From Anaerolineae bacterium (GTDB taxonomy: Bacteria; Chloroflexota; Anaerolineae; B4-G1; SLSP01), in the NCBI GenBank assembly GCA_026645815.1, contig JAPKMR010000011.1, forward strand, positions 35,486 to 99,485: a stretch of DNA of 64,000 nt. Direction: 5' to 3'. The translations under genes and the position numbers were made by a program. Shown here piece after piece: positions 1 through 64,000 of the stretch. Under the pieces are notes generated by a model. That model did not search any database and was not told the origin of the DNA. It saw only the letters and a program-made list of their open reading frames with translations. How positions within the stretch are numbered: position 1 is the first letter of the stretch; each line of letters begins with the position of its first letter.

Positions 1-1
1 C

Positions 2-889
2 TTCAGCAACACCGGCACGGGTGTCTATGGCTGGACAGGGTCGCTCAGCGGAACAACCACGGGCGTCTATGGCCAGAGCATCAGCAGCTCCAACGGCGCC
101 ATAGGCGTCAAGGGCGCGGCAACCGCGGGCTCCGGCGCAACCTACGGCGTCTATGGGAGCAGCGAAAGCACCCAGGGTGTGGGCGTCTACGGCTCAGGGA
201 GGACCGGCGTTTATGGCGCTTCCAACGCTACCAGCGGCACTACCTACGGGTTGTTCGCCAACAACGCGAGCTCGAGCGGTTATGCCGTCTATGCGCAAGC
301 AGCGGCGACTAGCGGTACGAATTACGGCATCCGCGCCAGCACAAACTCCAGTAGCGGGTATGCGGGCTTTTTTATCGGGCGCACGCACGTTGCTGGCGAC
401 TTGAGCGCAAGCGGAACCAAGTCGTTCTTGATTGATCACCCACTCGACCCCGCAAACCAATATCTCTACCATTACAATGTGGAAAGCCCGGAGCCGTACA
501 ATCTCTATCGCGGCACGGCAAAGCTCGATGCAGACGGCTCAGCCTGGGTGGAGTTGCCGGAGTACTTCGAGGCTATCAACACCGATTTCAGCTATCAACT
601 GACGGCTGTGGGAGCGGCAATGCCGAATCTGCACATTTCGAAGACGGTGAGCGGCAATCGCTTCCAAATCAGCGGAGGCGCGCCGAATATGTCCGTCTCG
701 TGGCAGGTAACGGCGCAGCGGAATGATCCCTGGGTACGGGATAACGGTTTCCTCACAGAGACACTCAAGCCGGCGGAGGAACAGGGCACCTATCTCTACC
801 CACAGGGTTACGGTCAACCCGTGGAAATGGGCCGGGACACGCTCACGGCAGAGCCGTTACCGGCTGCGGGTCTGAAGTTGCAGGATTAG
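2..889 (+). CDS. Secreted/surface-type protein with GVYG glycine-rich repeats (5'-truncated by window edge)
   Basis: Frame 2 is open from base 2 (FSNTGTGVYGWTGSLSGTTTGVYGQS...) into the 179..889 ORF; repeated (T/x)GVYG units then a C-terminal domain 'KSFLIDHPLDPANQYLYHYNVESPEPYNLYRG...'. Confidence 0.8.
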   Translation, partial: FSNTGTGVYGWTGSLSGTTTGVYGQSISSSNGAIGVKGAATAGSGATYGVYGSSESTQGVGVYGSGRTGVYGASNATSGTTYGLFANNASSSGYAVYAQAAATSGTNYGIRASTNSSSGYAGFFIGRTHVAGDLSASGTKSFLIDHPLDPANQYLYHYNVESPEPYNLYRGTAKLDADGSAWVELPEYFEAINTDFSYQLTAVGAAMPNLHISKTVSGNRFQISGGAPNMSVSWQVTAQRNDPWVRDNGFLTETLKPAEEQGTYLYPQGYGQPVEMGRDTLTAEPLPAAGLKLQD

Positions 890-905
890 CCTGCGTGGAG
901 GACTA

Positions 906-1220
906 ATGGCTCGAAAACGCATGATGATGTTGGGCGCGGTGCTGGGGCTATTGGCGCTGGCACAGCTGTTTCCTGGCGCACTGTTGCAGGAGGCGGCAGC
1001 ACAGACACCCACGCTGGTGCTGCGGCGGCACACGTTTGGTAACGCGGGCGGAAGGGTAGCGGGCGGCAATCTGATGCTCGATGCCACACTGGGCCAGCCC
1101 TCGGTGGCAGGGGTACTTAATGGTAGCACGTTGCGGTTGAGCGCCGGTTATTGGGCGGCGAACGGCATCGCGCTGCCCGGAGGCAACTATCGGGTGTACC
1201 TGCCGCTGGTGATGAAGTAG
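906..1220 (+). CDS. Small secreted protein with signal peptide and C-terminal VYLPLVMK motif
   Basis: Hydrophobic N-terminus, 'LDATLGQPSVAGVLNGSTLRLSAGYW' motif, ends YRVYLPLVMK; 16 nt downstream of previous CDS. Confidence 0.75.
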   Translation: MARKRMMMLGAVLGLLALAQLFPGALLQEAAAQTPTLVLRRHTFGNAGGRVAGGNLMLDATLGQPSVAGVLNGSTLRLSAGYWAANGIALPGGNYRVYLPLVMK

Positions 1221-1304
1221 GCGCGCAAGCCAACCGCAGACGGCTGACCGCGGACCGGAAGATTGCGGAGGACGTGAGTGAGCGCGGGCGGGGTGCGCGA
1301 AAAG

Positions 1305-1353
1305 CTTAATGGGCCACCACGCCCTGGGAATCCCCCAGGGCGTGGTGATTAAG
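1305..1353. terminator. Strong hairpin between convergent genes (putative bidirectional terminator)
   Basis: CTTAAT...ACCACGCCCTGGG-AATCC-CCCAGGGCGTGGT...ATTAAG inverted repeat. Confidence 0.65.
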
Positions 1354-1381
1354 TGGCGCATTGGGCACGCGCTGGCGGCGA

Positions 1382-1822
1382 CTAGGGATCCATGTGATAC
1401 ATGCACACCCAGTAATAGCGCTCACCATCCTGACCGAAGAAGTCCCGCAGATCAGCGTCGTCTCCATCAAGATCAACGTAGGTGGTGTCCAAGGTCCATG
1501 GCCACGGCACCTGACCAAAGAAGTTAGCGTTATCACAGTCAGCCACCGGGAACTTTGCCACAGGCTTGAAGACGATGTGCAGTGCGGTCGCGGTCATGTC
1601 CGGGTGGTACTTGCACTCAGGGTTATTGCGCCACTCGTGCACGATGCCGTTCGCTGTCTCCATGAAGTAGCCCTCACAGTAGGCATAATAGCCCGGCTCC
1701 CACCCCAATTGGTCGAAGCGGACGAAGATCCCGTTCAGGGCGCCCCCCTTGGCCAGGACAGCGCCGGTAATTACGGTGAGAAGCAGCAAAGCTGCAGCCA
1801 GCGCCAAAATGTGTTTCTTCAT
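1382..1822 (-). CDS. Hypothetical secreted protein
   Basis: 146 aa with signal peptide MKKHILALAAALLLLTVITGAVLA; AAGGAGGG-like SD upstream. Confidence 0.7.
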   Translation of the reverse strand: MKKHILALAAALLLLTVITGAVLAKGGALNGIFVRFDQLGWEPGYYAYCEGYFMETANGIVHEWRNNPECKYHPDMTATALHIVFKPVAKFPVADCDNANFFGQVPWPWTLDTTYVDLDGDDADLRDFFGQDGERYYWVCMYHMDP

Positions 1823-1980
1823 CTCAAGTCCCTCCTTTCAGTGGACCAGACAAGTTTTGGATGAACCATTTCTAGCTAGCAAGCCGTGTCTGATAACAAT
1901 GCTCCAAAGTCACCCCCGTTCCTGCCGTGGGACCCCCGTGGCAGCCCGCGCGGACCTCGATCGTGACATCGTGACATGAG

Positions 1981-2613
1981 CTACTCCGGCGGGTACCCCA
2001 TGAAGCCCCAGCCCCACTGAAGGGTGGTTTCAGGCGCCTGGATACCGTAGACCTCATCGCATTGCGCGCGCCAGTACACGACCAACCCGCCTTCAGTCCC
2101 CGTGGTCCAGTATCCGCGTATCGTCTGGAAGCCGGCCCCGGTTGCAGTACAGCCGGTGAGCGCCTCAAAGCGCTCGAGCATCGTGCCCGTCGAACCATCC
2201 GGTTGGAGCACCAGCGGGAACGTCTGCCCGCGAATCCGGTCGCCTGTGCCCGCCGCGAGATGTCCGGTGAAGGTCAGGGGCGTCACCGCGTTGAAGACGG
2301 AATCGTAACACGGCACACCGGGGATCAGCCCGGGGCCGCTTCCGGGAGAGACCACAGTCACCGTGATCGCATTCCCATCAATCGTCGCCGTCACCATCGC
2401 CGGGCAGACGGACAAATAGAGGATGTCCTGCTCGCCGTTTTGGCTGCCGGGGGTCGGGTTATTGAGCCAATCCCCACTAAACCCGCTCATCGTATACGCC
2501 CCAACCTGCGAATAGCCATAGTAGGTCATCGTGTCGCTGGCGCTGGCAGGGATAACTAGCAACGTCACCAGCAACACCGTCAAACCGACAACTGTCCATA
2601 CTTTGCGGTTTAT
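1981..2613 (-). CDS. Hypothetical secreted protein; apparent start codon is ATA
   Basis: ORF open upstream of the tabulated TTG start (2583); ideal SD AAGGAG and spacing precede ATA-AAC-CGC-AAA encoding (M)NRKVWTVVGLTVLLVTLLVIPASA signal peptide. Confidence 0.65.
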   Translation of the reverse strand: MNRKVWTVVGLTVLLVTLLVIPASASDTMTYYGYSQVGAYTMSGFSGDWLNNPTPGSQNGEQDILYLSVCPAMVTATIDGNAITVTVVSPGSGPGLIPGVPCYDSVFNAVTPLTFTGHLAAGTGDRIRGQTFPLVLQPDGSTGTMLERFEALTGCTATGAGFQTIRGYWTTGTEGGLVVYWRAQCDEVYGIQAPETTLQWGWGFMGYPPE

Positions 2614-2690
2614 CGCACCTCTCCTTTCCCGCTAAACTGACTGAAGTATTATTCGAGCCATGATTTTGTTCAACGCTCACCTCCCAAACG

Positions 2691-2918
2691 TCAAAGCGTC
2701 GGTGCACCATCACCCCCTTCCACGGGCGCGGCTTCGGCCTCGCTATCTGGCGGGAGTGACTGCGTCTCGAGGTATTTGAACAGATCCTCCAGACTAGCGA
2801 AGCCCAGCAACTCGTGCGTGTGCGCGTCTTCCAGCGAGACGCGCCATGCATCGCGCGTTTCGCGCACGTGCCATAAGCGCAGCAGATAGGCCTGGTAGGA
2901 TTTGGGATTCTCGGACAT
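2691..2918 (-). CDS. Small hypothetical protein
   Basis: 75 aa MSENPKSYQAYLLRLWHVRETRDAWRVSLEDAHTHELLGFASLEDLFKYL; compact small-protein ORF in collinear minus-strand block. Confidence 0.65.
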   Translation of the reverse strand: MSENPKSYQAYLLRLWHVRETRDAWRVSLEDAHTHELLGFASLEDLFKYLETQSLPPDSEAEAAPVEGGDGAPTL

Positions 2919-2974
2919 CGGCGCCCTCCCGTTTGGTCAAGTTGAGGCGACTGACGTGCCGTGGCGGAAAGGCC

Positions 2975-3268
2975 TTACGGCTTGACACTGACCTCGTAGA
3001 GCTCCCGTACTGGCGGCGCGGAGAAGACGCCCTTGAACCGGGCGAGCTGCTGCAGATAAAAACCGCTGGATTCGGCTGCGATCATATCCGCTTCTGTTTC
3101 CCAGAGGAAAATCGAGATCCCCTTACCGGTCTCGCGGTCCGCCAGCGCGTAGAAACCGTGGAATCCTTTCTCCTGCTCTGAAGCCGGCACCACATGGTCC
3201 CGCATGATACTGATAGCCTCATCCACCTTATCGAGCGGGGTCTGAACAAAAGTGACTCTCGCGTACAT
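2975..3268 (-). CDS. ABM (antibiotic biosynthesis monooxygenase)-like domain protein
   Basis: 97 aa; MYARVTFVQTPLDKVDEAISIMRDHVVPASEQEKGFHGFYALADRETGKGISIFLWETEADM resembles dimeric alpha/beta-barrel ABM proteins. Confidence 0.65.
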   Translation of the reverse strand: MYARVTFVQTPLDKVDEAISIMRDHVVPASEQEKGFHGFYALADRETGKGISIFLWETEADMIAAESSGFYLQQLARFKGVFSAPPVRELYEVSVKP

Positions 3269-3568
3269 CGTTGCACCTCCCTGATTGAATGCCAGAATTC
3301 GTGTACCGTAGCGTTAGGATGATCCCAAATCGCGCACCCTGTCGGTCGCCTCACGTTGACCTTCACCCCTACGATAGCACGCCCCTCTCAGCAAACTCTG
3401 AAAAGAGTCTAAAATAACGCTGAAATCGCTTGAAGTGCAGCCATTTTCACGTTATACTGATATTCAAGGTCTTGTTTCAACAAAAAGGGGAAAATGGCAT
3501 GGGGCGGGCCGCCTCCCTCCCCCATAGTCCAGCCTTCCGATAGGGTACCCGCGAAAGGAGGTTCTCCC

Positions 3569-6500
3569 ATGCCGAACCTGAAAGTCACGCTGCTAGGCCA
3601 CTTCACCGCCTCCCTGGATGACACCCCGGTCGAGACGTTCGCCTACGAGAAAGTGCGCGCCTTGCTGGCCTACCTGGTCGTGGAGGCCGCAACACCGCAC
3701 AGCCGGGGGCACGTTGCCGACTTGCTCTGGCCGGGCTACCCCGAACGGAGCGCCCGCCAGAACCTCAGCCAGGCGCTCTCCACGCTGCGCGGCGCGTTGG
3801 GCGACCGCGACAACGATCGGCCGCCTTTCCTGCTGGCAGATCACCGCGAGCTGCAGTTCAACCCCGCGTGCGATCTGTGGCTCGATGTGGAGGCTATGAC
3901 CGCGCACCTCAACGCTGTGCAGACGCACGCGCACGCGGCGTTGAGCGAGTGCGCACCCTGCATCGCGCACCTCGAAGCCGCCGCCAGCCTCTATCACGGC
4001 GACTTCCTGGCGGACCTGCTCGTGGATGACAGCGCGCCCTTCGAGGAATGGGCGCTGCTCAAACGCGAGTCCCTGCGCCGTCACATGCTAGACGCGCTCG
4101 AGCAGTTGACCGAGAGCAACCTCCAACACGGCGACGCGGCAACTGCCCTGAAGTATGCTCGCCGCCAACTCGAACTGGATGCCTGGCGCGAACCGGCCCA
4201 CCGCCAGGTGATGCGCGCCCTGGTCCTGAGCGGGCAGCGCACCGCCGCCATCGCCCATTACGAGGAGTGCCGTCGCGCCCTCGCCACCGGCTTGGGCGTG
4301 GAACCTGAAGCCGCGACGATGGAACTAGCGCAGATCCTCAGGTCCAACACGCTGCCCGAGAGGTCACGGATCTCCGCCGACGCTGGCGCGGGCAAGGTGG
4401 ATCTGGTCGGGCGGGCTGTGGGCAATTACCGCATCGTCGAAACCCTGGGAGACAGCGGTATGGCCCACGTCTACAAAGCGTACCACACCCGCCTGGCGCG
4501 TTACGTGGTGCTCAAGTTCATCCGCCCTGAATTGCTCGAACCAGCGGCCTTGCGCGCCTTCGAGAAGGAAGCCAAGACGCTCGCCAGCCTCAACCACCCC
4601 AACGTGATCCAGGTTTATGACTTCGGCGAACTTGAGGACGCCACCCGCCAACCCTACCTGGTGCTGGAGTATATCGTCGGGCGAAGCCTCGCGGATTGGC
4701 TGCCCAAAGGGAAGTCGCTGCCGCTGGAGCAGGTCTGGCCGATTCTCCAGCAGGTGAGCGCCGCCCTCGATTACGCTCACGCGCTTGGCGTCATCCACCG
4801 CGACATCAAAGCCGGCAACGTGATGCTCACGCCCGACGGCCGCGCACTGTTGGGCGATTTCGGCATCTCCATGCTGCGGCGCGCCGATGAGGATGCCACG
4901 CACACCAGCACTGCCAGCGAAACACCGGGCTATTTGGCTCCAGAGGAGGTGGATCACAGCCTCGGTCCGATCGGCCCGGAGACGGATGTGTACGCGCTGG
5001 GCGCCGTTGCTTACGAGATGCTCACCGGTCGCCGTCCCTTTGAGGCCGAGAGCACCCTCACTGGAATGGCGCGGCTTGCGCAGGCCGACCCCACACCGCC
5101 GCGCCGGTATGTGGCCGACCTGCCCATCGCAGTGGAGCAGGTGCTGCTCAAGGCGCTGGCGCGGAATCCGCGGGAACGCTACGCCCAGGCCAGCAGCTTT
5201 GTACAGGCGTTGGCTTCGGCCGCTCCGGAGGCGCCGCCAAGTGGCACGGCCTGGTGGCCGCATTTGGTGGGAGAGCCTGCCCCCGCGCCCGGCGATGCGC
5301 CCTTCAAGGGCCTGCAACACTTCGATGTGGCAGACGCGGACCGCTTCTTTGGACGCGAGGCATTGACGACGCGCCTGGTGCGCCAGGTCATGCCGGTTGC
5401 GCCGCACGATCGCCACGTGGGACGGGCGCGCTTTCTGGCCATCATCGGGGCGTCGGGCAGCGGCAAATCCTCGCTGGTACGCGCAGGACTGGTTGCCACA
5501 CTGCAACGCGGCACGGTCAGCTCCGACGGGCCACCAACCACGGCGCCGCATACAGCCACCATCCTCACCCCCACCGCGCATCCCCTGGAGGCGCTGGCGC
5601 TCGCCCTCAGCCGCGATAGCGATAGCCTCACCGCGGCAACCACGCTGATGGACGACCTGGCTCGCGACCCCCGCAGCCTGCGGCTTCACTTCCAACAACA
5701 GCACCGGCGAAGCGACGAAGCGTCAGGGAAAAGGCCAACTCCAAGCAACCACCTGCAACTCCTCGTCATTGATCAATTCGAGGAGATTTTCACGCTCTGC
5801 CGCGCCCCTGCCGAGCGCGAGGCGTTCATCGCCAACCTGCTCAACGCGGCGCAGAGCGACAGCGCGGAGGTGTTCGTGGTGATCACCCTTCGCGCCGACT
5901 TCTACGAGCATTGCGCGGCCTATCCCGAGCTGCGCGAGATGGTGAGCCAGCGCCAGGTCTACATCGGCCCGATGACGGCAGACGGTTTGCGCCACGCGAT
6001 CGAGGAACCGGCGCAGCGCGCGGGGTGGACGTTCGAACCGGGACTGGTGGAGCTGCTGCTGCGCGACGTGGGCGTCACTGATGGACAGCAGCCGGAGCCG
6101 GGGGCGCTGCCGCTACTTTCGCACGCGCTGCTGGAGACGTGGCAACGCCGCCGCGGGCGCACGATGACGCTCGGCGGGTACGCAGAAGCCGGTGGGGTAC
6201 ATGGCGCCATCGCCAAGACCGCGGAAGCGGTGTACCGACAGCTGGATGCAAAGGAACAGGCGCTGGCGCGCAGCATCTTCCTGCGTCTGACAGAGCTCGG
6301 CGAGGGCACCCAGGATACGCGCCGACGGGTGACACTGGCGGAGCTGCGCGCGCAGCACCCGGAGGCAGAACTTGTCAATGGGGTACTGGCGCGGCTGGCG
6401 GACGCACGCCTGATCACGACCGAGCAGGAGACGGCGCAGGTGGCGCATGAGGCGCTCATCCGCGAGTGGCCCACCCTGCGCTGCTGGCTGGAAGCGGACC

Positions 6501-6616
6501 GCGAGGGCCTGCGGCTGCACCGGCACCTCACCGATGCGGCGCAGGCCTGGGAGCGGCTGGAACGCGATCCCGGCGAGCTCTATCGCGGAGCGCGACTGGC
6601 GCAAGCCATGGAGTAG
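3569..6616 (+). CDS. SARP/BTAD - Ser/Thr protein kinase - nSTAND NTPase, N-terminal part; ends at in-frame TAG
   Basis: SD AAAGGAGG before ATG 3569; LLWPGYPERSARQNLSQALSTLR (SARP/BTAD); HRDIKAGN and DFG kinase motifs; GASGSGKSS Walker A and LLVIDQFEEIF Walker B. Tabulated ORF starts at 3494. Confidence 0.85.
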   Translation: MPNLKVTLLGHFTASLDDTPVETFAYEKVRALLAYLVVEAATPHSRGHVADLLWPGYPERSARQNLSQALSTLRGALGDRDNDRPPFLLADHRELQFNPACDLWLDVEAMTAHLNAVQTHAHAALSECAPCIAHLEAAASLYHGDFLADLLVDDSAPFEEWALLKRESLRRHMLDALEQLTESNLQHGDAATALKYARRQLELDAWREPAHRQVMRALVLSGQRTAAIAHYEECRRALATGLGVEPEAATMELAQILRSNTLPERSRISADAGAGKVDLVGRAVGNYRIVETLGDSGMAHVYKAYHTRLARYVVLKFIRPELLEPAALRAFEKEAKTLASLNHPNVIQVYDFGELEDATRQPYLVLEYIVGRSLADWLPKGKSLPLEQVWPILQQVSAALDYAHALGVIHRDIKAGNVMLTPDGRALLGDFGISMLRRADEDATHTSTASETPGYLAPEEVDHSLGPIGPETDVYALGAVAYEMLTGRRPFEAESTLTGMARLAQADPTPPRRYVADLPIAVEQVLLKALARNPRERYAQASSFVQALASAAPEAPPSGTAWWPHLVGEPAPAPGDAPFKGLQHFDVADADRFFGREALTTRLVRQVMPVAPHDRHVGRARFLAIIGASGSGKSSLVRAGLVATLQRGTVSSDGPPTTAPHTATILTPTAHPLEALALALSRDSDSLTAATTLMDDLARDPRSLRLHFQQQHRRSDEASGKRPTPSNHLQLLVIDQFEEIFTLCRAPAEREAFIANLLNAAQSDSAEVFVVITLRADFYEHCAAYPELREMVSQRQVYIGPMTADGLRHAIEEPAQRAGWTFEPGLVELLLRDVGVTDGQQPEPGALPLLSHALLETWQRRRGRTMTLGGYAEAGGVHGAIAKTAEAVYRQLDAKEQALARSIFLRLTELGEGTQDTRRRVTLAELRAQHPEAELVNGVLARLADARLITTEQETAQVAHEALIREWPTLRCWLEADREGLRLHRHLTDAAQAWERLERDPGELYRGARLAQAME

Positions 6617-6766
6617 ACTTCGGCCCATGCCACAGCCCTCAACGCGCTGGAACAGGAATTCCTGGGCGCCTCACAGGCGGAGGCGGAGCGCCGCCAGGCT
6701 GAGCGCGAGGCGCAGCGGGCCGAGCGCGAGGCGCAGCGGCAACGCGAACTGGAAGCCGCGCGGCAA

Positions 6767-9322
6767 TTGGCGGAGACGGAGCAACGACGAGCGGCGGAGA
6801 GCCAGATCGCAACGCGCAAGTTGCGCTCGCGGGCGCGGATTCTGGCCCTTGCGGCGGTGGGGGTTCTGCTGGCAGCGGTGCTCGCCATGACGCAATGGCG
6901 GCAGGCGCGCGAGACGGCGCAGGAGAACGCAACGCTGGCGGACGCGAACGCCAACATCGCAGCGACAGCGGTGGCGGTGAGCGAGTTGGAAGCCGGGCAA
7001 CGCGCCGCGGCGGACACAGCCCGCACTGCGGAAGAAGCTGCCCGCATCGAGGCTGAGGCCGCGCGTACCGATGCGGAACAGGCGCGCGACGAGGCGCAGC
7101 AGCAGGCGCGCCGGGCGCTGGCGACCAAACTGGCGGCTCTAGCAACGGCAAGCGTGGACGACGATTACAGGCTCGCCCTGCTCCTCAGCGCCCAGGCGTA
7201 TAGCACTTTGGACATTCCCCAAACGCGGGGCAGCCTGCTCACGGTTCTGGAACAGCAACCGGCGCTGCGACGAATACTACCCTACGCGAGTGTGGCATGG
7301 GGGCTAGATTTGAGTCCGGATGGGACGCTGATGGCGGCAGGTGGAGCCTCTGTGGCACTAACGGTAGGTACTTTCGGTATCTGGAACATGGCAACCATGG
7401 AAGCGATTCTGCCGCCGGTACAGCTCCTGGACGAAGCCATAGATTACGTAGAATTCAGCCCTGACGGAAAGTCAGTGGCCCTGATCGGTTGCGGCGCGCT
7501 CAATGAAGACAGTAGTTGCGCTCAAGCGGAGATCATTCTGTGGGATGTGGCGCAAAGCGCCGTGCGCTGGCGCGCAACGGGGCACTCGGCGTGGCCAAAC
7601 TGCATCACGTTCAGCCCAGATGGGGCAATTCTAGCCACCTCTGCCAATGAGGGCGTGGTATGGCTATGGGACGCCGCCACCGGTCGTGCTATCCAGCAGC
7701 TAGATACCCAAGCGATCCGGATAGTATCCCTGAGCTACAGTCCTGATGGCGCGACCCTGGCAGCCGGGGCATGTATGGCTTTGGACGAAACAGAACGCTG
7801 CGCCCGGGGCGACGTACTGTTGTGGGATACGGCCAGCGGCGAATTACGCGCGCAATGGCCCAGCCATACCGGAAATATCCTTGATGTGGCCTTCAGTCCC
7901 GACGGCACACTCCTCGCTGCCGGCGGCTGCGCAGCCTATTACGAATATTGCATCAAGGGCGAAACCGTCATTTGGAATGTAGAGACCGGCGAGCGCCACG
8001 GGCCGACGCTGGGCGGGCACGCGCATGATGTGGGGAGCGTGGCCTTCAGTCCCGATGGCCGCCTGCTGGCAACCGGCGCATCCGATAATCTGTTGCGGCT
8101 GTGGGACGTGGCAACCGGCGAACCGGCAGCAGAACCGCTGCTGGATCACAACCAGATCACACGAGTTCTCTTCAGCCCGGATGGGAACACGCTGATCACC
8201 GCTGGTGAGGGCGCGACCATTCGTCTGTGGGACGTCGCCAAACTGCAGGAGACCATGCCCCGGCACAGCGACACGATCCTGGCGCGAACCATGCCACTCG
8301 GAGGAATGGCGTTCAATTCCGATCAGACCGTTGCCGCTACAGGGTCGTGGTTTACGGGCGAGATCCTGCGCTGGGATTTGGAGACGGGAGCGGCAATCGG
8401 CTCGCCGATTGCCGCCCATACCGGTGCTATCCAGGCCCTGGCATTCAGCCCCGATGACACGCTGCTGGCCTCCGGCGGCTACGATACCCTCATTCGGTTT
8501 TGGGATGCGAAGACCGGGCAAGCGGTCGGGCAACCGATATCCGGGCACACCGGTTTCGTGTACGATGTCCAGTTTAGTCCAGATGGCAAAATTCTGGTTT
8601 CTGCCAGCGGCGATGGAACGGTACGTCTCTGGGATGTAGCCACTGGAAAACCGGTAGGTCCACATCAGGGCATTCTGGGTCAATTAGACGGGATCATTTA
8701 TGGCGCGGTCTTCAGCCATGATGGCAGGCGCCTGGCTTTTGGCAGCGCCGGGCCAGAGTCGGTGGTGCGGGTGGTAGACTTCACGGGAGCGCCCGCTGCC
8801 ACGCAAGTGATCGCTGAGTGGCGCTCAGACCTGGCGATAACCGGCGTGGCCTTCAGCCCTGATGACACGCGCCTGGCGACGAGCTCCGGCACTCCACACT
8901 ATAGCCTGATGTTATGGGACATCGAAACCAGACAACGCATTGGCGCCCCCCTTTTGGGCCACAAATACACGCCGTGGCGGCCTGTCTTTAGCCCGGACGG
9001 TAAAACGCTGGCTTCCGCCGGATTGGATTCCGCGTTGCGGCTGTGGGATGTGGCGACGGGAGAACCGATCGGCCCTGCGCTGACGATAAATCCGCAGTAC
9101 ATGATGGGGACGATCATGAAAGCGATCTTCAGCGACGATGGTCGCACCGTGTACACCGCCAGCCCAGATGGCACCATCCGTGCGTGGAGCGTGGCCCCGG
9201 ATGCATGGCGCGACGAGGTCTGCGCGATCGCCAGGCGCAATCTCACGCAGGCCGAATGGGCGCGCTATATGCTGGACATGCCCTACGAGAAGACGTGCCC
9301 GGAGTGGCCCGCAGGGGAGTGA
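6767..9322 (+). CDS. WD40-repeat C-terminal half (14 repeats) of the same gene, same reading frame after TAG
   Basis: Frame 2 as for 3569..6616; coiled coil, one TM helix, then 14 'FSPDG...LWD' repeats; no credible SD/ATG at its start; frame is open from 6617. Confidence 0.85.
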   Translation: MAETEQRRAAESQIATRKLRSRARILALAAVGVLLAAVLAMTQWRQARETAQENATLADANANIAATAVAVSELEAGQRAAADTARTAEEAARIEAEAARTDAEQARDEAQQQARRALATKLAALATASVDDDYRLALLLSAQAYSTLDIPQTRGSLLTVLEQQPALRRILPYASVAWGLDLSPDGTLMAAGGASVALTVGTFGIWNMATMEAILPPVQLLDEAIDYVEFSPDGKSVALIGCGALNEDSSCAQAEIILWDVAQSAVRWRATGHSAWPNCITFSPDGAILATSANEGVVWLWDAATGRAIQQLDTQAIRIVSLSYSPDGATLAAGACMALDETERCARGDVLLWDTASGELRAQWPSHTGNILDVAFSPDGTLLAAGGCAAYYEYCIKGETVIWNVETGERHGPTLGGHAHDVGSVAFSPDGRLLATGASDNLLRLWDVATGEPAAEPLLDHNQITRVLFSPDGNTLITAGEGATIRLWDVAKLQETMPRHSDTILARTMPLGGMAFNSDQTVAATGSWFTGEILRWDLETGAAIGSPIAAHTGAIQALAFSPDDTLLASGGYDTLIRFWDAKTGQAVGQPISGHTGFVYDVQFSPDGKILVSASGDGTVRLWDVATGKPVGPHQGILGQLDGIIYGAVFSHDGRRLAFGSAGPESVVRVVDFTGAPAATQVIAEWRSDLAITGVAFSPDDTRLATSSGTPHYSLMLWDIETRQRIGAPLLGHKYTPWRPVFSPDGKTLASAGLDSALRLWDVATGEPIGPALTINPQYMMGTIMKAIFSDDGRTVYTASPDGTIRAWSVAPDAWRDEVCAIARRNLTQAEWARYMLDMPYEKTCPEWPAGE

Positions 9323-9508
9323 GGGCTGAAGACGGCCGAAGACCGGGGACGGGCAAATTGCGGATTGGGGATCGGGGGGCGCTGAGGCGGCTGAGATGAA
9401 AGCAGCAGCACAGTCTTAACAAGTTCCAAATAAACGGCGTGTAGAATGTAAGGAAGGAAATCTGCGCTACAATAGACACAAGAATGGCTGCTGCGGTATG
9501 GGATAGCG

Positions 9509-10207
9509 ATGATGAAGGTATTGATTGTGGACGATGAAGCCCGCATCACGCGGGGTGTGCAGAAATACTTCGAGCAAGCTGGCTTCGAGACGGTGCCCGC
9601 CTTCGACGGCGTCACCGCCCTGACGCGCGCGCGCAGCGAGAAGCCCGACCTGGTCATTCTCGATATCATGTTGCCGGGTATGGATGGGCTGGAAGTCTGC
9701 CGCACGCTCCGCCAGGAATCCAATGTGCCCATTATCATGCTCACCGCCCGGGTTGAGGAAACCGACGAGCTGCTGGGGCTGGAGCTCGGCGCGGATGATT
9801 ACATCACCAAGCCCTTTAGCCCGCGGATGCTGGTGGCGCACGCCCGCGCCGTGTTACGGCGCAATCAGTTGGCGCAGCCCCAGGAAGCCATGGAGAGCTA
9901 CACATTTGGCAACGTTATCTTCAATGTTGGCACGCGCGAATGCCTGGTTCAGGGGCAATCCATCGCCCTCACGCCCACCGAGTTCGAGATTCTGCTCACA
10001 CTGGTCCGAGGACGCGGACGGGTACTGAGCCGAGCGCAGCTGTTGGAATCCACCAGCCTGGGCTATTATGACGGCTTCGAACGCACGATTGATGTCCACA
10101 TTCACAATCTCCGGCGCAAACTGGAAGTTGACCCTTCCAACCCACGCCATATCCGGACGGTTTTCGGCGCCGGTTATCGCTTCACCGAGAATCCGGAGGC
10201 TGAGTGA
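9509..10207 (+). CDS. OmpR/PhoB-type response regulator
   Basis: Receiver (VDDEARI, DLVILDIMLPGMDG, LGADDYITKPF) plus winged helix (LTPTEFEILLTLVRGRGRVLSR...VHIHNLRRKLE). Confidence 0.95.
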   Translation: MMKVLIVDDEARITRGVQKYFEQAGFETVPAFDGVTALTRARSEKPDLVILDIMLPGMDGLEVCRTLRQESNVPIIMLTARVEETDELLGLELGADDYITKPFSPRMLVAHARAVLRRNQLAQPQEAMESYTFGNVIFNVGTRECLVQGQSIALTPTEFEILLTLVRGRGRVLSRAQLLESTSLGYYDGFERTIDVHIHNLRRKLEVDPSNPRHIRTVFGAGYRFTENPEAE

Positions 10208-11664
10208 GTATGAAATCGAGCCTCTCAACCCGGCTTACACTCACCTTGCTGCTCGCCATTGTGGTGACGGCAACGTTGGTCATGGGGCTCTCTGCCCTCA
10301 TCATCCACAATCGCTTCACCGTGATGGTGACCTACAGTGGGCAACGCACAGCACAACGCCTGGCGCCGGTCTTTAGCCGTTACTACCGGCTCAACGGTAG
10401 TTGGGAGGGCGTGGAGCAGTTGGCGCTGCTCTACAGATATGAGGTAGAGAACGTGGCGGCGATGATGGAGCGACCGGCGCTACGGGATCGCACCATGAGC
10501 GAACGGGGCGCGATGGCGCCCGCTGATGAACGGCTGTTGCTACTCGACATCGAGGGCAAGGTACTTGCCGATAGCAACCCGGAATCAGGCAATCTCACCC
10601 TGGTCCCGCGCGCTATTGCCCAGGGTGGCGTGAAAATCACCATAGATGACGAACACGTGGGTACGCTGATCGTGGTGTCGGGATTGGGGCAGCTCAATGC
10701 CTATCAGACCGCATTCCTGCGCCAGGTGATGCTGTTTCTGATGGTTGCTGGTTTCATTGTGGCCCTCGTGGGCATGGCGCTCGGCAGATGGCAAGCACAA
10801 CGCATCCTCGCGCCCATCAAGGCGCTTTCGCGCGCGACACAGGAAATTGCGCAAGGCGACCTCGCCCATCGCATCCCCGTCAGCGGCGACGACGAGCTGG
10901 GCGAGTTAGCAGTGGCATTCAATACCATGGCGGAGGATTTGGAGCGCCAGCAAGAACTGCGGCGGCGCGCCATGAATGATATTGCCCACGAACTCCGCAC
11001 CCCACTGAGCGTGCTCCAGATCGAGATGGAGAGCCTGGAAGATGGAATTACTGAGCCAACCCCGGAAGCCATCTCGGGTCTGCAGGCAGAGCTCGTCCGG
11101 CTCAATCATCTAGTGGAGGACCTTCGGGTGCTTGCATTGACCGACGCGGGCGAACTACACCTGGAGTGGGCAACACTCGATCTTGGCGGGCTAATTTACA
11201 GCATGTTGGATCGTGTGCGTAGCAGCGCCCGCGAAAAAGGGGTGACGCTAAGTGCAAAAATGCCCGAAACACCAGTGTTCATCGAGGGCGATGCACGGCG
11301 GCTTTCGCAAGTGCTGCTCAACCTGCTCTCCAACGCAATTCAGCACACGCCCGCTGGGGGGAGCATCTCCGTGATACTCACGCAACCTGCGACTGAAACT
11401 GGACAAACTGTGGCGCAGGTCACCGTGCAAGATACTGGTGAGGGTATTCCTGCCGAACATCTCCCCCACATTTTCGAGCGTTTCTACCGCCCGGCAGTCG
11501 CTCGCAACCCCAGAGGGACGGGGTTGGGGCTTTCGATTGCCAAGAGCCTGATCGAGGCGCACGGTGGGCGTATCAGCGTGGTAAGCGCTGAGGGTATAGG
11601 AAGCACATTCACGTTCACGTTACCGGCGAAGCAGAGCCACGCAACGCAGTCAGGAGTCTCATAA
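10204..11664 (+). CDS. HAMP-domain sensor histidine kinase
   Basis: TM segments, HAMP, H-box NDIAHELRTPLSVLQ, N/G boxes QVLLNLLSNAIQHT, DTGEGIP, GTGLGLSI; overlaps the response regulator by 4 bp. Confidence 0.95.
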   Translation: MSMKSSLSTRLTLTLLLAIVVTATLVMGLSALIIHNRFTVMVTYSGQRTAQRLAPVFSRYYRLNGSWEGVEQLALLYRYEVENVAAMMERPALRDRTMSERGAMAPADERLLLLDIEGKVLADSNPESGNLTLVPRAIAQGGVKITIDDEHVGTLIVVSGLGQLNAYQTAFLRQVMLFLMVAGFIVALVGMALGRWQAQRILAPIKALSRATQEIAQGDLAHRIPVSGDDELGELAVAFNTMAEDLERQQELRRRAMNDIAHELRTPLSVLQIEMESLEDGITEPTPEAISGLQAELVRLNHLVEDLRVLALTDAGELHLEWATLDLGGLIYSMLDRVRSSAREKGVTLSAKMPETPVFIEGDARRLSQVLLNLLSNAIQHTPAGGSISVILTQPATETGQTVAQVTVQDTGEGIPAEHLPHIFERFYRPAVARNPRGTGLGLSIAKSLIEAHGGRISVVSAEGIGSTFTFTLPAKQSHATQSGVS

Positions 11665-11702
11665 TCGTTGTTGGTGCGGCGTCAAACCGCTCCAACAACG
11701 AT
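11664..11702. terminator. Hairpin between convergent genes
   Basis: ATCGTTGTTGG...CCAACAACGAT 11-bp stem starting at the kinase stop codon. Confidence 0.5.
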
Positions 11703-11716
11703 CTCGAGCAGGACAA

Positions 11717-12220
11717 TTAGCTCTCGCGCGCTAAAAAGGCACGATAGACAAAGCCGCTGGAAGAGGGGGGTAGGTCCGCCACTTCCAGTCCGGGAGCAGG
11801 GGAAAGCGCCGTCAGCGCAGTGCTGCGCGTCAACGGGAAGATTTCACGTTCACCCATGGACTGAATCTCTTCAACGGAGAAATAACGCACGTCATCAACC
11901 TCCGTGCCATCAGGGTGCAAGTCCCCATCCAAAGGGCGCATACGGAAGATGACAAAAACCGCGCCGCCTTCTGCCTCGTAACGGGAGCGCACGGCAATGA
12001 GCGCCAGCACCTCAGCATGCACGCCGGTCTCCTCCCATACTTCGCGCAACGCTGCTTCATCCAGCAGCTCATCGTGCTGCGCGAAACCACCAGGCAGTCC
12101 CCACATCCCTTTTGCTACACCATAAGTCTTGCGGACGAGTAAGACACGTCCCTCATGCACCACCGCTCCGGCGGCGCCCACATCCCAAATTTTGCCTTCT
12201 TGATCAGGTACGTAACGCAT
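11717..12220 (-). CDS. Nudix hydrolase
   Basis: Nudix box GFAQHDELLDEAALREVWEETGV matches GX5EX7REUXEEXGU. Confidence 0.92.
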   Translation of the reverse strand: MRYVPDQEGKIWDVGAAGAVVHEGRVLLVRKTYGVAKGMWGLPGGFAQHDELLDEAALREVWEETGVHAEVLALIAVRSRYEAEGGAVFVIFRMRPLDGDLHPDGTEVDDVRYFSVEEIQSMGEREIFPLTRSTALTALSPAPGLEVADLPPSSSGFVYRAFLARES

Positions 12221-12297
12221 AGGTTGAGCTTACCCCCATTTGTTAGACCACAAATGGGTTAGAATAAGTTGACGCCGGGACGCTATCATCTCGCTCG

Positions 12298-13134
12298 CTA
12301 CGCCCCGTAATGTACCTTAACAGGCGTTGCATAGTTCAAACTCTGATGCAGTCGCTCATGGTTGTAGAATTGGAAGTAGCGCTCCAGGCTGCGTTCCAGG
12401 TCTAGGACCGTAGCATAATCATGCAGATACACCTCCTCGTATTTGACCGTGCGCCATAAGCGTTCGATGAAGACGTTATCTAAGGCTCGACCACGTCCAT
12501 CCATGCTCACACGGATCTGGGCTTGCTCCAGTCGCCCCGTGAAGGCCTGCGCCGTGAATTGTACGCCTTGATCGGTGTTGAAAATCTCCGGTGTGCCATA
12601 GGTCAACGCTTGTTCTAGGGCGGCCAAACAAAACTGACCATCCAGGGTGTTGGAGAGTTCCCAGCTCAACACATAGCGGCTATACCAATCTATCACGGCC
12701 ACCAGGTACATAAAGCCGTGGCGCAGCGGGATATATGTGATATCGGTACTCCAAACCTGGTTAGGGCGCTCAATGGTCAGCCCGCGCAGCAAATACGGAT
12801 AGACCTTGTGTCCTGGCGCGGCGAGCGTGGTGCGGGGCTTAGGTAGTAAGGCTTGCAGCCCCATCAACTGCATCAGTCGCGCAATCCGTTTCGGATTAAC
12901 GGGAAAGCCTTGCTGGCGCAGATACGCCGTCATCCGCGGATAACCGTAGAACGGCGTCTTTAAATACTGCACATCAATTAACCGCATCAGGGCTAGATTC
13001 TCCGCGCTTTCCTGGGCTGGCGTGTAATAGTAGGTTGCCCGGTTCAGTCCCAGTAATTGGCATTGGCGACGAATGCTTAAGTCGGTATGTGCTGACTCGA
13101 TCATCTGGCGCTTGGCCTCAATGGCTAGTGGCAA
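12298..13134 (-). CDS. IS3-family transposase OrfB (rve integrase core)
   Basis: DTDLSIRRQCQLLGLNRATYYY, PNQVWSTDITYIPLRHGFMYLVAVIDWYSRYVLSWELS, NTDQGVQFTA, GRALDNVFIERLWRTVKYEEVY. Confidence 0.93.
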   Translation of the reverse strand: MPLAIEAKRQMIESAHTDLSIRRQCQLLGLNRATYYYTPAQESAENLALMRLIDVQYLKTPFYGYPRMTAYLRQQGFPVNPKRIARLMQLMGLQALLPKPRTTLAAPGHKVYPYLLRGLTIERPNQVWSTDITYIPLRHGFMYLVAVIDWYSRYVLSWELSNTLDGQFCLAALEQALTYGTPEIFNTDQGVQFTAQAFTGRLEQAQIRVSMDGRGRALDNVFIERLWRTVKYEEVYLHDYATVLDLERSLERYFQFYNHERLHQSLNYATPVKVHYGA

Positions 13135-13405
13135 CTTTTTTTTTCAGCCACTCCAATTCCATCTTGAGGCGGCCAATTTGCTCGTACAGATCGGTTTCCA
13201 GCGCGGCTTGCTCGCGCTGCTGTTGACCCTTATCTGAGCCGAAAACCTCGCCGCCACTTTTCAGGAGGTGTGACTTCCACTCACTGATTTGATGCGGATG
13301 CAATTGGTATTCTTGTGCGAGCGCGCTCAAGGTTTTGGTGCCTTTGGCCGCTTCCAGAGCGACTTTGAATTTATACTCAGCAGTAAATGTGCGACGCTTG
13401 GCCAT
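13118..13405 (-). CDS. IS3-family transposase OrfA (HTH)
   Basis: MAKRRTFTAEYKFKVALEAAKGTKTLSALAQEYQLHPHQISEWKSHLL; tabulated ORF extends to 13465. Confidence 0.9.
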   Translation of the reverse strand: MAKRRTFTAEYKFKVALEAAKGTKTLSALAQEYQLHPHQISEWKSHLLKSGGEVFGSDKGQQQREQAALETDLYEQIGRLKMELEWLKKKVATSH

Positions 13406-13635
13406 TGTTTTCCTCCACATGCTTGGTAAGAATTGTACACCAGTTCCATTTAGCATGTGGTCCAATTTTTGGGGGTAACTTCAGGGTGGCTGCGAAGCCG
13501 TTTTTGGCTATCTGGTTGCCTGGCTTCGACCTGGAATTCCAACCTGCGGAGGAGATTGTGGCTTTTGTGTGCTTTGTGTAGCTTTACCTGTAGGAATTAG
13601 AGTGCGTAACCTGTTTGGTGTGGGGAGATGAGATA

Positions 13636-16600
13636 ATGAAAGTACAGGGCGGAATCGGACGAGTAACTTTGGGAGTGGTCCTGGCGGCGTTGCTGGTGGT
13701 TGGGAGTGTTCCTGTGGGCGCTTTTAGCGCGCTGCCAACTATGACGGCGGAATCTGCATCGCCGGTGAAGGCGCCGCTCACATTTGGCGCATCCCTGCCC
13801 GCGCTGAGCGCGCCTAAATCCGCAGAAGAGCCACCTGCTGATGAGGTATCATCCTCTGCAGCGCGCGTTCTGGCGCAGGATGATCTAGGCATCGAACTTG
13901 AATTTGTGGCGCCAGAGCTCGAATGGGTGCAGGCGCAAGATACCGAAGGCCCGTGCGAACTGCCCATCATCAAAGGCTTTGGTGAGTTGGGGCAGGCAGG
14001 CGCGCCGGCGCTGCCGGCAAAAGTGGCTCTTGTGGGTACGCCTGGCGAGGCTGATCTGGAACTACAGGTTCTCGACGTAAAGCAAGAACTCTTGCCCGAA
14101 ACGCATCGCATCTGCCCTGCCGCAACGCCGCAACTCGAGTTTGTCCTGGGGGGCATTCCCGAATATCTCGGGGAACAGCGGGTGCCGGATGCCGATGTCT
14201 ATGCGCTGTCGGGTTTTGCGCCTGAGGCTGCGGTTGAGCTGCTCGGGACCAGTATCATTCGTGGGCAGCGGGTGGCGGAAATTCGCTATATGCCGCTTCA
14301 ATATGATCCTTCGATGGGGCAGGTGCGCTATGCGCAGCGCGTCCGTGTGCGCCTGCAATTTGGCGGGTCACGGTATCTGGCTCAGGTTGCCGCTACTCCG
14401 GAGACACCGGAATCTACTTCCGTGCCTCGTGACGACGCTTTTGATGCCGTGCTGCAGGAGCTCCTGGTGAATTACGAAGCAGCACGGGCATGGCGCGCTG
14501 AGCGAGCGGTAGCGGTTCAGCCTGCCGCAGAAGCCCGCGGGGTCACTAATCCGCAATTTAAGGTGACCATCCGTGATGCCGGAATCTACCGCATTAACTA
14601 TGCTGACCTGACGGCGTTGGATCCCGATTATCCCTGGGAGACCGTTGACCCGCGCAAAATCCACCTGCGTAACCGGGGCGTCGAGGTTGCGCTTCGAGTC
14701 GAGGGTGAGGGGGATGGCTCTTTTGATCCCGGAGACTGGATTATCTTTTACGGCGAGAAACTGAATTCGAAGTATGCCCTGGACAATGTCTACTTCCTCA
14801 CCTGGGATGATTTCAATGGGTTGCGCATGAACCTCGAGGATGGTACGCCGGGCAGCGGCAGCACACCGGAGTATTTTGAGATAACCAACCATCTGGAAAT
14901 GGATAGCTTTTATCAGAGCGCCCGGCCTAGTGGGGATAACGACCATTGGTATTGGGATATCGTTCTATGGTCTGGATTTATCACTCGAACCTATACTGCG
15001 CAGTTGGAGAATGTGGTTACTGCACCGGTGAGCTCCACGTTGCGTGGTGTGCTACAAGGATACTCTGCGAATCCGGCGCACCAGGTGCGAGTGCTCCTCA
15101 ACAGCCATGAAGTTTATTCGGCTACCTGGGCTTCAGGCACGGAGCACGTCTTTAGCGTGGATGTTCCCTCCGCATATGTGCTGGAGGGAACCAATACGAT
15201 CGTTCTGAACCGCTGGAGAACTCCGGCACCCAATACAGATTTATATTTTCTGAACTGGTTGGAGCTCGACTATACCCGGAACTATACGACTACGGTTGAT
15301 AGCCTGTTCTTCGATGGGGATGACGCTGGAATCTGGAAGTATCGTGTTGGTGGTTTCACCAGTGATCTGTTGGAAGTCTACGATATTACCAACCCGGTTA
15401 TGCCAGTGCGCATCACTGGCGCGCAAACCACGCTGGGTGATGGCGGTTATGCATTGACTTTTGAGCGCGCGATTGCTTCCGAGAGTCATTATTTGGCGTT
15501 GGCAATTTCGGAGGTCCTAACGCCCAAGCGCGTGGAAAAAGACCAGCCCTCAACCTGGCGCAGGTCGGACAATGCTGCCGACTATATCATCATCGCCCCC
15601 TCCGATTTTGTGACTTCTACGCAGCCTCTGGTGGATTACCATATCTCGAAGGGCTTGCGCGTTGAGGTGGTGGATGTTCAGGATATCTACGATGAATTCG
15701 GTGGTGGTTGGCTCGATCCGGTCGCTATTCGTGACTTTGTTGCTTATGCTTATGCCTATTGGGAAGCGCCCGCGCCTGCTTATGTGCTGCTGGTGGGGGA
15801 TGGTAGCTACGATTACAAGGACAACCTTGGGAGTGGTGAGCGCAATTATGTGCCGCCCTATTTGGCGGATGTGGACCCGTGGATGGGTGAAACTGTAGCG
15901 GATAATCGTTACGTGGCTGTGGATGGTTTAGACATCCAGCCTGACTTGCACCTGGGACGATTGCCCGCCAAAACTCCAGCAGAAGTCACGACGATGGTAA
16001 GTAAAACTCTGGCTTATGCTGCGGATACTTCGGCGGGCGCCTGGAAGGGTGAGATGCTCTTTGTTGCAGACAACCCTGATACCGGTGGAAATTTCCGCGA
16101 TTTCTCAGACGCCGTAGCGAATTACTATGTACCCGCGCCCTATATCAATCAGAAAATCTACTATGGGATAGCTCCCTATACGAACGGTAGCATTGCGCGT
16201 GCTGCAGTCATCAATGCTATCGAGTCTGGCAAGCTGGTGGTCAATTATGTTGGACACTCTTCGTATCAATATTGGGCCAGTGAGCAGCTCATAAATCTGG
16301 ATGCGATTGCCAGTTTGACCAATACACAGACTTTGCCCTTCATAATGCCTATGACGTGTTTTGAGGGTTATTACGTCCGTCCTACTGGCACCAAAGACGC
16401 TAGTTCCGTTGGCGAGACGATTGTCCGCAAATCCGGCGGCGGCGCGATTGCCAGCTGGTCGCCCACGGGATTAGGCGTGGCCAATGGGCACGATATCATT
16501 AACAAAGCCTTCTTTCAAGCGGTGTTCTATGAGGATCTCATCACTTTTGGACCTGCAACCACGCTCAGTAAGTTGGCGCTCATCGGTATGGGACATGATG

Positions 16601-18942
16601 AGCTTATTGATACCTACATCCTCTTTGGCGATCCCGCTCTGAAGCTTAACACCTTGCCTGCGGATGTAGCAATTACCAAGATGGTGACACCCACCACGCC
16701 TTTGTATCCCGGTGATTGGCTAACCTATACGCTCGCGTTTACTAACACTGGTCCCGCGCGTGCGAACAATGTTGTGATCGAGGATGTGTTTCCTTCGATG
16801 TTATTGACTCCTACGGTAAGCTATTCCGGCGCGGCGATTTTTGGTCACCCGAACACTCGATTCGTGTGGGATGTGGCTGACCTGACGCCCGGCGCAAGTG
16901 GTAGGATTACGGTCACAGCACGGGTTCCCCTGGATTACGCGGGAACTTTCACCAATACTGCAATCATTACCACGACTGCACGCGAATTGGCATCCTCCAC
17001 TGGGAACAACAGCACAGCTCCTATTGTTGTTGAAGTGGTCGCTGCGGATGTGGAAATCTTGAAGATAGGGCCGTCCCGTGCGCTGCCTGGAGAAACTATC
17101 CAATATGTGTTGATCTACGGCAATACGGGCACTACCATCGCTACCGGTGTGGTGATCACCGATCTGCTGCACTCGCACTTGCTCACCCCTGCGGTAACCT
17201 TCGCTGGACCCACAATCATGCCACGTTCGGGTCAGAACTTTGTTTGGGATGTGGAGCCGCTGCCACCCGGTGCGCAGGGACGCATTACGATTACTGCAAA
17301 TGTGGACCTCGATTACCGGGGAACATTGGAGAATCAGGCGGAGATCTCCACGACTGCGCCGGAGGTGGAGAAATTTGATAATATCTCCGCGTTGATTTCA
17401 ACCGCGGTCCTGATCCCGGATTTGGTTCTTGCGAAAACTGGACTGGCGGCGGTATTGCCGGGTATGGATATTACATATGTGGTGAGCTACACCAACCGGG
17501 GAAATGCTACTGCTACCGGTGTGGTCATCACGGATGTGTTGCCGGCGGCGGTGGAGTCTGTGACGGTGCTCTCAGCGGGTACGGTGATCACGCCGCGCGT
17601 GGGCAGCGCCTATGTCTGGGATGTGGCGGATATCGCTCCCGACTCAGGTGGGGTGATCACGATTACGGGCACAGTTTCACCGACATTCCGCGGTGATTTG
17701 GTGAACACGGCTTCCATTGTCACGGGGCTCCCTGACAATAACCCCACAAACAATGTGGACACTCTAACGACCTTCGTCTCTATTGCTGATCTCATCGTAA
17801 TCAAAACCGGCCCCGCTGCAGCCCTGGCGGGAGAGCGCATCACCTATACCCTGGCGGTGGCCAATGCCGATAACGCTCCGGCGAGCGGTGTGGTGCTCAC
17901 CGATACGTTGCCCGCGAACTTGCTGGATGTGACAGTGACTGCGTCTGTGCCAGGGGTCATGGCGCGGCCTGGGTCTACCTATGTCTGGGATATCCCTGAT
18001 CTGGCGCCTGGCGCGAGTGTCACGCTCACTGTGGCGGGACGCGTAGCACTAACGTATCGCGGAATGTTGGGCAACCAGGCGGTGGTAGCAACCGCTTCCC
18101 CTGAAGCTTCGACCGTCAATAACACCTCCACGCTTGTTGAGACCTTTATCTCTATGTCAGATGTGACGCTTGAGAAGACCGGCCCTGCCACAGTGGAGGT
18201 TGGCGGCATCGTGACCTATACGCTTGCGTATCGTAATGAGGATAACGGCGTTGCAACAGGCGTGGTGCTCACTGACGTGCTGCCGTCGGCCCTGGTTAGC
18301 GCCACGGTGGTATACTCTGGCCCGATGCTCACGCCGCGCACGGGAGCGCCTTTCGCCTGGACCGTGGTGGACCTGGCGCCCGGCGCAGGTGGTGTGGTTA
18401 CTATCACGGCTTTTGTGCGATCGGATGCTACTGGCGCCATCGTCAATACAGCATCCATTGCAGCTGTTGGGGAACTCAATACCGGGAATAACAACAGCAC
18501 TCCTGTGACTACCCAGATTCTCCTGGCTGATGTGGCGCTTCACAAGGGCGCTCCCGCCACGGTCGAGTCTGGTGCGCCAGTGACTTACCGGTTGACCTTC
18601 ACTAACACTGGTACCACGACTGCCTATGGGGTGGTTATCACGGATCTGCTGCCCGTGCAACTGACGGGGGTAAGTTTTACCTCTTTTGGTGCAGGAGTTA
18701 GTCAACGTGCGGGGACGCCATTTGTGTGGGATGTGGTGGATCTTGCGCCTGGCGCCAGTGGCATCATCACCATCACGGCGACGGTAGATGGCGTCTTTAC
18801 TGGTATGCTTATCAATGTCGCCGCCATAGCTACTTCCAGCCTGGATAGCAATCCTTCAAATAACAGTGCTCAGGTTAGCACGCAGGTCACTCAACCTGAC
18901 TACAAAGTCTACTTGCCCCTGGTTATGCGCCAGTATCCCTGA
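13636..18942 (+). CDS. C25 (gingipain-like) cysteine peptidase with six DUF11-type repeats and C-terminal VYLPLVMR motif
   Basis: Signal peptide MKVQGGIGRVTLGVVLAALLVVGSVPVGAFS; LLVGDGSYDYKDN, LGRLPAKTPAEV, VVNYVGHSSYQYW, PFIMPMTCFEGYY; C-terminus DYKVYLPLVMRQYP. Tabulated start 13615. Confidence 0.85.
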   Translation: MKVQGGIGRVTLGVVLAALLVVGSVPVGAFSALPTMTAESASPVKAPLTFGASLPALSAPKSAEEPPADEVSSSAARVLAQDDLGIELEFVAPELEWVQAQDTEGPCELPIIKGFGELGQAGAPALPAKVALVGTPGEADLELQVLDVKQELLPETHRICPAATPQLEFVLGGIPEYLGEQRVPDADVYALSGFAPEAAVELLGTSIIRGQRVAEIRYMPLQYDPSMGQVRYAQRVRVRLQFGGSRYLAQVAATPETPESTSVPRDDAFDAVLQELLVNYEAARAWRAERAVAVQPAAEARGVTNPQFKVTIRDAGIYRINYADLTALDPDYPWETVDPRKIHLRNRGVEVALRVEGEGDGSFDPGDWIIFYGEKLNSKYALDNVYFLTWDDFNGLRMNLEDGTPGSGSTPEYFEITNHLEMDSFYQSARPSGDNDHWYWDIVLWSGFITRTYTAQLENVVTAPVSSTLRGVLQGYSANPAHQVRVLLNSHEVYSATWASGTEHVFSVDVPSAYVLEGTNTIVLNRWRTPAPNTDLYFLNWLELDYTRNYTTTVDSLFFDGDDAGIWKYRVGGFTSDLLEVYDITNPVMPVRITGAQTTLGDGGYALTFERAIASESHYLALAISEVLTPKRVEKDQPSTWRRSDNAADYIIIAPSDFVTSTQPLVDYHISKGLRVEVVDVQDIYDEFGGGWLDPVAIRDFVAYAYAYWEAPAPAYVLLVGDGSYDYKDNLGSGERNYVPPYLADVDPWMGETVADNRYVAVDGLDIQPDLHLGRLPAKTPAEVTTMVSKTLAYAADTSAGAWKGEMLFVADNPDTGGNFRDFSDAVANYYVPAPYINQKIYYGIAPYTNGSIARAAVINAIESGKLVVNYVGHSSYQYWASEQLINLDAIASLTNTQTLPFIMPMTCFEGYYVRPTGTKDASSVGETIVRKSGGGAIASWSPTGLGVANGHDIINKAFFQAVFYEDLITFGPATTLSKLALIGMGHDELIDTYILFGDPALKLNTLPADVAITKMVTPTTPLYPGDWLTYTLAFTNTGPARANNVVIEDVFPSMLLTPTVSYSGAAIFGHPNTRFVWDVADLTPGASGRITVTARVPLDYAGTFTNTAIITTTARELASSTGNNSTAPIVVEVVAADVEILKIGPSRALPGETIQYVLIYGNTGTTIATGVVITDLLHSHLLTPAVTFAGPTIMPRSGQNFVWDVEPLPPGAQGRITITANVDLDYRGTLENQAEISTTAPEVEKFDNISALISTAVLIPDLVLAKTGLAAVLPGMDITYVVSYTNRGNATATGVVITDVLPAAVESVTVLSAGTVITPRVGSAYVWDVADIAPDSGGVITITGTVSPTFRGDLVNTASIVTGLPDNNPTNNVDTLTTFVSIADLIVIKTGPAAALAGERITYTLAVANADNAPASGVVLTDTLPANLLDVTVTASVPGVMARPGSTYVWDIPDLAPGASVTLTVAGRVALTYRGMLGNQAVVATASPEASTVNNTSTLVETFISMSDVTLEKTGPATVEVGGIVTYTLAYRNEDNGVATGVVLTDVLPSALVSATVVYSGPMLTPRTGAPFAWTVVDLAPGAGGVVTITAFVRSDATGAIVNTASIAAVGELNTGNNNSTPVTTQILLADVALHKGAPATVESGAPVTYRLTFTNTGTTTAYGVVITDLLPVQLTGVSFTSFGAGVSQRAGTPFVWDVVDLAPGASGIITITATVDGVFTGMLINVAAIATSSLDSNPSNNSAQVSTQVTQPDYKVYLPLVMRQYP
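16660..18893 (+). repeat. Six tandem DUF11-type domains (about 123-128 aa each) in the C25 peptidase
   Basis: Unit starts at about 16660, 17044, 17416, 17785, 18157 and 18526, each (A/S/P)D(V/L)xxxKxxP...GVVxTDxLPxx...VWDVxDLxPGAxGxITITxxV. Confidence 0.85.
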
Positions 18943-18977
18943 TAGGATAGGCTAGCGTACCTCAGTTCTAGAGTGGG

Positions 18978-19010
18978 GATTTGGCGCGAGATTTGTTCTC
19001 GCGCCAAATC
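18978..19010. terminator. Hairpin 3' of the C25 peptidase gene
   Basis: GATTTGGCGCGAG-ATTTGTT-CTCGCGCCAAATC 13-bp perfect stem; no U-tract. Confidence 0.5.
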
Positions 19011-19162
19011 TCTTGAAATAACCCTGCTTTGTGATTTGTGCCTTGTACGGTCAGGCCTCTATCCCGTTGGGGCGAACCGCACCCCGCGGCGGACGACCTG
19101 CTCTGCGGCATCAGAACCCCCGCGAATCTTGCGACTCGCGGGGATGGAGCGCGCAGCCTGCT

Positions 19163-20965
19163 TTATGGAATACAGAGCTTGCTTCCGATATAGATGGTGT
19201 CGTTCCACATGCCGTTCGCGCGCTTGATGGCATCTACCGTGGTCCCGTAACGCCGCGCGAGCGAGAAGAGGGTGTCTCCGTAGTGAACAATGTGGGTGTA
19301 GCGGCAACCGGCGCCAGTCGGCGGCAGGACGGGTGTTCCCGCCTGGCGATTCTTCAGCGTGAGCACACTGCAGCTTCCCGTCGCGGCTAGAGTGACGACC
19401 TGCCGTTGGGGTGTGACCGGTGTCCAACCCGGCTGCAGCGTCTCGGAGATCACATAGGTGCCCGGCGTCAAGCCGTTGAAGCGCACGTGCCCGGTGCCAT
19501 CAGTGATACCGGTCTGCAGCGTGCCACCATACGCGGGCTTGATATGAATCTGCCATCCGGGAAGCCCCACGTTGTCCCAGGCATCCTTTTTATAGATGTC
19601 CACGCAGGCAAAGGTCGTCCGGTTTTTGAAGCGCACGTGCTCGCACACGAAGGGCTTGGTGACGACGACATCGAATTCAGCGGGTGTCACTGCTTCCCAC
19701 CCTTGCTGCGGTTCCTCTGAAAGCGTCCAGGTGCCTATGCTGAGCTGATGGAATTGGAAGAAGCCATTTTTGTCGGTAACCGTGGTATATTCCTCGCCAG
19801 CGGCGTTTCGTGCTTTGATGGTCCATCCAGCAAGGCCCTGATCCAGGTGGTTGATCTTGTAGCCGGCCACACAACCGAGCGCTTCATTCTTGAAGGTGAT
19901 GTTGACGCAGCGTCCCGGTGTGTTCAGGTTGATGACCGTTTCCGCTGCACCAACCGTGCGCCAGTTTGGTTGCACCTCTTCTTTGACGCGCCATTCTCCA
20001 AGTGCTAGTCCGTCGAAGGTCGCTATGCCAGCACTGTTGGTTACTTTGCTGATGCTGGCTTGCGTCCCATCGGGGCGAGAGAGTGAAATCTTCCAACCGG
20101 CAAGGGGTTTACCGGCGGTATCCACTTTGATGACCTGGATGCAGCCTGTGTGAACCTGCTTGTTGACAAACTGCACTGTTTGACAGCCGCCTGGAACGCG
20201 CGGTGCAATCAGGGTTATGCGTTGCTGAATGGCAGAACCCGGGGCAGGAATCCACCCCACGCGTGATTCCTCGGTCACGGTCCAGATGCCGGTGGCAAGG
20301 TTGGTGAAGCGCAGACGTCCTTGCCCATCGGTCACTCCGTTGACGGTGGCCAGTTTGGATGCGGCGGTAATGCCCCATCCTGGAATGCCTACCGGTTGTG
20401 CAAAACCCATCTTGCCATCGGCGTCCAGCTTCACTATCTCCAGACAGGGTTGGGCCTCCAATTTCATCCGCACCTCAGCGCAGCCGGTTCCGGCTCCGCT
20501 TAAGGTGACTTTAAAGGCTGCCGGGGTAAAGGGTTGCCAGCCAGCTGGTACATCTAGCTCCACCAGATAAGTCCCGGCTCCTAGTTTTTCGAATTTGAAG
20601 GCGCCTTTGGCGTCTATCGTCTTTGTCTGCGCCGTACCCCCCTCGAGGGTGACGCGAATGGTCCAACCGGCGCCCTGGGGTTGATGGTAGGTATCAATCA
20701 CATAGCCGGAGATGCAGGTTCCGCCCTGCCCCACGACCGGCGGGTCTGCCATTGCCCCGCCATCCTTACCTCCCGCGGCAGGAGCGACCGGCGCGGCATT
20801 CGCCGGATAGACGACCGCGGGCGCTACATCTCCTTCCACATTTGCATATGCTGCCACTGGCGCGGGCTCCGGGATTTTTGTAGGAGTTTTCGCAGCGACC
20901 AGGCTCGTTGCCAATGCTAACACCGCAACAAGCGCCAGACCAATGAAGAGCCAACGTGATTTCAT
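19163..20965 (-). CDS. Secreted SpaA/Cna-B-like repeat protein with internal LPPTG and C-terminal LysM
   Basis: Signal peptide; at least five 'Cxxxx(K/Y)...GWxI...G...F..L..G.W.V.E....GW...C..V.FKN' domains; terminal CRYTHIVHYGDTLFSLARRYGTTVDAIKRANGMWNDTIYIGSKLCIP (LysM). Confidence 0.8.
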   Translation of the reverse strand: MKSRWLFIGLALVAVLALATSLVAAKTPTKIPEPAPVAAYANVEGDVAPAVVYPANAAPVAPAAGGKDGGAMADPPVVGQGGTCISGYVIDTYHQPQGAGWTIRVTLEGGTAQTKTIDAKGAFKFEKLGAGTYLVELDVPAGWQPFTPAAFKVTLSGAGTGCAEVRMKLEAQPCLEIVKLDADGKMGFAQPVGIPGWGITAASKLATVNGVTDGQGRLRFTNLATGIWTVTEESRVGWIPAPGSAIQQRITLIAPRVPGGCQTVQFVNKQVHTGCIQVIKVDTAGKPLAGWKISLSRPDGTQASISKVTNSAGIATFDGLALGEWRVKEEVQPNWRTVGAAETVINLNTPGRCVNITFKNEALGCVAGYKINHLDQGLAGWTIKARNAAGEEYTTVTDKNGFFQFHQLSIGTWTLSEEPQQGWEAVTPAEFDVVVTKPFVCEHVRFKNRTTFACVDIYKKDAWDNVGLPGWQIHIKPAYGGTLQTGITDGTGHVRFNGLTPGTYVISETLQPGWTPVTPQRQVVTLAATGSCSVLTLKNRQAGTPVLPPTGAGCRYTHIVHYGDTLFSLARRYGTTVDAIKRANGMWNDTIYIGSKLCIP

Positions 20966-21128
20966 CTGTAGCCTCCTTTTGGAATCTTGGCTGGTGTGTA
21001 GAAAGATGCGTGGTCTGTAGAATACATTAAAATCTTATCATGATTTTGTGCCAAGTGCAAGCTTTTTTCACCACTATTCTAAAAAAGTGAGGATTGAACC
21101 TGTGCTCTCTTTGCCCGGTATTCTTAGT

Positions 21129-22328
21129 ATGACAACAAACCAACCTTTGAATCACCAACTAACGTCTGTGGCGCACGCTTCTGGCGAGTCGGGCAGTACC
21201 CGGCGTATTCTGCGGGGCGGCGGTGCGCTTTTTGGTATCGTATATGGCCTGAGTTTTGCGCTGTTCTTGTGGGGGCGCGAGGGTTTTTTGCTGGCCCAAA
21301 GTGCCGCAGAGTGGCCGTGGTTATCCCTGACTCTTGGATTGCCGGCTGCATTGCTCATCGGAGGTATTGCTGGGTGGCTGGCCACGCTTATTTCTTCGGC
21401 GGCATGGAGTGTTGTAGTCTGGGTTCTCGCTAATGCCGCGCTGGGCTGGCTCACGGGGCATCTTCCTTGTGAGGGCATCAGTCTTGCCGTCGGGTTTCTG
21501 GATTCCCGCGTTTCCGGTTTGGAGCTCATTCCCTTCACCCCTTACCATGAGACCGCTTTGTGGGTGGTGATAAGTGGGTCGGCGCTGATTGGGCTTGCTC
21601 TGGGACTGGCGCAGCCTTATGCGATAGAAGCGTTCTGGGATCGCTTGGGGCCGGAAGCCCGCGCCAAACCCCATGTTTTGCGCCTGTTTCTGAATCTCAA
21701 AGTGCTGCCTTTAGTGCTCTGGGGGGCGCCGCTGGCTTTGATTTCCGCAGCAGTCGCCATCTTGATGTTCGGCAGCTACCGTATTGCACCACCGCGGCAG
21801 GTACATCATCTGATCCGGACGACCCTGACTGGCGGCGAGGCTCAAGTGCAGGCTGAGGGCTTGAATCAATATGTGGCGCATCGCTATGGAGCGCGCTTTA
21901 CGCCGGTTTATGTGCAGCACCTCAATCACCCCTACCGCGCCACCGATACAGTGCATACGATCTATGTGGATACGGCTTTTGATAACGGCTTTGTGATGCG
22001 TTGCTGTGTGGTTAGCGGCACGCTATCTTCCTGCGATGATATTTCCCAACTCTATCCGGTGTGGATGGAGAGCCTGGTTGCAGGCGGAAGAGCCGGGACG
22101 CAACCCTGGAAGGACTTGCCGCAGGAATTGCGGGTAGAAGAGCCTGCGGAGGCGGTGTTAAGGCAAGGCAAAGATGCGCTGGCGGGCGATTTTTCCGTGC
22201 ATCGCGTTGCGCAGCATGGCGGGTTGTTATGGTTGGAGGCGCGCTTCACTTCTGGTGCGGCTCTGACTTGCCGGTTCAGGGGGCTATATCCTGTCATAGT
22301 CGAAGCCTGTGAGGTGACCCAGCCCTGA
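21129..22328 (+). CDS. Hypothetical multi-pass membrane protein
   Basis: Several TM helices; ATG at 21129 (MTTNQPLNHQ) more plausible than tabulated 21048 start. Confidence 0.7.
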   Translation: MTTNQPLNHQLTSVAHASGESGSTRRILRGGGALFGIVYGLSFALFLWGREGFLLAQSAAEWPWLSLTLGLPAALLIGGIAGWLATLISSAAWSVVVWVLANAALGWLTGHLPCEGISLAVGFLDSRVSGLELIPFTPYHETALWVVISGSALIGLALGLAQPYAIEAFWDRLGPEARAKPHVLRLFLNLKVLPLVLWGAPLALISAAVAILMFGSYRIAPPRQVHHLIRTTLTGGEAQVQAEGLNQYVAHRYGARFTPVYVQHLNHPYRATDTVHTIYVDTAFDNGFVMRCCVVSGTLSSCDDISQLYPVWMESLVAGGRAGTQPWKDLPQELRVEEPAEAVLRQGKDALAGDFSVHRVAQHGGLLWLEARFTSGAALTCRFRGLYPVIVEACEVTQP

Positions 22329-22395
22329 AACGTGGGGTGGGGGTGCAAAATCCTCCTTATGCAGGTCTTGGGGCACAGTTTTACTGCACCAAACG

Positions 22396-22429
22396 AAGCC
22401 TCCTCGCCGAAAGCGGCGAGGAGGCTTTT
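22396..22429. terminator. Rho-independent-type terminator between convergent genes
   Basis: GCCTCCTCGCCG-AAAG-CGGCGAGGAGGC followed by TTTT (and A-rich on the other side). Confidence 0.75.
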
Positions 22430-22462
22430 CTGATATGGGGAAAAGCTTTGCTAAGAAAGACT

Positions 22463-23494
22463 TTACCGTGAACCCTGCAAGCGCGGGTCGAGAACGTCGC
22501 GCAAGGCGTCGCCCACTAGATTCCACGAGAGGACAAATAGCACAAGCGTCACGCCGGGGAATATGATGATGTACCAGTATTCAGCCAGCTGTGTCATCCA
22601 GTCGCGGGCAAAGGACAGCAACTGTCCCCAATCGGCGAAACCCACTTCCGCGCCGATGCCTAGGAAACTCAAGCCGGCGAAGGTGATGGCATAGCTGCCG
22701 ATACGCATTGAAGCGAGCACCAGAGTGGGGAAAATGGCGTTGGGTAAAATATGGCGGAACAGAATCCGGCTATCGCGGACGCCGACAACGCGCGCCGCCA
22801 GGACATATTCTCGCTCGCGCAGCGATAGGATATCGCTGCGCAACAGGCGCGCAAAACCCATCCAGCTGAACACAATCAATGCAATCATGGGGGCAAGCAG
22901 GCCCTTGCCCAGACGCGGCGTCAGTACCGCCGATAGCGTCATGGCTGTGAGCAGGAAGGGGAATGCCTGGAACAAATCTGTGATGCGCATCAGGACCATA
23001 TCTATCGCGCCACCGTAATATGCCGAGACTGCTCCAACGGTCACCCCAATGAGTATCCCCGCCAGGGTAATGGTTAGGCCGGCAAACAGCGCCGTGCGCG
23101 TCCCCCAGATGACGCCATAATAAATGTCCCACTGTCCGCTGGCAGTGCCCATCAGATGCACCCATTGGTCCTTGCCGGTTACGGCTTTCCACCAGAACGG
23201 CAGCGGCGGTTGGCGTGTTTTCCACTCAGTGCCGGGCACCTTAGGTACAGCGCCGTAGCCATCGCGGGGGATATTATAGGGATCATCGGGGGAGACTGGC
23301 GGCGCCAAAATCGGAGCCGCGGCGGCGATGAAAATGAATAACGCCAATAGTATCAACCCGATGACGGAGACAGGGTTAGTCGCCAATCCTTTTAGCGTGC
23401 GGTAAGCATCGTGCCCTACCAGGTGCTCTAGCCAGTTGACGGGACGACGGATGGCGAGTACGGCATTCTCAACAGGTTTTTCTTGTGCTGTCAT
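22463..23494 (-). CDS. Opp/Dpp-type ABC transporter permease (OppC/DppC-like)
   Basis: Binding-protein-dependent permease motif (SLREREYVLAARVVGVRDSRILFRHILPN) and N-terminal OppC extension. Confidence 0.92.
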   Translation of the reverse strand: MTAQEKPVENAVLAIRRPVNWLEHLVGHDAYRTLKGLATNPVSVIGLILLALFIFIAAAAPILAPPVSPDDPYNIPRDGYGAVPKVPGTEWKTRQPPLPFWWKAVTGKDQWVHLMGTASGQWDIYYGVIWGTRTALFAGLTITLAGILIGVTVGAVSAYYGGAIDMVLMRITDLFQAFPFLLTAMTLSAVLTPRLGKGLLAPMIALIVFSWMGFARLLRSDILSLREREYVLAARVVGVRDSRILFRHILPNAIFPTLVLASMRIGSYAITFAGLSFLGIGAEVGFADWGQLLSFARDWMTQLAEYWYIIIFPGVTLVLFVLSWNLVGDALRDVLDPRLQGSR

Positions 23495-23517
23495 CGTTTT
23501 TCTTCTCCTCGTAGACC

Positions 23518-24600
23518 TTAATCCAGCCGGACCCGCGGATCAATATAGGCGTATAGCACATCTACCACCACGTTGGCAAGCACCAGAATCAGCCCGTTGA
23601 ATAACACAAAGGAGAGTACCGTGATGACATCTAGCTGCGAAGCCGCTCTGGCGGCAGCCGCGCCCATGCCGGGGTAATTGAAGACGGTTTCGATGATGAC
23701 GACACCGCTCAACAGGCCGACCACCGTGTTGCCGCCCAGCGTGACCACGGGCATCAGCGCATTGGGCAGAGCGTGTTTGTTGATGACGGTGCGCTCGGCA
23801 AGACCTTTGGCGCGCGCGGTCGTGATATAGTCCTGGCGCAGCGTCTCCAGCATAGAGGAGCGCGTCACCCGTAGCGTCAGCGCCCACCACAGATAAGCGA
23901 GTGAGATGACGGGCAGCACCATATGGCGCAACGAATCGAAGAAGATGTCGAAGCGCAGGTTGAGCAGCGCGTCAATGCTAATCAGTTTTGTGTAGTTGTG
24001 GAACGCTGGTGACGTGACGATCTGGTTAGCCCAGTCGGAGATGCGCCCCGGCGGGAACCATCCCGTCCCGGCGTAAAAAGCCATCAGCAAGAGCAAGCCA
24101 AAGACAAAGTCCGGGAAGGACCACCCGACGATACCGAAGATGCGCACGATATGGTCGAGCGGTTTATTGTGTTTGACTGCACCGACCACTCCCAGGAAGA
24201 TACCACCAGCGATCACGGGGATTACCGCGTACAGCGCCAGTTCCAGACTGGCGGGGAATCGCCGGGCTAGCAATTCGCCCACAGGTTGCGAGGCGGTGCG
24301 CGAATAACCGAAATCGCCGCGCAAAATGCCGCCAATATTCTCCACCGTCGTTACCCCGTCTTCGGTCGTGGTTATGGTCGTGCCAAAGAGCCAGCGCCAG
24401 TACTGTTTGTACCAGGGATCATCTAGCCCGTATTTCTTGATGATGCCTTCCAACACGCGATCATTCCGCGGCACATCGCGCACATAGAGCGCAGTGCGTT
24501 CCACGGGGGTCAGCGCCATCAACATCAAGAAGATCAGGATGGTCACGCCGATAAGTAGCAAGGGCACCGCGATGAGGCGGCGGATAATGTAATTGATCAT
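23518..24600 (-). CDS. Opp/Dpp-type ABC transporter permease (OppB/DppB-like)
   Basis: MINYIIRRLIAVPLLLIGVTILIFLMLM, EAA loop LRQDYITTARAKGLAERTVINKHALPNALMPVV; SD AGGAGGAAAGGC before 24600. Confidence 0.92.
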   Translation of the reverse strand: MINYIIRRLIAVPLLLIGVTILIFLMLMALTPVERTALYVRDVPRNDRVLEGIIKKYGLDDPWYKQYWRWLFGTTITTTEDGVTTVENIGGILRGDFGYSRTASQPVGELLARRFPASLELALYAVIPVIAGGIFLGVVGAVKHNKPLDHIVRIFGIVGWSFPDFVFGLLLLMAFYAGTGWFPPGRISDWANQIVTSPAFHNYTKLISIDALLNLRFDIFFDSLRHMVLPVISLAYLWWALTLRVTRSSMLETLRQDYITTARAKGLAERTVINKHALPNALMPVVTLGGNTVVGLLSGVVIIETVFNYPGMGAAAARAASQLDVITVLSFVLFNGLILVLANVVVDVLYAYIDPRVRLD

Positions 24601-24615
24601 GCCTTTCCTCCTGGG

Positions 24616-24648
24616 GTGTGGGAGAGAGCCGAAGGCTCTCTCCCACAC
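24616..24648 (-). promoter_or_regulatory. Intra-operon hairpin between SBP and permease genes
   Basis: GTGTGGGAGAGAGCC-GAA-GGCTCTCTCCCACAC perfect 15-bp stem. Confidence 0.7.
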
Positions 24649-24664
24649 AGCATTGAGCAACGAT

Positions 24665-26677
24665 TTACTGCTTGGTCAGGGTGTAGTAGCGAGAATCCCA
24701 CCCGTAGATGGGGTTGTAGTAGTAGCCACCCATCCAACGCTGCCAGTAGCTGCGCGTGGTAACCACGGCGCCGCGGATGGCGATAGCGTTGTCATAGTCG
24801 ACCTGGGTGATGTTCTTGTAGAGCTCGGCGCGCTTGGCGTTGTCGGTCTCAGCCACACCCGCCATTACCAGTTCGTTGAACATGTCCCACATTTCCTGGG
24901 GCAGGTTCTGGCGACCGGCGTACGTGCCGATTAAGAAGGGCTGCGCCCAGTTGTGCGGGTCGTGCAGGTCCTCGATCCAACCGCTGACCGCGACGGGCAG
25001 GCGGCTGTTGCGGAACTCAGCCAGGTACGTGGGCCACGGCAGGGCGATGATCTCCAGCCGGAACTTGCCATCAATGCTGGCAAAGTTGTTCTGGAGAATC
25101 TGGGCGATGGTCTGGCGGGTCACATTACCGGTGTTGTAAGCAACCTGGAGCCGGAAACCCTTCTCCCAAACCTGGCCGTCCCAGGCCAGTTGCAGTTCTT
25201 CCGCGCACTTGTCCATGTCGAAGTTGTACATGGGACCGTTCACATCGTAGCCGATCATGCCGGGGATTAGGGGTCCAGAGACCTGGACAGCCTCGCCGGC
25301 GAGCGCGTCATTGATGTAAGCATCGAAGTCAAAGCAGTAGTTGAAGGCTTTGCGGATGTGGATGTCGTTGAAGAAGTCCGGGGGAATACCATTGCCATCC
25401 AACTGGCCGCTGCCCACGTAGGGGTTGCCGCCCTCGACGTTGAGGTCGAAGGTGAAGAAAACGTCGGTGCGGGAAACATCCGGAGCACCCTTGAACAGGC
25501 GCAGCGGTTGTTCGCTCAGAACTTCGCAGTCGAAGTCGGCAGTCTCCAGATTGTACTCGCACCACTCACCCACCATCGGGTCAATCTGCGTGATGCTGTC
25601 GCGCGGGACGCTCACATTGTCTGCATCGCCGGCCTGCATCATTGCAAAGCGGGTACCCCACTCGCTCACGCCCTTGAGCACGATGCGATCAATGCTGGGC
25701 TGCACAGGGCCACCCTCGAAGGTCGCCTCGGAGCGCCACCAGTCGGCGTTGCGGACGAGGACTTTCTCCTCACCGGGGGTCCAGCTATCCAGCTTGTAAG
25801 CGCCGGTGCCGTTCACGATTTTCCCGAGTGGGCTGGTCTCAGAGGTTACACCGTAGAAATTCTGCCAGGTGGCGCAATCGCCATCCCAGGCGCCATTCTC
25901 AACCGCCCAATCCTTATCCAGGACGGAGCCCCAGCTTTGTGCCAGGGTGGCGAGGAAGGGACCCCAGGGGGTCGCTAGTTGAATGGTCACGGTGCCGGCG
26001 GCGTCATCATAGGTGATGATGTTCGTCACGCGCTCGCAAGCGGTGGCGAGCAGACCGGCGTCCGCAGCCTTGAGGCTCTCGGTGTCGTCATCGAGCGCGC
26101 CGCTGGGATCCACCAGCTCGGCGATGTCGTAGATGCCGATGCCGAAGAGCGGCTCGGTGAACAGCCACTGGGGCGAGCTGGTACCACCCTGCAAAACACC
26201 ACGTTGGAGGCTGTAAGCGACGTCCTCAGGGGTCAGGTCGGCGCCATCGTGGAACTTCACACCCTTGCGGATGTCAAAAGTGTAGGTCATGCCGTCGTCT
26301 GAAACCTTCCAACCGGTTGCCAGGGCGGGCACGAACTCGAGCGCCGAAGGTCCCTTGTAGGTGACCAGCTGGTCATAGACGTTGAGAATGACGGCGTCGC
26401 CATCGCTCTCGTAGTTCCACGCTGGATCAAGCGAGTCAATGTTCTCGCCGATGGAGACAGAGACCAAGGCGCTGGGATCAGCGGATTTGAACTCAACATC
26501 TTTCACGGGTTCGGGGGTGGCGGTCACAACAACCTCCACTATCTCACCCTCTTTCTCCACCGTGACGATCACGGTTTCGACAACTTTCTCAGGGGTTGGG
26601 GTGGGCCCGCAGGCAGCTAGCAGCATGCTGGCAACCAGCATCACGCTGGCGATGGCCCACCAGATTTTCTTAGACAT
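24665..26677 (-). CDS. ABC transporter substrate-binding lipoprotein (SBP family 5, Opp/Dpp)
   Basis: Lipobox LLAAC, TGWKVSDDGMTYTFDIRKGVKFHDGADLTPEDVAYSL. Confidence 0.92.
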   Translation of the reverse strand: MSKKIWWAIASVMLVASMLLAACGPTPTPEKVVETVIVTVEKEGEIVEVVVTATPEPVKDVEFKSADPSALVSVSIGENIDSLDPAWNYESDGDAVILNVYDQLVTYKGPSALEFVPALATGWKVSDDGMTYTFDIRKGVKFHDGADLTPEDVAYSLQRGVLQGGTSSPQWLFTEPLFGIGIYDIAELVDPSGALDDDTESLKAADAGLLATACERVTNIITYDDAAGTVTIQLATPWGPFLATLAQSWGSVLDKDWAVENGAWDGDCATWQNFYGVTSETSPLGKIVNGTGAYKLDSWTPGEEKVLVRNADWWRSEATFEGGPVQPSIDRIVLKGVSEWGTRFAMMQAGDADNVSVPRDSITQIDPMVGEWCEYNLETADFDCEVLSEQPLRLFKGAPDVSRTDVFFTFDLNVEGGNPYVGSGQLDGNGIPPDFFNDIHIRKAFNYCFDFDAYINDALAGEAVQVSGPLIPGMIGYDVNGPMYNFDMDKCAEELQLAWDGQVWEKGFRLQVAYNTGNVTRQTIAQILQNNFASIDGKFRLEIIALPWPTYLAEFRNSRLPVAVSGWIEDLHDPHNWAQPFLIGTYAGRQNLPQEMWDMFNELVMAGVAETDNAKRAELYKNITQVDYDNAIAIRGAVVTTRSYWQRWMGGYYYNPIYGWDSRYYTLTKQ

Positions 26678-26787
26678 TTAGTACTCCTCCTTCAAGGTTT
26701 TGGGATATATTGTAAAGCAACCAACACAGGACTGACTGAACTTCTCGATACACATCACCTCCTTCCGTTGTTTTCAGGTTCACGTTC

Positions 26788-27807
26788 TTAAGCCCGTCCC
26801 TTCACGAGATGGCAGGCACAGAAGTGACCCGGTGCAATTTCGGCGATATCTGGATCCACTTCAAAACACGTATCGAAGGCTTTCGGGCAGCGCGTGTTGA
26901 AGTTGCAACCCTTGGGTGGGTGGGCAGGGCTAGGCAAGTCCCCTTCCAGAATGATGCGTTGTCGTTTCTCCTCGATCACGGGATCTGGAACGGGCACAGC
27001 AGAGAGCAGCGCCTGTGTGTACGGGTGCTGCGGATTGCTGTACAACGTATCCCGGTCCGTGAGCTCCATAATCTTGCCCAGGTACATTACCGCGATGCGG
27101 TTGCTGATATGGCGCACCATGCTCAGGTCGTGGGCGATAAAGACGTAGGTCAACCCCAGTTTCTCCTGGAGGTCTTCGAGTAGATTGACCACTTGTGCCT
27201 GGATCGAGACATCCAGCGCTGAGATAGGTTCGTCACAAATAATGAGATCGGGGTTGAGCGCCAGTGAGCGCGCCAGGCCGATGCGTTGGCGCTGCCCACC
27301 GGAGAATTCGTGGGGATAGCGACGCATGAAATCTGGGTTGAGCCCGACCAACTCTAGCAGTTGCGCTACACGCTCCTTGCGTTCCTCACCCGCGGCGATG
27401 TGGAAGACCTCCAGCGGCTCGCCGACGATCTTGAAGACGCTCATACGTGGATTGAGTGAGGCGTAGGGGTCCTGAAAGATCATCTGCATCTTCTGCCGTA
27501 TTTGCCGTAGGGATTCGCCTTTTAGCGATGCCATATCCGTGCCTAGAAAATCCACTCGCCCGGCGGTCGGTTCGTAGAGGCGGATGATGGTGCGCCCGGC
27601 TGTGGTCTTGCCGCAGCCACTTTCGCCCACCAGGCCCAAGGTCTCGCCGCGATGCACGGTGAAACTGATGCCATCCACAGCTTTAACATCTCCTACGTGG
27701 CTCTGGAAGACTCCGCGGTGGATGGGGAAATATTTCTTCAGATTCTCAACGCGCAAGACGATCTCGCGCGACTCGGTTGTGGGCGTAGCAGGGGCGGCAA
27801 TCGTCAT
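26788..27807 (-). CDS. Opp/Dpp-type ABC transporter ATP-binding protein (OppF/DppF-like)
   Basis: [14 protein letters not shown] variant [15 protein letters not shown], Walker [19 protein letters not shown], oligopeptide C-terminal [10 protein letters not shown]. Tabulated start 27933. Confidence 0.92.
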
Positions 27808-28817
27808 TGTACTCTCCTCACATTGGCTTTTTCCCAGCAGGCAGCGATATGCTGCGATCCAACTTCTTCCAGTGACGGCGTCTCGAAGGCGCAACGCTCT
27901 ACGCGGAAGGCGCAGCGTGGGGCAAAGGGGCAACCTTTGAGCTCGCCCACCAAATCTGGCGGCTCACCTTTGATTGAATACAAGCGTTTCGCGCGCTCGC
28001 GTCGCAATCCGGGTAATGAACCGAGCAATCCCACGGTGTAGGGGTGGTGGGGGTTGGCGTAAATCTCCTTCACGGGACCTGACTCGATAATGCTGCCGGC
28101 GTACATCACATTCACGCGGCGCGCCATCCCGGCAACCACACCCAGGTCATGGGTAATCCAGATTACCGCCATACCGATTCTCTCCTGCAGGCGCTTCACC
28201 AGATCTACAATCTGCGCCTGGATTGTGACATCCAGCGCGGTTGTGGGTTCGTCAGCAATCAGCAGGCCCGGATTGCAGGATAATCCCATCGCAATCATCG
28301 CGCGCTGTCGCATCCCGCCAGAAAATTGGTGGGGGTAGTCATCGAGGCGTTGTCGCGCCTCGGGGATGCCTACCAGCACTAACAGTTCCTCCGCGCGGGC
28401 ACGGGCTGCTTTATCATCCATGCCCTGGTGGAGTTTAAGCGCCTCCATAATCTGGAAGCCCACCGTTAACACTGGATTGAGCGACGTCATGGGGTCTTGA
28501 AAGATCATCGCGATTTCGGCGCCACGCACGCGCCGCATTTCATCACCAGTCAGCTGGAGCAGATCCTTGCCGCGGAAGAAGACTTCCCCGCCGGTGATTT
28601 TCCCGGGCGGGGTGGGGATCAACCGCATGATGGAGAGCGCGTGGACACTTTTTCCGCAACCACTCTCGCCCACCACGCCCAACGTGTCGCCCTCGTTCAT
28701 GGTGTACGAGATACGATTGACTGCGTGGACGATGCCATCCTCGGTTTGGAACTGTGTTTCCAGATTTCTTACGTCCAATAGATGTTGCCAGGCTGATTGT
28801 GTTTGCTGTTCCGTCAT
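27804..28817 (-). CDS. Opp/Dpp-type ABC transporter ATP-binding protein (OppD/DppD-like)
   Basis: [54 protein letters not shown] overlap with next gene. Tabulated start 28880. Confidence 0.92.
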
Positions 28818-29255
28818 GCGTTTCTTCGCTCCTGAAAGAATGACTGCCTTTTGAAGAAGGCTTGGGCTTTCCGGAAACACCGGATAGCACCTATCTGGAT
28901 TTCGTGATTATCGCTTCCTTTTTCAAGCTCCACAGAATGCCTTATCTTTTCAGCATAAATACTGCCACGAGTGGGAATTTGTTCAATTACCGGGTCAGTA
29001 AATGGTCAGTGCTGAAAGGCGGCACCGGTTAGGGTGGGGAATATGGGTACGGGGAGCACATGCATGATGCACCTATACAAGCTGGGGAAAACACGGCTTG
29101 CTGTAGACGTGCAGCGCTCAGCGATAAAGCCATCATCGTAGGGCCAGTTCGAAAACCAGGTTTGTGTGAGTCCCAATAAAGTCCAATTTGTGACAAAAAC
29201 ACGATACGTTATATTATACCCGCTCTGAGGATAAGTCAATTGACATTTGTATTGC

Positions 29256-29510
29256 GGGTATAGGACAAATTATTGGGAAGTTCAAGCGGTTGAGTATAAC
29301 CGCGATCGGCTGGGTGAGGCCATACGTCTAGACACTTGAGCACGCTGAAGAGATGCAGAGGGTAGTTCTTTTTGTGATTTTCGTGAACGGGGCTGCGCCC
29401 CCGTTCACGAAAATCACTCTTGCAGAGAGAAGGCGCAGATTGTTTGAGCGCTGATGAGGGTCGTTTACAAGATGGCGACCTTATTTTCTCCAATATTCTA
29501 TCGTATACCC
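29256..29510. mobile_element. MITE-like element, copy A
   Basis: 21-bp TIRs GGGTATAGGACAAATTATTGG / CCAATATTCTATCGTATACCC (17/21), flanked by perfect direct repeat TTGTATTGC (29247..29255 and 29511..29519); homologous to 62720..62953. Confidence 0.85.
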
Positions 29511-29704
29511 TTGTATTGCGCGCGGCAGGCTTTCGTCAATGATAGCGGACCATACCTTATTGGGAAAGCGAGCAAGGGGCACACGTAAATTTTATGGATC
29601 GGATATCTTGGTCTCCGGAAATTTGTCCCGATTCTTTGGGGTTGGTCTTTTTCTGAACTGTGTTACACTTCGTTTGTCTGCTACCTCACTTAAGGAGTGC
29701 ACCT

Positions 29705-30676
29705 ATGGCTTTTTTCGATCTGCCGTTGGACGCCTTAAAAACCTATTCTCCGCCCCGCGAGGAGCCGGCGGATTTTGATGCCTTCTGGGCCAAGACGCTC
29801 GCCGAGGCGCGCGCCTACCCGCTTGCTCCGCGCTTTGAACCGGTGGACTATGGCTTACGCCAGCTTGAAACCTTCGACGTGACCTTTGCCGGCTACGGCG
29901 GACAGGCTGTGAAGGGCTGGTTGCTGCTCCCTCGCGAGCGCTCCGGGCCGCTGCCCTGTGTGGTGCAATATGTGGGCTACGGCGGCGGGCGCGGCTTTCC
30001 CGTTGAATGGCTGGTCTGGCCGAGCGTGGGTTACGCGCAGCTGGTGATGGATACCCGCGGACAGGGCAGTGCGTGGCGCTCCGGCGATACGGCCGATGTG
30101 GCTCCGGAGGGCATGTCGCCACACTATCCTGGCTTCATGACGCAGGGTGTGCTCGACCCGTATAGCTATTATTACCGCCGCGTCTTTGCGGATGCGGTGC
30201 GCGCGGTGGAAGCGGCGCGCGCGCATTCAGCGGTGGATGCGGGACGCGTGGCGATTGCGGGGGGCAGTCAGGGTGGGGGAATCACACTCGCAGTGAGCGG
30301 TCTCGTGCCCGATGTGGCGGCAGCGTTGCCCGATGTGCCCTTCCTGTGCCACTATCGCCGCGCGGTGGCGCTCACCGACCGCGATCCTTATCACGAGCTC
30401 ACTGCATATTGTCAGATTCACCGGGACAAGGTGGATACGGTGTTCCATACACTCTCGTATTTCGATGGGGTCAACTTTGCCGCACGTGCTGCGGCGCCTG
30501 CGCTTTTCTCGGTGGGCCTGATGGATGATATCTGCCCGCCCTCGACGGTGTACGCGGCCTACAATGTCTACGCTGGGCCTAAGGACATCCGCAACTACGC
30601 CTTCAACCAGCACGATGGCGGCGGAGCACACCACACCCTGGAGCAAATCCGCTATCTCGCTGCTTTGTGGGCGTAA
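29705..30676 (+). CDS. CE7-family acetyl esterase (acetylxylan esterase/cephalosporin-C deacetylase-like)
   Basis: [37 protein letters not shown] motif, GGSQGGG nucleophile elbow, [13 protein letters not shown]-terminal H in [10 protein letters not shown]. Confidence 0.9.
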
Positions 30677-30725
30677 CGACGTGCTGACGTCAGCATGCTA
30701 GAGATTATCGGGAGGTCAATGATTA

Positions 30726-32876
30726 ATGCACAACCATCATGTCATAGAAGAAATCTTCGATCCACTGACTCTGCGCGCTAAGGAGACGTTGTTCACCCTT
30801 GGAAATGGCTATTTGGGGACGCGCGGCGCCTTTGAGGAAGGTTACCCCGGAGAGCAGGCGATGACGCTCATCCATGGGCTTTTCGATGACGCTCCTATCT
30901 TTCATACGGAGCTGGTGAACGCGCCTAACTGGATCCATCTCGTCGTTGTCATCGGTGGAGAGCGCTTTCGTATGGAACGCGGCGAGATTCTTGGGTACCG
31001 CCGCGAACTAGACCTGGCAACCGGTGTCTTGCGGCGCACTGTGCGCTGGCGCAGCCCCGCCGGGCACACTGTGGAGCTCGCTTTTGAACGCTTTGCCAGC
31101 CTTGCCGATGCCCACGTCCTCGGCGTGCGCTGCCGTCTTACCTCGGTGGATTATGCCGGACCGGTAGAATTGCGCGCCGGGTCGCCTGGCTTTGTGGAAA
31201 ACACTGGACTGCTGCACTGGGAATGGCGGGATCAGAACCGTCTGGGGGCTGGTGGTGTGTACATGGAATTGCAGACGCGCGGTTCCCGGCAGGCGCTGGG
31301 GATGGCGACAGCCCTGCAGGTCGAGGGCGCAACGCTCACAGTGCAAGATTGTGATTGGCAACCGACCGTAGTGGCGGCGCTGGAGATTAAACCAGGGCAA
31401 ACGCTCATCGCGGATAAGCTCGTGGCAATCTATACTGGGCGCGATGTTCCGGATGTGCGTGCAGCGGCGAGCTATAAACTGGAGACCGCGGTTGTCGCAG
31501 GCTACGAAGTGTTGCGCGCTGCGAACGATGCTGCCTGGGCCACAGAGTGGGAATCTGCGGATGTCACCATCGAGGGGGATGATGAGGCGGACCTGGCGCT
31601 GCGCTATAGTCTCTTCCAGCTGCTTATTGCTGCGCCGCGCAATGATGAGCGCGCAAGCATCCCGGCGAAAGGCTTGAGCGGGTGGGGCTATCGCGGTCAC
31701 GTGTTCTGGGACACTGAAATCTTCATGCTGCCTCTATTCACCCTGGCGCGCCCAGAGTTGGCCCGCAACATGCTTACCTATCGCTACCATACCCTGCCCG
31801 GTGCGCGGCGCAAAGCACAGGCAAGTGGCTACGAGGGTGCGATGTACGCCTGGGAGAGTGCTGAGACTGGCGATGAGACCACCCCGCGTTGGGTCCCCGG
31901 TCCGGAAGGTGGCCTCATCCGTATCTGGTGCGGCGACATTGAGCTGCATATCACCTCGGATGTGGCGTATGCCGTGATCCAGTATTGGCGTGCTACTGGC
32001 GATGATGCCTTCATGCGTGATTATGGCGCGGAGATTCTCCTGGATACCGCGCGCTTTTGGGGTGCGCGCGCGGAGTGGCATGCGGAATCGGAGCGTTATG
32101 AAATCAACGATGTGATTGGTCCTGATGAATACCATGACCACGTCAACAATAGCGCTTATACCAACCGTATGGCGGTGTGGAATTTGCAAACCGCATTGGA
32201 GGCCTTTGATTGGCTGAAAGTGCACGCGCCAACCAGGGCCGCGGAGCTGGAATGCGCGCTTGACCTGACCCCTTCGCGGTTGGAACACTGGCGCGATGTC
32301 ATCGCGCGGATGTTTGTGCCTCACGATCCGGAAACGGGGCTTATTGAGCAATTCGATGGCTTTTGGGGCCTCAAATCGGTCAATCTGGCGGATTACGAAC
32401 CACGCACCAAATCACTGCAATTCTTGTTGGGGATCGAAGAGACACAGGGTTACCAGATTCTTAAGCAGCCCGATGTCCTGATGCTTCTCTACTTGCTTGA
32501 ATCCGAGTACGACACGGAAACCATCAAGCGTAACTGGGACTATTACACTCCGCGCACCGACTTGACCTACGGTTCCTCTCTGGGACCCGGTATTCAGGCG
32601 GCGCTCGCGGCGCGCCAGGGGGATGTGGAAGCAGCTTACGCGCACTTTATTCATTCTGCGCGCACGGATTTGCAGGATGTGCGCGGTAACTCGCATGAAG
32701 GCATCCACGCTGCCACCGCCGGTGGAGTATGGCAAGCCGTCATCTTCGGCTTTGGTGGCATCCGCATCACCGAAGAGGGACTCACCGCCGCTCCACGTCT
32801 ACCACAGGGCTGGACGCGCCTGCGTTTCCGGTTGCATTATCACGATCAACCGGTGGATTTCGATTTGCGACCGTAG
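30726..32876 (+). CDS. Glycoside hydrolase family 65 protein (disaccharide phosphorylase-like)
   Basis: TLGNGYLGTRG, RHVFWDTEIFMLPLF, VIGPDEYHDHVNNSAYTNRMAVWNL, KQPDVLMLLYLL. Confidence 0.92.
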   Translation: MHNHHVIEEIFDPLTLRAKETLFTLGNGYLGTRGAFEEGYPGEQAMTLIHGLFDDAPIFHTELVNAPNWIHLVVVIGGERFRMERGEILGYRRELDLATGVLRRTVRWRSPAGHTVELAFERFASLADAHVLGVRCRLTSVDYAGPVELRAGSPGFVENTGLLHWEWRDQNRLGAGGVYMELQTRGSRQALGMATALQVEGATLTVQDCDWQPTVVAALEIKPGQTLIADKLVAIYTGRDVPDVRAAASYKLETAVVAGYEVLRAANDAAWATEWESADVTIEGDDEADLALRYSLFQLLIAAPRNDERASIPAKGLSGWGYRGHVFWDTEIFMLPLFTLARPELARNMLTYRYHTLPGARRKAQASGYEGAMYAWESAETGDETTPRWVPGPEGGLIRIWCGDIELHITSDVAYAVIQYWRATGDDAFMRDYGAEILLDTARFWGARAEWHAESERYEINDVIGPDEYHDHVNNSAYTNRMAVWNLQTALEAFDWLKVHAPTRAAELECALDLTPSRLEHWRDVIARMFVPHDPETGLIEQFDGFWGLKSVNLADYEPRTKSLQFLLGIEETQGYQILKQPDVLMLLYLLESEYDTETIKRNWDYYTPRTDLTYGSSLGPGIQAALAARQGDVEAAYAHFIHSARTDLQDVRGNSHEGIHAATAGGVWQAVIFGFGGIRITEEGLTAAPRLPQGWTRLRFRLHYHDQPVDFDLRP

Positions 32877-33160
32877 GGGCGGGGCTTGTCCCCGCCCTCT
32901 GCCGGGTAACCCCACATGACAGAATGGGGGGCGACCACAACGGGGTGGTGTGAACATGGGCGACCACGATTGTGACCGCGGGGCTTGTCCCCGCCCTCTG
33001 CCGGGTAAGCCCCATGACAGAATGGGGGGCGACCGTAACGGGGTGGTGTGAACATGGGCGACCACGATTGTGACCGCGGGGCTTGTCCCCGCCCTCTGAA
33101 CCCCACATGACAGAATGGGGGCGACCACAAACAGGGCGACCACGAGGGTCGCCCCTACCG
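32873..33160. repeat. Tandem palindromic intergenic repeat, about 98-99 bp unit, about 2.5-3 copies
   Basis: GGGGCTTGTCCCCGCCCTCTG starts at 32881, 32980 and 33078; outer GTAGGGGCG / CGCCCCTAC inverted repeats. Confidence 0.85.
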
Positions 33161-33312
33161 TGCGGCGCGTTGTCACAACATATCCCATCTATCTTTGCAA
33201 TGCGCGGTCCCCGGTTCGTTTTTCTGTTTTTCAGCTCTTGACAAGATAACATTTCTGGTGTACAATGTTACAAAGTTATACCAATGTGCCTCATGAGATA
33301 CCAAAGAGAGCG

Positions 33313-34800
33313 ATGATAGATCGCAATTCACCTATTCCGATTTACTATCAGCTGATGTGTTATTTCAAAGAGCTGATTGAGGTCGGCGACCTGCGTCCGG
33401 GGGACCGTTTGCCTACGGAAATGGAGCTGTGTGAGCAGCACCGTGTCAGTCGGGCTCCTGTGCGACGCGCCCTTACCGATCTGGCGCGCGAGGGTTATAT
33501 TTACCGGCGCGCGGGGCAGGGCACCTTCGTTGCCCACATCAACACTTCCCTTGATGAACAACTTGATCTCCGCATGGTCACGCACCATGATATCCGTTGG
33601 TTGGCGACCTTAGAGCAAGCGGTCTATCTGTGGAATCAACTGCATCCGGAGCAACGGGTACGGTTGAATCCGACCATCTCTTCACGTAATGATTTCCATC
33701 ATGTGCTACGCCGCTTGGTGGCGCAGGGTAAAGCACCTGATATTGCGCCCATGGATTATGTTTGGATTCATGATTATGCCGCGGGCGGCTATCTGGCTTC
33801 GCCTGAGGCGCTCGATGGTCGTTGGGCGCGACAACTTGGTGAAGGGCTGGAGCCATTGGTGCGCCAGGGTAACGAGATGGACGGACGCCTGTATGGCATT
33901 CCGGTGCAGGCGGATGTGACCGGGCTGTGGTATCGCCGGGATTGGTTTGAGCAGGCGGGGCTAACCCCTCCGCGCACCTGGCAAGAATGGTTGACGCTGC
34001 TTGATTACTTCGCCCGACCCGAGATCAAGCAGCGTTTTGGGCATCGTTATGTCACCGCTTTTCCGGTCAGCGAGCTCGGTGGCGAAGCCACTATCAATTT
34101 ACTGATTCCCTTTGTTTGGGGGGCGGAGTCGGTGGGCGCATCTGTTGGTGGGGCAGGCGGCACCCTGGAGGCGTTGTTGCCAGGCCTGCAGGAGGCGCTG
34201 CGGTTTTTGCGCGAGATTACCATTGACCGCCGGCAATATCTGCCTCCTGATATGGCGGATACGCCCTGGTGGGATTTTCCTCCCATGCTCTCACAGGGGG
34301 TGGTGCCGATGATTTTGGGCGGGACCTATGAATGGCCCCGTATCCAGGAGGACAGTGATTGGGAAGATGAGCGCGAGGTGAACCGGCATCTGGGCTTTGT
34401 TCCTGTTCCACGCCCGAGTCTGGAGGCGCCCGCGGTTTGTTCGTTGGGCGGCACCAGCTGGGCTATCATGGCACAGTCTCCCAATCATGATTTGAGTCTG
34501 GAGATTCTTAAACTGGCGGCTAGCCAGGAGCTTTCGGCGGAATTCTGCGCGGAGAACTTGCAGATTTCGCCGTTTCGCGCGGTCAACCAGCGGATTACCT
34601 CCTCACAGCATCCCTGGTTGACATTGATTGTTCCATTGATGCAATGTGCGCGTTTGCGTCCGCAACTGGTCAACTATGCACAGCTCTCACGGGTATTGCA
34701 GGATATGGTGTATCGAGCGTTATGGCAGGGCGTCGAACTTGAAGAAACCTTGTCCCATACCGCGCGTCTGTTGCGGGTGTTGGTGGGACAAGTCCATTGA
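33313..34800 (+). CDS. GntR-type HTH fused to ABC family-1 solute-binding (PBP type 2) domain; cytoplasmic-looking regulator
   Basis: MIDRNSPIPIYYQLMCYFKELIEVGDLRPGDRLPTEMELCEQHRVSRAPVRRALTDLAREGYIYRRAGQGTFV followed by SBP-like sequence (GRLYGIPVQADVTGLWYRRDWFEQAGLTPPRTWQEWL... GGTSWAIMAQSPN); no signal peptide. Confidence 0.88.
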   Translation: MIDRNSPIPIYYQLMCYFKELIEVGDLRPGDRLPTEMELCEQHRVSRAPVRRALTDLAREGYIYRRAGQGTFVAHINTSLDEQLDLRMVTHHDIRWLATLEQAVYLWNQLHPEQRVRLNPTISSRNDFHHVLRRLVAQGKAPDIAPMDYVWIHDYAAGGYLASPEALDGRWARQLGEGLEPLVRQGNEMDGRLYGIPVQADVTGLWYRRDWFEQAGLTPPRTWQEWLTLLDYFARPEIKQRFGHRYVTAFPVSELGGEATINLLIPFVWGAESVGASVGGAGGTLEALLPGLQEALRFLREITIDRRQYLPPDMADTPWWDFPPMLSQGVVPMILGGTYEWPRIQEDSDWEDEREVNRHLGFVPVPRPSLEAPAVCSLGGTSWAIMAQSPNHDLSLEILKLAASQELSAEFCAENLQISPFRAVNQRITSSQHPWLTLIVPLMQCARLRPQLVNYAQLSRVLQDMVYRALWQGVELEETLSHTARLLRVLVGQVH

Positions 34801-34895
34801 GTGTGGTTGTCTGCTGCCCCGTGGCGGCAGAGTTAGTAGTGGGTTGCAGCTCACAAAATTAAAACGTGACTGAAACACGACTGGTGTGAGGCGCA

Positions 34896-34914
34896 GAAAC
34901 CGCAAGGCGGTTTC
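34896..34914. terminator. Short hairpin 3' of the GntR-SBP gene
   Basis: GAAACCGC-AAG-GCGGTTTC. Confidence 0.4.
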
Positions 34915-35044
34915 CCTTACCGCTCACGGTGGTTCTCCGCCGGATAATGTGAAAGGGGGTGGTTAGCAGCTACAGAAAATAGGATTGCCTTGAAAGTGTG
35001 TTAACGGTTATACCCATTCTAGTATTCTCTTAGGAGGAGATCGT

Positions 35045-37087
35045 ATGAAGAAGCAACTGTTTACCGTGCTCGGTGCACTGATCGTGCTCTCGATGCTCCT
35101 GTCGGCTTGCGGCGGCGCCAAGACCCCTGAACCGACGGCAGTCCCGACCCAGGAAGCGACGCAGGCTCCTGTGGTGACCGATGAAGCCCCGGCGCCTTCG
35201 GCCTATAAGCAGGCTCCCATGCTCGATGCCATGGGCCTGCCTCCTGTTGAGGAGCGCTTGCCCGTGGCTGAGGACCTCGTGGTCATCACCCCCGTGGAAT
35301 CCGTCGGCAAGTACGGCGGCACCTGGAACGCAGTGACGTGGGATGTGGGCGGCGCTGGCAACATCAAGATGAAGCTCTACGACCCGCCCATCCGCTGGAA
35401 GCCCGATCTTACGGGTTATGAGCCGGGCTTGGCCGCCAAGATGCCCGAGTGGTCCGATGGTGGCAAGACCATCACCTTCACCTTCCGTCGTGGCGTCAAG
35501 TGGTCCGATGGCGCGCCATTCACTACCGCCGACCTGAAGTTCTGGTGGGAAGATATGGCGAAGAACGAGGACTATAAGTCGAGCAACGTGCCGTGGTACG
35601 CGCGCAACGCGGATGGCACTCCCATCACCATGGAATTCCCTGATGATGTGACTTGGGTCCTGCACTTTGACAAGCCCCAGTACATTATGCCCTACATCCT
35701 GGCCCAGGGTTTCTGGGAGTGGGAACCACTCATGAAGCCGGCCCACTACCTCAAGCAATATCACCCCAACTACGATGGCAAACCCGGCGAGGAGGGCTAC
35801 ACGGAACTCGATCAGATGGATCGCTGGTTCCTGACTCCTGGCTATCCCTGTTTGATGGCTTGGTGTGTCAAGGAATACAAGCCCGGCGAGTACTGGCTCC
35901 TTGAGCGCAACCCCTACTACTGGAAGGTTGATACCGAGGGCAATCAACTGCCTTACATTGACTATCTCCGTGTTGAGGCCGTTGAGGACTCCGAGGTTCG
36001 TCTGCTGCAGGTGGCGCAGGGTCGCTATGACTTGGTCTATCGCTACAACGGCAGCCCGACGGACATCCCCTTCCTCATGGAAAACGCTGAAGCAGGAGAC
36101 TTCCGCCTGGTTCCCGGTTGGATGAACGGTGCAGGCGCCTGGCCTGGACTCATCGTCAACCAGGACTATAACACCGCCATGGATTACGATCCGGCGACCG
36201 AGTCCGAAGAGGACAAGGAAATTCGCGCTCTCCTGCGCAACCACGATTTCATGGTGGGTCTGTCCTACGCGATGGACCGGAAGCGCGTTGTGGATGTGGT
36301 GTGGGAAGGCATCGGCGAGGGCAAGCAGGCGACCATCAGCCCGCAATCCCCGCACTTCACCAGCTCTGACGAGGGCAAGAAGGTCTTCGAAGAGTGGGCG
36401 AACGCTTATGCCGAGTACAGCCCTGAGAAAGCCATGGCTGCCTTCGATGCCGCCGGCTTTGTGGACGCCGATGGCGATGGCATTCGCGACCTGCCCAGTG
36501 GCAAGCCCTTCACCCTCATCCTGCAGCTGAACGACTGGAGCGCCGAGAAGATCAACACCGACTTCCTGAATGTCTACAAACTTAACCTCGAGGCGGTCGG
36601 CGTCAAGGTCCTGATTGATAACGCGATTGGCACTGCTGATGGCGGCACCAACCGGGATCACGGTCTCTTCATGGTCGCCACGACCCACATTTCAGAGCTT
36701 GACCTCTGGACTTACCCCGACTGGATCTTCCCGGTCCGTGGTGCAGGCGAGGGCACGCGTGCCTTCCCGAAACAGGGTCTGTACTATGCCTCTGGTGGTG
36801 AGCGCGGGTGGGAACCTGAACCTGGTAGCCCTGCGGCGAAGTTGCAGGATCTCTACCGCCAGGGTCTGGCTACAGAGGATGAGCTGGAACGGCACAAGAT
36901 CATCTGGGAAGCCGTGAAGATCTACGTCGAAGAAGGTCCCTTCGTTATCGGCGCAGGCGGCGACCAGCCCATGCCTGTGATAGCGAAGAACTACATGCGT
37001 AACATCTACGAATTCGGCGTGCTCGGTCCCTGGGCGCCTGGTACCCCCGGCAACACCCATCCTGAGCAGTTCTGGATGGATAAGTAG
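35045..37087 (+). CDS. ABC transporter substrate-binding lipoprotein (SBP family 5)
   Basis: Lipobox LLSAC, MPEWSDGGKTITFTFRRGVKWSDGAPFTTADLKFWWEDM. Confidence 0.92.
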   Translation: MKKQLFTVLGALIVLSMLLSACGGAKTPEPTAVPTQEATQAPVVTDEAPAPSAYKQAPMLDAMGLPPVEERLPVAEDLVVITPVESVGKYGGTWNAVTWDVGGAGNIKMKLYDPPIRWKPDLTGYEPGLAAKMPEWSDGGKTITFTFRRGVKWSDGAPFTTADLKFWWEDMAKNEDYKSSNVPWYARNADGTPITMEFPDDVTWVLHFDKPQYIMPYILAQGFWEWEPLMKPAHYLKQYHPNYDGKPGEEGYTELDQMDRWFLTPGYPCLMAWCVKEYKPGEYWLLERNPYYWKVDTEGNQLPYIDYLRVEAVEDSEVRLLQVAQGRYDLVYRYNGSPTDIPFLMENAEAGDFRLVPGWMNGAGAWPGLIVNQDYNTAMDYDPATESEEDKEIRALLRNHDFMVGLSYAMDRKRVVDVVWEGIGEGKQATISPQSPHFTSSDEGKKVFEEWANAYAEYSPEKAMAAFDAAGFVDADGDGIRDLPSGKPFTLILQLNDWSAEKINTDFLNVYKLNLEAVGVKVLIDNAIGTADGGTNRDHGLFMVATTHISELDLWTYPDWIFPVRGAGEGTRAFPKQGLYYASGGERGWEPEPGSPAAKLQDLYRQGLATEDELERHKIIWEAVKIYVEEGPFVIGAGGDQPMPVIAKNYMRNIYEFGVLGPWAPGTPGNTHPEQFWMDK

Positions 37088-37106
37088 TCGTTGCTGCTGA
37101 TGTTTT

Positions 37107-37141
37107 CCCTGTGGCGGGTGACATATCTGCCCGCCACAGGG
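37107..37141 (+). promoter_or_regulatory. Intra-operon hairpin between SBP and permease genes
   Basis: CCCTGTGGCGGG-11 nt-CCCGCCACAGGG then CAGTTTTG. Confidence 0.65.
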
Positions 37142-37344
37142 CAGTTTTGATCAAAGCGTTTTTGTGGCGGAAAAGTCGCTGCAAAAGCGTGGTCTTTTAT
37201 AGCGTAATTCAGGTTATGGTCAGCTGACCGGCGACCGGGGACAGCAGACGGTCTGGACCACAATCCCGGTCTCCGGTCTCCCGTCATCGGTCAGCCGAAT
37301 GTGTCCATTGGCTTAGCGGAAGTTTCTCTCTTAAGGAGGTAGCG

Positions 37345-38331
37345 ATGCTGTCGTATATCGCGAGACGGTTAGTCTATATGGTGATTATGATTATCCTCGT
37401 CTCCTTCGTCAGCTTCCTCATTATTGAATTGCCCCCAGGTGATTTCCTGACGATTAAGATCCAGCAGCTCCAATCCCGTGGCGATATGAGCGCTTTGTTG
37501 CGAATTGATGAGTATCGCGCGCGGTACAAACTTGATCAGCCCGTGCTCACGCGCTATTGGAACTGGATCACAAATTTCGTGAAGGGAGATTTTGGGGAGT
37601 CGTTCGAGTTTGAGCGTCCCGTGAAGGAGATTATTGGGCAGCGCGCACTGATGTCTATGCTGCTGGCGTTATCCAGTATCATCATCGTATGGTGCCTGGC
37701 GATACCTATAGGAGTCTACTCGGCAACCCACCAATATTCCCTGGGAGATCAAGTGGTCACCACGATCAGTTTTCTCGGGTTGGGTATGCCGGGTTTCTTG
37801 CTGGCGTTGCTGGTGCTCTTTTTCGCCATGATGGTGCTCAAGGTCGAGGTTGGCGGGCTTTTCTCGCGCGAATTCGCAGATGCTCCCTGGAGCCTGGCCA
37901 AGGTCTGGGACTTGCTCAAGCACCTCTGGATTCCGGCGTTGATCAGCAGCGTCACCGGCACCGCGGGCCTGGTCCGCATCATGCGCGGCAACCTGCTCGA
38001 GACTCTGGGGCAGCCCTTCGTGGAAGCGGCCCGTGCCCGTGGTCTCAAGAGCGGCGCGGTGACCTGGAAGCACGCTGTGCGCGTCGCCATCAACCCCCTT
38101 GTCGTTATCCTCACCTCTGAGGCGCTGCCCAGCATTGTGGCAGGCGATGCCCTCGTGGCGACGGTGTTGAACTTGCCTACGGTGGGCCCCTTGTTTGTCA
38201 CCGCGCTGAAGTCACAGGACATGTTCCTGGCGGGCACGGTTCTGATCTTCATCGTGCTGATGACGATGATTGGCACGTTGATTGGCGATCTCACCCTGGC
38301 GGCGCTTGACCCGCGCATCCGGCTGGATTAG
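37345..38331 (+). CDS. Opp/Dpp-type ABC transporter permease (OppB/DppB-like)
   Basis: MLSYIARRLVYMVIMIILVSFVSFLIIELPPGDF; EAA loop LGQPFVEAARARGLKSGAVTWKHAVRVAINPL. Confidence 0.92.
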   Translation: MLSYIARRLVYMVIMIILVSFVSFLIIELPPGDFLTIKIQQLQSRGDMSALLRIDEYRARYKLDQPVLTRYWNWITNFVKGDFGESFEFERPVKEIIGQRALMSMLLALSSIIIVWCLAIPIGVYSATHQYSLGDQVVTTISFLGLGMPGFLLALLVLFFAMMVLKVEVGGLFSREFADAPWSLAKVWDLLKHLWIPALISSVTGTAGLVRIMRGNLLETLGQPFVEAARARGLKSGAVTWKHAVRVAINPLVVILTSEALPSIVAGDALVATVLNLPTVGPLFVTALKSQDMFLAGTVLIFIVLMTMIGTLIGDLTLAALDPRIRLD

Positions 38332-38343
38332 GAGGTTACGGCA

Positions 38344-39498
38344 ATGGAAGAATCTCAAGTTACCCAAAATGTGCCTGAACCCGTCGAGAAAGCCAAGGGT
38401 CAAGAGCTCAGCCAGGCATACTGGAGCCTGGTGTGGTGGAAGTTCAAGAAGAACAAGCTCGCTATCGTCGGCGGCATTCTCATCCTTCTCTTCTATACCG
38501 TCTGTGGCTTGTTTCCGGAGTTCTTCGCTCCTTATCTGGTAGATTATCAATCGGACCACCTGGAGTCACGCCCGCAGCCGATCGTCTTCAAAAATATCGA
38601 AGGAGACTTCAGCCTGCGCCCCGCTGTTTACGGCACGACTCAAGAATTGGACTTGGTGGCGCGGCAGCGCACCTGGGTGGTGGATGAATCCCAGATTTAT
38701 CCGCTCTCGCTCTTTGTTAAGGGGCAGCCCTATAAGCTGTTGGGCCTGATTCCGGGGAGTATCCACTTGTTCGGTGTAAATACGGAGAAATATCCGGAAG
38801 CAACGATGTTCCTCTTTGGCACTGACCGGGTGGGCCGTGACATGCTCTCGCGCATTCTGTACGGTGGGCGCCTATCATTGCTGTTGGGCTTGGTGGGTCA
38901 GGCTTTGACCCTTGTCCTGGGCCTGGTGATGGGGGCGATTTCCGGCTATTACGGCGGTACGGTGGATATTCTGGTGCAGCGCTTGGTGGAATTTGTGGGC
39001 GCCTTCCCTGATATTCCACTCTTCATGGCGCTCGCGGCAGCGATCCCGGTTACGTGGTCGCCGATTGCCGTGTATTTCATGTTGACCCTGATTCTCGTTT
39101 TCATTCGCTGGGGTGGGTTGGCTCGGCAGGTGCGCGGGCTTATCCTCACTCTGCGCGAACGTGAGTATGTCCTGGCGGCGCAAAGCGCTGGCGCCAGCGA
39201 CCGGCGGATTATGTTCCGCCACCTGGTACCCGGCACCTTGAGCCATGTTATCGTCATCGCGACACTGATGATCCCCGGCATGATCCTCTCGGAGACCGCG
39301 CTATCCTGGTTGGGCCTGGGCCTGCGCCCGCCGCTCACCAGCTGGGGCGTCCTGCTTCAGGAGGTCAGTTCCGTGCGCGTGATCCGCTTCGCGCCGTGGA
39401 TGTTGATTCCGATCCCCTTCATTATTGTGGCCGTGTTGGCCTTCAACATGTTGGGCGACGGGCTGCGCGATGCCATGGATCCTTACGGTGGGCGGTAG
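38344..39498 (+). CDS. Opp/Dpp-type ABC transporter permease (OppC/DppC-like)
   Basis: FGTDRVGRDMLSRILYGGRLSLLLGLVG; EAA loop REREYVLAAQSAGASDRRIMFRHLVPG. Confidence 0.92.
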   Translation: MEESQVTQNVPEPVEKAKGQELSQAYWSLVWWKFKKNKLAIVGGILILLFYTVCGLFPEFFAPYLVDYQSDHLESRPQPIVFKNIEGDFSLRPAVYGTTQELDLVARQRTWVVDESQIYPLSLFVKGQPYKLLGLIPGSIHLFGVNTEKYPEATMFLFGTDRVGRDMLSRILYGGRLSLLLGLVGQALTLVLGLVMGAISGYYGGTVDILVQRLVEFVGAFPDIPLFMALAAAIPVTWSPIAVYFMLTLILVFIRWGGLARQVRGLILTLREREYVLAAQSAGASDRRIMFRHLVPGTLSHVIVIATLMIPGMILSETALSWLGLGLRPPLTSWGVLLQEVSSVRVIRFAPWMLIPIPFIIVAVLAFNMLGDGLRDAMDPYGGR

Positions 39499-39510
39499 GA
39501 GGAGGATGCA

Positions 39511-40584
39511 ATGGCTGAGCCTTTACTAGAAATCAAGAATATCCATGTAGAATTTGAGGTGCGCGACGGCATCGTGCATGCCGTAGATGGCATCTCCTAC
39601 ACCGTCAACCGGGGTGAGACCATCGGCGTGATCGGTGAGAGCGGTTGTGGCAAATCCATCACCGCCAAAGCCGCGATGCAGATGTTGCCCAAGCCTGGCA
39701 AGGTGACCCAGGGCGAGATTCTCTATCATCGCCGCAGTAAGTTTGATCCTTCAAAACCCACGGAAGTGCTCAACATCACGAAACTGGATCCTGATGGTGA
39801 CCTGATCCGCCAGATTCGTGGCGGTGAGTTCGCCATGATCTTCCAGGAACCGATGAGCTCGCTGACGCCGGTGTATACGACTGGCACTTTGATCAACGAG
39901 GCGCTCTTCATCCATCGTAAGATGCCGGTGACTGTGGGCGAGGGCATGGCGCAGAAGATCATGCAGTATCGCCCCGTCACGAAGGAAGAGGCGCGCGAGA
40001 TCGCCATTGAAATGCTGCGCAAGGTGGGCATCCCCAAGCCGCATGAGCGGGTGGATGTGTACCCGCACCAGCTCTCCGGCGGGCAGCGGCAGCGCGTGAT
40101 GATCGCCATCGCACTCTCTTGCGAACCCTTCATGCTGATAGCGGATGAGCCGACAACGGCGCTCGACGTCTCCATCGAGGCGCAGATTCTCGACCTGATG
40201 CGCGAACTGCAGGAATCGGTGGAAATGTCTATCATGTTCATCACTCACAACCTGGGTGTGGTCGCGGAAATGGCCAAGGAAATCGTGGTCATGTACATGG
40301 GCAAGCAGGTGGAGAGTTCGGAGACGGTGCGTGTTTTCTACGAACCCAAGCACCCGTATACCCGCGCGCTGTTACAGTCCATTCCGAAGGTGGGCAAGCG
40401 CACGGGCGAGCGCCTGGCTTCGATCAAGGGTATGGTGCCCGATCCCTTCCATCTGCCGACCGGCTGTGTCTTCCACCCACGGTGCCCTTCTTTCATGCCT
40501 GGCAAGTGCGATCGCATTGTGCCGACTTGGAAAGAGGCGGAACCGGGGCACTGGGTTCGCTGTCTGTTGTACGAGGATGTATGA
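39511..40584 (+). CDS. Opp/Dpp-type ABC transporter ATP-binding protein (OppD-like)
   Basis: [51 protein letters not shown]. Confidence 0.93.
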   Translation: MAEPLLEIKNIHVEFEVRDGIVHAVDGISYTVNRGETIGVIGESGCGKSITAKAAMQMLPKPGKVTQGEILYHRRSKFDPSKPTEVLNITKLDPDGDLIRQIRGGEFAMIFQEPMSSLTPVYTTGTLINEALFIHRKMPVTVGEGMAQKIMQYRPVTKEEAREIAIEMLRKVGIPKPHERVDVYPHQLSGGQRQRVMIAIALSCEPFMLIADEPTTALDVSIEAQILDLMRELQESVEMSIMFITHNLGVVAEMAKEIVVMYMGKQVESSETVRVFYEPKHPYTRALLQSIPKVGKRTGERLASIKGMVPDPFHLPTGCVFHPRCPSFMPGKCDRIVPTWKEAEPGHWVRCLLYEDV

Positions 40585-40598
40585 GGAGGTAGGGCAAA

Positions 40599-41642
40599 AT
40601 GGCTGAACGCATAACAACCAAGAGGGACATTATTCTGGATGTGAAGGGGATGAAGAAATGGTTCCCCATCCAGAAGGGCATGCTCAAGAAGGTTGTGGGG
40701 CATGTAAAAGCCGTTGACGACGTGAGCTTCTACCTCCGTGAGGGTGAAACTCTGGGCCTGGTAGGTGAAAGCGGCTGCGGCAAGACGACCGTGAGCCGTA
40801 CCATCATCCGCCTTTACGAACCCACCGCTGGCACGGCGTACTTCCAGACCAGCCTGTTTTCGGCTGACGGCAAGCCGGAAATGGTCAACATCTTCGACCT
40901 GGATAAGGAGCAGATGAAGCGCATCCGCCGTGAGGTTGCGATGATCTTCCAGGATCCCATCAACTCGCTCAACCCGCGCATGTCGGTCTTCGATATTGTT
41001 TCGGAGCCGATGGTCATCCATGGTGTGCCGATTGGTCCTGAGATGGAGGATACGGTCACCACTCTGCTGGAGCGGGTTGGGTTGCGCAAGGAGCACATCC
41101 GCCGTTACCCACACGAATTCTCTGGCGGGCAACGTCAGCGCATCGGCATTGCGCGTTCACTTTCGATGAACCCCAAGATCATCTTCTGCGATGAGCCTGT
41201 CTCTGCGCTGGATGTCTCCATTCAAGCCCAGACGTTGAATCTGTTGCAGGACTTGCAGGCGGACTTCAACCTCTCCTATGTCTTTGTGGCGCACGACTTG
41301 AGCGTGGTGCAGCATATCTCCGACCGTGTTGCCGTGATGTACGTGGGCAAAATCTCGGAGCTTGCGCATTCGGATGCACTCTACAATGATCCGCTCCATC
41401 CCTACACCGAGGCGCTGATGTCTTCGGTGCCCAAGCCCGATCCAAAGTACCAATCCGAACGCATCATCATGCAGGGCGACGTGGCAGATCCTTCTAACCC
41501 GCCGCCGGGCTGCTACTTCCATCCACGCTGCCGTTACGCCGTGGACAAGTGCAAAATTGAGACACCAGAGTACCGGGAGCTCAAACCGGATCACTTTGTA
41601 GCTTGCCATCGTGCTGAAGAGCTCAAACTGAAGGGGGTGTAA
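40599..41642 (+). CDS. Opp/Dpp-type ABC transporter ATP-binding protein (OppF-like)
   Basis: [56 protein letters not shown]. Confidence 0.93.
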
Positions 41643-41643
41643 C

Positions 41644-42081
41644 ATGGTTGTGGATGTGAAATCGACGGTCGGGTTGTTGCAACGCACGCCGTTGTTCAAC
41701 GGCTTGGATAAGCGGCAGCTGGAAAGCCTGGCGAGGCGCTTTGTCGAGCGCAAATTCGATGCTGGGGAGACCATCGTCACGCAGGGGCGCGGCGGTGAGG
41801 GCTTCTTTGTCGTTGTCTCCGGGCGCGCCGAGGCCATCCGCGAGCACGCCGATGGCGAGAAGACGGTGCTAAACCCGCTGGAGCCAGGCGATTTCTTCGG
41901 CGAGATGGCGCTCCTTTCAGAAGGCATTCGCACGGCATCGGTTGTTGCTGCGGAGCCTACCACCTGCCTCGTGTTGGCTCGCTGGGATTTTCTGGGCGTG
42001 CTGCGTGAGGACGCCGAGATGGCGGTGGTGATTTTGCAGGAACTCGCGGAGCGCTTTGTGCGGGTGTTGAACACGCTGTAG
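41644..42081 (+). CDS. Single-domain cyclic-nucleotide-binding (cNMP/Crp cassette) protein
   Basis: Phosphate-binding cassette DFFGEMALLSEGIRTASVVA; starts 2 nt after the OppF-like stop. Confidence 0.9.
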   Translation: MVVDVKSTVGLLQRTPLFNGLDKRQLESLARRFVERKFDAGETIVTQGRGGEGFFVVVSGRAEAIREHADGEKTVLNPLEPGDFFGEMALLSEGIRTASVVAAEPTTCLVLARWDFLGVLREDAEMAVVILQELAERFVRVLNTL

Positions 42082-42103
42082 ATTCCCGACAACCTGGGTA
42101 TGT

Positions 42104-42137
42104 GTGGGGCGCTTCCGCGAAAGTGAAGGCGCCCCAC
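42104..42137 (+). terminator. Hairpin terminating the Opp/cNMP operon
   Basis: GTGGGGCGCTTC...GAAGGCGCCCCAC stem followed by TTCATTTT. Confidence 0.6.
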
Positions 42138-42326
42138 TTCATTTTGGGCGCGTGTATTTGTTCATCTTGCACAAAAATGACAACCCTCGTAGACCGCTCG
42201 CAGAACCAGATCCGGCGCCAAATGATCTGTCGTATACCTGGCGGATGTGAATTGCTTTCTCCGAGCTCTGTGCTTAAATGAGGTGAATCCGCCTTTATAA
42301 CGGTGGTCTCCCTGTCCTGGAGTCCG

Positions 42327-45300
42327 ATGATGCCAACACCGATAACCTGTCCGAGTTGTGGTTTCGAAAGCCCTCCCGGCATGCTGTTCTGTGGCATGTG
42401 TGGTGCACGCCTGGCGCGCGCTTGTCCTGCCTGTGGTTTTCATAACCCGCCCGATTTTCGCTTCTGCGGCATGTGTGGCGCGGCGCTAGAGCCTGCGCCT
42501 GCAGCTGAGGGGCTCCTTCCGGCATCCCTGGCGCAAGGTGCTCCTTCTGTTGAGATGCCCGCGCCGTCATTGCTCGTAGCTGAACCAGGCGCTGCACAGC
42601 TGGAGGGTGAGCGCCGCGTCGCCACTATTGTCATCGCCGATGTGCGTGGTTCTACCCAGCTCCTGGAACAGGTGGGTACTGAACGGTGGGTCGGGCTCAT
42701 GAATCATGTTTTGCAGCTGCTTGAAGCAGAAGTTTACCGTCTGGGTGGCGAGATCAGTCAGTTCCGTGGCGATGGGCTGGTGGCTTTCTTTGGGACTTCG
42801 GCGGTGCATGAGGATGACCCCGAGCGGGCAGTGATGGCGGCGTTGCGGATGCAGCGCGCTGCAAAATCCTATGCCGCGGAACTGGCAGGGCAGGGGCTGG
42901 AATTGAGTCTGCGCATCGGCGTCAATACGGGTGACGTCATTGTCGCCAGTGTGGGCGGACAGCGTTATCGTGAGGATACCGCCATGGGTGAAGCCATTAC
43001 CGTGGCGGCGCGTATGGAATCTTCTGCGGAACCCGGCACCGTTTTGGTCAGTGAGAGCACATATCGCCTCGCTCAACCCTATTTTGCCTGGGAGCCTCTG
43101 GGTGAGATTAGTGTCAAAGGGCTGCGGGAGCCGGTGACCGTCTATCGCCCGCTTGCGCTGGCGACGGATACGGATCTAGTTCTACGAGAGGAACTCTATC
43201 GTCTCACTCCGCCTCTCATTGGGCGCGAGCGTGAATTCGCACAATTGGTGCGCTGTATTGAAGCGCTCCAGGGTGGGCGCGGGGGCATCGCCCTCATTAC
43301 CGGCGAAAAGGGCATGGGAAAATCTTTCCTGGTTGCACAGGTGCGGGAACACCTCACCCGTGAGGCGATGCTGCGGGCGGAAGCACGGCACCGTGACGCG
43401 CAACTTGCCACCGTGGGGGTGGAAGCGCCCTTGCCCCCAGACGCCCTCTGGTTGCGTGGTCGCTGCCGTTCCTACGACCAATCCTGGCCCTATTCCATGT
43501 GGCGCGATATGCTCCAGAACTGGCTTAACATGCGTCGTGATGAACCCCGTGAGGCATTACGTGACCGTCTCCGTGAGCAAACACAGCAGCTCTGGGGTGA
43601 GGATTTTATCGAAACCTATCCCTTCCTGGCGGCGCTCCTCGCGCTGCCGTTGGAAGAGGGTGTTATCGAGCGGGTGAGCCATTTGGATGCCGAAAGCCTC
43701 AAGCGGCAATTCTTCCGTGCCATTCGTTCATGGGTGATGGCTTTGGCGCAACGTGGTCCGCTGGTGCTGTTATTTTCGGATGTGCATTGGGTGGATAGCA
43801 CTTCCCTGGAGTTGCTACAGCACTGCTTGCCTCTTTGCGATACTCTGCCCTTGCTCTGGCTCGTCGTCTTCCGCCCCGATCGCAACTCGCCTGTCTGGCA
43901 TTTCCGGCACTATGTGGGTACCGAATATCCGCACCGGTTGACCCAAATCTCCATTCCTCCGCTCAACGCCGCAGAAAGTCTGGAATTGCTGGATTGGTTG
44001 ATTGGCGTCAGGACTTTGCCGGAAAGGGTCAGTCAGCTGGTGTTGCAGCGTGCCGAGGGCAACCCTTACTATTTGCATGAGCTGGCAAACGCTTTGATTG
44101 CACAGGGCGTCCTCGTGCGCGATGCTGATACCGGCGAGTGGCAGCTGACACGCCCAATCACTTCTCTGGATTTGCCGGATAGCTTGCAGACTCTGTTGCT
44201 CGCACGACTCGACCGGCTTGAGGCGGAGGTGCGGCACGTGCTCCAGGCGGCATCGGTCATTGGCGCCGTTTTTTGGCAGAAAGCGTTGCGCGCGCTGACG
44301 CAGGACGAGTCTACCTTGAAGCAGCATCTGACCCAGCTACAGCGGGAGCAACTCATCGAGGAGCGTCAGCTCGTCCCCGATTTGGGGATGGAATACGCCT
44401 TCACCTCACTGTTGCTCCGCGAGGTGGCATACGATAGCCTGCTCAGTACGCAGCGTGCTGCCTATCATCTAAAAGTGGCGGAGGCTTTGGAGCCACTTCT
44501 GGATAGCAGCAAGGAGCATCCTCAGCGTTATGGCATGGTCGCCTACCATTACCGGCAAGCGGGCGATTTAGAGAAGGCGCTGGATCTCACGCTCAAGGCT
44601 GCGGAGCAGGCACGCCGGGTGTATGCGAATGCGGAAGCTTTGGAACACTACAGCCATGCGTTGATGCTGCTGGATTCTCTCGGTCAGAGTGCCGTAAGCG
44701 ATGAAGCACGCTATGCGCTTGATCGGCAACGTTTGTCCATCCTCAATTTGCGCCGTGAAACCGCTTACTTGTTGGGCGAAATGGAATCTGGGCGCGATGA
44801 TGCGCGCGCGATGTTGGATTTAGCGCAGCAGCTGGAACGGGATCCGGTGCTAATGGTGGATGCTCTGCTGGAGCAACCGGGCGTTGGCAGCATTCAGGGG
44901 CGCGAGGAACTTGAAGCCGGTGTGAACCTGGCGCATCAGGCATTGGATCTTGCGCGCCGGCTAGAGGATGCGCATCGCGAGATGCGGGCATTGATGGCGT
45001 TGTCAAACTTGTATAATCTCCGCAACGATCCGGCGTGGCGTTGGACCGGTGAACAGGCACTAGAACTGGCACGCCGTTTGGGAGATCGGCGGGCGGAAGT
45101 GAAGATCCTGTTGCGCATGGGAGAGGCTTATGGTGCGGATGATCTTGAGCACAGCATGGCATGTTTGGAGGCAGCGTTGCCAATTGCCAAGGGTTTGCAC
45201 GACAAATCCGCGGAAATTCGGCTGCTCAGCGCTTTGGGCACACCGCTTGAGCGCCAGGGAGACTACTATCGCCTCTTGACGGAGATGGAGGAAAAGCGCC

Positions 45301-46097
45301 TGCACCTCAGTCGTGAAATCGGCGATCGCTTTGCTGAGGGTAGTGCGCTGATGAACTGTGGGCAGATTCGGGGTTTGTGGTTGGGGGATTATGCCTTAGG
45401 GCTGGAGTTGGAGGAAGAGGCTTTGCGCATTTGGGAGAATATCATCGGTCGGCTCTATCCGCTGTTGCGCATCGTGCAGTTGCACACCGAGATGGGCAAC
45501 TTTGGGGCAGCGCTGGCAGCTCTTGCGGAGGCGCAACCTGCAGGCGAGCGCGAGGTTCGCGATATGGGACGCGCTGGTTTGGGATTGGTTTCGGCGATTC
45601 TCTTCAATGCGATGGGTGATGAGACCCATTTGCGGCAGGCGCTCGATGCTGCCGGTTGGGTGCACCGGATGGCGGCGGATAGCCTGGTCTCGCGACAGTA
45701 CAAGATGGCAGCCCTGTGCGAAATCGCGGAATCACACCTGCGATTGATGGAGATTGTAGCAGATGAAAATGAGAGGGAATTCCACCGCGTTGAAGCGCTC
45801 ATTGCCTCAGGCGTTGCTTTCGACTTGTATCAGGGTTTCGGCTTTGTGCAGATTGTGGAATGCACTAGCGAGGAGATTTTGTTCCGTCACGCGCTGGCGC
45901 TGCAAGCGAATGGGCGCGTGGAGGAATCACAGGATATGGTGCAGCGGGCGCACGCGGAGATGTTGCGTAAGCATGCGTTGATCCCCGCCGGTACCGCTTT
46001 CCACCGCACTTATCTGGAGGCGATAGCCCTCCACCGGGAGATTCAGACCGCTTATGACGGCTTATCCTCTCTCGCAGACCTCACGGGAAATTCTTGA
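42327..46097 (+). CDS. Zinc-ribbon - class III nucleotide cyclase-like - AAA ATPase - TPR protein (paralog 1)
   Basis: Two CPxCG...FCGMCG zinc ribbons; ATIVIADVRGSTQL...FRGDGLVAFFG...TAMGEAITVAARM; Walker A GEKGMGKS; TPR-like C-terminus. Tabulated start 42303. Confidence 0.88.
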   Translation: MMPTPITCPSCGFESPPGMLFCGMCGARLARACPACGFHNPPDFRFCGMCGAALEPAPAAEGLLPASLAQGAPSVEMPAPSLLVAEPGAAQLEGERRVATIVIADVRGSTQLLEQVGTERWVGLMNHVLQLLEAEVYRLGGEISQFRGDGLVAFFGTSAVHEDDPERAVMAALRMQRAAKSYAAELAGQGLELSLRIGVNTGDVIVASVGGQRYREDTAMGEAITVAARMESSAEPGTVLVSESTYRLAQPYFAWEPLGEISVKGLREPVTVYRPLALATDTDLVLREELYRLTPPLIGREREFAQLVRCIEALQGGRGGIALITGEKGMGKSFLVAQVREHLTREAMLRAEARHRDAQLATVGVEAPLPPDALWLRGRCRSYDQSWPYSMWRDMLQNWLNMRRDEPREALRDRLREQTQQLWGEDFIETYPFLAALLALPLEEGVIERVSHLDAESLKRQFFRAIRSWVMALAQRGPLVLLFSDVHWVDSTSLELLQHCLPLCDTLPLLWLVVFRPDRNSPVWHFRHYVGTEYPHRLTQISIPPLNAAESLELLDWLIGVRTLPERVSQLVLQRAEGNPYYLHELANALIAQGVLVRDADTGEWQLTRPITSLDLPDSLQTLLLARLDRLEAEVRHVLQAASVIGAVFWQKALRALTQDESTLKQHLTQLQREQLIEERQLVPDLGMEYAFTSLLLREVAYDSLLSTQRAAYHLKVAEALEPLLDSSKEHPQRYGMVAYHYRQAGDLEKALDLTLKAAEQARRVYANAEALEHYSHALMLLDSLGQSAVSDEARYALDRQRLSILNLRRETAYLLGEMESGRDDARAMLDLAQQLERDPVLMVDALLEQPGVGSIQGREELEAGVNLAHQALDLARRLEDAHREMRALMALSNLYNLRNDPAWRWTGEQALELARRLGDRRAEVKILLRMGEAYGADDLEHSMACLEAALPIAKGLHDKSAEIRLLSALGTPLERQGDYYRLLTEMEEKRLHLSREIGDRFAEGSALMNCGQIRGLWLGDYALGLELEEEALRIWENIIGRLYPLLRIVQLHTEMGNFGAALAALAEAQPAGEREVRDMGRAGLGLVSAILFNAMGDETHLRQALDAAGWVHRMAADSLVSRQYKMAALCEIAESHLRLMEIVADENEREFHRVEALIASGVAFDLYQGFGFVQIVECTSEEILFRHALALQANGRVEESQDMVQRAHAEMLRKHALIPAGTAFHRTYLEAIALHREIQTAYDGLSSLADLTGNS

Positions 46098-49000
46098 GCA
46101 GACTATCGCTGCCTTGGAAGCCCAGCGTGTGACGCTCGGTGATGTGGTGGTGGAGACCGCGCTGCGCCCCTTGCGCGAGCAGTTGGCGGCGCTGGAATCT
46201 GCTTCAACACCGGGCGCAACTCCGCGCCGCGAACGCAAAGCTATTACCGTCCTTCTAGCTGATGTGAAAGGCTCTACCGATTTGGCGGAGCAATTGCCGG
46301 TTGAGGAGTGGGTGGAGGTGATGAATCGCCTCTTCCATTTGTTAGAGAACGAAATCTACCGGCTAGGGGGAGAGGTCAATCAGTTCCGTGGCGATGGTTT
46401 ACTGGCGTTTTTTGGGGCCACGGTGGCACATGAGGACGATCCCGAGCGGGCGGTGCTTGCGGCGCTGGCGATGCAGCAGGCTGCCGCGCGCTATGCAGCT
46501 GAACTTCTGGAGCGACGGGGCATCACGCTACAATTGCGCGTGGGTATTCATACCGGGGAAGTCATCGTCATGCAGGTGGGCGATGCTCGCCAGCATAGCG
46601 AGGATACGGCGATGGGGCGCACTGTGGCGCTGGCGGCACGCATGGAATCTGCTTGCGAACCAGGCACGGTTTTGGTCACCGCCTCTACCTATCATCTGGT
46701 GGCGCCGCGCTTCGAATGGCTGTCGTTGGGCGAGTTGAGCGTCAAGGGTTTCAGTCAACCGGTTAATGCCTACCGTCCTCTGGCGCGCCTGCCGTGGTCT
46801 GGTTCCACGCGGGGCATACCTGGTCTGTATTCGCCGCTGGTGGGGCGGGATGCGGAGCGCTGGGCGCTGCATAGCGCCCTCGCACGCGTTCAGGCGGGTT
46901 TGGGTGGCATCGTCACGCTGGTGGGGGAGGCGGGTTTGGGTAAGTCGCGCCTGGTGACCGAGACCTTCGGACAGATTGCCGCAGGTGAGCTCACCTGGAT
47001 TGAGGGACGCTGCCTCTCATATGGCGCGGCGGATGCGTTTCACCTCTGGCGCGATATCTTGCGTGGTTTGTTCGCGTTGCCACCCGGAGTTCCCTGTGCT
47101 ATTGCGCGGGAGGCGTTGCGTGTTGGCGTTGCCGAATTGTGCCTTGAGGGTGCAGAGGAGGTCTACGCTTGCCTGGCGGGTTTGCTGATTATGCCCGGCG
47201 AATCCGACCTAGAGGGCGAGGGCATGGTGGAGTTTTCCCGGCAGCGCATCTTCGCCGTGATTGAGACTGTGTTGCGCGCTGCCTCACAGCGACGTCCACT
47301 GGTGATAGTTTGCGAGGATTTGCATTGGGCGGATGCCGCCTCGCTGGCGCTATTGGAGCATGTTTTGCCGCTTTGTGAACGCTACCCGGTGCTATTTTTG
47401 TGCGTGATGCGCCCGGATGTCGGGCAACCCGGTTGGCGATTGCGTGAATTGATCGCGGAACATCATGCCGCCCGGCATACCGGTTTGTGGCTCAAGCCCC
47501 TGAACCCGCTGGAAAGCGAAGCGCTGGTAGGCAACCTGCTGCGGGTGGCGATGTTGCCTGCGGAACTGCGCTCCCATATTTTGGATCGTGCTGAGGGCAA
47601 TCCATTCTACGTGGAGGAAATCATCCGCTCGTTGATGGATACAGAGGCCATTCGCTACGATCCGGTCCTTGGTTTCTGGCAATTGACACAGGAACCCGCT
47701 GCTATTACGATCCCCGATACCTTGCAAGGTGTGCTCCTGGCACGTATGGATCGCCTGCCTGCGGAGGCCCGGCGTGTTTTGCAGGTGGCATCTGTTATCG
47801 GCAGATTATTCCCATATTCCGTGCTGGCTGCGATTCTGCCCACAGATCTTAATCTCGACCGGCAACTGGCAGTGCTAGAGGAGACCGGCATGGTGCGTGG
47901 GCGAGCACAGGAACCGGAGCACGAACTGATCTTCAAGCACCAACTGACCCAAGAAGCGGCGTACAGCAGCTTATTGAGCGTTGAACGTCGCGCTCTGCAC
48001 CATGAGGTGGCACAGGCGATCAAAGCGCTCTTTCCCGATCGTCTGTGGGCACAAGCGGGGTTGCTGGCATATCACTGGCAGGCGGCGGGTGAGCCTAATC
48101 GCGCCATCCCTCATCTGGTCCGTGCGGGCGGCGGCGCGGTAGCGCGCTCGGCACATGCTGAAGCTGAAGCCTACCTGCGCCAGGCGCTCGCGCTGGCGCA
48201 GGATGCAGGGCTGATGTTGGCAGAAGCCGATGTCCTGTCGCGTCTGGCTTTGGTCAACCGCATGCAGGGTAATTACCCCGAGGCGGCGCGCCATCTGGAA
48301 CGGTCGTTGGAAATCTACCATCGCTTCAGCAACCGGCGCCGCGAGGCGACTCTGTGGGCACATTTGGGGCAGCTAAACCAAAGGCGCGGTGATTTTGAGT
48401 CTGCCCAGAAGCAGCTGCTTCGCACCCTGGAAAGCACCCGCCTGGTGCATGACCGGCATGGTGAACCTGCGGCGTTGCGCGACCTGGGCGGCGTGATTTT
48501 GGACCAAGGGGATCTCGCGGCAGCAGTAGCCTGCTTCCAGGAAGCACTGGCACTGGAACAGCAGTTGCAGGATCTGAGCGGTGTGAGTTTGAGCCTTGCC
48601 TGTCTGGCGAACGCCTGGCGGCGTCTGGGGGATTTTACTGCGGCGCGGCAATCGGCTTTGGAAGCGGTCCATCTGAGCGCCTCTATTCCTCAGCCGGAGG
48701 TGTCCGCCTGGAGTGCGCTCGTTTCTGCCTGGCTTTTGGAGGAAATGGGAGATTACTGTGAGGCACACAGGCACGCCCGTCTGGCTCTGCAAATCGCCCA
48801 GCAACGAGGTGACCGGGCTGTCGAGGGGGATGCGCGGGTAGCATTGGCTGCTGCACTATCTGGGTTAGGGAGTTTTTCGGAAGCACGTGTTTCCTTTGAA
48901 GCGGCAAAGGAGATCCGCACGACACTTGGTGAAGCCCACCTGCTGGCAGAACCCTGCGCCGGATTACTGCAGCTGGCTTTGCGACGCGGGGATACTGCCG

Positions 49001-49254
49001 AGATTGCCATACAGAAGGCTACATTGCGCGAGCATCTGGCGTGCTTCCCGATGCAGCAAGGCACAGTCCGCCCGCTTGCAGCCTATGCCACACTCATTAG
49101 CAATCTGCCTCTGGATGATCCTGACCGCGAATCTGTCCTGTGCACTGCTCGTGAACTGCTATCCGCCGCAGCTGCGCGCATTAACTCCAACCCCCTACGC
49201 CAGGCATACCTCACCCACGTTCCCACCCATCGGATGATTCAGCAGGAGATTTGA
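46054..49254 (+). CDS. Class III nucleotide cyclase-like - AAA ATPase - TPR protein (paralog 2, no zinc ribbons)
   Basis: ITVLLADVKGSTDL...FRGDGLLAFFG...TAMGRTVALAARM; GEAGLGKSRL; IVCEDLHWAD; TPRs. Confidence 0.88.
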   Translation: MTAYPLSQTSREILEQTIAALEAQRVTLGDVVVETALRPLREQLAALESASTPGATPRRERKAITVLLADVKGSTDLAEQLPVEEWVEVMNRLFHLLENEIYRLGGEVNQFRGDGLLAFFGATVAHEDDPERAVLAALAMQQAAARYAAELLERRGITLQLRVGIHTGEVIVMQVGDARQHSEDTAMGRTVALAARMESACEPGTVLVTASTYHLVAPRFEWLSLGELSVKGFSQPVNAYRPLARLPWSGSTRGIPGLYSPLVGRDAERWALHSALARVQAGLGGIVTLVGEAGLGKSRLVTETFGQIAAGELTWIEGRCLSYGAADAFHLWRDILRGLFALPPGVPCAIAREALRVGVAELCLEGAEEVYACLAGLLIMPGESDLEGEGMVEFSRQRIFAVIETVLRAASQRRPLVIVCEDLHWADAASLALLEHVLPLCERYPVLFLCVMRPDVGQPGWRLRELIAEHHAARHTGLWLKPLNPLESEALVGNLLRVAMLPAELRSHILDRAEGNPFYVEEIIRSLMDTEAIRYDPVLGFWQLTQEPAAITIPDTLQGVLLARMDRLPAEARRVLQVASVIGRLFPYSVLAAILPTDLNLDRQLAVLEETGMVRGRAQEPEHELIFKHQLTQEAAYSSLLSVERRALHHEVAQAIKALFPDRLWAQAGLLAYHWQAAGEPNRAIPHLVRAGGGAVARSAHAEAEAYLRQALALAQDAGLMLAEADVLSRLALVNRMQGNYPEAARHLERSLEIYHRFSNRRREATLWAHLGQLNQRRGDFESAQKQLLRTLESTRLVHDRHGEPAALRDLGGVILDQGDLAAAVACFQEALALEQQLQDLSGVSLSLACLANAWRRLGDFTAARQSALEAVHLSASIPQPEVSAWSALVSAWLLEEMGDYCEAHRHARLALQIAQQRGDRAVEGDARVALAAALSGLGSFSEARVSFEAAKEIRTTLGEAHLLAEPCAGLLQLALRRGDTAEIAIQKATLREHLACFPMQQGTVRPLAAYATLISNLPLDDPDRESVLCTARELLSAAAARINSNPLRQAYLTHVPTHRMIQQEI

Positions 49255-49463
49255 TACTGTTGGATTGGTTTCCTCATCGGCGAACGCCTGGCGCCAGGGC
49301 ATTCGTAGCATGAGTGGACAAAGCGTCACGCTCCAGCGTGGCGCTCCCAAGGCATTGTGCGATTTCGGTCAGTGGTTTGTTATGAAATCCTCGATCGGTT
49401 TGTGTTGGGGGATGGAGACCTATTGAAACCCCTATCATGCTTATTTAATCTTAGGAGGTTCAG

Positions 49464-50723
49464 ATGTCAAAAACAAATGTCTATGAAAATGTCAAGACTC
49501 AGTTCGAGCGTGCTGCCGACCTGATGCAGCTCGATCCTGAAATCCGTCGCATCCTTTCCACCACTGCCAACGAGATTGTTGTGCACTTCCCGGTCGTGAT
49601 GGATGATGGGCATGTGCAAATGTTCACGGGTTACCGCGTACAACATAACGGTGTGCTGGGTCCTTACAAGGGCGGTCTACGGTTCCATCCCGCCGTAGAT
49701 ATTGATGAGGTCCGCGCTTTGGCAACCTGGATGACTTGGAAGTGCGCCATCGCCGGATTGCCCTACGGCGGCGCCAAGGGCGGCATCCAGATGAACCCTA
49801 TCCAATACTCTCAGAAAGAACTTGAGCGCATCACGCGGCGCTTCACCTTTGCGCTGGGCAGCAATATTGGTCCCGAATACGATATTCCTGCCCCAGATGT
49901 GAATACCAACGCACAGGTGATGGCGTGGATTCTTGACACCTACCTTTCGATGATGCCGCCACTGGAACGCAACCGCTGTGTGCATGTTGTCACGGGCAAA
50001 CCCATTGAATCCGGCGGTAGCCTGGGGCGCGATAAAGCCACCGGACAAGGATTGGTATACATTGTGGTTGCGTGGGCGGCGGATCATGATTTTCCATTGG
50101 CAGGGGCGCGCTACATTGTACAGGGTTTTGGGAACGTTGGTTCGTGGAGTGCTCGCTTGCTCAAGCCCTACGGCGCCGTGCTTGCAGCTGTTGAGGACCA
50201 CACCGGGGCGATTTTGTGCTCCGATGGCATTGACCCTGATGACCTGGCAGCATACGTGCGTGCGCATGGCGGCGTCGCCGGTTACCCTCGCGCGACTGCA
50301 ATTGACCACCACACCTTTCTGAGCACCGAAGCGGATTTCTTTGTGCCGGCGGCGCTGGAAAACCAGATTACTGCGGAGACAGCCCCCTGGCTTCGGGTGC
50401 GACTGGTGGTCGAGGGCGCCAATGGACCGACAGATATCGAAGGTGACCGCATTCTTCAGGAGCGCGGCATCACCGTTCTGCCAGATGTGCTCTGCAATGC
50501 GGGCGGCGTCACCGTCAGCTACTTTGAGTGGTTGCAGAACAAACGCAGCGAATTTTGGGACCTCGATGAAGTAGATGGCAAACTGTACAAGAAGATGCTC
50601 AGCGCCTACCGCAAAGTGCGCGACGCGGTTAAAGAATATGACACGGATTGGCGCACTGCGGCGTACATCGTGGCGCTGCGCCGCCTGGAGAAGGTGTACA
50701 AGGAGCGTGGCATCTTCCCGTGA
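49464..50723 (+). CDS. Glu/Leu/Phe/Val dehydrogenase family protein
   Basis: GPYKGGLRFHPAVDIDEVRALATWMTWKCAIAGLPYGGAKGGI, FGNVGSWSARLL, EGANGPTDIEGDRILQERGI; SD TAGGAGG. Confidence 0.93.
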   Translation: MSKTNVYENVKTQFERAADLMQLDPEIRRILSTTANEIVVHFPVVMDDGHVQMFTGYRVQHNGVLGPYKGGLRFHPAVDIDEVRALATWMTWKCAIAGLPYGGAKGGIQMNPIQYSQKELERITRRFTFALGSNIGPEYDIPAPDVNTNAQVMAWILDTYLSMMPPLERNRCVHVVTGKPIESGGSLGRDKATGQGLVYIVVAWAADHDFPLAGARYIVQGFGNVGSWSARLLKPYGAVLAAVEDHTGAILCSDGIDPDDLAAYVRAHGGVAGYPRATAIDHHTFLSTEADFFVPAALENQITAETAPWLRVRLVVEGANGPTDIEGDRILQERGITVLPDVLCNAGGVTVSYFEWLQNKRSEFWDLDEVDGKLYKKMLSAYRKVRDAVKEYDTDWRTAAYIVALRRLEKVYKERGIFP

Positions 50724-50864
50724 GCGAGGTGTGGAATTTCCTGTATGACATTTGCGGTTTCAAAATGGTGCACTGGAAGGCTTATTGTTTGGAAAACCTG
50801 ACGGCGATTCGCCTTTACGAGCCAGGTTGGAGCCTGGCGATTCTAAGTTAAGGTGATATGAACG

Positions 50865-53800
50865 ATGAGATGTCCAAGCTGTGATTACGATAACCCCGAG
50901 GGTAACCGCTTTTGCGGGATGTGCGGGATTTCTCTGGCGCAACCCTGTCCTGCCTGCGGTTTTGTGAATCCACCCGATCATCGCTTTTGCGGGCAGTGTG
51001 GAGCGCGCTTGATCCCGGCATTCCACGCGGCGGGCGCCACGCCAGCTCCCGCCGCACCGGTTGTCGCCCCGCCGCCGGCGCCATCCGCGGCGTTGCCGCT
51101 GTCTGCAATGCCGCTGTCTACACCGCCGTTGCAGGCACCGCCGTTGCCTGCAACGGCGCACTTGAATGGCGAGCGTCGCGTCGCGACCGTCATCCTCGCC
51201 GACGTCCACGGATCCACAAATCTGCTTGAGCGCACCGGCACCGAGAAATGGGTCGCTCTGATGAACGAGATGTTCCAGATCCTGGAAACGGAGATCTACC
51301 GCTTCGGCGGGCAGGTGGATCAGTTCCGGGGCGATGGGTTGGTTGCCTTCTTCGGGGCGACTGCTGCACACGAGGATGACCCGGAGCGTGCCGTACTCGC
51401 GGGCCTGGCAATGCAAGAAGCAGTGCGGCGTTACGCGGGCACGCTCTCCGGGCGCGAGGGCGGCGACCTGCAGCTTCGCGTCGGCATCAACACCGGCGAG
51501 GTGATTGTCACCAGTGTGGGCGACCGCGAATACCATAGCGAGGATACCGCGATGGGCGAGGCCATCACCGTTGCGGCGCGCATGGAATCCTCGGCGGAGC
51601 CGGGGACGGTGCTCGTTAGCGCGCACACTTATGCCCTGACGCAGGATGTCTTCGCGTGGGAGGCGCTGGGGCAGATTCTGGTGAAGGGCATCAGCACCCC
51701 CATTGCTGTCTACCGTCCCCTGCGCCATCGCGCCGAGACGGAAGAGGCGCGGGCGCGGCTGCAGAGCTGCGACCTTTGTGCCACCCTTATCGGGCGCGAG
51801 GCTGAATTCCGTGCGCTGACCGAGAGTCTCGCAGCGGTGCGTGACCAACGGGGCGGTGTGGTGCTGCTCATGGGCGACCGGGGTATGGGCAAGTCCTTCC
51901 TCCTTGCGCGGGCGCGGCAGAATGTGGCGCGCCAGGAGGCGCTGTTTGCCGAGGCGCAAGGCGAGGCCGACCGTCCGCGGCAGCCGGTGATGTGGCTGCG
52001 TGGGCAGGGGCGTTCCTTCGACTGCGAGCGCCCGTACTCCCTTTGGGCGGACTTATTACGCCGCTGGCTCGAGCTGGGCTCCGATGACACACCTGAGATA
52101 ATCAGCGCGCGGTTGCAGCGCCAGCTCGAGGCTTTGCTCAATGTTCAGGCAGCGGATGCTTTTGCCTACCTGGCGACGCTCTTCGATCTGCCCGTGGATT
52201 CCGCCATCGCCGAGCGCGTGCGGCAGATGGATGCTGTGCGGCTGCAGCAGGAGCTCTTCCGCATCGTCTACGCCTGCATGGAGGCCTTGGCACGGCGCGG
52301 TCCGCTGGTTTGCATGCTCAATCACATTCACTGGGCCGATGCCAGCTCGCTGGCGCTTCTCAAATATTGTCTGCCCTTGTGCGATAGCGCGCCCATCCTC
52401 TGGATTCTGATTTTCCGTCCTGACCGCAGCTCCCCGGTGTGGGCTTTCCGGCACTTCGTGGAGACAGAGTTCCCGCACCGGCTGACGACGCTGCAGCTGG
52501 GACCACTGAGCCGCCGCGAAAGCGCTACCTTCATTGAGAAGCTCATCGGCGTGGATGTGCTGCCCGAGCCGCTTGCCGTGGCCCTGCTCGACCGGGCGGA
52601 AGGGAACCCCTATTTCATCGAGGAACTGGCACGCTCGCTCATCAGCACAGGGGTGCTCGCGCGCAACTCGGAGGATGACGCCTGGCGCCTCGTCCGACCC
52701 GCGGATTCCGTGGTGCTCCCCGATAGCCTGCAGGGGCTGCTGCAATCCCGAATTGACGCGCTCGCCCCCGCGACCCGGCGGGTGTTGCAGATGGCCTCCG
52801 CCGTTGGGCGGGTCTTCTGGTCGGAACTGTTGCAGACCTTGGTGAGCACGGCCTGGGGGGAGGGCCCGCCGCCGGGACCGCTGCTCGAACATCTGACGGC
52901 GCTCCAGCGCGCGCAGTTCATCAACGAGCAGGGACGCGTCCCCGAACTCGGCACCGCCTACGGTTTCCGCTCGGCGTTGCTCTACGAGGTGGTCTACGAT
53001 GGGCTGCTCACCTCACAGCGCGCCGCCTATCATCTGCAAATCGCGGAGTACTTTGAAACGCGCCTGAGCGCCGAGGTGCGCTCACAATATTACAGCCTGC
53101 TGGCGTATCACTATCAGCGCGCAGGCCGACCGGACCGCGAAATAGATTATGTCCTCAAGGCCGCGCGGCAGGCGCGGCAGGTCTATGCCAATACCGAAGC
53201 GTTGACTGCTTATGCGCGTGCGCTTGCGCTTTTTGCAGAACTGGAGGCGGCAGCTCCGACGGCGGAGGAAAAGGACGCCCTGCGCGTACGCCGCTTCGAT
53301 GTGTATTCGGCGCGCGCGGGTGTCTTCCGCCTGCTGGGGCAGACGGCACGCTTCTTCGAGGAGGCAGAGACGATGTTGGCGTTGGCGCAGCAGCTGCCTG
53401 ATCATCCAGAGCTGCTGGTGGATGCGTTGCTCTTGCAGCCGAGCGTGGGCAATTGGGAAACCGAAGAGCAGCTGCGCGAGGGGACGGCGCTGATCGAGCG
53501 AGCCTTGCAGCTGACGCGTGATTTGGGCGAACGCAAGCGAGAGATGGTGGCGTTGGCCACGCTGGCGGGGCATTATTACAACCTGGGGAATCCCGCCTGG
53601 CTTGAACTGGGCGAGGCCTCCATCCAGCTGGCCCGCGAATTGGGCGACCGGCGCTTTGAGGTGAGCCTGCTCACGGCCGTGGGCGAGATCTTTGCCCTGA
53701 GCGATCCCCAGCGCAGCCTGGAGTATCTGGAGCTGGCGTTGCCCATCTGCCAGGAACTGGGGGATAAGATGGCGCAGCTCGATCTGCTGCAGCTGGTGGG

Positions 53801-54716
53801 CAACCAAATGGAAAACAGCGGCGATTATTATCGCCGCCTCAAGGAATGTCACGAGCCACAATTGCAGCTCTCACGTGAGATTGGCTTCCGCAACGGTGAA
53901 TCTTACGCGCTGATGTTTGTGGGACAGCTTCGTGGTATCTACCTGGGCGATTTCGATGGTGGCAGGCTGGCGTTGGAACTCTCGTTTGATATGAGCGCCG
54001 ATGCTCCCGATTCGGCGGTTTTCCGCACCTTGCGACTGGCGCAGCTCGATATCGAGGAAGGGCAACTAGAGGCGGCACGGGCGCGTCTGACGCAGGAATA
54101 CGGGCTAGAGCGTCTTCTGGAATCTGAGCCACGGCAGAGCGTCTCCAAAGAGCCAAGCCATGACCTGTTGACCTTTGCGCAGTTAGGGCTATCTCTGGTA
54201 TGGATGCAGTGGTGTAACGCGATGGCGGATGCGACTCATGCGCAGGCGACCCTGCAGCTGGCTCAACGCGTCCGGGAAGTTTTGGTGGAAGACACACACT
54301 TCTCGCAGCAGTATCTGATGGTCACGGACCTGCGGGTCGCAGCTGCCCGGCTTCGGTTGGCAGCGTTGGCGACCGAGGCTGCGGAGCGTGAACAGCATGC
54401 AGCGGCAGCCCTGGCAGCTTCGCAGGCAGCGCTGGATACCTACCAGCGTTTTGGCTTTGTGCGTCCAGTTGAGGCTACGGATGAGGAGCTGCTTTACATT
54501 CACCATCTGGCGCTCAAAGCCAATGGCATGACCACCCCTGCCGCCGAATACCTCCGTCGCGCCCACGAGGAGATGCTGCGCAAAGCCAATCTCATCCCTG
54601 AAGATTCACCCTACCGCCGCAGCTACCTCGAAGCGCTGCCATTGCACCGGGAAATTCGCGCGGCTTATGCTTTGAGCTCCGGGCAGCGCATTTGGGAGGG
54701 GGCGTGCTTGCGCTAG
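50865..54716 (+). CDS. Zinc-ribbon - class III nucleotide cyclase-like - AAA ATPase - TPR protein (paralog 3)
   Basis: MRCPSCDYDNPEGNRFCGMCG...CPACGFVNPPDHRFCGQCG; ATVILADVHGSTNL...FRGDGLVAFFG...TAMGEAITVAARM; GDRGMGKS. Confidence 0.88.
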   Translation: MRCPSCDYDNPEGNRFCGMCGISLAQPCPACGFVNPPDHRFCGQCGARLIPAFHAAGATPAPAAPVVAPPPAPSAALPLSAMPLSTPPLQAPPLPATAHLNGERRVATVILADVHGSTNLLERTGTEKWVALMNEMFQILETEIYRFGGQVDQFRGDGLVAFFGATAAHEDDPERAVLAGLAMQEAVRRYAGTLSGREGGDLQLRVGINTGEVIVTSVGDREYHSEDTAMGEAITVAARMESSAEPGTVLVSAHTYALTQDVFAWEALGQILVKGISTPIAVYRPLRHRAETEEARARLQSCDLCATLIGREAEFRALTESLAAVRDQRGGVVLLMGDRGMGKSFLLARARQNVARQEALFAEAQGEADRPRQPVMWLRGQGRSFDCERPYSLWADLLRRWLELGSDDTPEIISARLQRQLEALLNVQAADAFAYLATLFDLPVDSAIAERVRQMDAVRLQQELFRIVYACMEALARRGPLVCMLNHIHWADASSLALLKYCLPLCDSAPILWILIFRPDRSSPVWAFRHFVETEFPHRLTTLQLGPLSRRESATFIEKLIGVDVLPEPLAVALLDRAEGNPYFIEELARSLISTGVLARNSEDDAWRLVRPADSVVLPDSLQGLLQSRIDALAPATRRVLQMASAVGRVFWSELLQTLVSTAWGEGPPPGPLLEHLTALQRAQFINEQGRVPELGTAYGFRSALLYEVVYDGLLTSQRAAYHLQIAEYFETRLSAEVRSQYYSLLAYHYQRAGRPDREIDYVLKAARQARQVYANTEALTAYARALALFAELEAAAPTAEEKDALRVRRFDVYSARAGVFRLLGQTARFFEEAETMLALAQQLPDHPELLVDALLLQPSVGNWETEEQLREGTALIERALQLTRDLGERKREMVALATLAGHYYNLGNPAWLELGEASIQLARELGDRRFEVSLLTAVGEIFALSDPQRSLEYLELALPICQELGDKMAQLDLLQLVGNQMENSGDYYRRLKECHEPQLQLSREIGFRNGESYALMFVGQLRGIYLGDFDGGRLALELSFDMSADAPDSAVFRTLRLAQLDIEEGQLEAARARLTQEYGLERLLESEPRQSVSKEPSHDLLTFAQLGLSLVWMQWCNAMADATHAQATLQLAQRVREVLVEDTHFSQQYLMVTDLRVAAARLRLAALATEAAEREQHAAAALAASQAALDTYQRFGFVRPVEATDEELLYIHHLALKANGMTTPAAEYLRRAHEEMLRKANLIPEDSPYRRSYLEALPLHREIRAAYALSSGQRIWEGACLR

Positions 54717-54739
54717 AAGTTCGCAGTGCTTGGAGTGCG

Positions 54740-54910
54740 GGATTTCGTAGCAGGTCGCTGACCGAAACTGCGTTACGCCGCGCATAATGCATCTGAAGCG
54801 TGAGCAAGGCATTCGTCCCAAGGTTGCGCAGCAACCCGTTGATAAAGTAGCCAACTTGCACTGCGAGCCTCACAGGGTACGCAGAAGCCCGCTGAACTGC
54901 TACGAATGCC
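54740..54910. repeat. Intergenic element bounded by 14-bp imperfect inverted repeats
   Basis: GGATTTCGTAGCAG (54740..54753) and CTGCTACGAATGCC (54897..54910), 12/14 complementary. Confidence 0.45.
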
Positions 54911-55006
54911 CACCCTCAACAAATTGCCCTTCCTCCAAAATCCTCTATACTCATAGGTATACATTGCACAACGAGAGCAAAATTATGATAAGCAACTATT
55001 CTTATA

Positions 55007-55049
55007 GAGGTGTTTTGTGATGGAGCTTCGCCCCATCACAAAACACCTC
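55007..55049. terminator. Long perfect hairpin
   Basis: GAGGTGTTTTGTGATGG / CCATCACAAAACACCTC 17-bp stem. Confidence 0.5.
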
Positions 55050-55152
55050 AGTTCTCCTGGCTTTAAGTTTACAAACACACAGCGAAAATCAGCTTTCAAG
55101 TAGACTCTAGGATTATAGTACAATGCCTGGTAGCACTCTCTGGGGAGGGAAC

Positions 55153-55746
55153 ATGTACCCTGATATCATATTACACCTGCCTGAATGGATTGCCGGAGAG
55201 TTTCAATCGCCAGCACAGCGCTTTCCCACACTCAAGGAGCGCATGGCTTTCGTTATCCGGCTTGCAGAGCGCAATATTCAAGAGGGCACTGGTGGACCCT
55301 TCGGCGCCGCCGTCTTTGCACAGGAAACCGGCGAGTTGATTGCCCCAGGCGTTAACATCGTGGTTGCCTCACATTGCTCGCTCGCACATGCTGAAGCCGT
55401 AGCCATCATGTTAGCGCAACAAATCTGCGGAACCTTCGACCTGAGCGCCGACTTTCTACCACCGCTGGAATTGGTCACCAGTGCACAACCTTGCATCCAA
55501 TGTTACGGCAATATCTGGTGGAGCGGGCTTCAACGGCTGATCGTCGGCGCAAGCAAAGCTGATGTCGAAGACCTGACCGGTTTCCAGGAAGGACCGGTGC
55601 CGGAAAACTGGGTCGAAACCCTGGAGCACCGCCCCCCTCTCCCACCTATCCGCGTAATCCAGAATGTACTCCGCGAGGAGGCCTGCGCAGTCCTACGAGC
55701 TTATGCTGAAAACGGCGGGCTGGTCTACAATCCAGATGTGACGTAG
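55153..55746 (+). CDS. Cytidine/guanine deaminase-family (CDA fold) protein
   Basis: GGPFGAAVFAQ, zinc motifs AHAEAVA and QPCIQCYG; SD GGGGAGGG before ATG 55153. Tabulated start 55123. Confidence 0.85.
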   Translation: MYPDIILHLPEWIAGEFQSPAQRFPTLKERMAFVIRLAERNIQEGTGGPFGAAVFAQETGELIAPGVNIVVASHCSLAHAEAVAIMLAQQICGTFDLSADFLPPLELVTSAQPCIQCYGNIWWSGLQRLIVGASKADVEDLTGFQEGPVPENWVETLEHRPPLPPIRVIQNVLREEACAVLRAYAENGGLVYNPDVT

Positions 55747-55832
55747 ATCCGAAGCCGAAGCACCAACGATCAGAGAACAACATGTCTTACCTATACGCTT
55801 TCCCCATCACTAATTGACAAGGAGATATCAAA

Positions 55833-57302
55833 GTGGACCCGACGGAAACCCCTAAACCCCAACCAGAAGCCCCGAAAGAGGAACAAATCAGCACGCAACA
55901 TGTGCTGCGTGTGAACGGTGAGGAGATTGCCTACACAGCCATCACCGGAACAATGGTCCTCAAAGCTACAGACGGCGCGACTCCCAAAGCCTCCGTCTTT
56001 TTCGTTGCCTATACACGCGATGGGATAGAAGACACCTCCAAACGCCCCATCACCTTCTCTTTTAACGGCGGACCAGGCTCTTCGTCCATCTGGATGCACC
56101 TGGGTTTACTTGGCCCGCGGCGCGTCCGCCTGGCAGAAGATGGAGGCCCCGTTCCACCACCCTATCAGCTGGTAGACAATGCTTACTCACTGCTCGATGA
56201 GACAGACCTGGTATTCATTGATCCCGTGAGCACCGGCTATAGCCGTCCGGCGCCGGGCGAAGAAGTCAAACAATTCCACGGACTGGAGCAGGACGCCGAA
56301 TGGATGGGGGAATTCATCAGGCTCTTCACCACCCGCTTTCAACGCTGGAGCTCGCCCAAATTCCTGATTGGGGAGAGCTATGGCACCACCCGCGCGGCAG
56401 CGCTGTCTGGCAGACTCCAGAATCATCACAGCCTCTACCTCAACGGTATCATGCTCATCTCCACCGTGCTCAATTTCCAGGGCGTCCGGTTCAATACCGG
56501 CAATGATTTGCCCTACATCCTCTTCCTGCCTACCTACACCGCGACTGCCTGGTATCATGGGTGCTTGCCCGAGACCCTGCAAAGCCAACCGCTGCGGGAA
56601 CTACTAAACGAAGTGGAGCACTTTGCCCGCACGGATTATACACTGGCGCTGATGCAAGGTGCGCGCCTTCCTGCCGAGGAACAAGCCGCGATCGCAAAGC
56701 GGTTGGCAGCGTATACCGGGCTATCCGAGACCTATATTTCGCAGACGAATCTGCGGATCAACATCTATCGCTTCGTCAAAGAGTTACTGCGAAGCCAACG
56801 CCGCACGGTTGGACGGCTCGACAGCCGCTTCAAGGGCATAGATCGAGACGCTGCAGGAGAACACTTCGAGTACGACCCGAGCTACGCGATCATCCAGGGC
56901 GCCTATGCCGCCACCCTCAATGATTATGTCCGCCGCGAGCTACAGTTCACCAGCGATCTCCCTTATGAGGTGCTCACGAGCCTTCACGAGACCTGGGACT
57001 ACAGCGCTTTCCAGAACCAATACGTCAATGTAGCCGAGACGCTACGCGCCGCCATGTGCCAGAATCCCTATCTCAAGGTCTTCATCGCCAACGGCTACTA
57101 CGATTTTGCCACGCCATACTTTGCGACAGAATATACCTTCAACCATCTGGAGCTCGATGCCGAACTGCAGGGCAATATCAGCATGTGCTACTATGAAGCC
57201 GGGCACATGATGTACGTCCATGAGCCTTCGCTGGCACAGCTCAAAGCGAATCTGGCAGCGTTCATCCAAAGCTCTAAGGGAGAGCCAGAAGCAAGCGCAT
57301 AG
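55833..57302 (+). CDS. S10-family serine carboxypeptidase-like peptidase
   Basis: FSFNGGPGSSSIWMHLGLLGP, FLIGESYGTTRAAAL, ANGYYDFATPYFATEY, C-terminal GHMMYVHEP. Confidence 0.9.
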   Translation: MDPTETPKPQPEAPKEEQISTQHVLRVNGEEIAYTAITGTMVLKATDGATPKASVFFVAYTRDGIEDTSKRPITFSFNGGPGSSSIWMHLGLLGPRRVRLAEDGGPVPPPYQLVDNAYSLLDETDLVFIDPVSTGYSRPAPGEEVKQFHGLEQDAEWMGEFIRLFTTRFQRWSSPKFLIGESYGTTRAAALSGRLQNHHSLYLNGIMLISTVLNFQGVRFNTGNDLPYILFLPTYTATAWYHGCLPETLQSQPLRELLNEVEHFARTDYTLALMQGARLPAEEQAAIAKRLAAYTGLSETYISQTNLRINIYRFVKELLRSQRRTVGRLDSRFKGIDRDAAGEHFEYDPSYAIIQGAYAATLNDYVRRELQFTSDLPYEVLTSLHETWDYSAFQNQYVNVAETLRAAMCQNPYLKVFIANGYYDFATPYFATEYTFNHLELDAELQGNISMCYYEAGHMMYVHEPSLAQLKANLAAFIQSSKGEPEASA

Positions 57303-57317
57303 GGAATAGAAGCGGAA

Positions 57318-57358
57318 AACAGGAAGTCGCTGGCTGAAGGATAGCCCGGCTTCCTGTT
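57318..57358. terminator. Hairpin between S10 peptidase and FHA gene
   Basis: AACAGGAAG...CTTCCTGTT. Confidence 0.4.
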
Positions 57359-57384
57359 CCCTGTTGTTCATGGAGGATTTGCTC

Positions 57385-58005
57385 ATGATGGAGTCGCCAA
57401 GCCGGGCATGCCCATATTTCACCGATCCCACGGGACGCGAACACCTGCTGGAGCAGGATCTGGTCACCCTGGGGCGAGCCATCGAGAACAGCATCGTCAT
57501 CACCAGCAAGCGCATCTCCCGCGCGCATGCTCAGATACGACGCGAGGGCTGGCGGCGCATCCTGGAGGACCTTGGCAGCGCCAACGGCACTTTCTGCAAT
57601 GATGAGCGGGTACTGACTCCGGTGGAACTCCATGACGGCGACCGGGTTCTGGTCGGTGATGTGTTGCTCCTCTATCACGACCCTGACACCACACTGTGTG
57701 AATCGCGTTTTCCAGAACTGGAGGTAGATGTTGCTGCGGGCATTGTGCGTGTGAACCGCGAGGCAATCACACTCTCCCCCAAGGAATTCGAGCTGTTGAT
57801 CTATTTGCATGCACAGCGTGGGCAAATTTGCTCTAAAGATGAAATTGCCAGAGCAGTCTGGCCCGAATATCAGGATAGCGTCTATGATTACCAGATCGAA
57901 AACCTGATACGGCGACTGCGCGCCAAGATCGAAACCGACCCCGGAAATCCGCAGCTGCTCCTCACCATGCGCGGGCTGGGTTATAAATTACTCATGCGGG
58001 AGTGA
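57385..58005 (+). CDS. FHA domain fused to OmpR/PhoB-type winged-helix DNA-binding domain
   Basis: LVTLGRAIENSIVITSKRISRAHAQIRRE...EDLGSANGTFCND; LSPKEFELLIYLHAQRGQICSKDEIARAVWPE...IENLIRRLRAKIE; SD GGAGG spaced 8 nt from ATG 57385. Confidence 0.88.
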   Translation: MMESPSRACPYFTDPTGREHLLEQDLVTLGRAIENSIVITSKRISRAHAQIRREGWRRILEDLGSANGTFCNDERVLTPVELHDGDRVLVGDVLLLYHDPDTTLCESRFPELEVDVAAGIVRVNREAITLSPKEFELLIYLHAQRGQICSKDEIARAVWPEYQDSVYDYQIENLIRRLRAKIETDPGNPQLLLTMRGLGYKLLMRE

Positions 58006-58144
58006 GGTAGTAGCCCCTCACAAATTGATAGCCTCCTGTTAGTTTGCTGTTGGTGGGTGGATAGGTTCCCCTTGCACAGCTGTGCTATGGTAGTCTCGGT
58101 AACACGGGAACTGTTACCACAACATTCACACAGGAGGTAATCTT

Positions 58145-58933
58145 ATGGAAAGGCCGGGTTTGATGTTCATGCTCATTATATTAGGACTGAGCGCAATGGG
58201 ATGTACTGCTGCGGGCACTTTTGGGATCAAAGGTTCTGGTATCGTTCGCACAGAAGTGCATGAAGTACACGACTTCACCAGTGTCAACTTCGCCAGCATT
58301 GGAGAGCTCACTATTGAACAAGGTGAAGAGGAGGAGTTGCGCATTGAGGCCGAGGACAACCTGCTCCCGTATTTTGAGACCGAAATCCACGATGGGGAAC
58401 TCATCATCCGCCAGAGCATCCACACCCCGCTCCACCCCACCCAAGCCGTGCGTTTCTATCTCAAAGTCAAATCCCTGGAAGCACTCACCCTCACAGGCAG
58501 CGGCTCCGCTACAGCTGAGCAGCTCCACGCCGGGCAATTCACCCTGCGATTAACGGGTTCCGGCGATATTGCCCTGGGGCGTATTGAAGCCGATACATGC
58601 CGCGTAAAGCTCTCCGGTTCTGGAGATATCCAGATTGGCACCCTCATCGCCACTGAGCTGGAAAACCACCTTACTGGCTCAGGGAATCTGCGCGTTACCG
58701 GCACAGTGCGTACTCAAGAGTTAACGCTCAGCGGTTCCGGCAACTATCTGGCGGATGCCCTGCAAAGCAGCGACGCCACCTTGCGCCTCACCGGCAGCGG
58801 CTCAGCTCACGTGCAGGTCGCAGAGCAATTGGAGGCGCAACTCACCGGCAGCGGCTCAATTATCTACAGCGGCACACCTGCCGTGAAAAGCGTCATCACA
58901 GGATCGGGGAAAATCAGCACCCGTAGCAGCTGA
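58145..58933 (+). CDS. GIN/DUF2807-type beta-helix secreted protein
   Basis: FTSVNFASIGELTIEQGEEEELRIEAEDNLLPY and repeated L(T/S)GSG(S/D/N) motifs. Confidence 0.88.
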   Translation: MERPGLMFMLIILGLSAMGCTAAGTFGIKGSGIVRTEVHEVHDFTSVNFASIGELTIEQGEEEELRIEAEDNLLPYFETEIHDGELIIRQSIHTPLHPTQAVRFYLKVKSLEALTLTGSGSATAEQLHAGQFTLRLTGSGDIALGRIEADTCRVKLSGSGDIQIGTLIATELENHLTGSGNLRVTGTVRTQELTLSGSGNYLADALQSSDATLRLTGSGSAHVQVAEQLEAQLTGSGSIIYSGTPAVKSVITGSGKISTRSS

Positions 58934-59018
58934 ATGCCAGGTGCTATCCATACTCCAGGATTAGCCAGGCTAAGCAGCATCACACGAACACGGTGAACTC
59001 TCTCTTTGGAGCAAAACC

Positions 59019-60545
59019 ATGCAACGCCAGTTAGAAGGACAAAGGCTAGGCAAATACCAAATCCTCAACCCCTTGGGGCGCGGAGGTATGGCGCGGGTCT
59101 ATCGCGCCTACCACGCCCAACTGGATCGCTACGTTGCTATCAAGGTGTTGCGCTCCGATTTGGTGGATGAGGGCGACTTCCTGGAGCGATTCCAGAGGGA
59201 AGCGCGAGCAGTTGCCAACCTGCGTCATCCGAACATCGTCCAGGTTTACGATTTCGATGTGGAAATCACCGGCGACGATGCCCTCACCTATATGGTGATG
59301 GAATTACTAGAGGGAGATACACTTAAAAGCCGCTTGCAAGCCTATCAAGCACGGAACGAGCGCATGCCCCTGGAGGAAAGCTTACGGGTGTTATTGGACG
59401 TTCTCAGCGGACTGGGTTACGCCCACGCCGAAGGTGTCATCCATCGAGATATCAAACCCGCCAACATCCTGCTCACCCGGCGTGGTCAGGCCGTGCTAGG
59501 AGATTTCGGCATCGCACAGATTGTGGGGGGAACGCGACACACGGCAGTGGATGCCCTGCTCGGCACGGTGGCCTATGTGGCCCCAGAGCAGGCGCTTGAA
59601 GGTCGCAGCGATCCGCGCAGCGATCTCTATTCCATCGGTGTGGTGCTCTACGAGATGCTGAACCAACGCCCCCCCTTCGACGCCGATACCCCGCTGGCAG
59701 TGCTGCTACGTCATGTCAACGACCCGCTGCCACTTCCGGGAGACGCGACCATCCCACAACCGCTGGAACGGGTACTGCTCAAAACGCTCTCCAAGCACCC
59801 CGAAGAACGTTATCAGAGCGCTGCCGAGCTAGCCGAAGCCTTGCGCCATGTCGCACAGGAATTAGAGCTGGTTCTGCCAGAACAGCTGCCGCCACCGCTC
59901 ACCTTCACCACGGCAGAGGCGCCCGCAGAGGATGTGGTCGTCTATTCCGGCGCCGCCCGTGCCCAAGTCACCGACACTGGCTTTGCAGATGATGACACAA
60001 ATGTGACAGTCGTTCCATCAACGGCGCTGGAACTGGCACAGGCAAATGCCCTCACCCCGCGCGGAACTTTCGCGCTGAACGTGCACGGCAAAACAATCTA
60101 TCTGCCGGTGAAAGGTGAAGCGGGGAGCATCATTGCTGCTAGCGTTTTTGCACCGGCATGGAACTTGCTGGGGATCATGGCGGCAGGAATCACGGAAAGG
60201 CCGCTTTTCACCCATGGTTGGCCCGTAGAGCTCTTTCTTGCTGGCATAATTCTCAGTGCCATCACATGGGTGACCCAATCCATCTGGCTTTTGATTCCGA
60301 CGCTGCTCGTGTTGGGAAATGGCGTACTCTTCAGCTATTACACGCTAACCGGAAACTGGGAACAATGGTCCTTCTTGTGGCCTCTGGAACTTTTCATTAC
60401 CGGAGGCGCAATTAGCGCGACCTTCATACTGGCGCGACTGCGCGGGGCAAGCCGCGAAAACACAGGACTGTTAGGATTCAACCTCGGGGCGCTAAGTCTG
60501 GTGGCGGCGCTCGTCATCAGCGCAGCGGCATTAATCAAATGGTGA
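59019..60545 (+). CDS. Membrane-anchored Ser/Thr protein kinase
   Basis: LGRGGMARVYRAYH, VIHRDIKPANILL, LGDFGIAQ, C-terminal TM helices. Confidence 0.93.
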   Translation: MQRQLEGQRLGKYQILNPLGRGGMARVYRAYHAQLDRYVAIKVLRSDLVDEGDFLERFQREARAVANLRHPNIVQVYDFDVEITGDDALTYMVMELLEGDTLKSRLQAYQARNERMPLEESLRVLLDVLSGLGYAHAEGVIHRDIKPANILLTRRGQAVLGDFGIAQIVGGTRHTAVDALLGTVAYVAPEQALEGRSDPRSDLYSIGVVLYEMLNQRPPFDADTPLAVLLRHVNDPLPLPGDATIPQPLERVLLKTLSKHPEERYQSAAELAEALRHVAQELELVLPEQLPPPLTFTTAEAPAEDVVVYSGAARAQVTDTGFADDDTNVTVVPSTALELAQANALTPRGTFALNVHGKTIYLPVKGEAGSIIAASVFAPAWNLLGIMAAGITERPLFTHGWPVELFLAGIILSAITWVTQSIWLLIPTLLVLGNGVLFSYYTLTGNWEQWSFLWPLELFITGGAISATFILARLRGASRENTGLLGFNLGALSLVAALVISAAALIKW

Positions 60546-60636
60546 ACCATGCCAATTCGAATCACTCAGGCATGAAATCATCACTAAGTCGAGTCGAAAA
60601 TACCACTAAAACGAAATACATTTCAAGGAGCTGACA

Positions 60637-61377
60637 ATGCGACGGTTATCTTCAACACTTATAGGATTGTTGCTTATTATGCTTGGCATTTTTGGGATAG
60701 CTTGGAGAATGGATGTTCCAGGCGGCGCCCTCACAACCTTGCGTCTGGGAATACTGCGGCTATGGCCCGTGCTAGTATTCATTGTTGGCGCATTCTTTGT
60801 GCTGCCGCCACTATTCATGCGGGATAGGCCCGGCCTGAGCGGACTTTTCATCCCCGGCATTCCGATTCTGGTCACAGGGGGGGTGCTCCTGCTGGCGAGC
60901 CTGACCAATCGTTGGGGCTTTATCTGGGGTCATTTCTGGCCGCTGGAAATTCTCGCCGTGGCGCTGGCGTTCCTGCTGATGGCGCTGTTCTTACGGGAAA
61001 TCGGGCTGACTTTCCCGGCGGTGATTCTAGCCTTCAATGGCCTGGCACTGCAATTCACAGCTCTGACCGGTTGGTGGGAAGCATGGGCAGTGCTGTGGGT
61101 TATTGAACCGCTGGCAGTGGGCGTAGCGCTCCTGGTACTGTATTTCAAACTTCGAAGGCGCGGTTTGCTCATCGCGGGCTTAATTCTATGCGGCATAACC
61201 GTCCTCGGCGTATTGCTAATGAGCCTGATTCTGGCAAATCGCTGGTGGATGCTGGGATTATTCGGTCCGGCACTGTTGGTGCTCCTGGGCGGATTCTTCA
61301 TTATCCGCGCGTTGCAGGCAGGCAAGGAAGCCCCAGTAGCGCCGATTGTCTCAGAAGCGCCGGCAGAAGCCGGGTAG
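60637..61377 (+). CDS. Multi-pass membrane protein (LiaI/LiaF/DUF5668-like)
   Basis: Hydrophobic helices MRRLSSTLIGLLLIMLGIFGIAW..., LWPVLVFIVGAFFVLPPL. Confidence 0.7.
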   Translation: MRRLSSTLIGLLLIMLGIFGIAWRMDVPGGALTTLRLGILRLWPVLVFIVGAFFVLPPLFMRDRPGLSGLFIPGIPILVTGGVLLLASLTNRWGFIWGHFWPLEILAVALAFLLMALFLREIGLTFPAVILAFNGLALQFTALTGWWEAWAVLWVIEPLAVGVALLVLYFKLRRRGLLIAGLILCGITVLGVLLMSLILANRWWMLGLFGPALLVLLGGFFIIRALQAGKEAPVAPIVSEAPAEAG

Positions 61378-61474
61378 CCTTCAGGGATTGCTCCTGGCGC
61401 CTGAAGTTCAGGTTAGGATGTAGGGAGGGTGCAGCACGCTTTGCTGTACCCTCCCTAACTTTTGGACACTGCAA

Positions 61475-62461
61475 TCAGGGGTGAATCTGCCCCACAGTCG
61501 CCAGGATACGATCAAAGAGCGCATTCATCGCCGGGTCCACAACCCGTCGTTCGGGAGCAGCATCATGCCAGGCAATAACCTCACGCGCTCCCTGAGCGAA
61601 GGGAATCGTCGCCGCATAATCCGGCACGTAACGCCGTAATTTGCTGTTATCGAAGATGACGCTGTGCGATTTATCCCCCAACAGCGAGGTCCCCCACTCA
61701 GCATCGAAAGCCGCGAGCGTTTCAGAAGCCACATGCACCAATTGTGGTTCCACACCCGCAGCGCGCCCCAACCAGAGGAAAATCTCGTTCCAGGTCAGCA
61801 CCTCATCACTGGTGATGTGAAAAGTTTCACCAAGTGTCCGGTGATTTCCCAGCAAGCCCACAAAGCCGCGGGCGAAATCCTCATGATGTGTCAGCACCCA
61901 TAACGATGTTCCATCCCCATGAACAATGACCGGTTGCCCACGCCGCATCCGGTCAATGACCGTGTAACGGCCATACATCGGCAATTTGGTGGCATCATAG
62001 GTGTGTGAAGGGCGCACAAGCGTCACCGGGAACCCCTCATCGCGAAACGCACGCATCAGCCGCTCCTCACAGGCAATCTTTGCCCTGGAGTAAGCCCAGT
62101 GGGGATTCCCCAACGGCGCAGATTCCAGAATCGGCAGGGCCGCAGGTTTGAGATACGCCGATGCCGTACTGATGAAGATATATTGTCCCACACGTCCGCT
62201 AAAGAGTGATAGGTCAGTTTCCACGTGCTCTGGCGTATAAGCAATCCAGTCAACCACAACATCGAAAGTTGTCGAGCCGAGTGCCTCCACCACCGATCCC
62301 GGGTCACGGATATCCGCATGAATCACCTCCGCGCCCGGCGGGATGGGACGTTGTGACTGCCCGCGATTCAGCAAGGTGAGCTTCATGCCCTGCGCTAATG
62401 CCAACCGCGAACACGCGGAGCTGATAACCCCTGTTCCACCGATAAAGAGTACGCGCATCAT
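61475..62461 (-). CDS. NAD-dependent epimerase/dehydratase (SDR extended)
   Basis: MMRVLFIGGTGVISSACSRLAL (GxxGxxG-like), Y-x3-K: YSRAK. Tabulated start 62518. Confidence 0.88.
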   Translation of the reverse strand: MMRVLFIGGTGVISSACSRLALAQGMKLTLLNRGQSQRPIPPGAEVIHADIRDPGSVVEALGSTTFDVVVDWIAYTPEHVETDLSLFSGRVGQYIFISTASAYLKPAALPILESAPLGNPHWAYSRAKIACEERLMRAFRDEGFPVTLVRPSHTYDATKLPMYGRYTVIDRMRRGQPVIVHGDGTSLWVLTHHEDFARGFVGLLGNHRTLGETFHITSDEVLTWNEIFLWLGRAAGVEPQLVHVASETLAAFDAEWGTSLLGDKSHSVIFDNSKLRRYVPDYAATIPFAQGAREVIAWHDAAPERRVVDPAMNALFDRILATVGQIHP

Positions 62462-62585
62462 AGCACCTCCCCAGATATCATTCCCCACACTCTCACAGTC
62501 TGCTCTTTTTACCCTCATACTGGGCGCCTGTCAAATAGAGCTTTCCCGGTAACTGTTCAGCGTTACCCCGCTTGCCGCCATAAGA

Positions 62586-62673
62586 GCGGCTGAAGCCGCG
62601 GTTTTAGGGGTGATTTTCGATGCCGCGCGCAGCGCGGCATCGAAAATCACCCTCTTTAACGGACTTTAGTCCG
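62586..62673. repeat. Triple-palindrome intergenic element
   Basis: GCGGCTGAAGCCGC; GGGTGATTTTCGATGCCGCGC-GCA-GCGCGGCATCGAAAATCACCC (21-bp perfect stem); CGGACTTTAGTCCG. Confidence 0.75.
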
Positions 62674-62719
62674 CAGTGTATGTCGTGCGATGGAAGTCTG
62701 AACAATTACCTTTCCCGGA

Positions 62720-62953
62720 GGGTATAGGACAAATTATTGGAGAGTTCAAAGGTTGGCTTGTTGAGACAATGCGTTTAGATACTTTGGTGCGCCCAAGAGG
62801 CGCAGAGGTAAGTTTTTTGTGATTTTGGTGAACGGGGCGCATCCCCGTTCACCAAAATCACACCTGCAGAAAGAAGATGCAGAGAAATGATCGCTGATGA
62901 AGGCCATTTACAAGATGGCGGTCTTGTTTTCACTAATATTCTGTCGTATACCC
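62720..62953. mobile_element. MITE-like element, copy B
   Basis: TIRs GGGTATAGGACAAATTATTGG / CTAATATTCTGTCGTATACCC; internal sequence homologous to copy A; central 19-bp hairpin. Confidence 0.82.
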
Positions 62954-63127
62954 TTTCTCGATTCCGACGTATCCTTCCACGCTCATAGGGGTTATAGAGA
63001 GCATGTGCATGATGCGGTTATACCAGGAGGTGTTCCTTCAGCCAATTGATAGGTTCCGGATAGGCTATCCAAAACAAGACCGGGTATGCTAGGAATGATT
63101 TCAGAATCCTGAAAGTTGAGGTAAACG

Positions 63128-63829
63128 ATGATGAAGACATTGCTGTATTTGCTCATGTGGCCCTTCTTGCACCTCTACTCCTGGTTACTGCTCAAACTCA
63201 ACATCCGCCACGGGGGACCTCTTCCCCGTAGTCCGCAGATTTTAGTCGCCAATCACCCTACCACCGTTGACCCTTTCTTCGTCGCCTGGTTGGCCAAAGG
63301 CCCTTCGTGCATTCTGATCACTGAACACGCCTTCAAAGTGCCGCTGTTTGGCGCCTACCTCCGGCGCGCGGGACATATCCCTGTAGCGATAGATAATGGC
63401 AGAGCCGCTTTCACCGCAGCCGTCGCGGCTATCAAAGCCGGTCGCAAAGTCATCATTTTCCCCGAAGGCGACCTCAGCCCACGCGAGGGCTTTTGCAAAG
63501 CGCATTCCGGCGCTGCCCGGCTGGCATTGCTCACCGGCGCCCCCGTCATCCCCGTGGGCATCGCCCTACCCTGGGAAGGCATGCGTTTCCGCAAAGAGAC
63601 TTTCGGCACAGAGACAGTCACCAGCCGTTGGCCCGTACGCACCTCCTATGCAATGACGATGGGATGCGCCCTCCACTTCAGTGGCGATGCTGATGATCGC
63701 GCACAAGTCGCCGCCGTGACCGATACCATTATGCAACACATCGCAGCGCTGGTGCAGCAGAGCCGACTACGGTTGCGCCCAGAGCACAGGCACGGATTTG
63801 CGCCCATCGCAGCAGATTTGGCGGGATAG
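63128..63829 (+). CDS. 1-acyl-glycerol-3-phosphate acyltransferase (PlsC-like)
   Basis: NHPTTVDPFF (HX4D), FPEGDLSP, GAPVIPVGIALPWEG. Confidence 0.88.
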   Translation: MMKTLLYLLMWPFLHLYSWLLLKLNIRHGGPLPRSPQILVANHPTTVDPFFVAWLAKGPSCILITEHAFKVPLFGAYLRRAGHIPVAIDNGRAAFTAAVAAIKAGRKVIIFPEGDLSPREGFCKAHSGAARLALLTGAPVIPVGIALPWEGMRFRKETFGTETVTSRWPVRTSYAMTMGCALHFSGDADDRAQVAAVTDTIMQHIAALVQQSRLRLRPEHRHGFAPIAADLAG

Positions 63830-64000
63830 AGTATCCCTCTAAAGCGCGCCCCGGTGCCAACAAGATTCTCAATTTTCCGCGAGGTCGTTATAACGGATAG
63901 TCTCCCTGTTAAGCGTTGTTGACGTTTGGTACAGGTAGCATTGTCAATAGTTCTTTAACAGTCCAAATACGATCGGTCAGCTTGGCCACCATGGCTGGCG

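Follow-up and report, generated by a model that had tools for sequence, protein, structure and literature searches.

Organization of the locus

The window, a 64-kb stretch of DNA analyzed at its full length, encodes a 495-residue protein in which a GntR-type DNA-binding head is joined to a family-1 solute-binding domain. The gene for this regulator lies between genes for an acetyl esterase and a GH65 phosphorylase on one side and an Opp-type ABC importer operon on the other (Table 1). Here and in the related loci, the importers are headed by separate SBP genes, not by the fusion protein. The solved relatives of the Opp SBP at 35045 include sugar binders, among them an alpha-galactoside-binding protein.

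Table 1. Features of the regulator gene and its surroundings (positions are those of the window)
Feature	Positions	Strand	Basis
AXE1-family acetyl esterase, upstream of GH65	29705..30676	+	Pfam; order kept in L011, L012, L018, L139
GH65 phosphorylase	30726..32876	+	Nearest solved structure: kojibiose phosphorylase 3wiq (5.5e-154)
Sigma-70-type promoter of the regulator, TTGACA-17-TACAAT	33238..33266	+	Promoter scan
Predicted operator TGTTACAAAGTTATACCA, 18 bp, from the last base of the −10 box	33266..33283	+	Motif scan
GntR-SBP fusion regulator, 495 aa	33313..34800	+	ORF, Pfam, alignment, AlphaFold model
GntR winged-helix DNA-binding domain, residues 13-73	33349..33531	+	Pfam, PDB sequence search
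Family-1 solute-binding sensor domain (maltose/trehalose-binding-protein-like), residues about 83-491	33559..34785	+	Pfam, AlphaFold, Foldseek, alignment
Codons of D148 to W151, matching D and W of the MalE3/TMBP 'D..W' motif	33754..33765	+	Alignment
Codon of R449, equivalent to Arg356 of the T. thermophilus protein; invariant in 58 relatives	34657..34659	+	Alignment
Opp-type (SBP_bac_5) lipoprotein SBP	35045..37087	+	Pfam, solved relatives
ABC permease 1	37345..38331	+	Gene order kept in L012, L013, L139
ABC permease 2	38344..39498	+	ORF list, gene order
ABC ATPase 1 (Opp/Dpp D type)	39511..40584	+	ORF list, gene order
ABC ATPase 2 (Opp/Dpp F type)	40599..41642	+	ORF list, gene order
Cyclic-nucleotide-binding domain protein, closing the conserved Opp block	41644..42081	+	

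The reading frame of the regulator ends at 34800 and may begin at either 33265 or 33313. Because the −10 box of the regulator promoter shares bases with the in-frame ATG at 33265, translation likely starts at 33313 (ATGATAGATCGC after AAAGAGAG), as the earlier note had it. Scanning the + strand from 32850 to 35100 revealed a single promoter, at 33238-33266, and a search of the same strand from 34800 to 35045 found neither a terminator nor a second promoter. One promoter and no terminator between regulator and importer fits their co-transcription.

The frame is intact, as full-length relatives of 32-95% identity can be aligned over their entire length. Although the genome assembly is fragmented (227 contigs), misassembly or a frame error that fused separate GntR and SBP genes has practically no probability: it is refuted by dozens of uninterrupted full-length homologues, found in two phyla, whose sensor domains form one clade.

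In most of the loci whose flanks could be read, ABC-importer genes lie next to the regulator. Specifically, a same-strand, SBP-first importer operon follows it in the window, in L012, L013, L014, L015 and L021, and in many other loci; the two are tail-to-tail in L088, L091, L092, L093 and L095, and no importer lies beside the regulator in L084, L143, L147 and L148. The importers of the window's clade are of the Opp type, and the order GH65-regulator-Opp recurs in several genera (L011, L012, L018, L100, L138, L139). The Bipolaricaulota blocks contain mannosylglycerate synthase, GH38, GH130 and glycosyltransferases, with a trehalose phosphatase in one locus.

Several other features of these loci were recorded. 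Short G+C-rich repeats, GGGCGACCAC and inverted GGGTCGCCC, occur in the gap between the GH65 and regulator genes (33000-33155) and also in L011. A 1264-residue protein with zinc ribbons, an adenylate/guanylate cyclase domain, AAA_16 and TPR is encoded directly after the cNMP-binding protein (42303-46097). Upstream of many importer SBP starts, often by 60-110 nt, is a Shine-Dalgarno-like stretch, AAGGAGGTG or AGGGGGTG (about 34953-34963 in the window; also L013, L014, L015, L019-L021 and L075-L086); it is additional to the SBP gene's own ribosome-binding site and is a possible leader element. Finally, in L088 and L090-L096 the gene nearest the regulator is mannosylglycerate synthase, tail-to-tail with it and beside an importer ATPase, an arrangement that suggests control of a mannosylglycerate pool in Bipolaricaulota.

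Domain architecture and fold

Pfam placed a GntR domain (PF00392) at residues 13-73 (E = 1.7e-18; 66.4 bits against a cut-off of 27) and a complete SBP_bac_1 domain at residues 98-406 (E = 2.4e-21; 77.5 bits against a cut-off of 26); SBP_bac_8 also matched (55.5 bits). The regulator had no Pfam match to UTRA (PF07702), FCD, aminotransferase or Peripla_BP, and SBP_bac_5 was likewise absent from its matches, which were GntR and SBP_bac_1 instead. Among the best 25 NCBIfam matches listed, there was no whole-protein model. In the winged helix, S46, R47, V50 and R51 were invariant in a 12-row alignment.

When PDB was searched by sequence, the nearest solved DNA-binding heads were those of NagR/YvoA, and the C-terminal part was nearest to the trehalose/maltose-binding protein 1eu8 (7e-17) and to MalE3 (6dtq). 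The AlphaFold model of the regulator (pLDDT 86.5, pTM 0.76) matched T. maritima MalE3 in Foldseek with E = 3.7e-26 and a TMt of 0.85. Thus, the winged helix and the family-1, PBP type 2 C-terminal part that the earlier note had read from the sequence were both recovered, and the structural check it proposed returned a MalE3-type fold. Its reading that the protein has no signal peptide also held, since the N-terminus is itself the winged helix.

Distribution and phylogeny

A scan of genome contigs yielded 11 full-length relatives with identities of 32-95%. Within the same class, a profile search at E 1e-60 found the fusion family in 39 of 396 genomes, and almost all of the matches spanned the full length. 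At E 1e-40, four of 400 genomes across the phylum matched, one of them only through the SBP part, as did 28 of 100 Bipolaricaulota genomes, at least 22 of which carry the intact fusion by a coverage count. Among 399 Pseudomonadota genomes searched at E 1e-30, all eight matches were to the SBP part only, with no fusion; phyla beyond these were sampled only through the close-relative scan. A single copy of the regulator is present in the window's genome, among seven GntR genes above the cut-off. Viral contigs matched the GntR head only, and no fusion was present among the plasmid matches listed; one doubtful plasmid match, H14, proved to be an ordinary SBP.

In a tree whose rows were picked by family membership and neighborhood rather than at random, and in which several SBPs were long-branched, 31 sensor domains formed a single clade (100/100) that excluded the 25 transport SBPs. 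In an earlier tree with 26 sensors, the support for this clade was 86/99. The single clade fits one fusion and speaks against a neighboring SBP having been captured repeatedly. Nor does the tree support copying of the sensor from the transport SBP next to it, as the sensors are separate from the transport SBPs.

The earlier note would have been refuted by an architecture both widespread and characterized. The family is indeed real in two phyla, and the papers searched held no characterized member. No paper naming a GntR-SBP_bac_1 regulator was found in this literature, with InterPro outside its scope. Within the same limits, a family with this pairing of head and sensor, this operator and this importer linkage is apparently undescribed.

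The predicted operator

Comparing the upstream DNA of the Chloroflexota regulators side by side revealed a palindrome, TGKTATA-N4-TATAMCA, at the −10 box. The window's TGTTACAAAGTTATACCA scores 13/14 against this pattern. With the pattern relaxed to accommodate it (TGKTAYANNNNTATACCA), 33266-33283 is the only exact match in the genome, and all further operator matches in the window carry three mismatches. In 364 kb of Chloroflexota loci, the same ones that define the family and from which the operator was derived, there were 13 matches at ≥13/14, every one at a regulator promoter and on or beside a good −35/−10 pair.

The pattern had no match at ≥13/14 in 268 kb of Bipolaricaulota loci. There, TTTGKYATAMCAAA gave 12 strong matches. 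Each lies shortly ahead of the adjacent importer's SBP gene, and 11 overlap the −10 of the SBP-gene promoter; TTTGKYATAMCAAA had no match in the 364 kb of Chloroflexota loci. The half-site TGKTA/TAMCA is common to both phyla at different spacings, 0 or 8 bp apart. An alternative reading of the 18-mer is as a pair of overlapping TGKTATAMCA copies shifted by 8 bp, a spacing that would resemble that of the NanR repeats.

Could this site belong to another regulator, with the fusion protein acting elsewhere or as an activator? The site is predicted from sequence, and neither operator type was found in L019, L020, L082, L084, L088 or L091-L095, so that the motif is missing in some subclades. Against this, it is confined to the family's regulator or importer promoters in both phyla, its half-sites are common to the two phyla at different spacings, and TGGTATA-type half-sites are known for GntR proteins (PMC4494728, PMC8012715). 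We consider assignment to another regulator very unlikely. The predicted site lies on the −10/start region, which suggests repression.

Within the window, the 33313 promoter alone has a predicted operator; the DNA upstream of 30726 and of 35045 yielded no site. Based on this distribution, read-through from the regulator's promoter probably governs the Opp operon, and the AXE1-GH65 pair is probably outside the regulator's control. The role of local carbohydrate sensor proposed in the earlier note fits the conserved gene order and the predicted operator.

The repeat GTTATACC before 35045 was rejected as an operator candidate, as its left half misfits and relatives L012 and L018 have no such repeat. 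A wider regulon in the genome gained no support: matches with at most two mismatches numbered 30 and 36 on the two strands against 22 and 16 for a reversed-pattern control, a small excess.

Other palindromic sequences were observed. In L086, a perfect 38-bp palindrome, CACCCCCTAAAATTTGTTATAACAAATTTTAGGGGGTG, immediately precedes the SBP gene on the minus strand (upstream of 7782) and encloses the 14-mer operator. L091-L095 and L087 lack the standard operator and have other palindrome-like sequences (AATGGTTTTGTCCATT type; GGTAATTATGTAACTACC) on the −10 box ahead of the SBP gene; these are possibly diverged operators.

The sensor pocket

The regulator was aligned with 1eu8, MalE3 and the T. thermophilus alpha-glycoside-binding protein, whose pocket positions R49, D118, W287 and R356 were taken from mutants named in PDB titles. 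R449 aligns with R356, D201 with D118, T381 with W287 and, less surely, F128 with R49. Of the sugar-contact positions in the T. thermophilus protein, two are thus replaced (Arg49 by F128 and Trp287 by T381), so the exact ligand is not readable from sequence.

These replacements are what one might expect if the SBP domain bound no ligand and served only for dimerization or as a scaffold. However, D148, R449, Y339, E258, G336, G337 and Q388 are invariant in 58 relatives, which places the sensor domain under constraint, and W151 is kept in 55 of them. Positions 341, 381 and 383 differ by clade: W341/T381/W383 in the GH65-Opp clade and K341/M381 in Bipolaricaulota. Invariant pocket positions (D148, R449, Y339) alongside clade-variable ones are what a functional pocket of differing specificity should show, and a purely structural role accordingly seems very improbable. 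The pattern at 341 tracks phylogeny as well as neighbors and is only a hint of specificity.

Proposed mechanism

Sequence comparison and structure prediction support the fusion, its fold, the conserved position of the operator and the linkage to importers. We infer DNA binding, dimerization, the ligand, co-transcription, and induction rather than corepression. In the reading that we favor, and hold to be fairly probable, the fusion protein acts in the cytoplasm as a one-component repressor, released by sugar, of its own gene and of the importer. A GntR dimer would bind the 18-bp palindrome at the regulator's own −10 box, blocking its own gene and, via read-through, the Opp-type importer operon (35045-42081). 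The C-terminal domain would close around the imported sugar, and this closure would shift the heads off the operator, derepressing import. The window's ligand is probably an alpha-glucoside; the sensed sugar would most likely be one that the neighboring GH65 phosphorylase can split. Relatives may use the same design for other solutes, with the Bipolaricaulota neighbors pointing to mannosylglycerate and related glycosides.

The opposite logic, in which bound solute tightens DNA binding and shuts the importer once solute accumulates, would suit a compatible solute. In Bipolaricaulota, mannosylglycerate synthase is frequently encoded in or beside the controlled block, so the family may handle solute pools as well as catabolism. 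In the window, however, the neighboring phosphorylase and esterase point to catabolism and induction, and in the well-characterized GntR repressor NanR the ligand causes release (PMC8012715). We therefore regard corepression as unlikely, and induction by release from the operator remains the preferred reading.

On balance, though by a modest degree of confidence, we view these proteins as a separate GntR subfamily of single origin, with a captured cytoplasmic glycoside sensor of the maltose-binding type, specificity retuned in the pocket, and half-site spacing changed between phyla. If true, this would be a new subfamily within one of the largest bacterial regulator families. It would also provide a handle on the control of glycoside and compatible-solute uptake in the little-studied Chloroflexota and Bipolaricaulota, since the predicted operator marks the controlled promoters. 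The sugar-binding fold is well understood, with many solved structures; ligand specificity is thus directly testable, and this would suit biosensor work.

Comparison with known systems

A review describes six GntR subfamilies, FadR, HutC, MocR, YtrA, AraR and PlmA, none with SBP_bac_1 (PMC4494728), in agreement with the earlier note's placement of the effector domain outside the usual set. PBP-type sensors on DNA-binding heads have precedents in SgrR/DsvR, in LysR regulators and in another GntR fusion of the window's genome.

The nearest precedent for the fusion is SgrR. SgrR/DsvR of enterics and Vibrio likewise combine an N-terminal HTH with a cytoplasmic solute-binding domain and are sugar-related, and SgrR represses its own gene (PMC13060122). 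Their sensor is SBP_bac_5, whereas the window protein has a GntR head and an SBP_bac_1 sensor. LysR regulators carry PBP II domains (PMC5882156). AraR, chimeric in origin, also pairs a GntR head with a periplasmic-binding-type sugar sensor (PMC4494728); that sensor is a LacI-type PBP type I, while the window protein's is PBP type II of the maltose-binding family.

HutC-type repressors (NagR/YvoA, DasR) provide the closest solved head. The Bipolaricaulota operators (GT-TATA-AC) agree with the HutC spacing GT-N4-AC (PMC4494728), but the Chloroflexota operators have longer spacing. The HutC type has UTRA, which is present in another GntR protein of the window's genome; the window protein lacks UTRA, and its sensor fold is unrelated. 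NanR binds TGGTATA half-sites at a promoter, and ligand weakens its repression (PMC8012715). The predicted window operator has like half-sites, but as an inverted repeat rather than direct repeats, and the effector domains differ.

Within the same genome, L037 (G000:C194:78570-78761 and following) likewise joins a GntR head to a PBP-superfamily domain, PF12727 PBP_like (202 bits). This is a separate, shorter family to which the window protein has no match. MalE3/TMBP share the window protein's fold across the full domain (TMt 0.84-0.85) but are exported importer parts, whereas the window protein has a DNA-binding head and no export signal. As SgrR/DsvR, LysR and the GntR-PF12727 protein all pair DNA-binding heads with PBP-type sensors, the principle is already known. 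The parts are of known kinds; judging by the papers searched, their combination appears new for GntR regulators.
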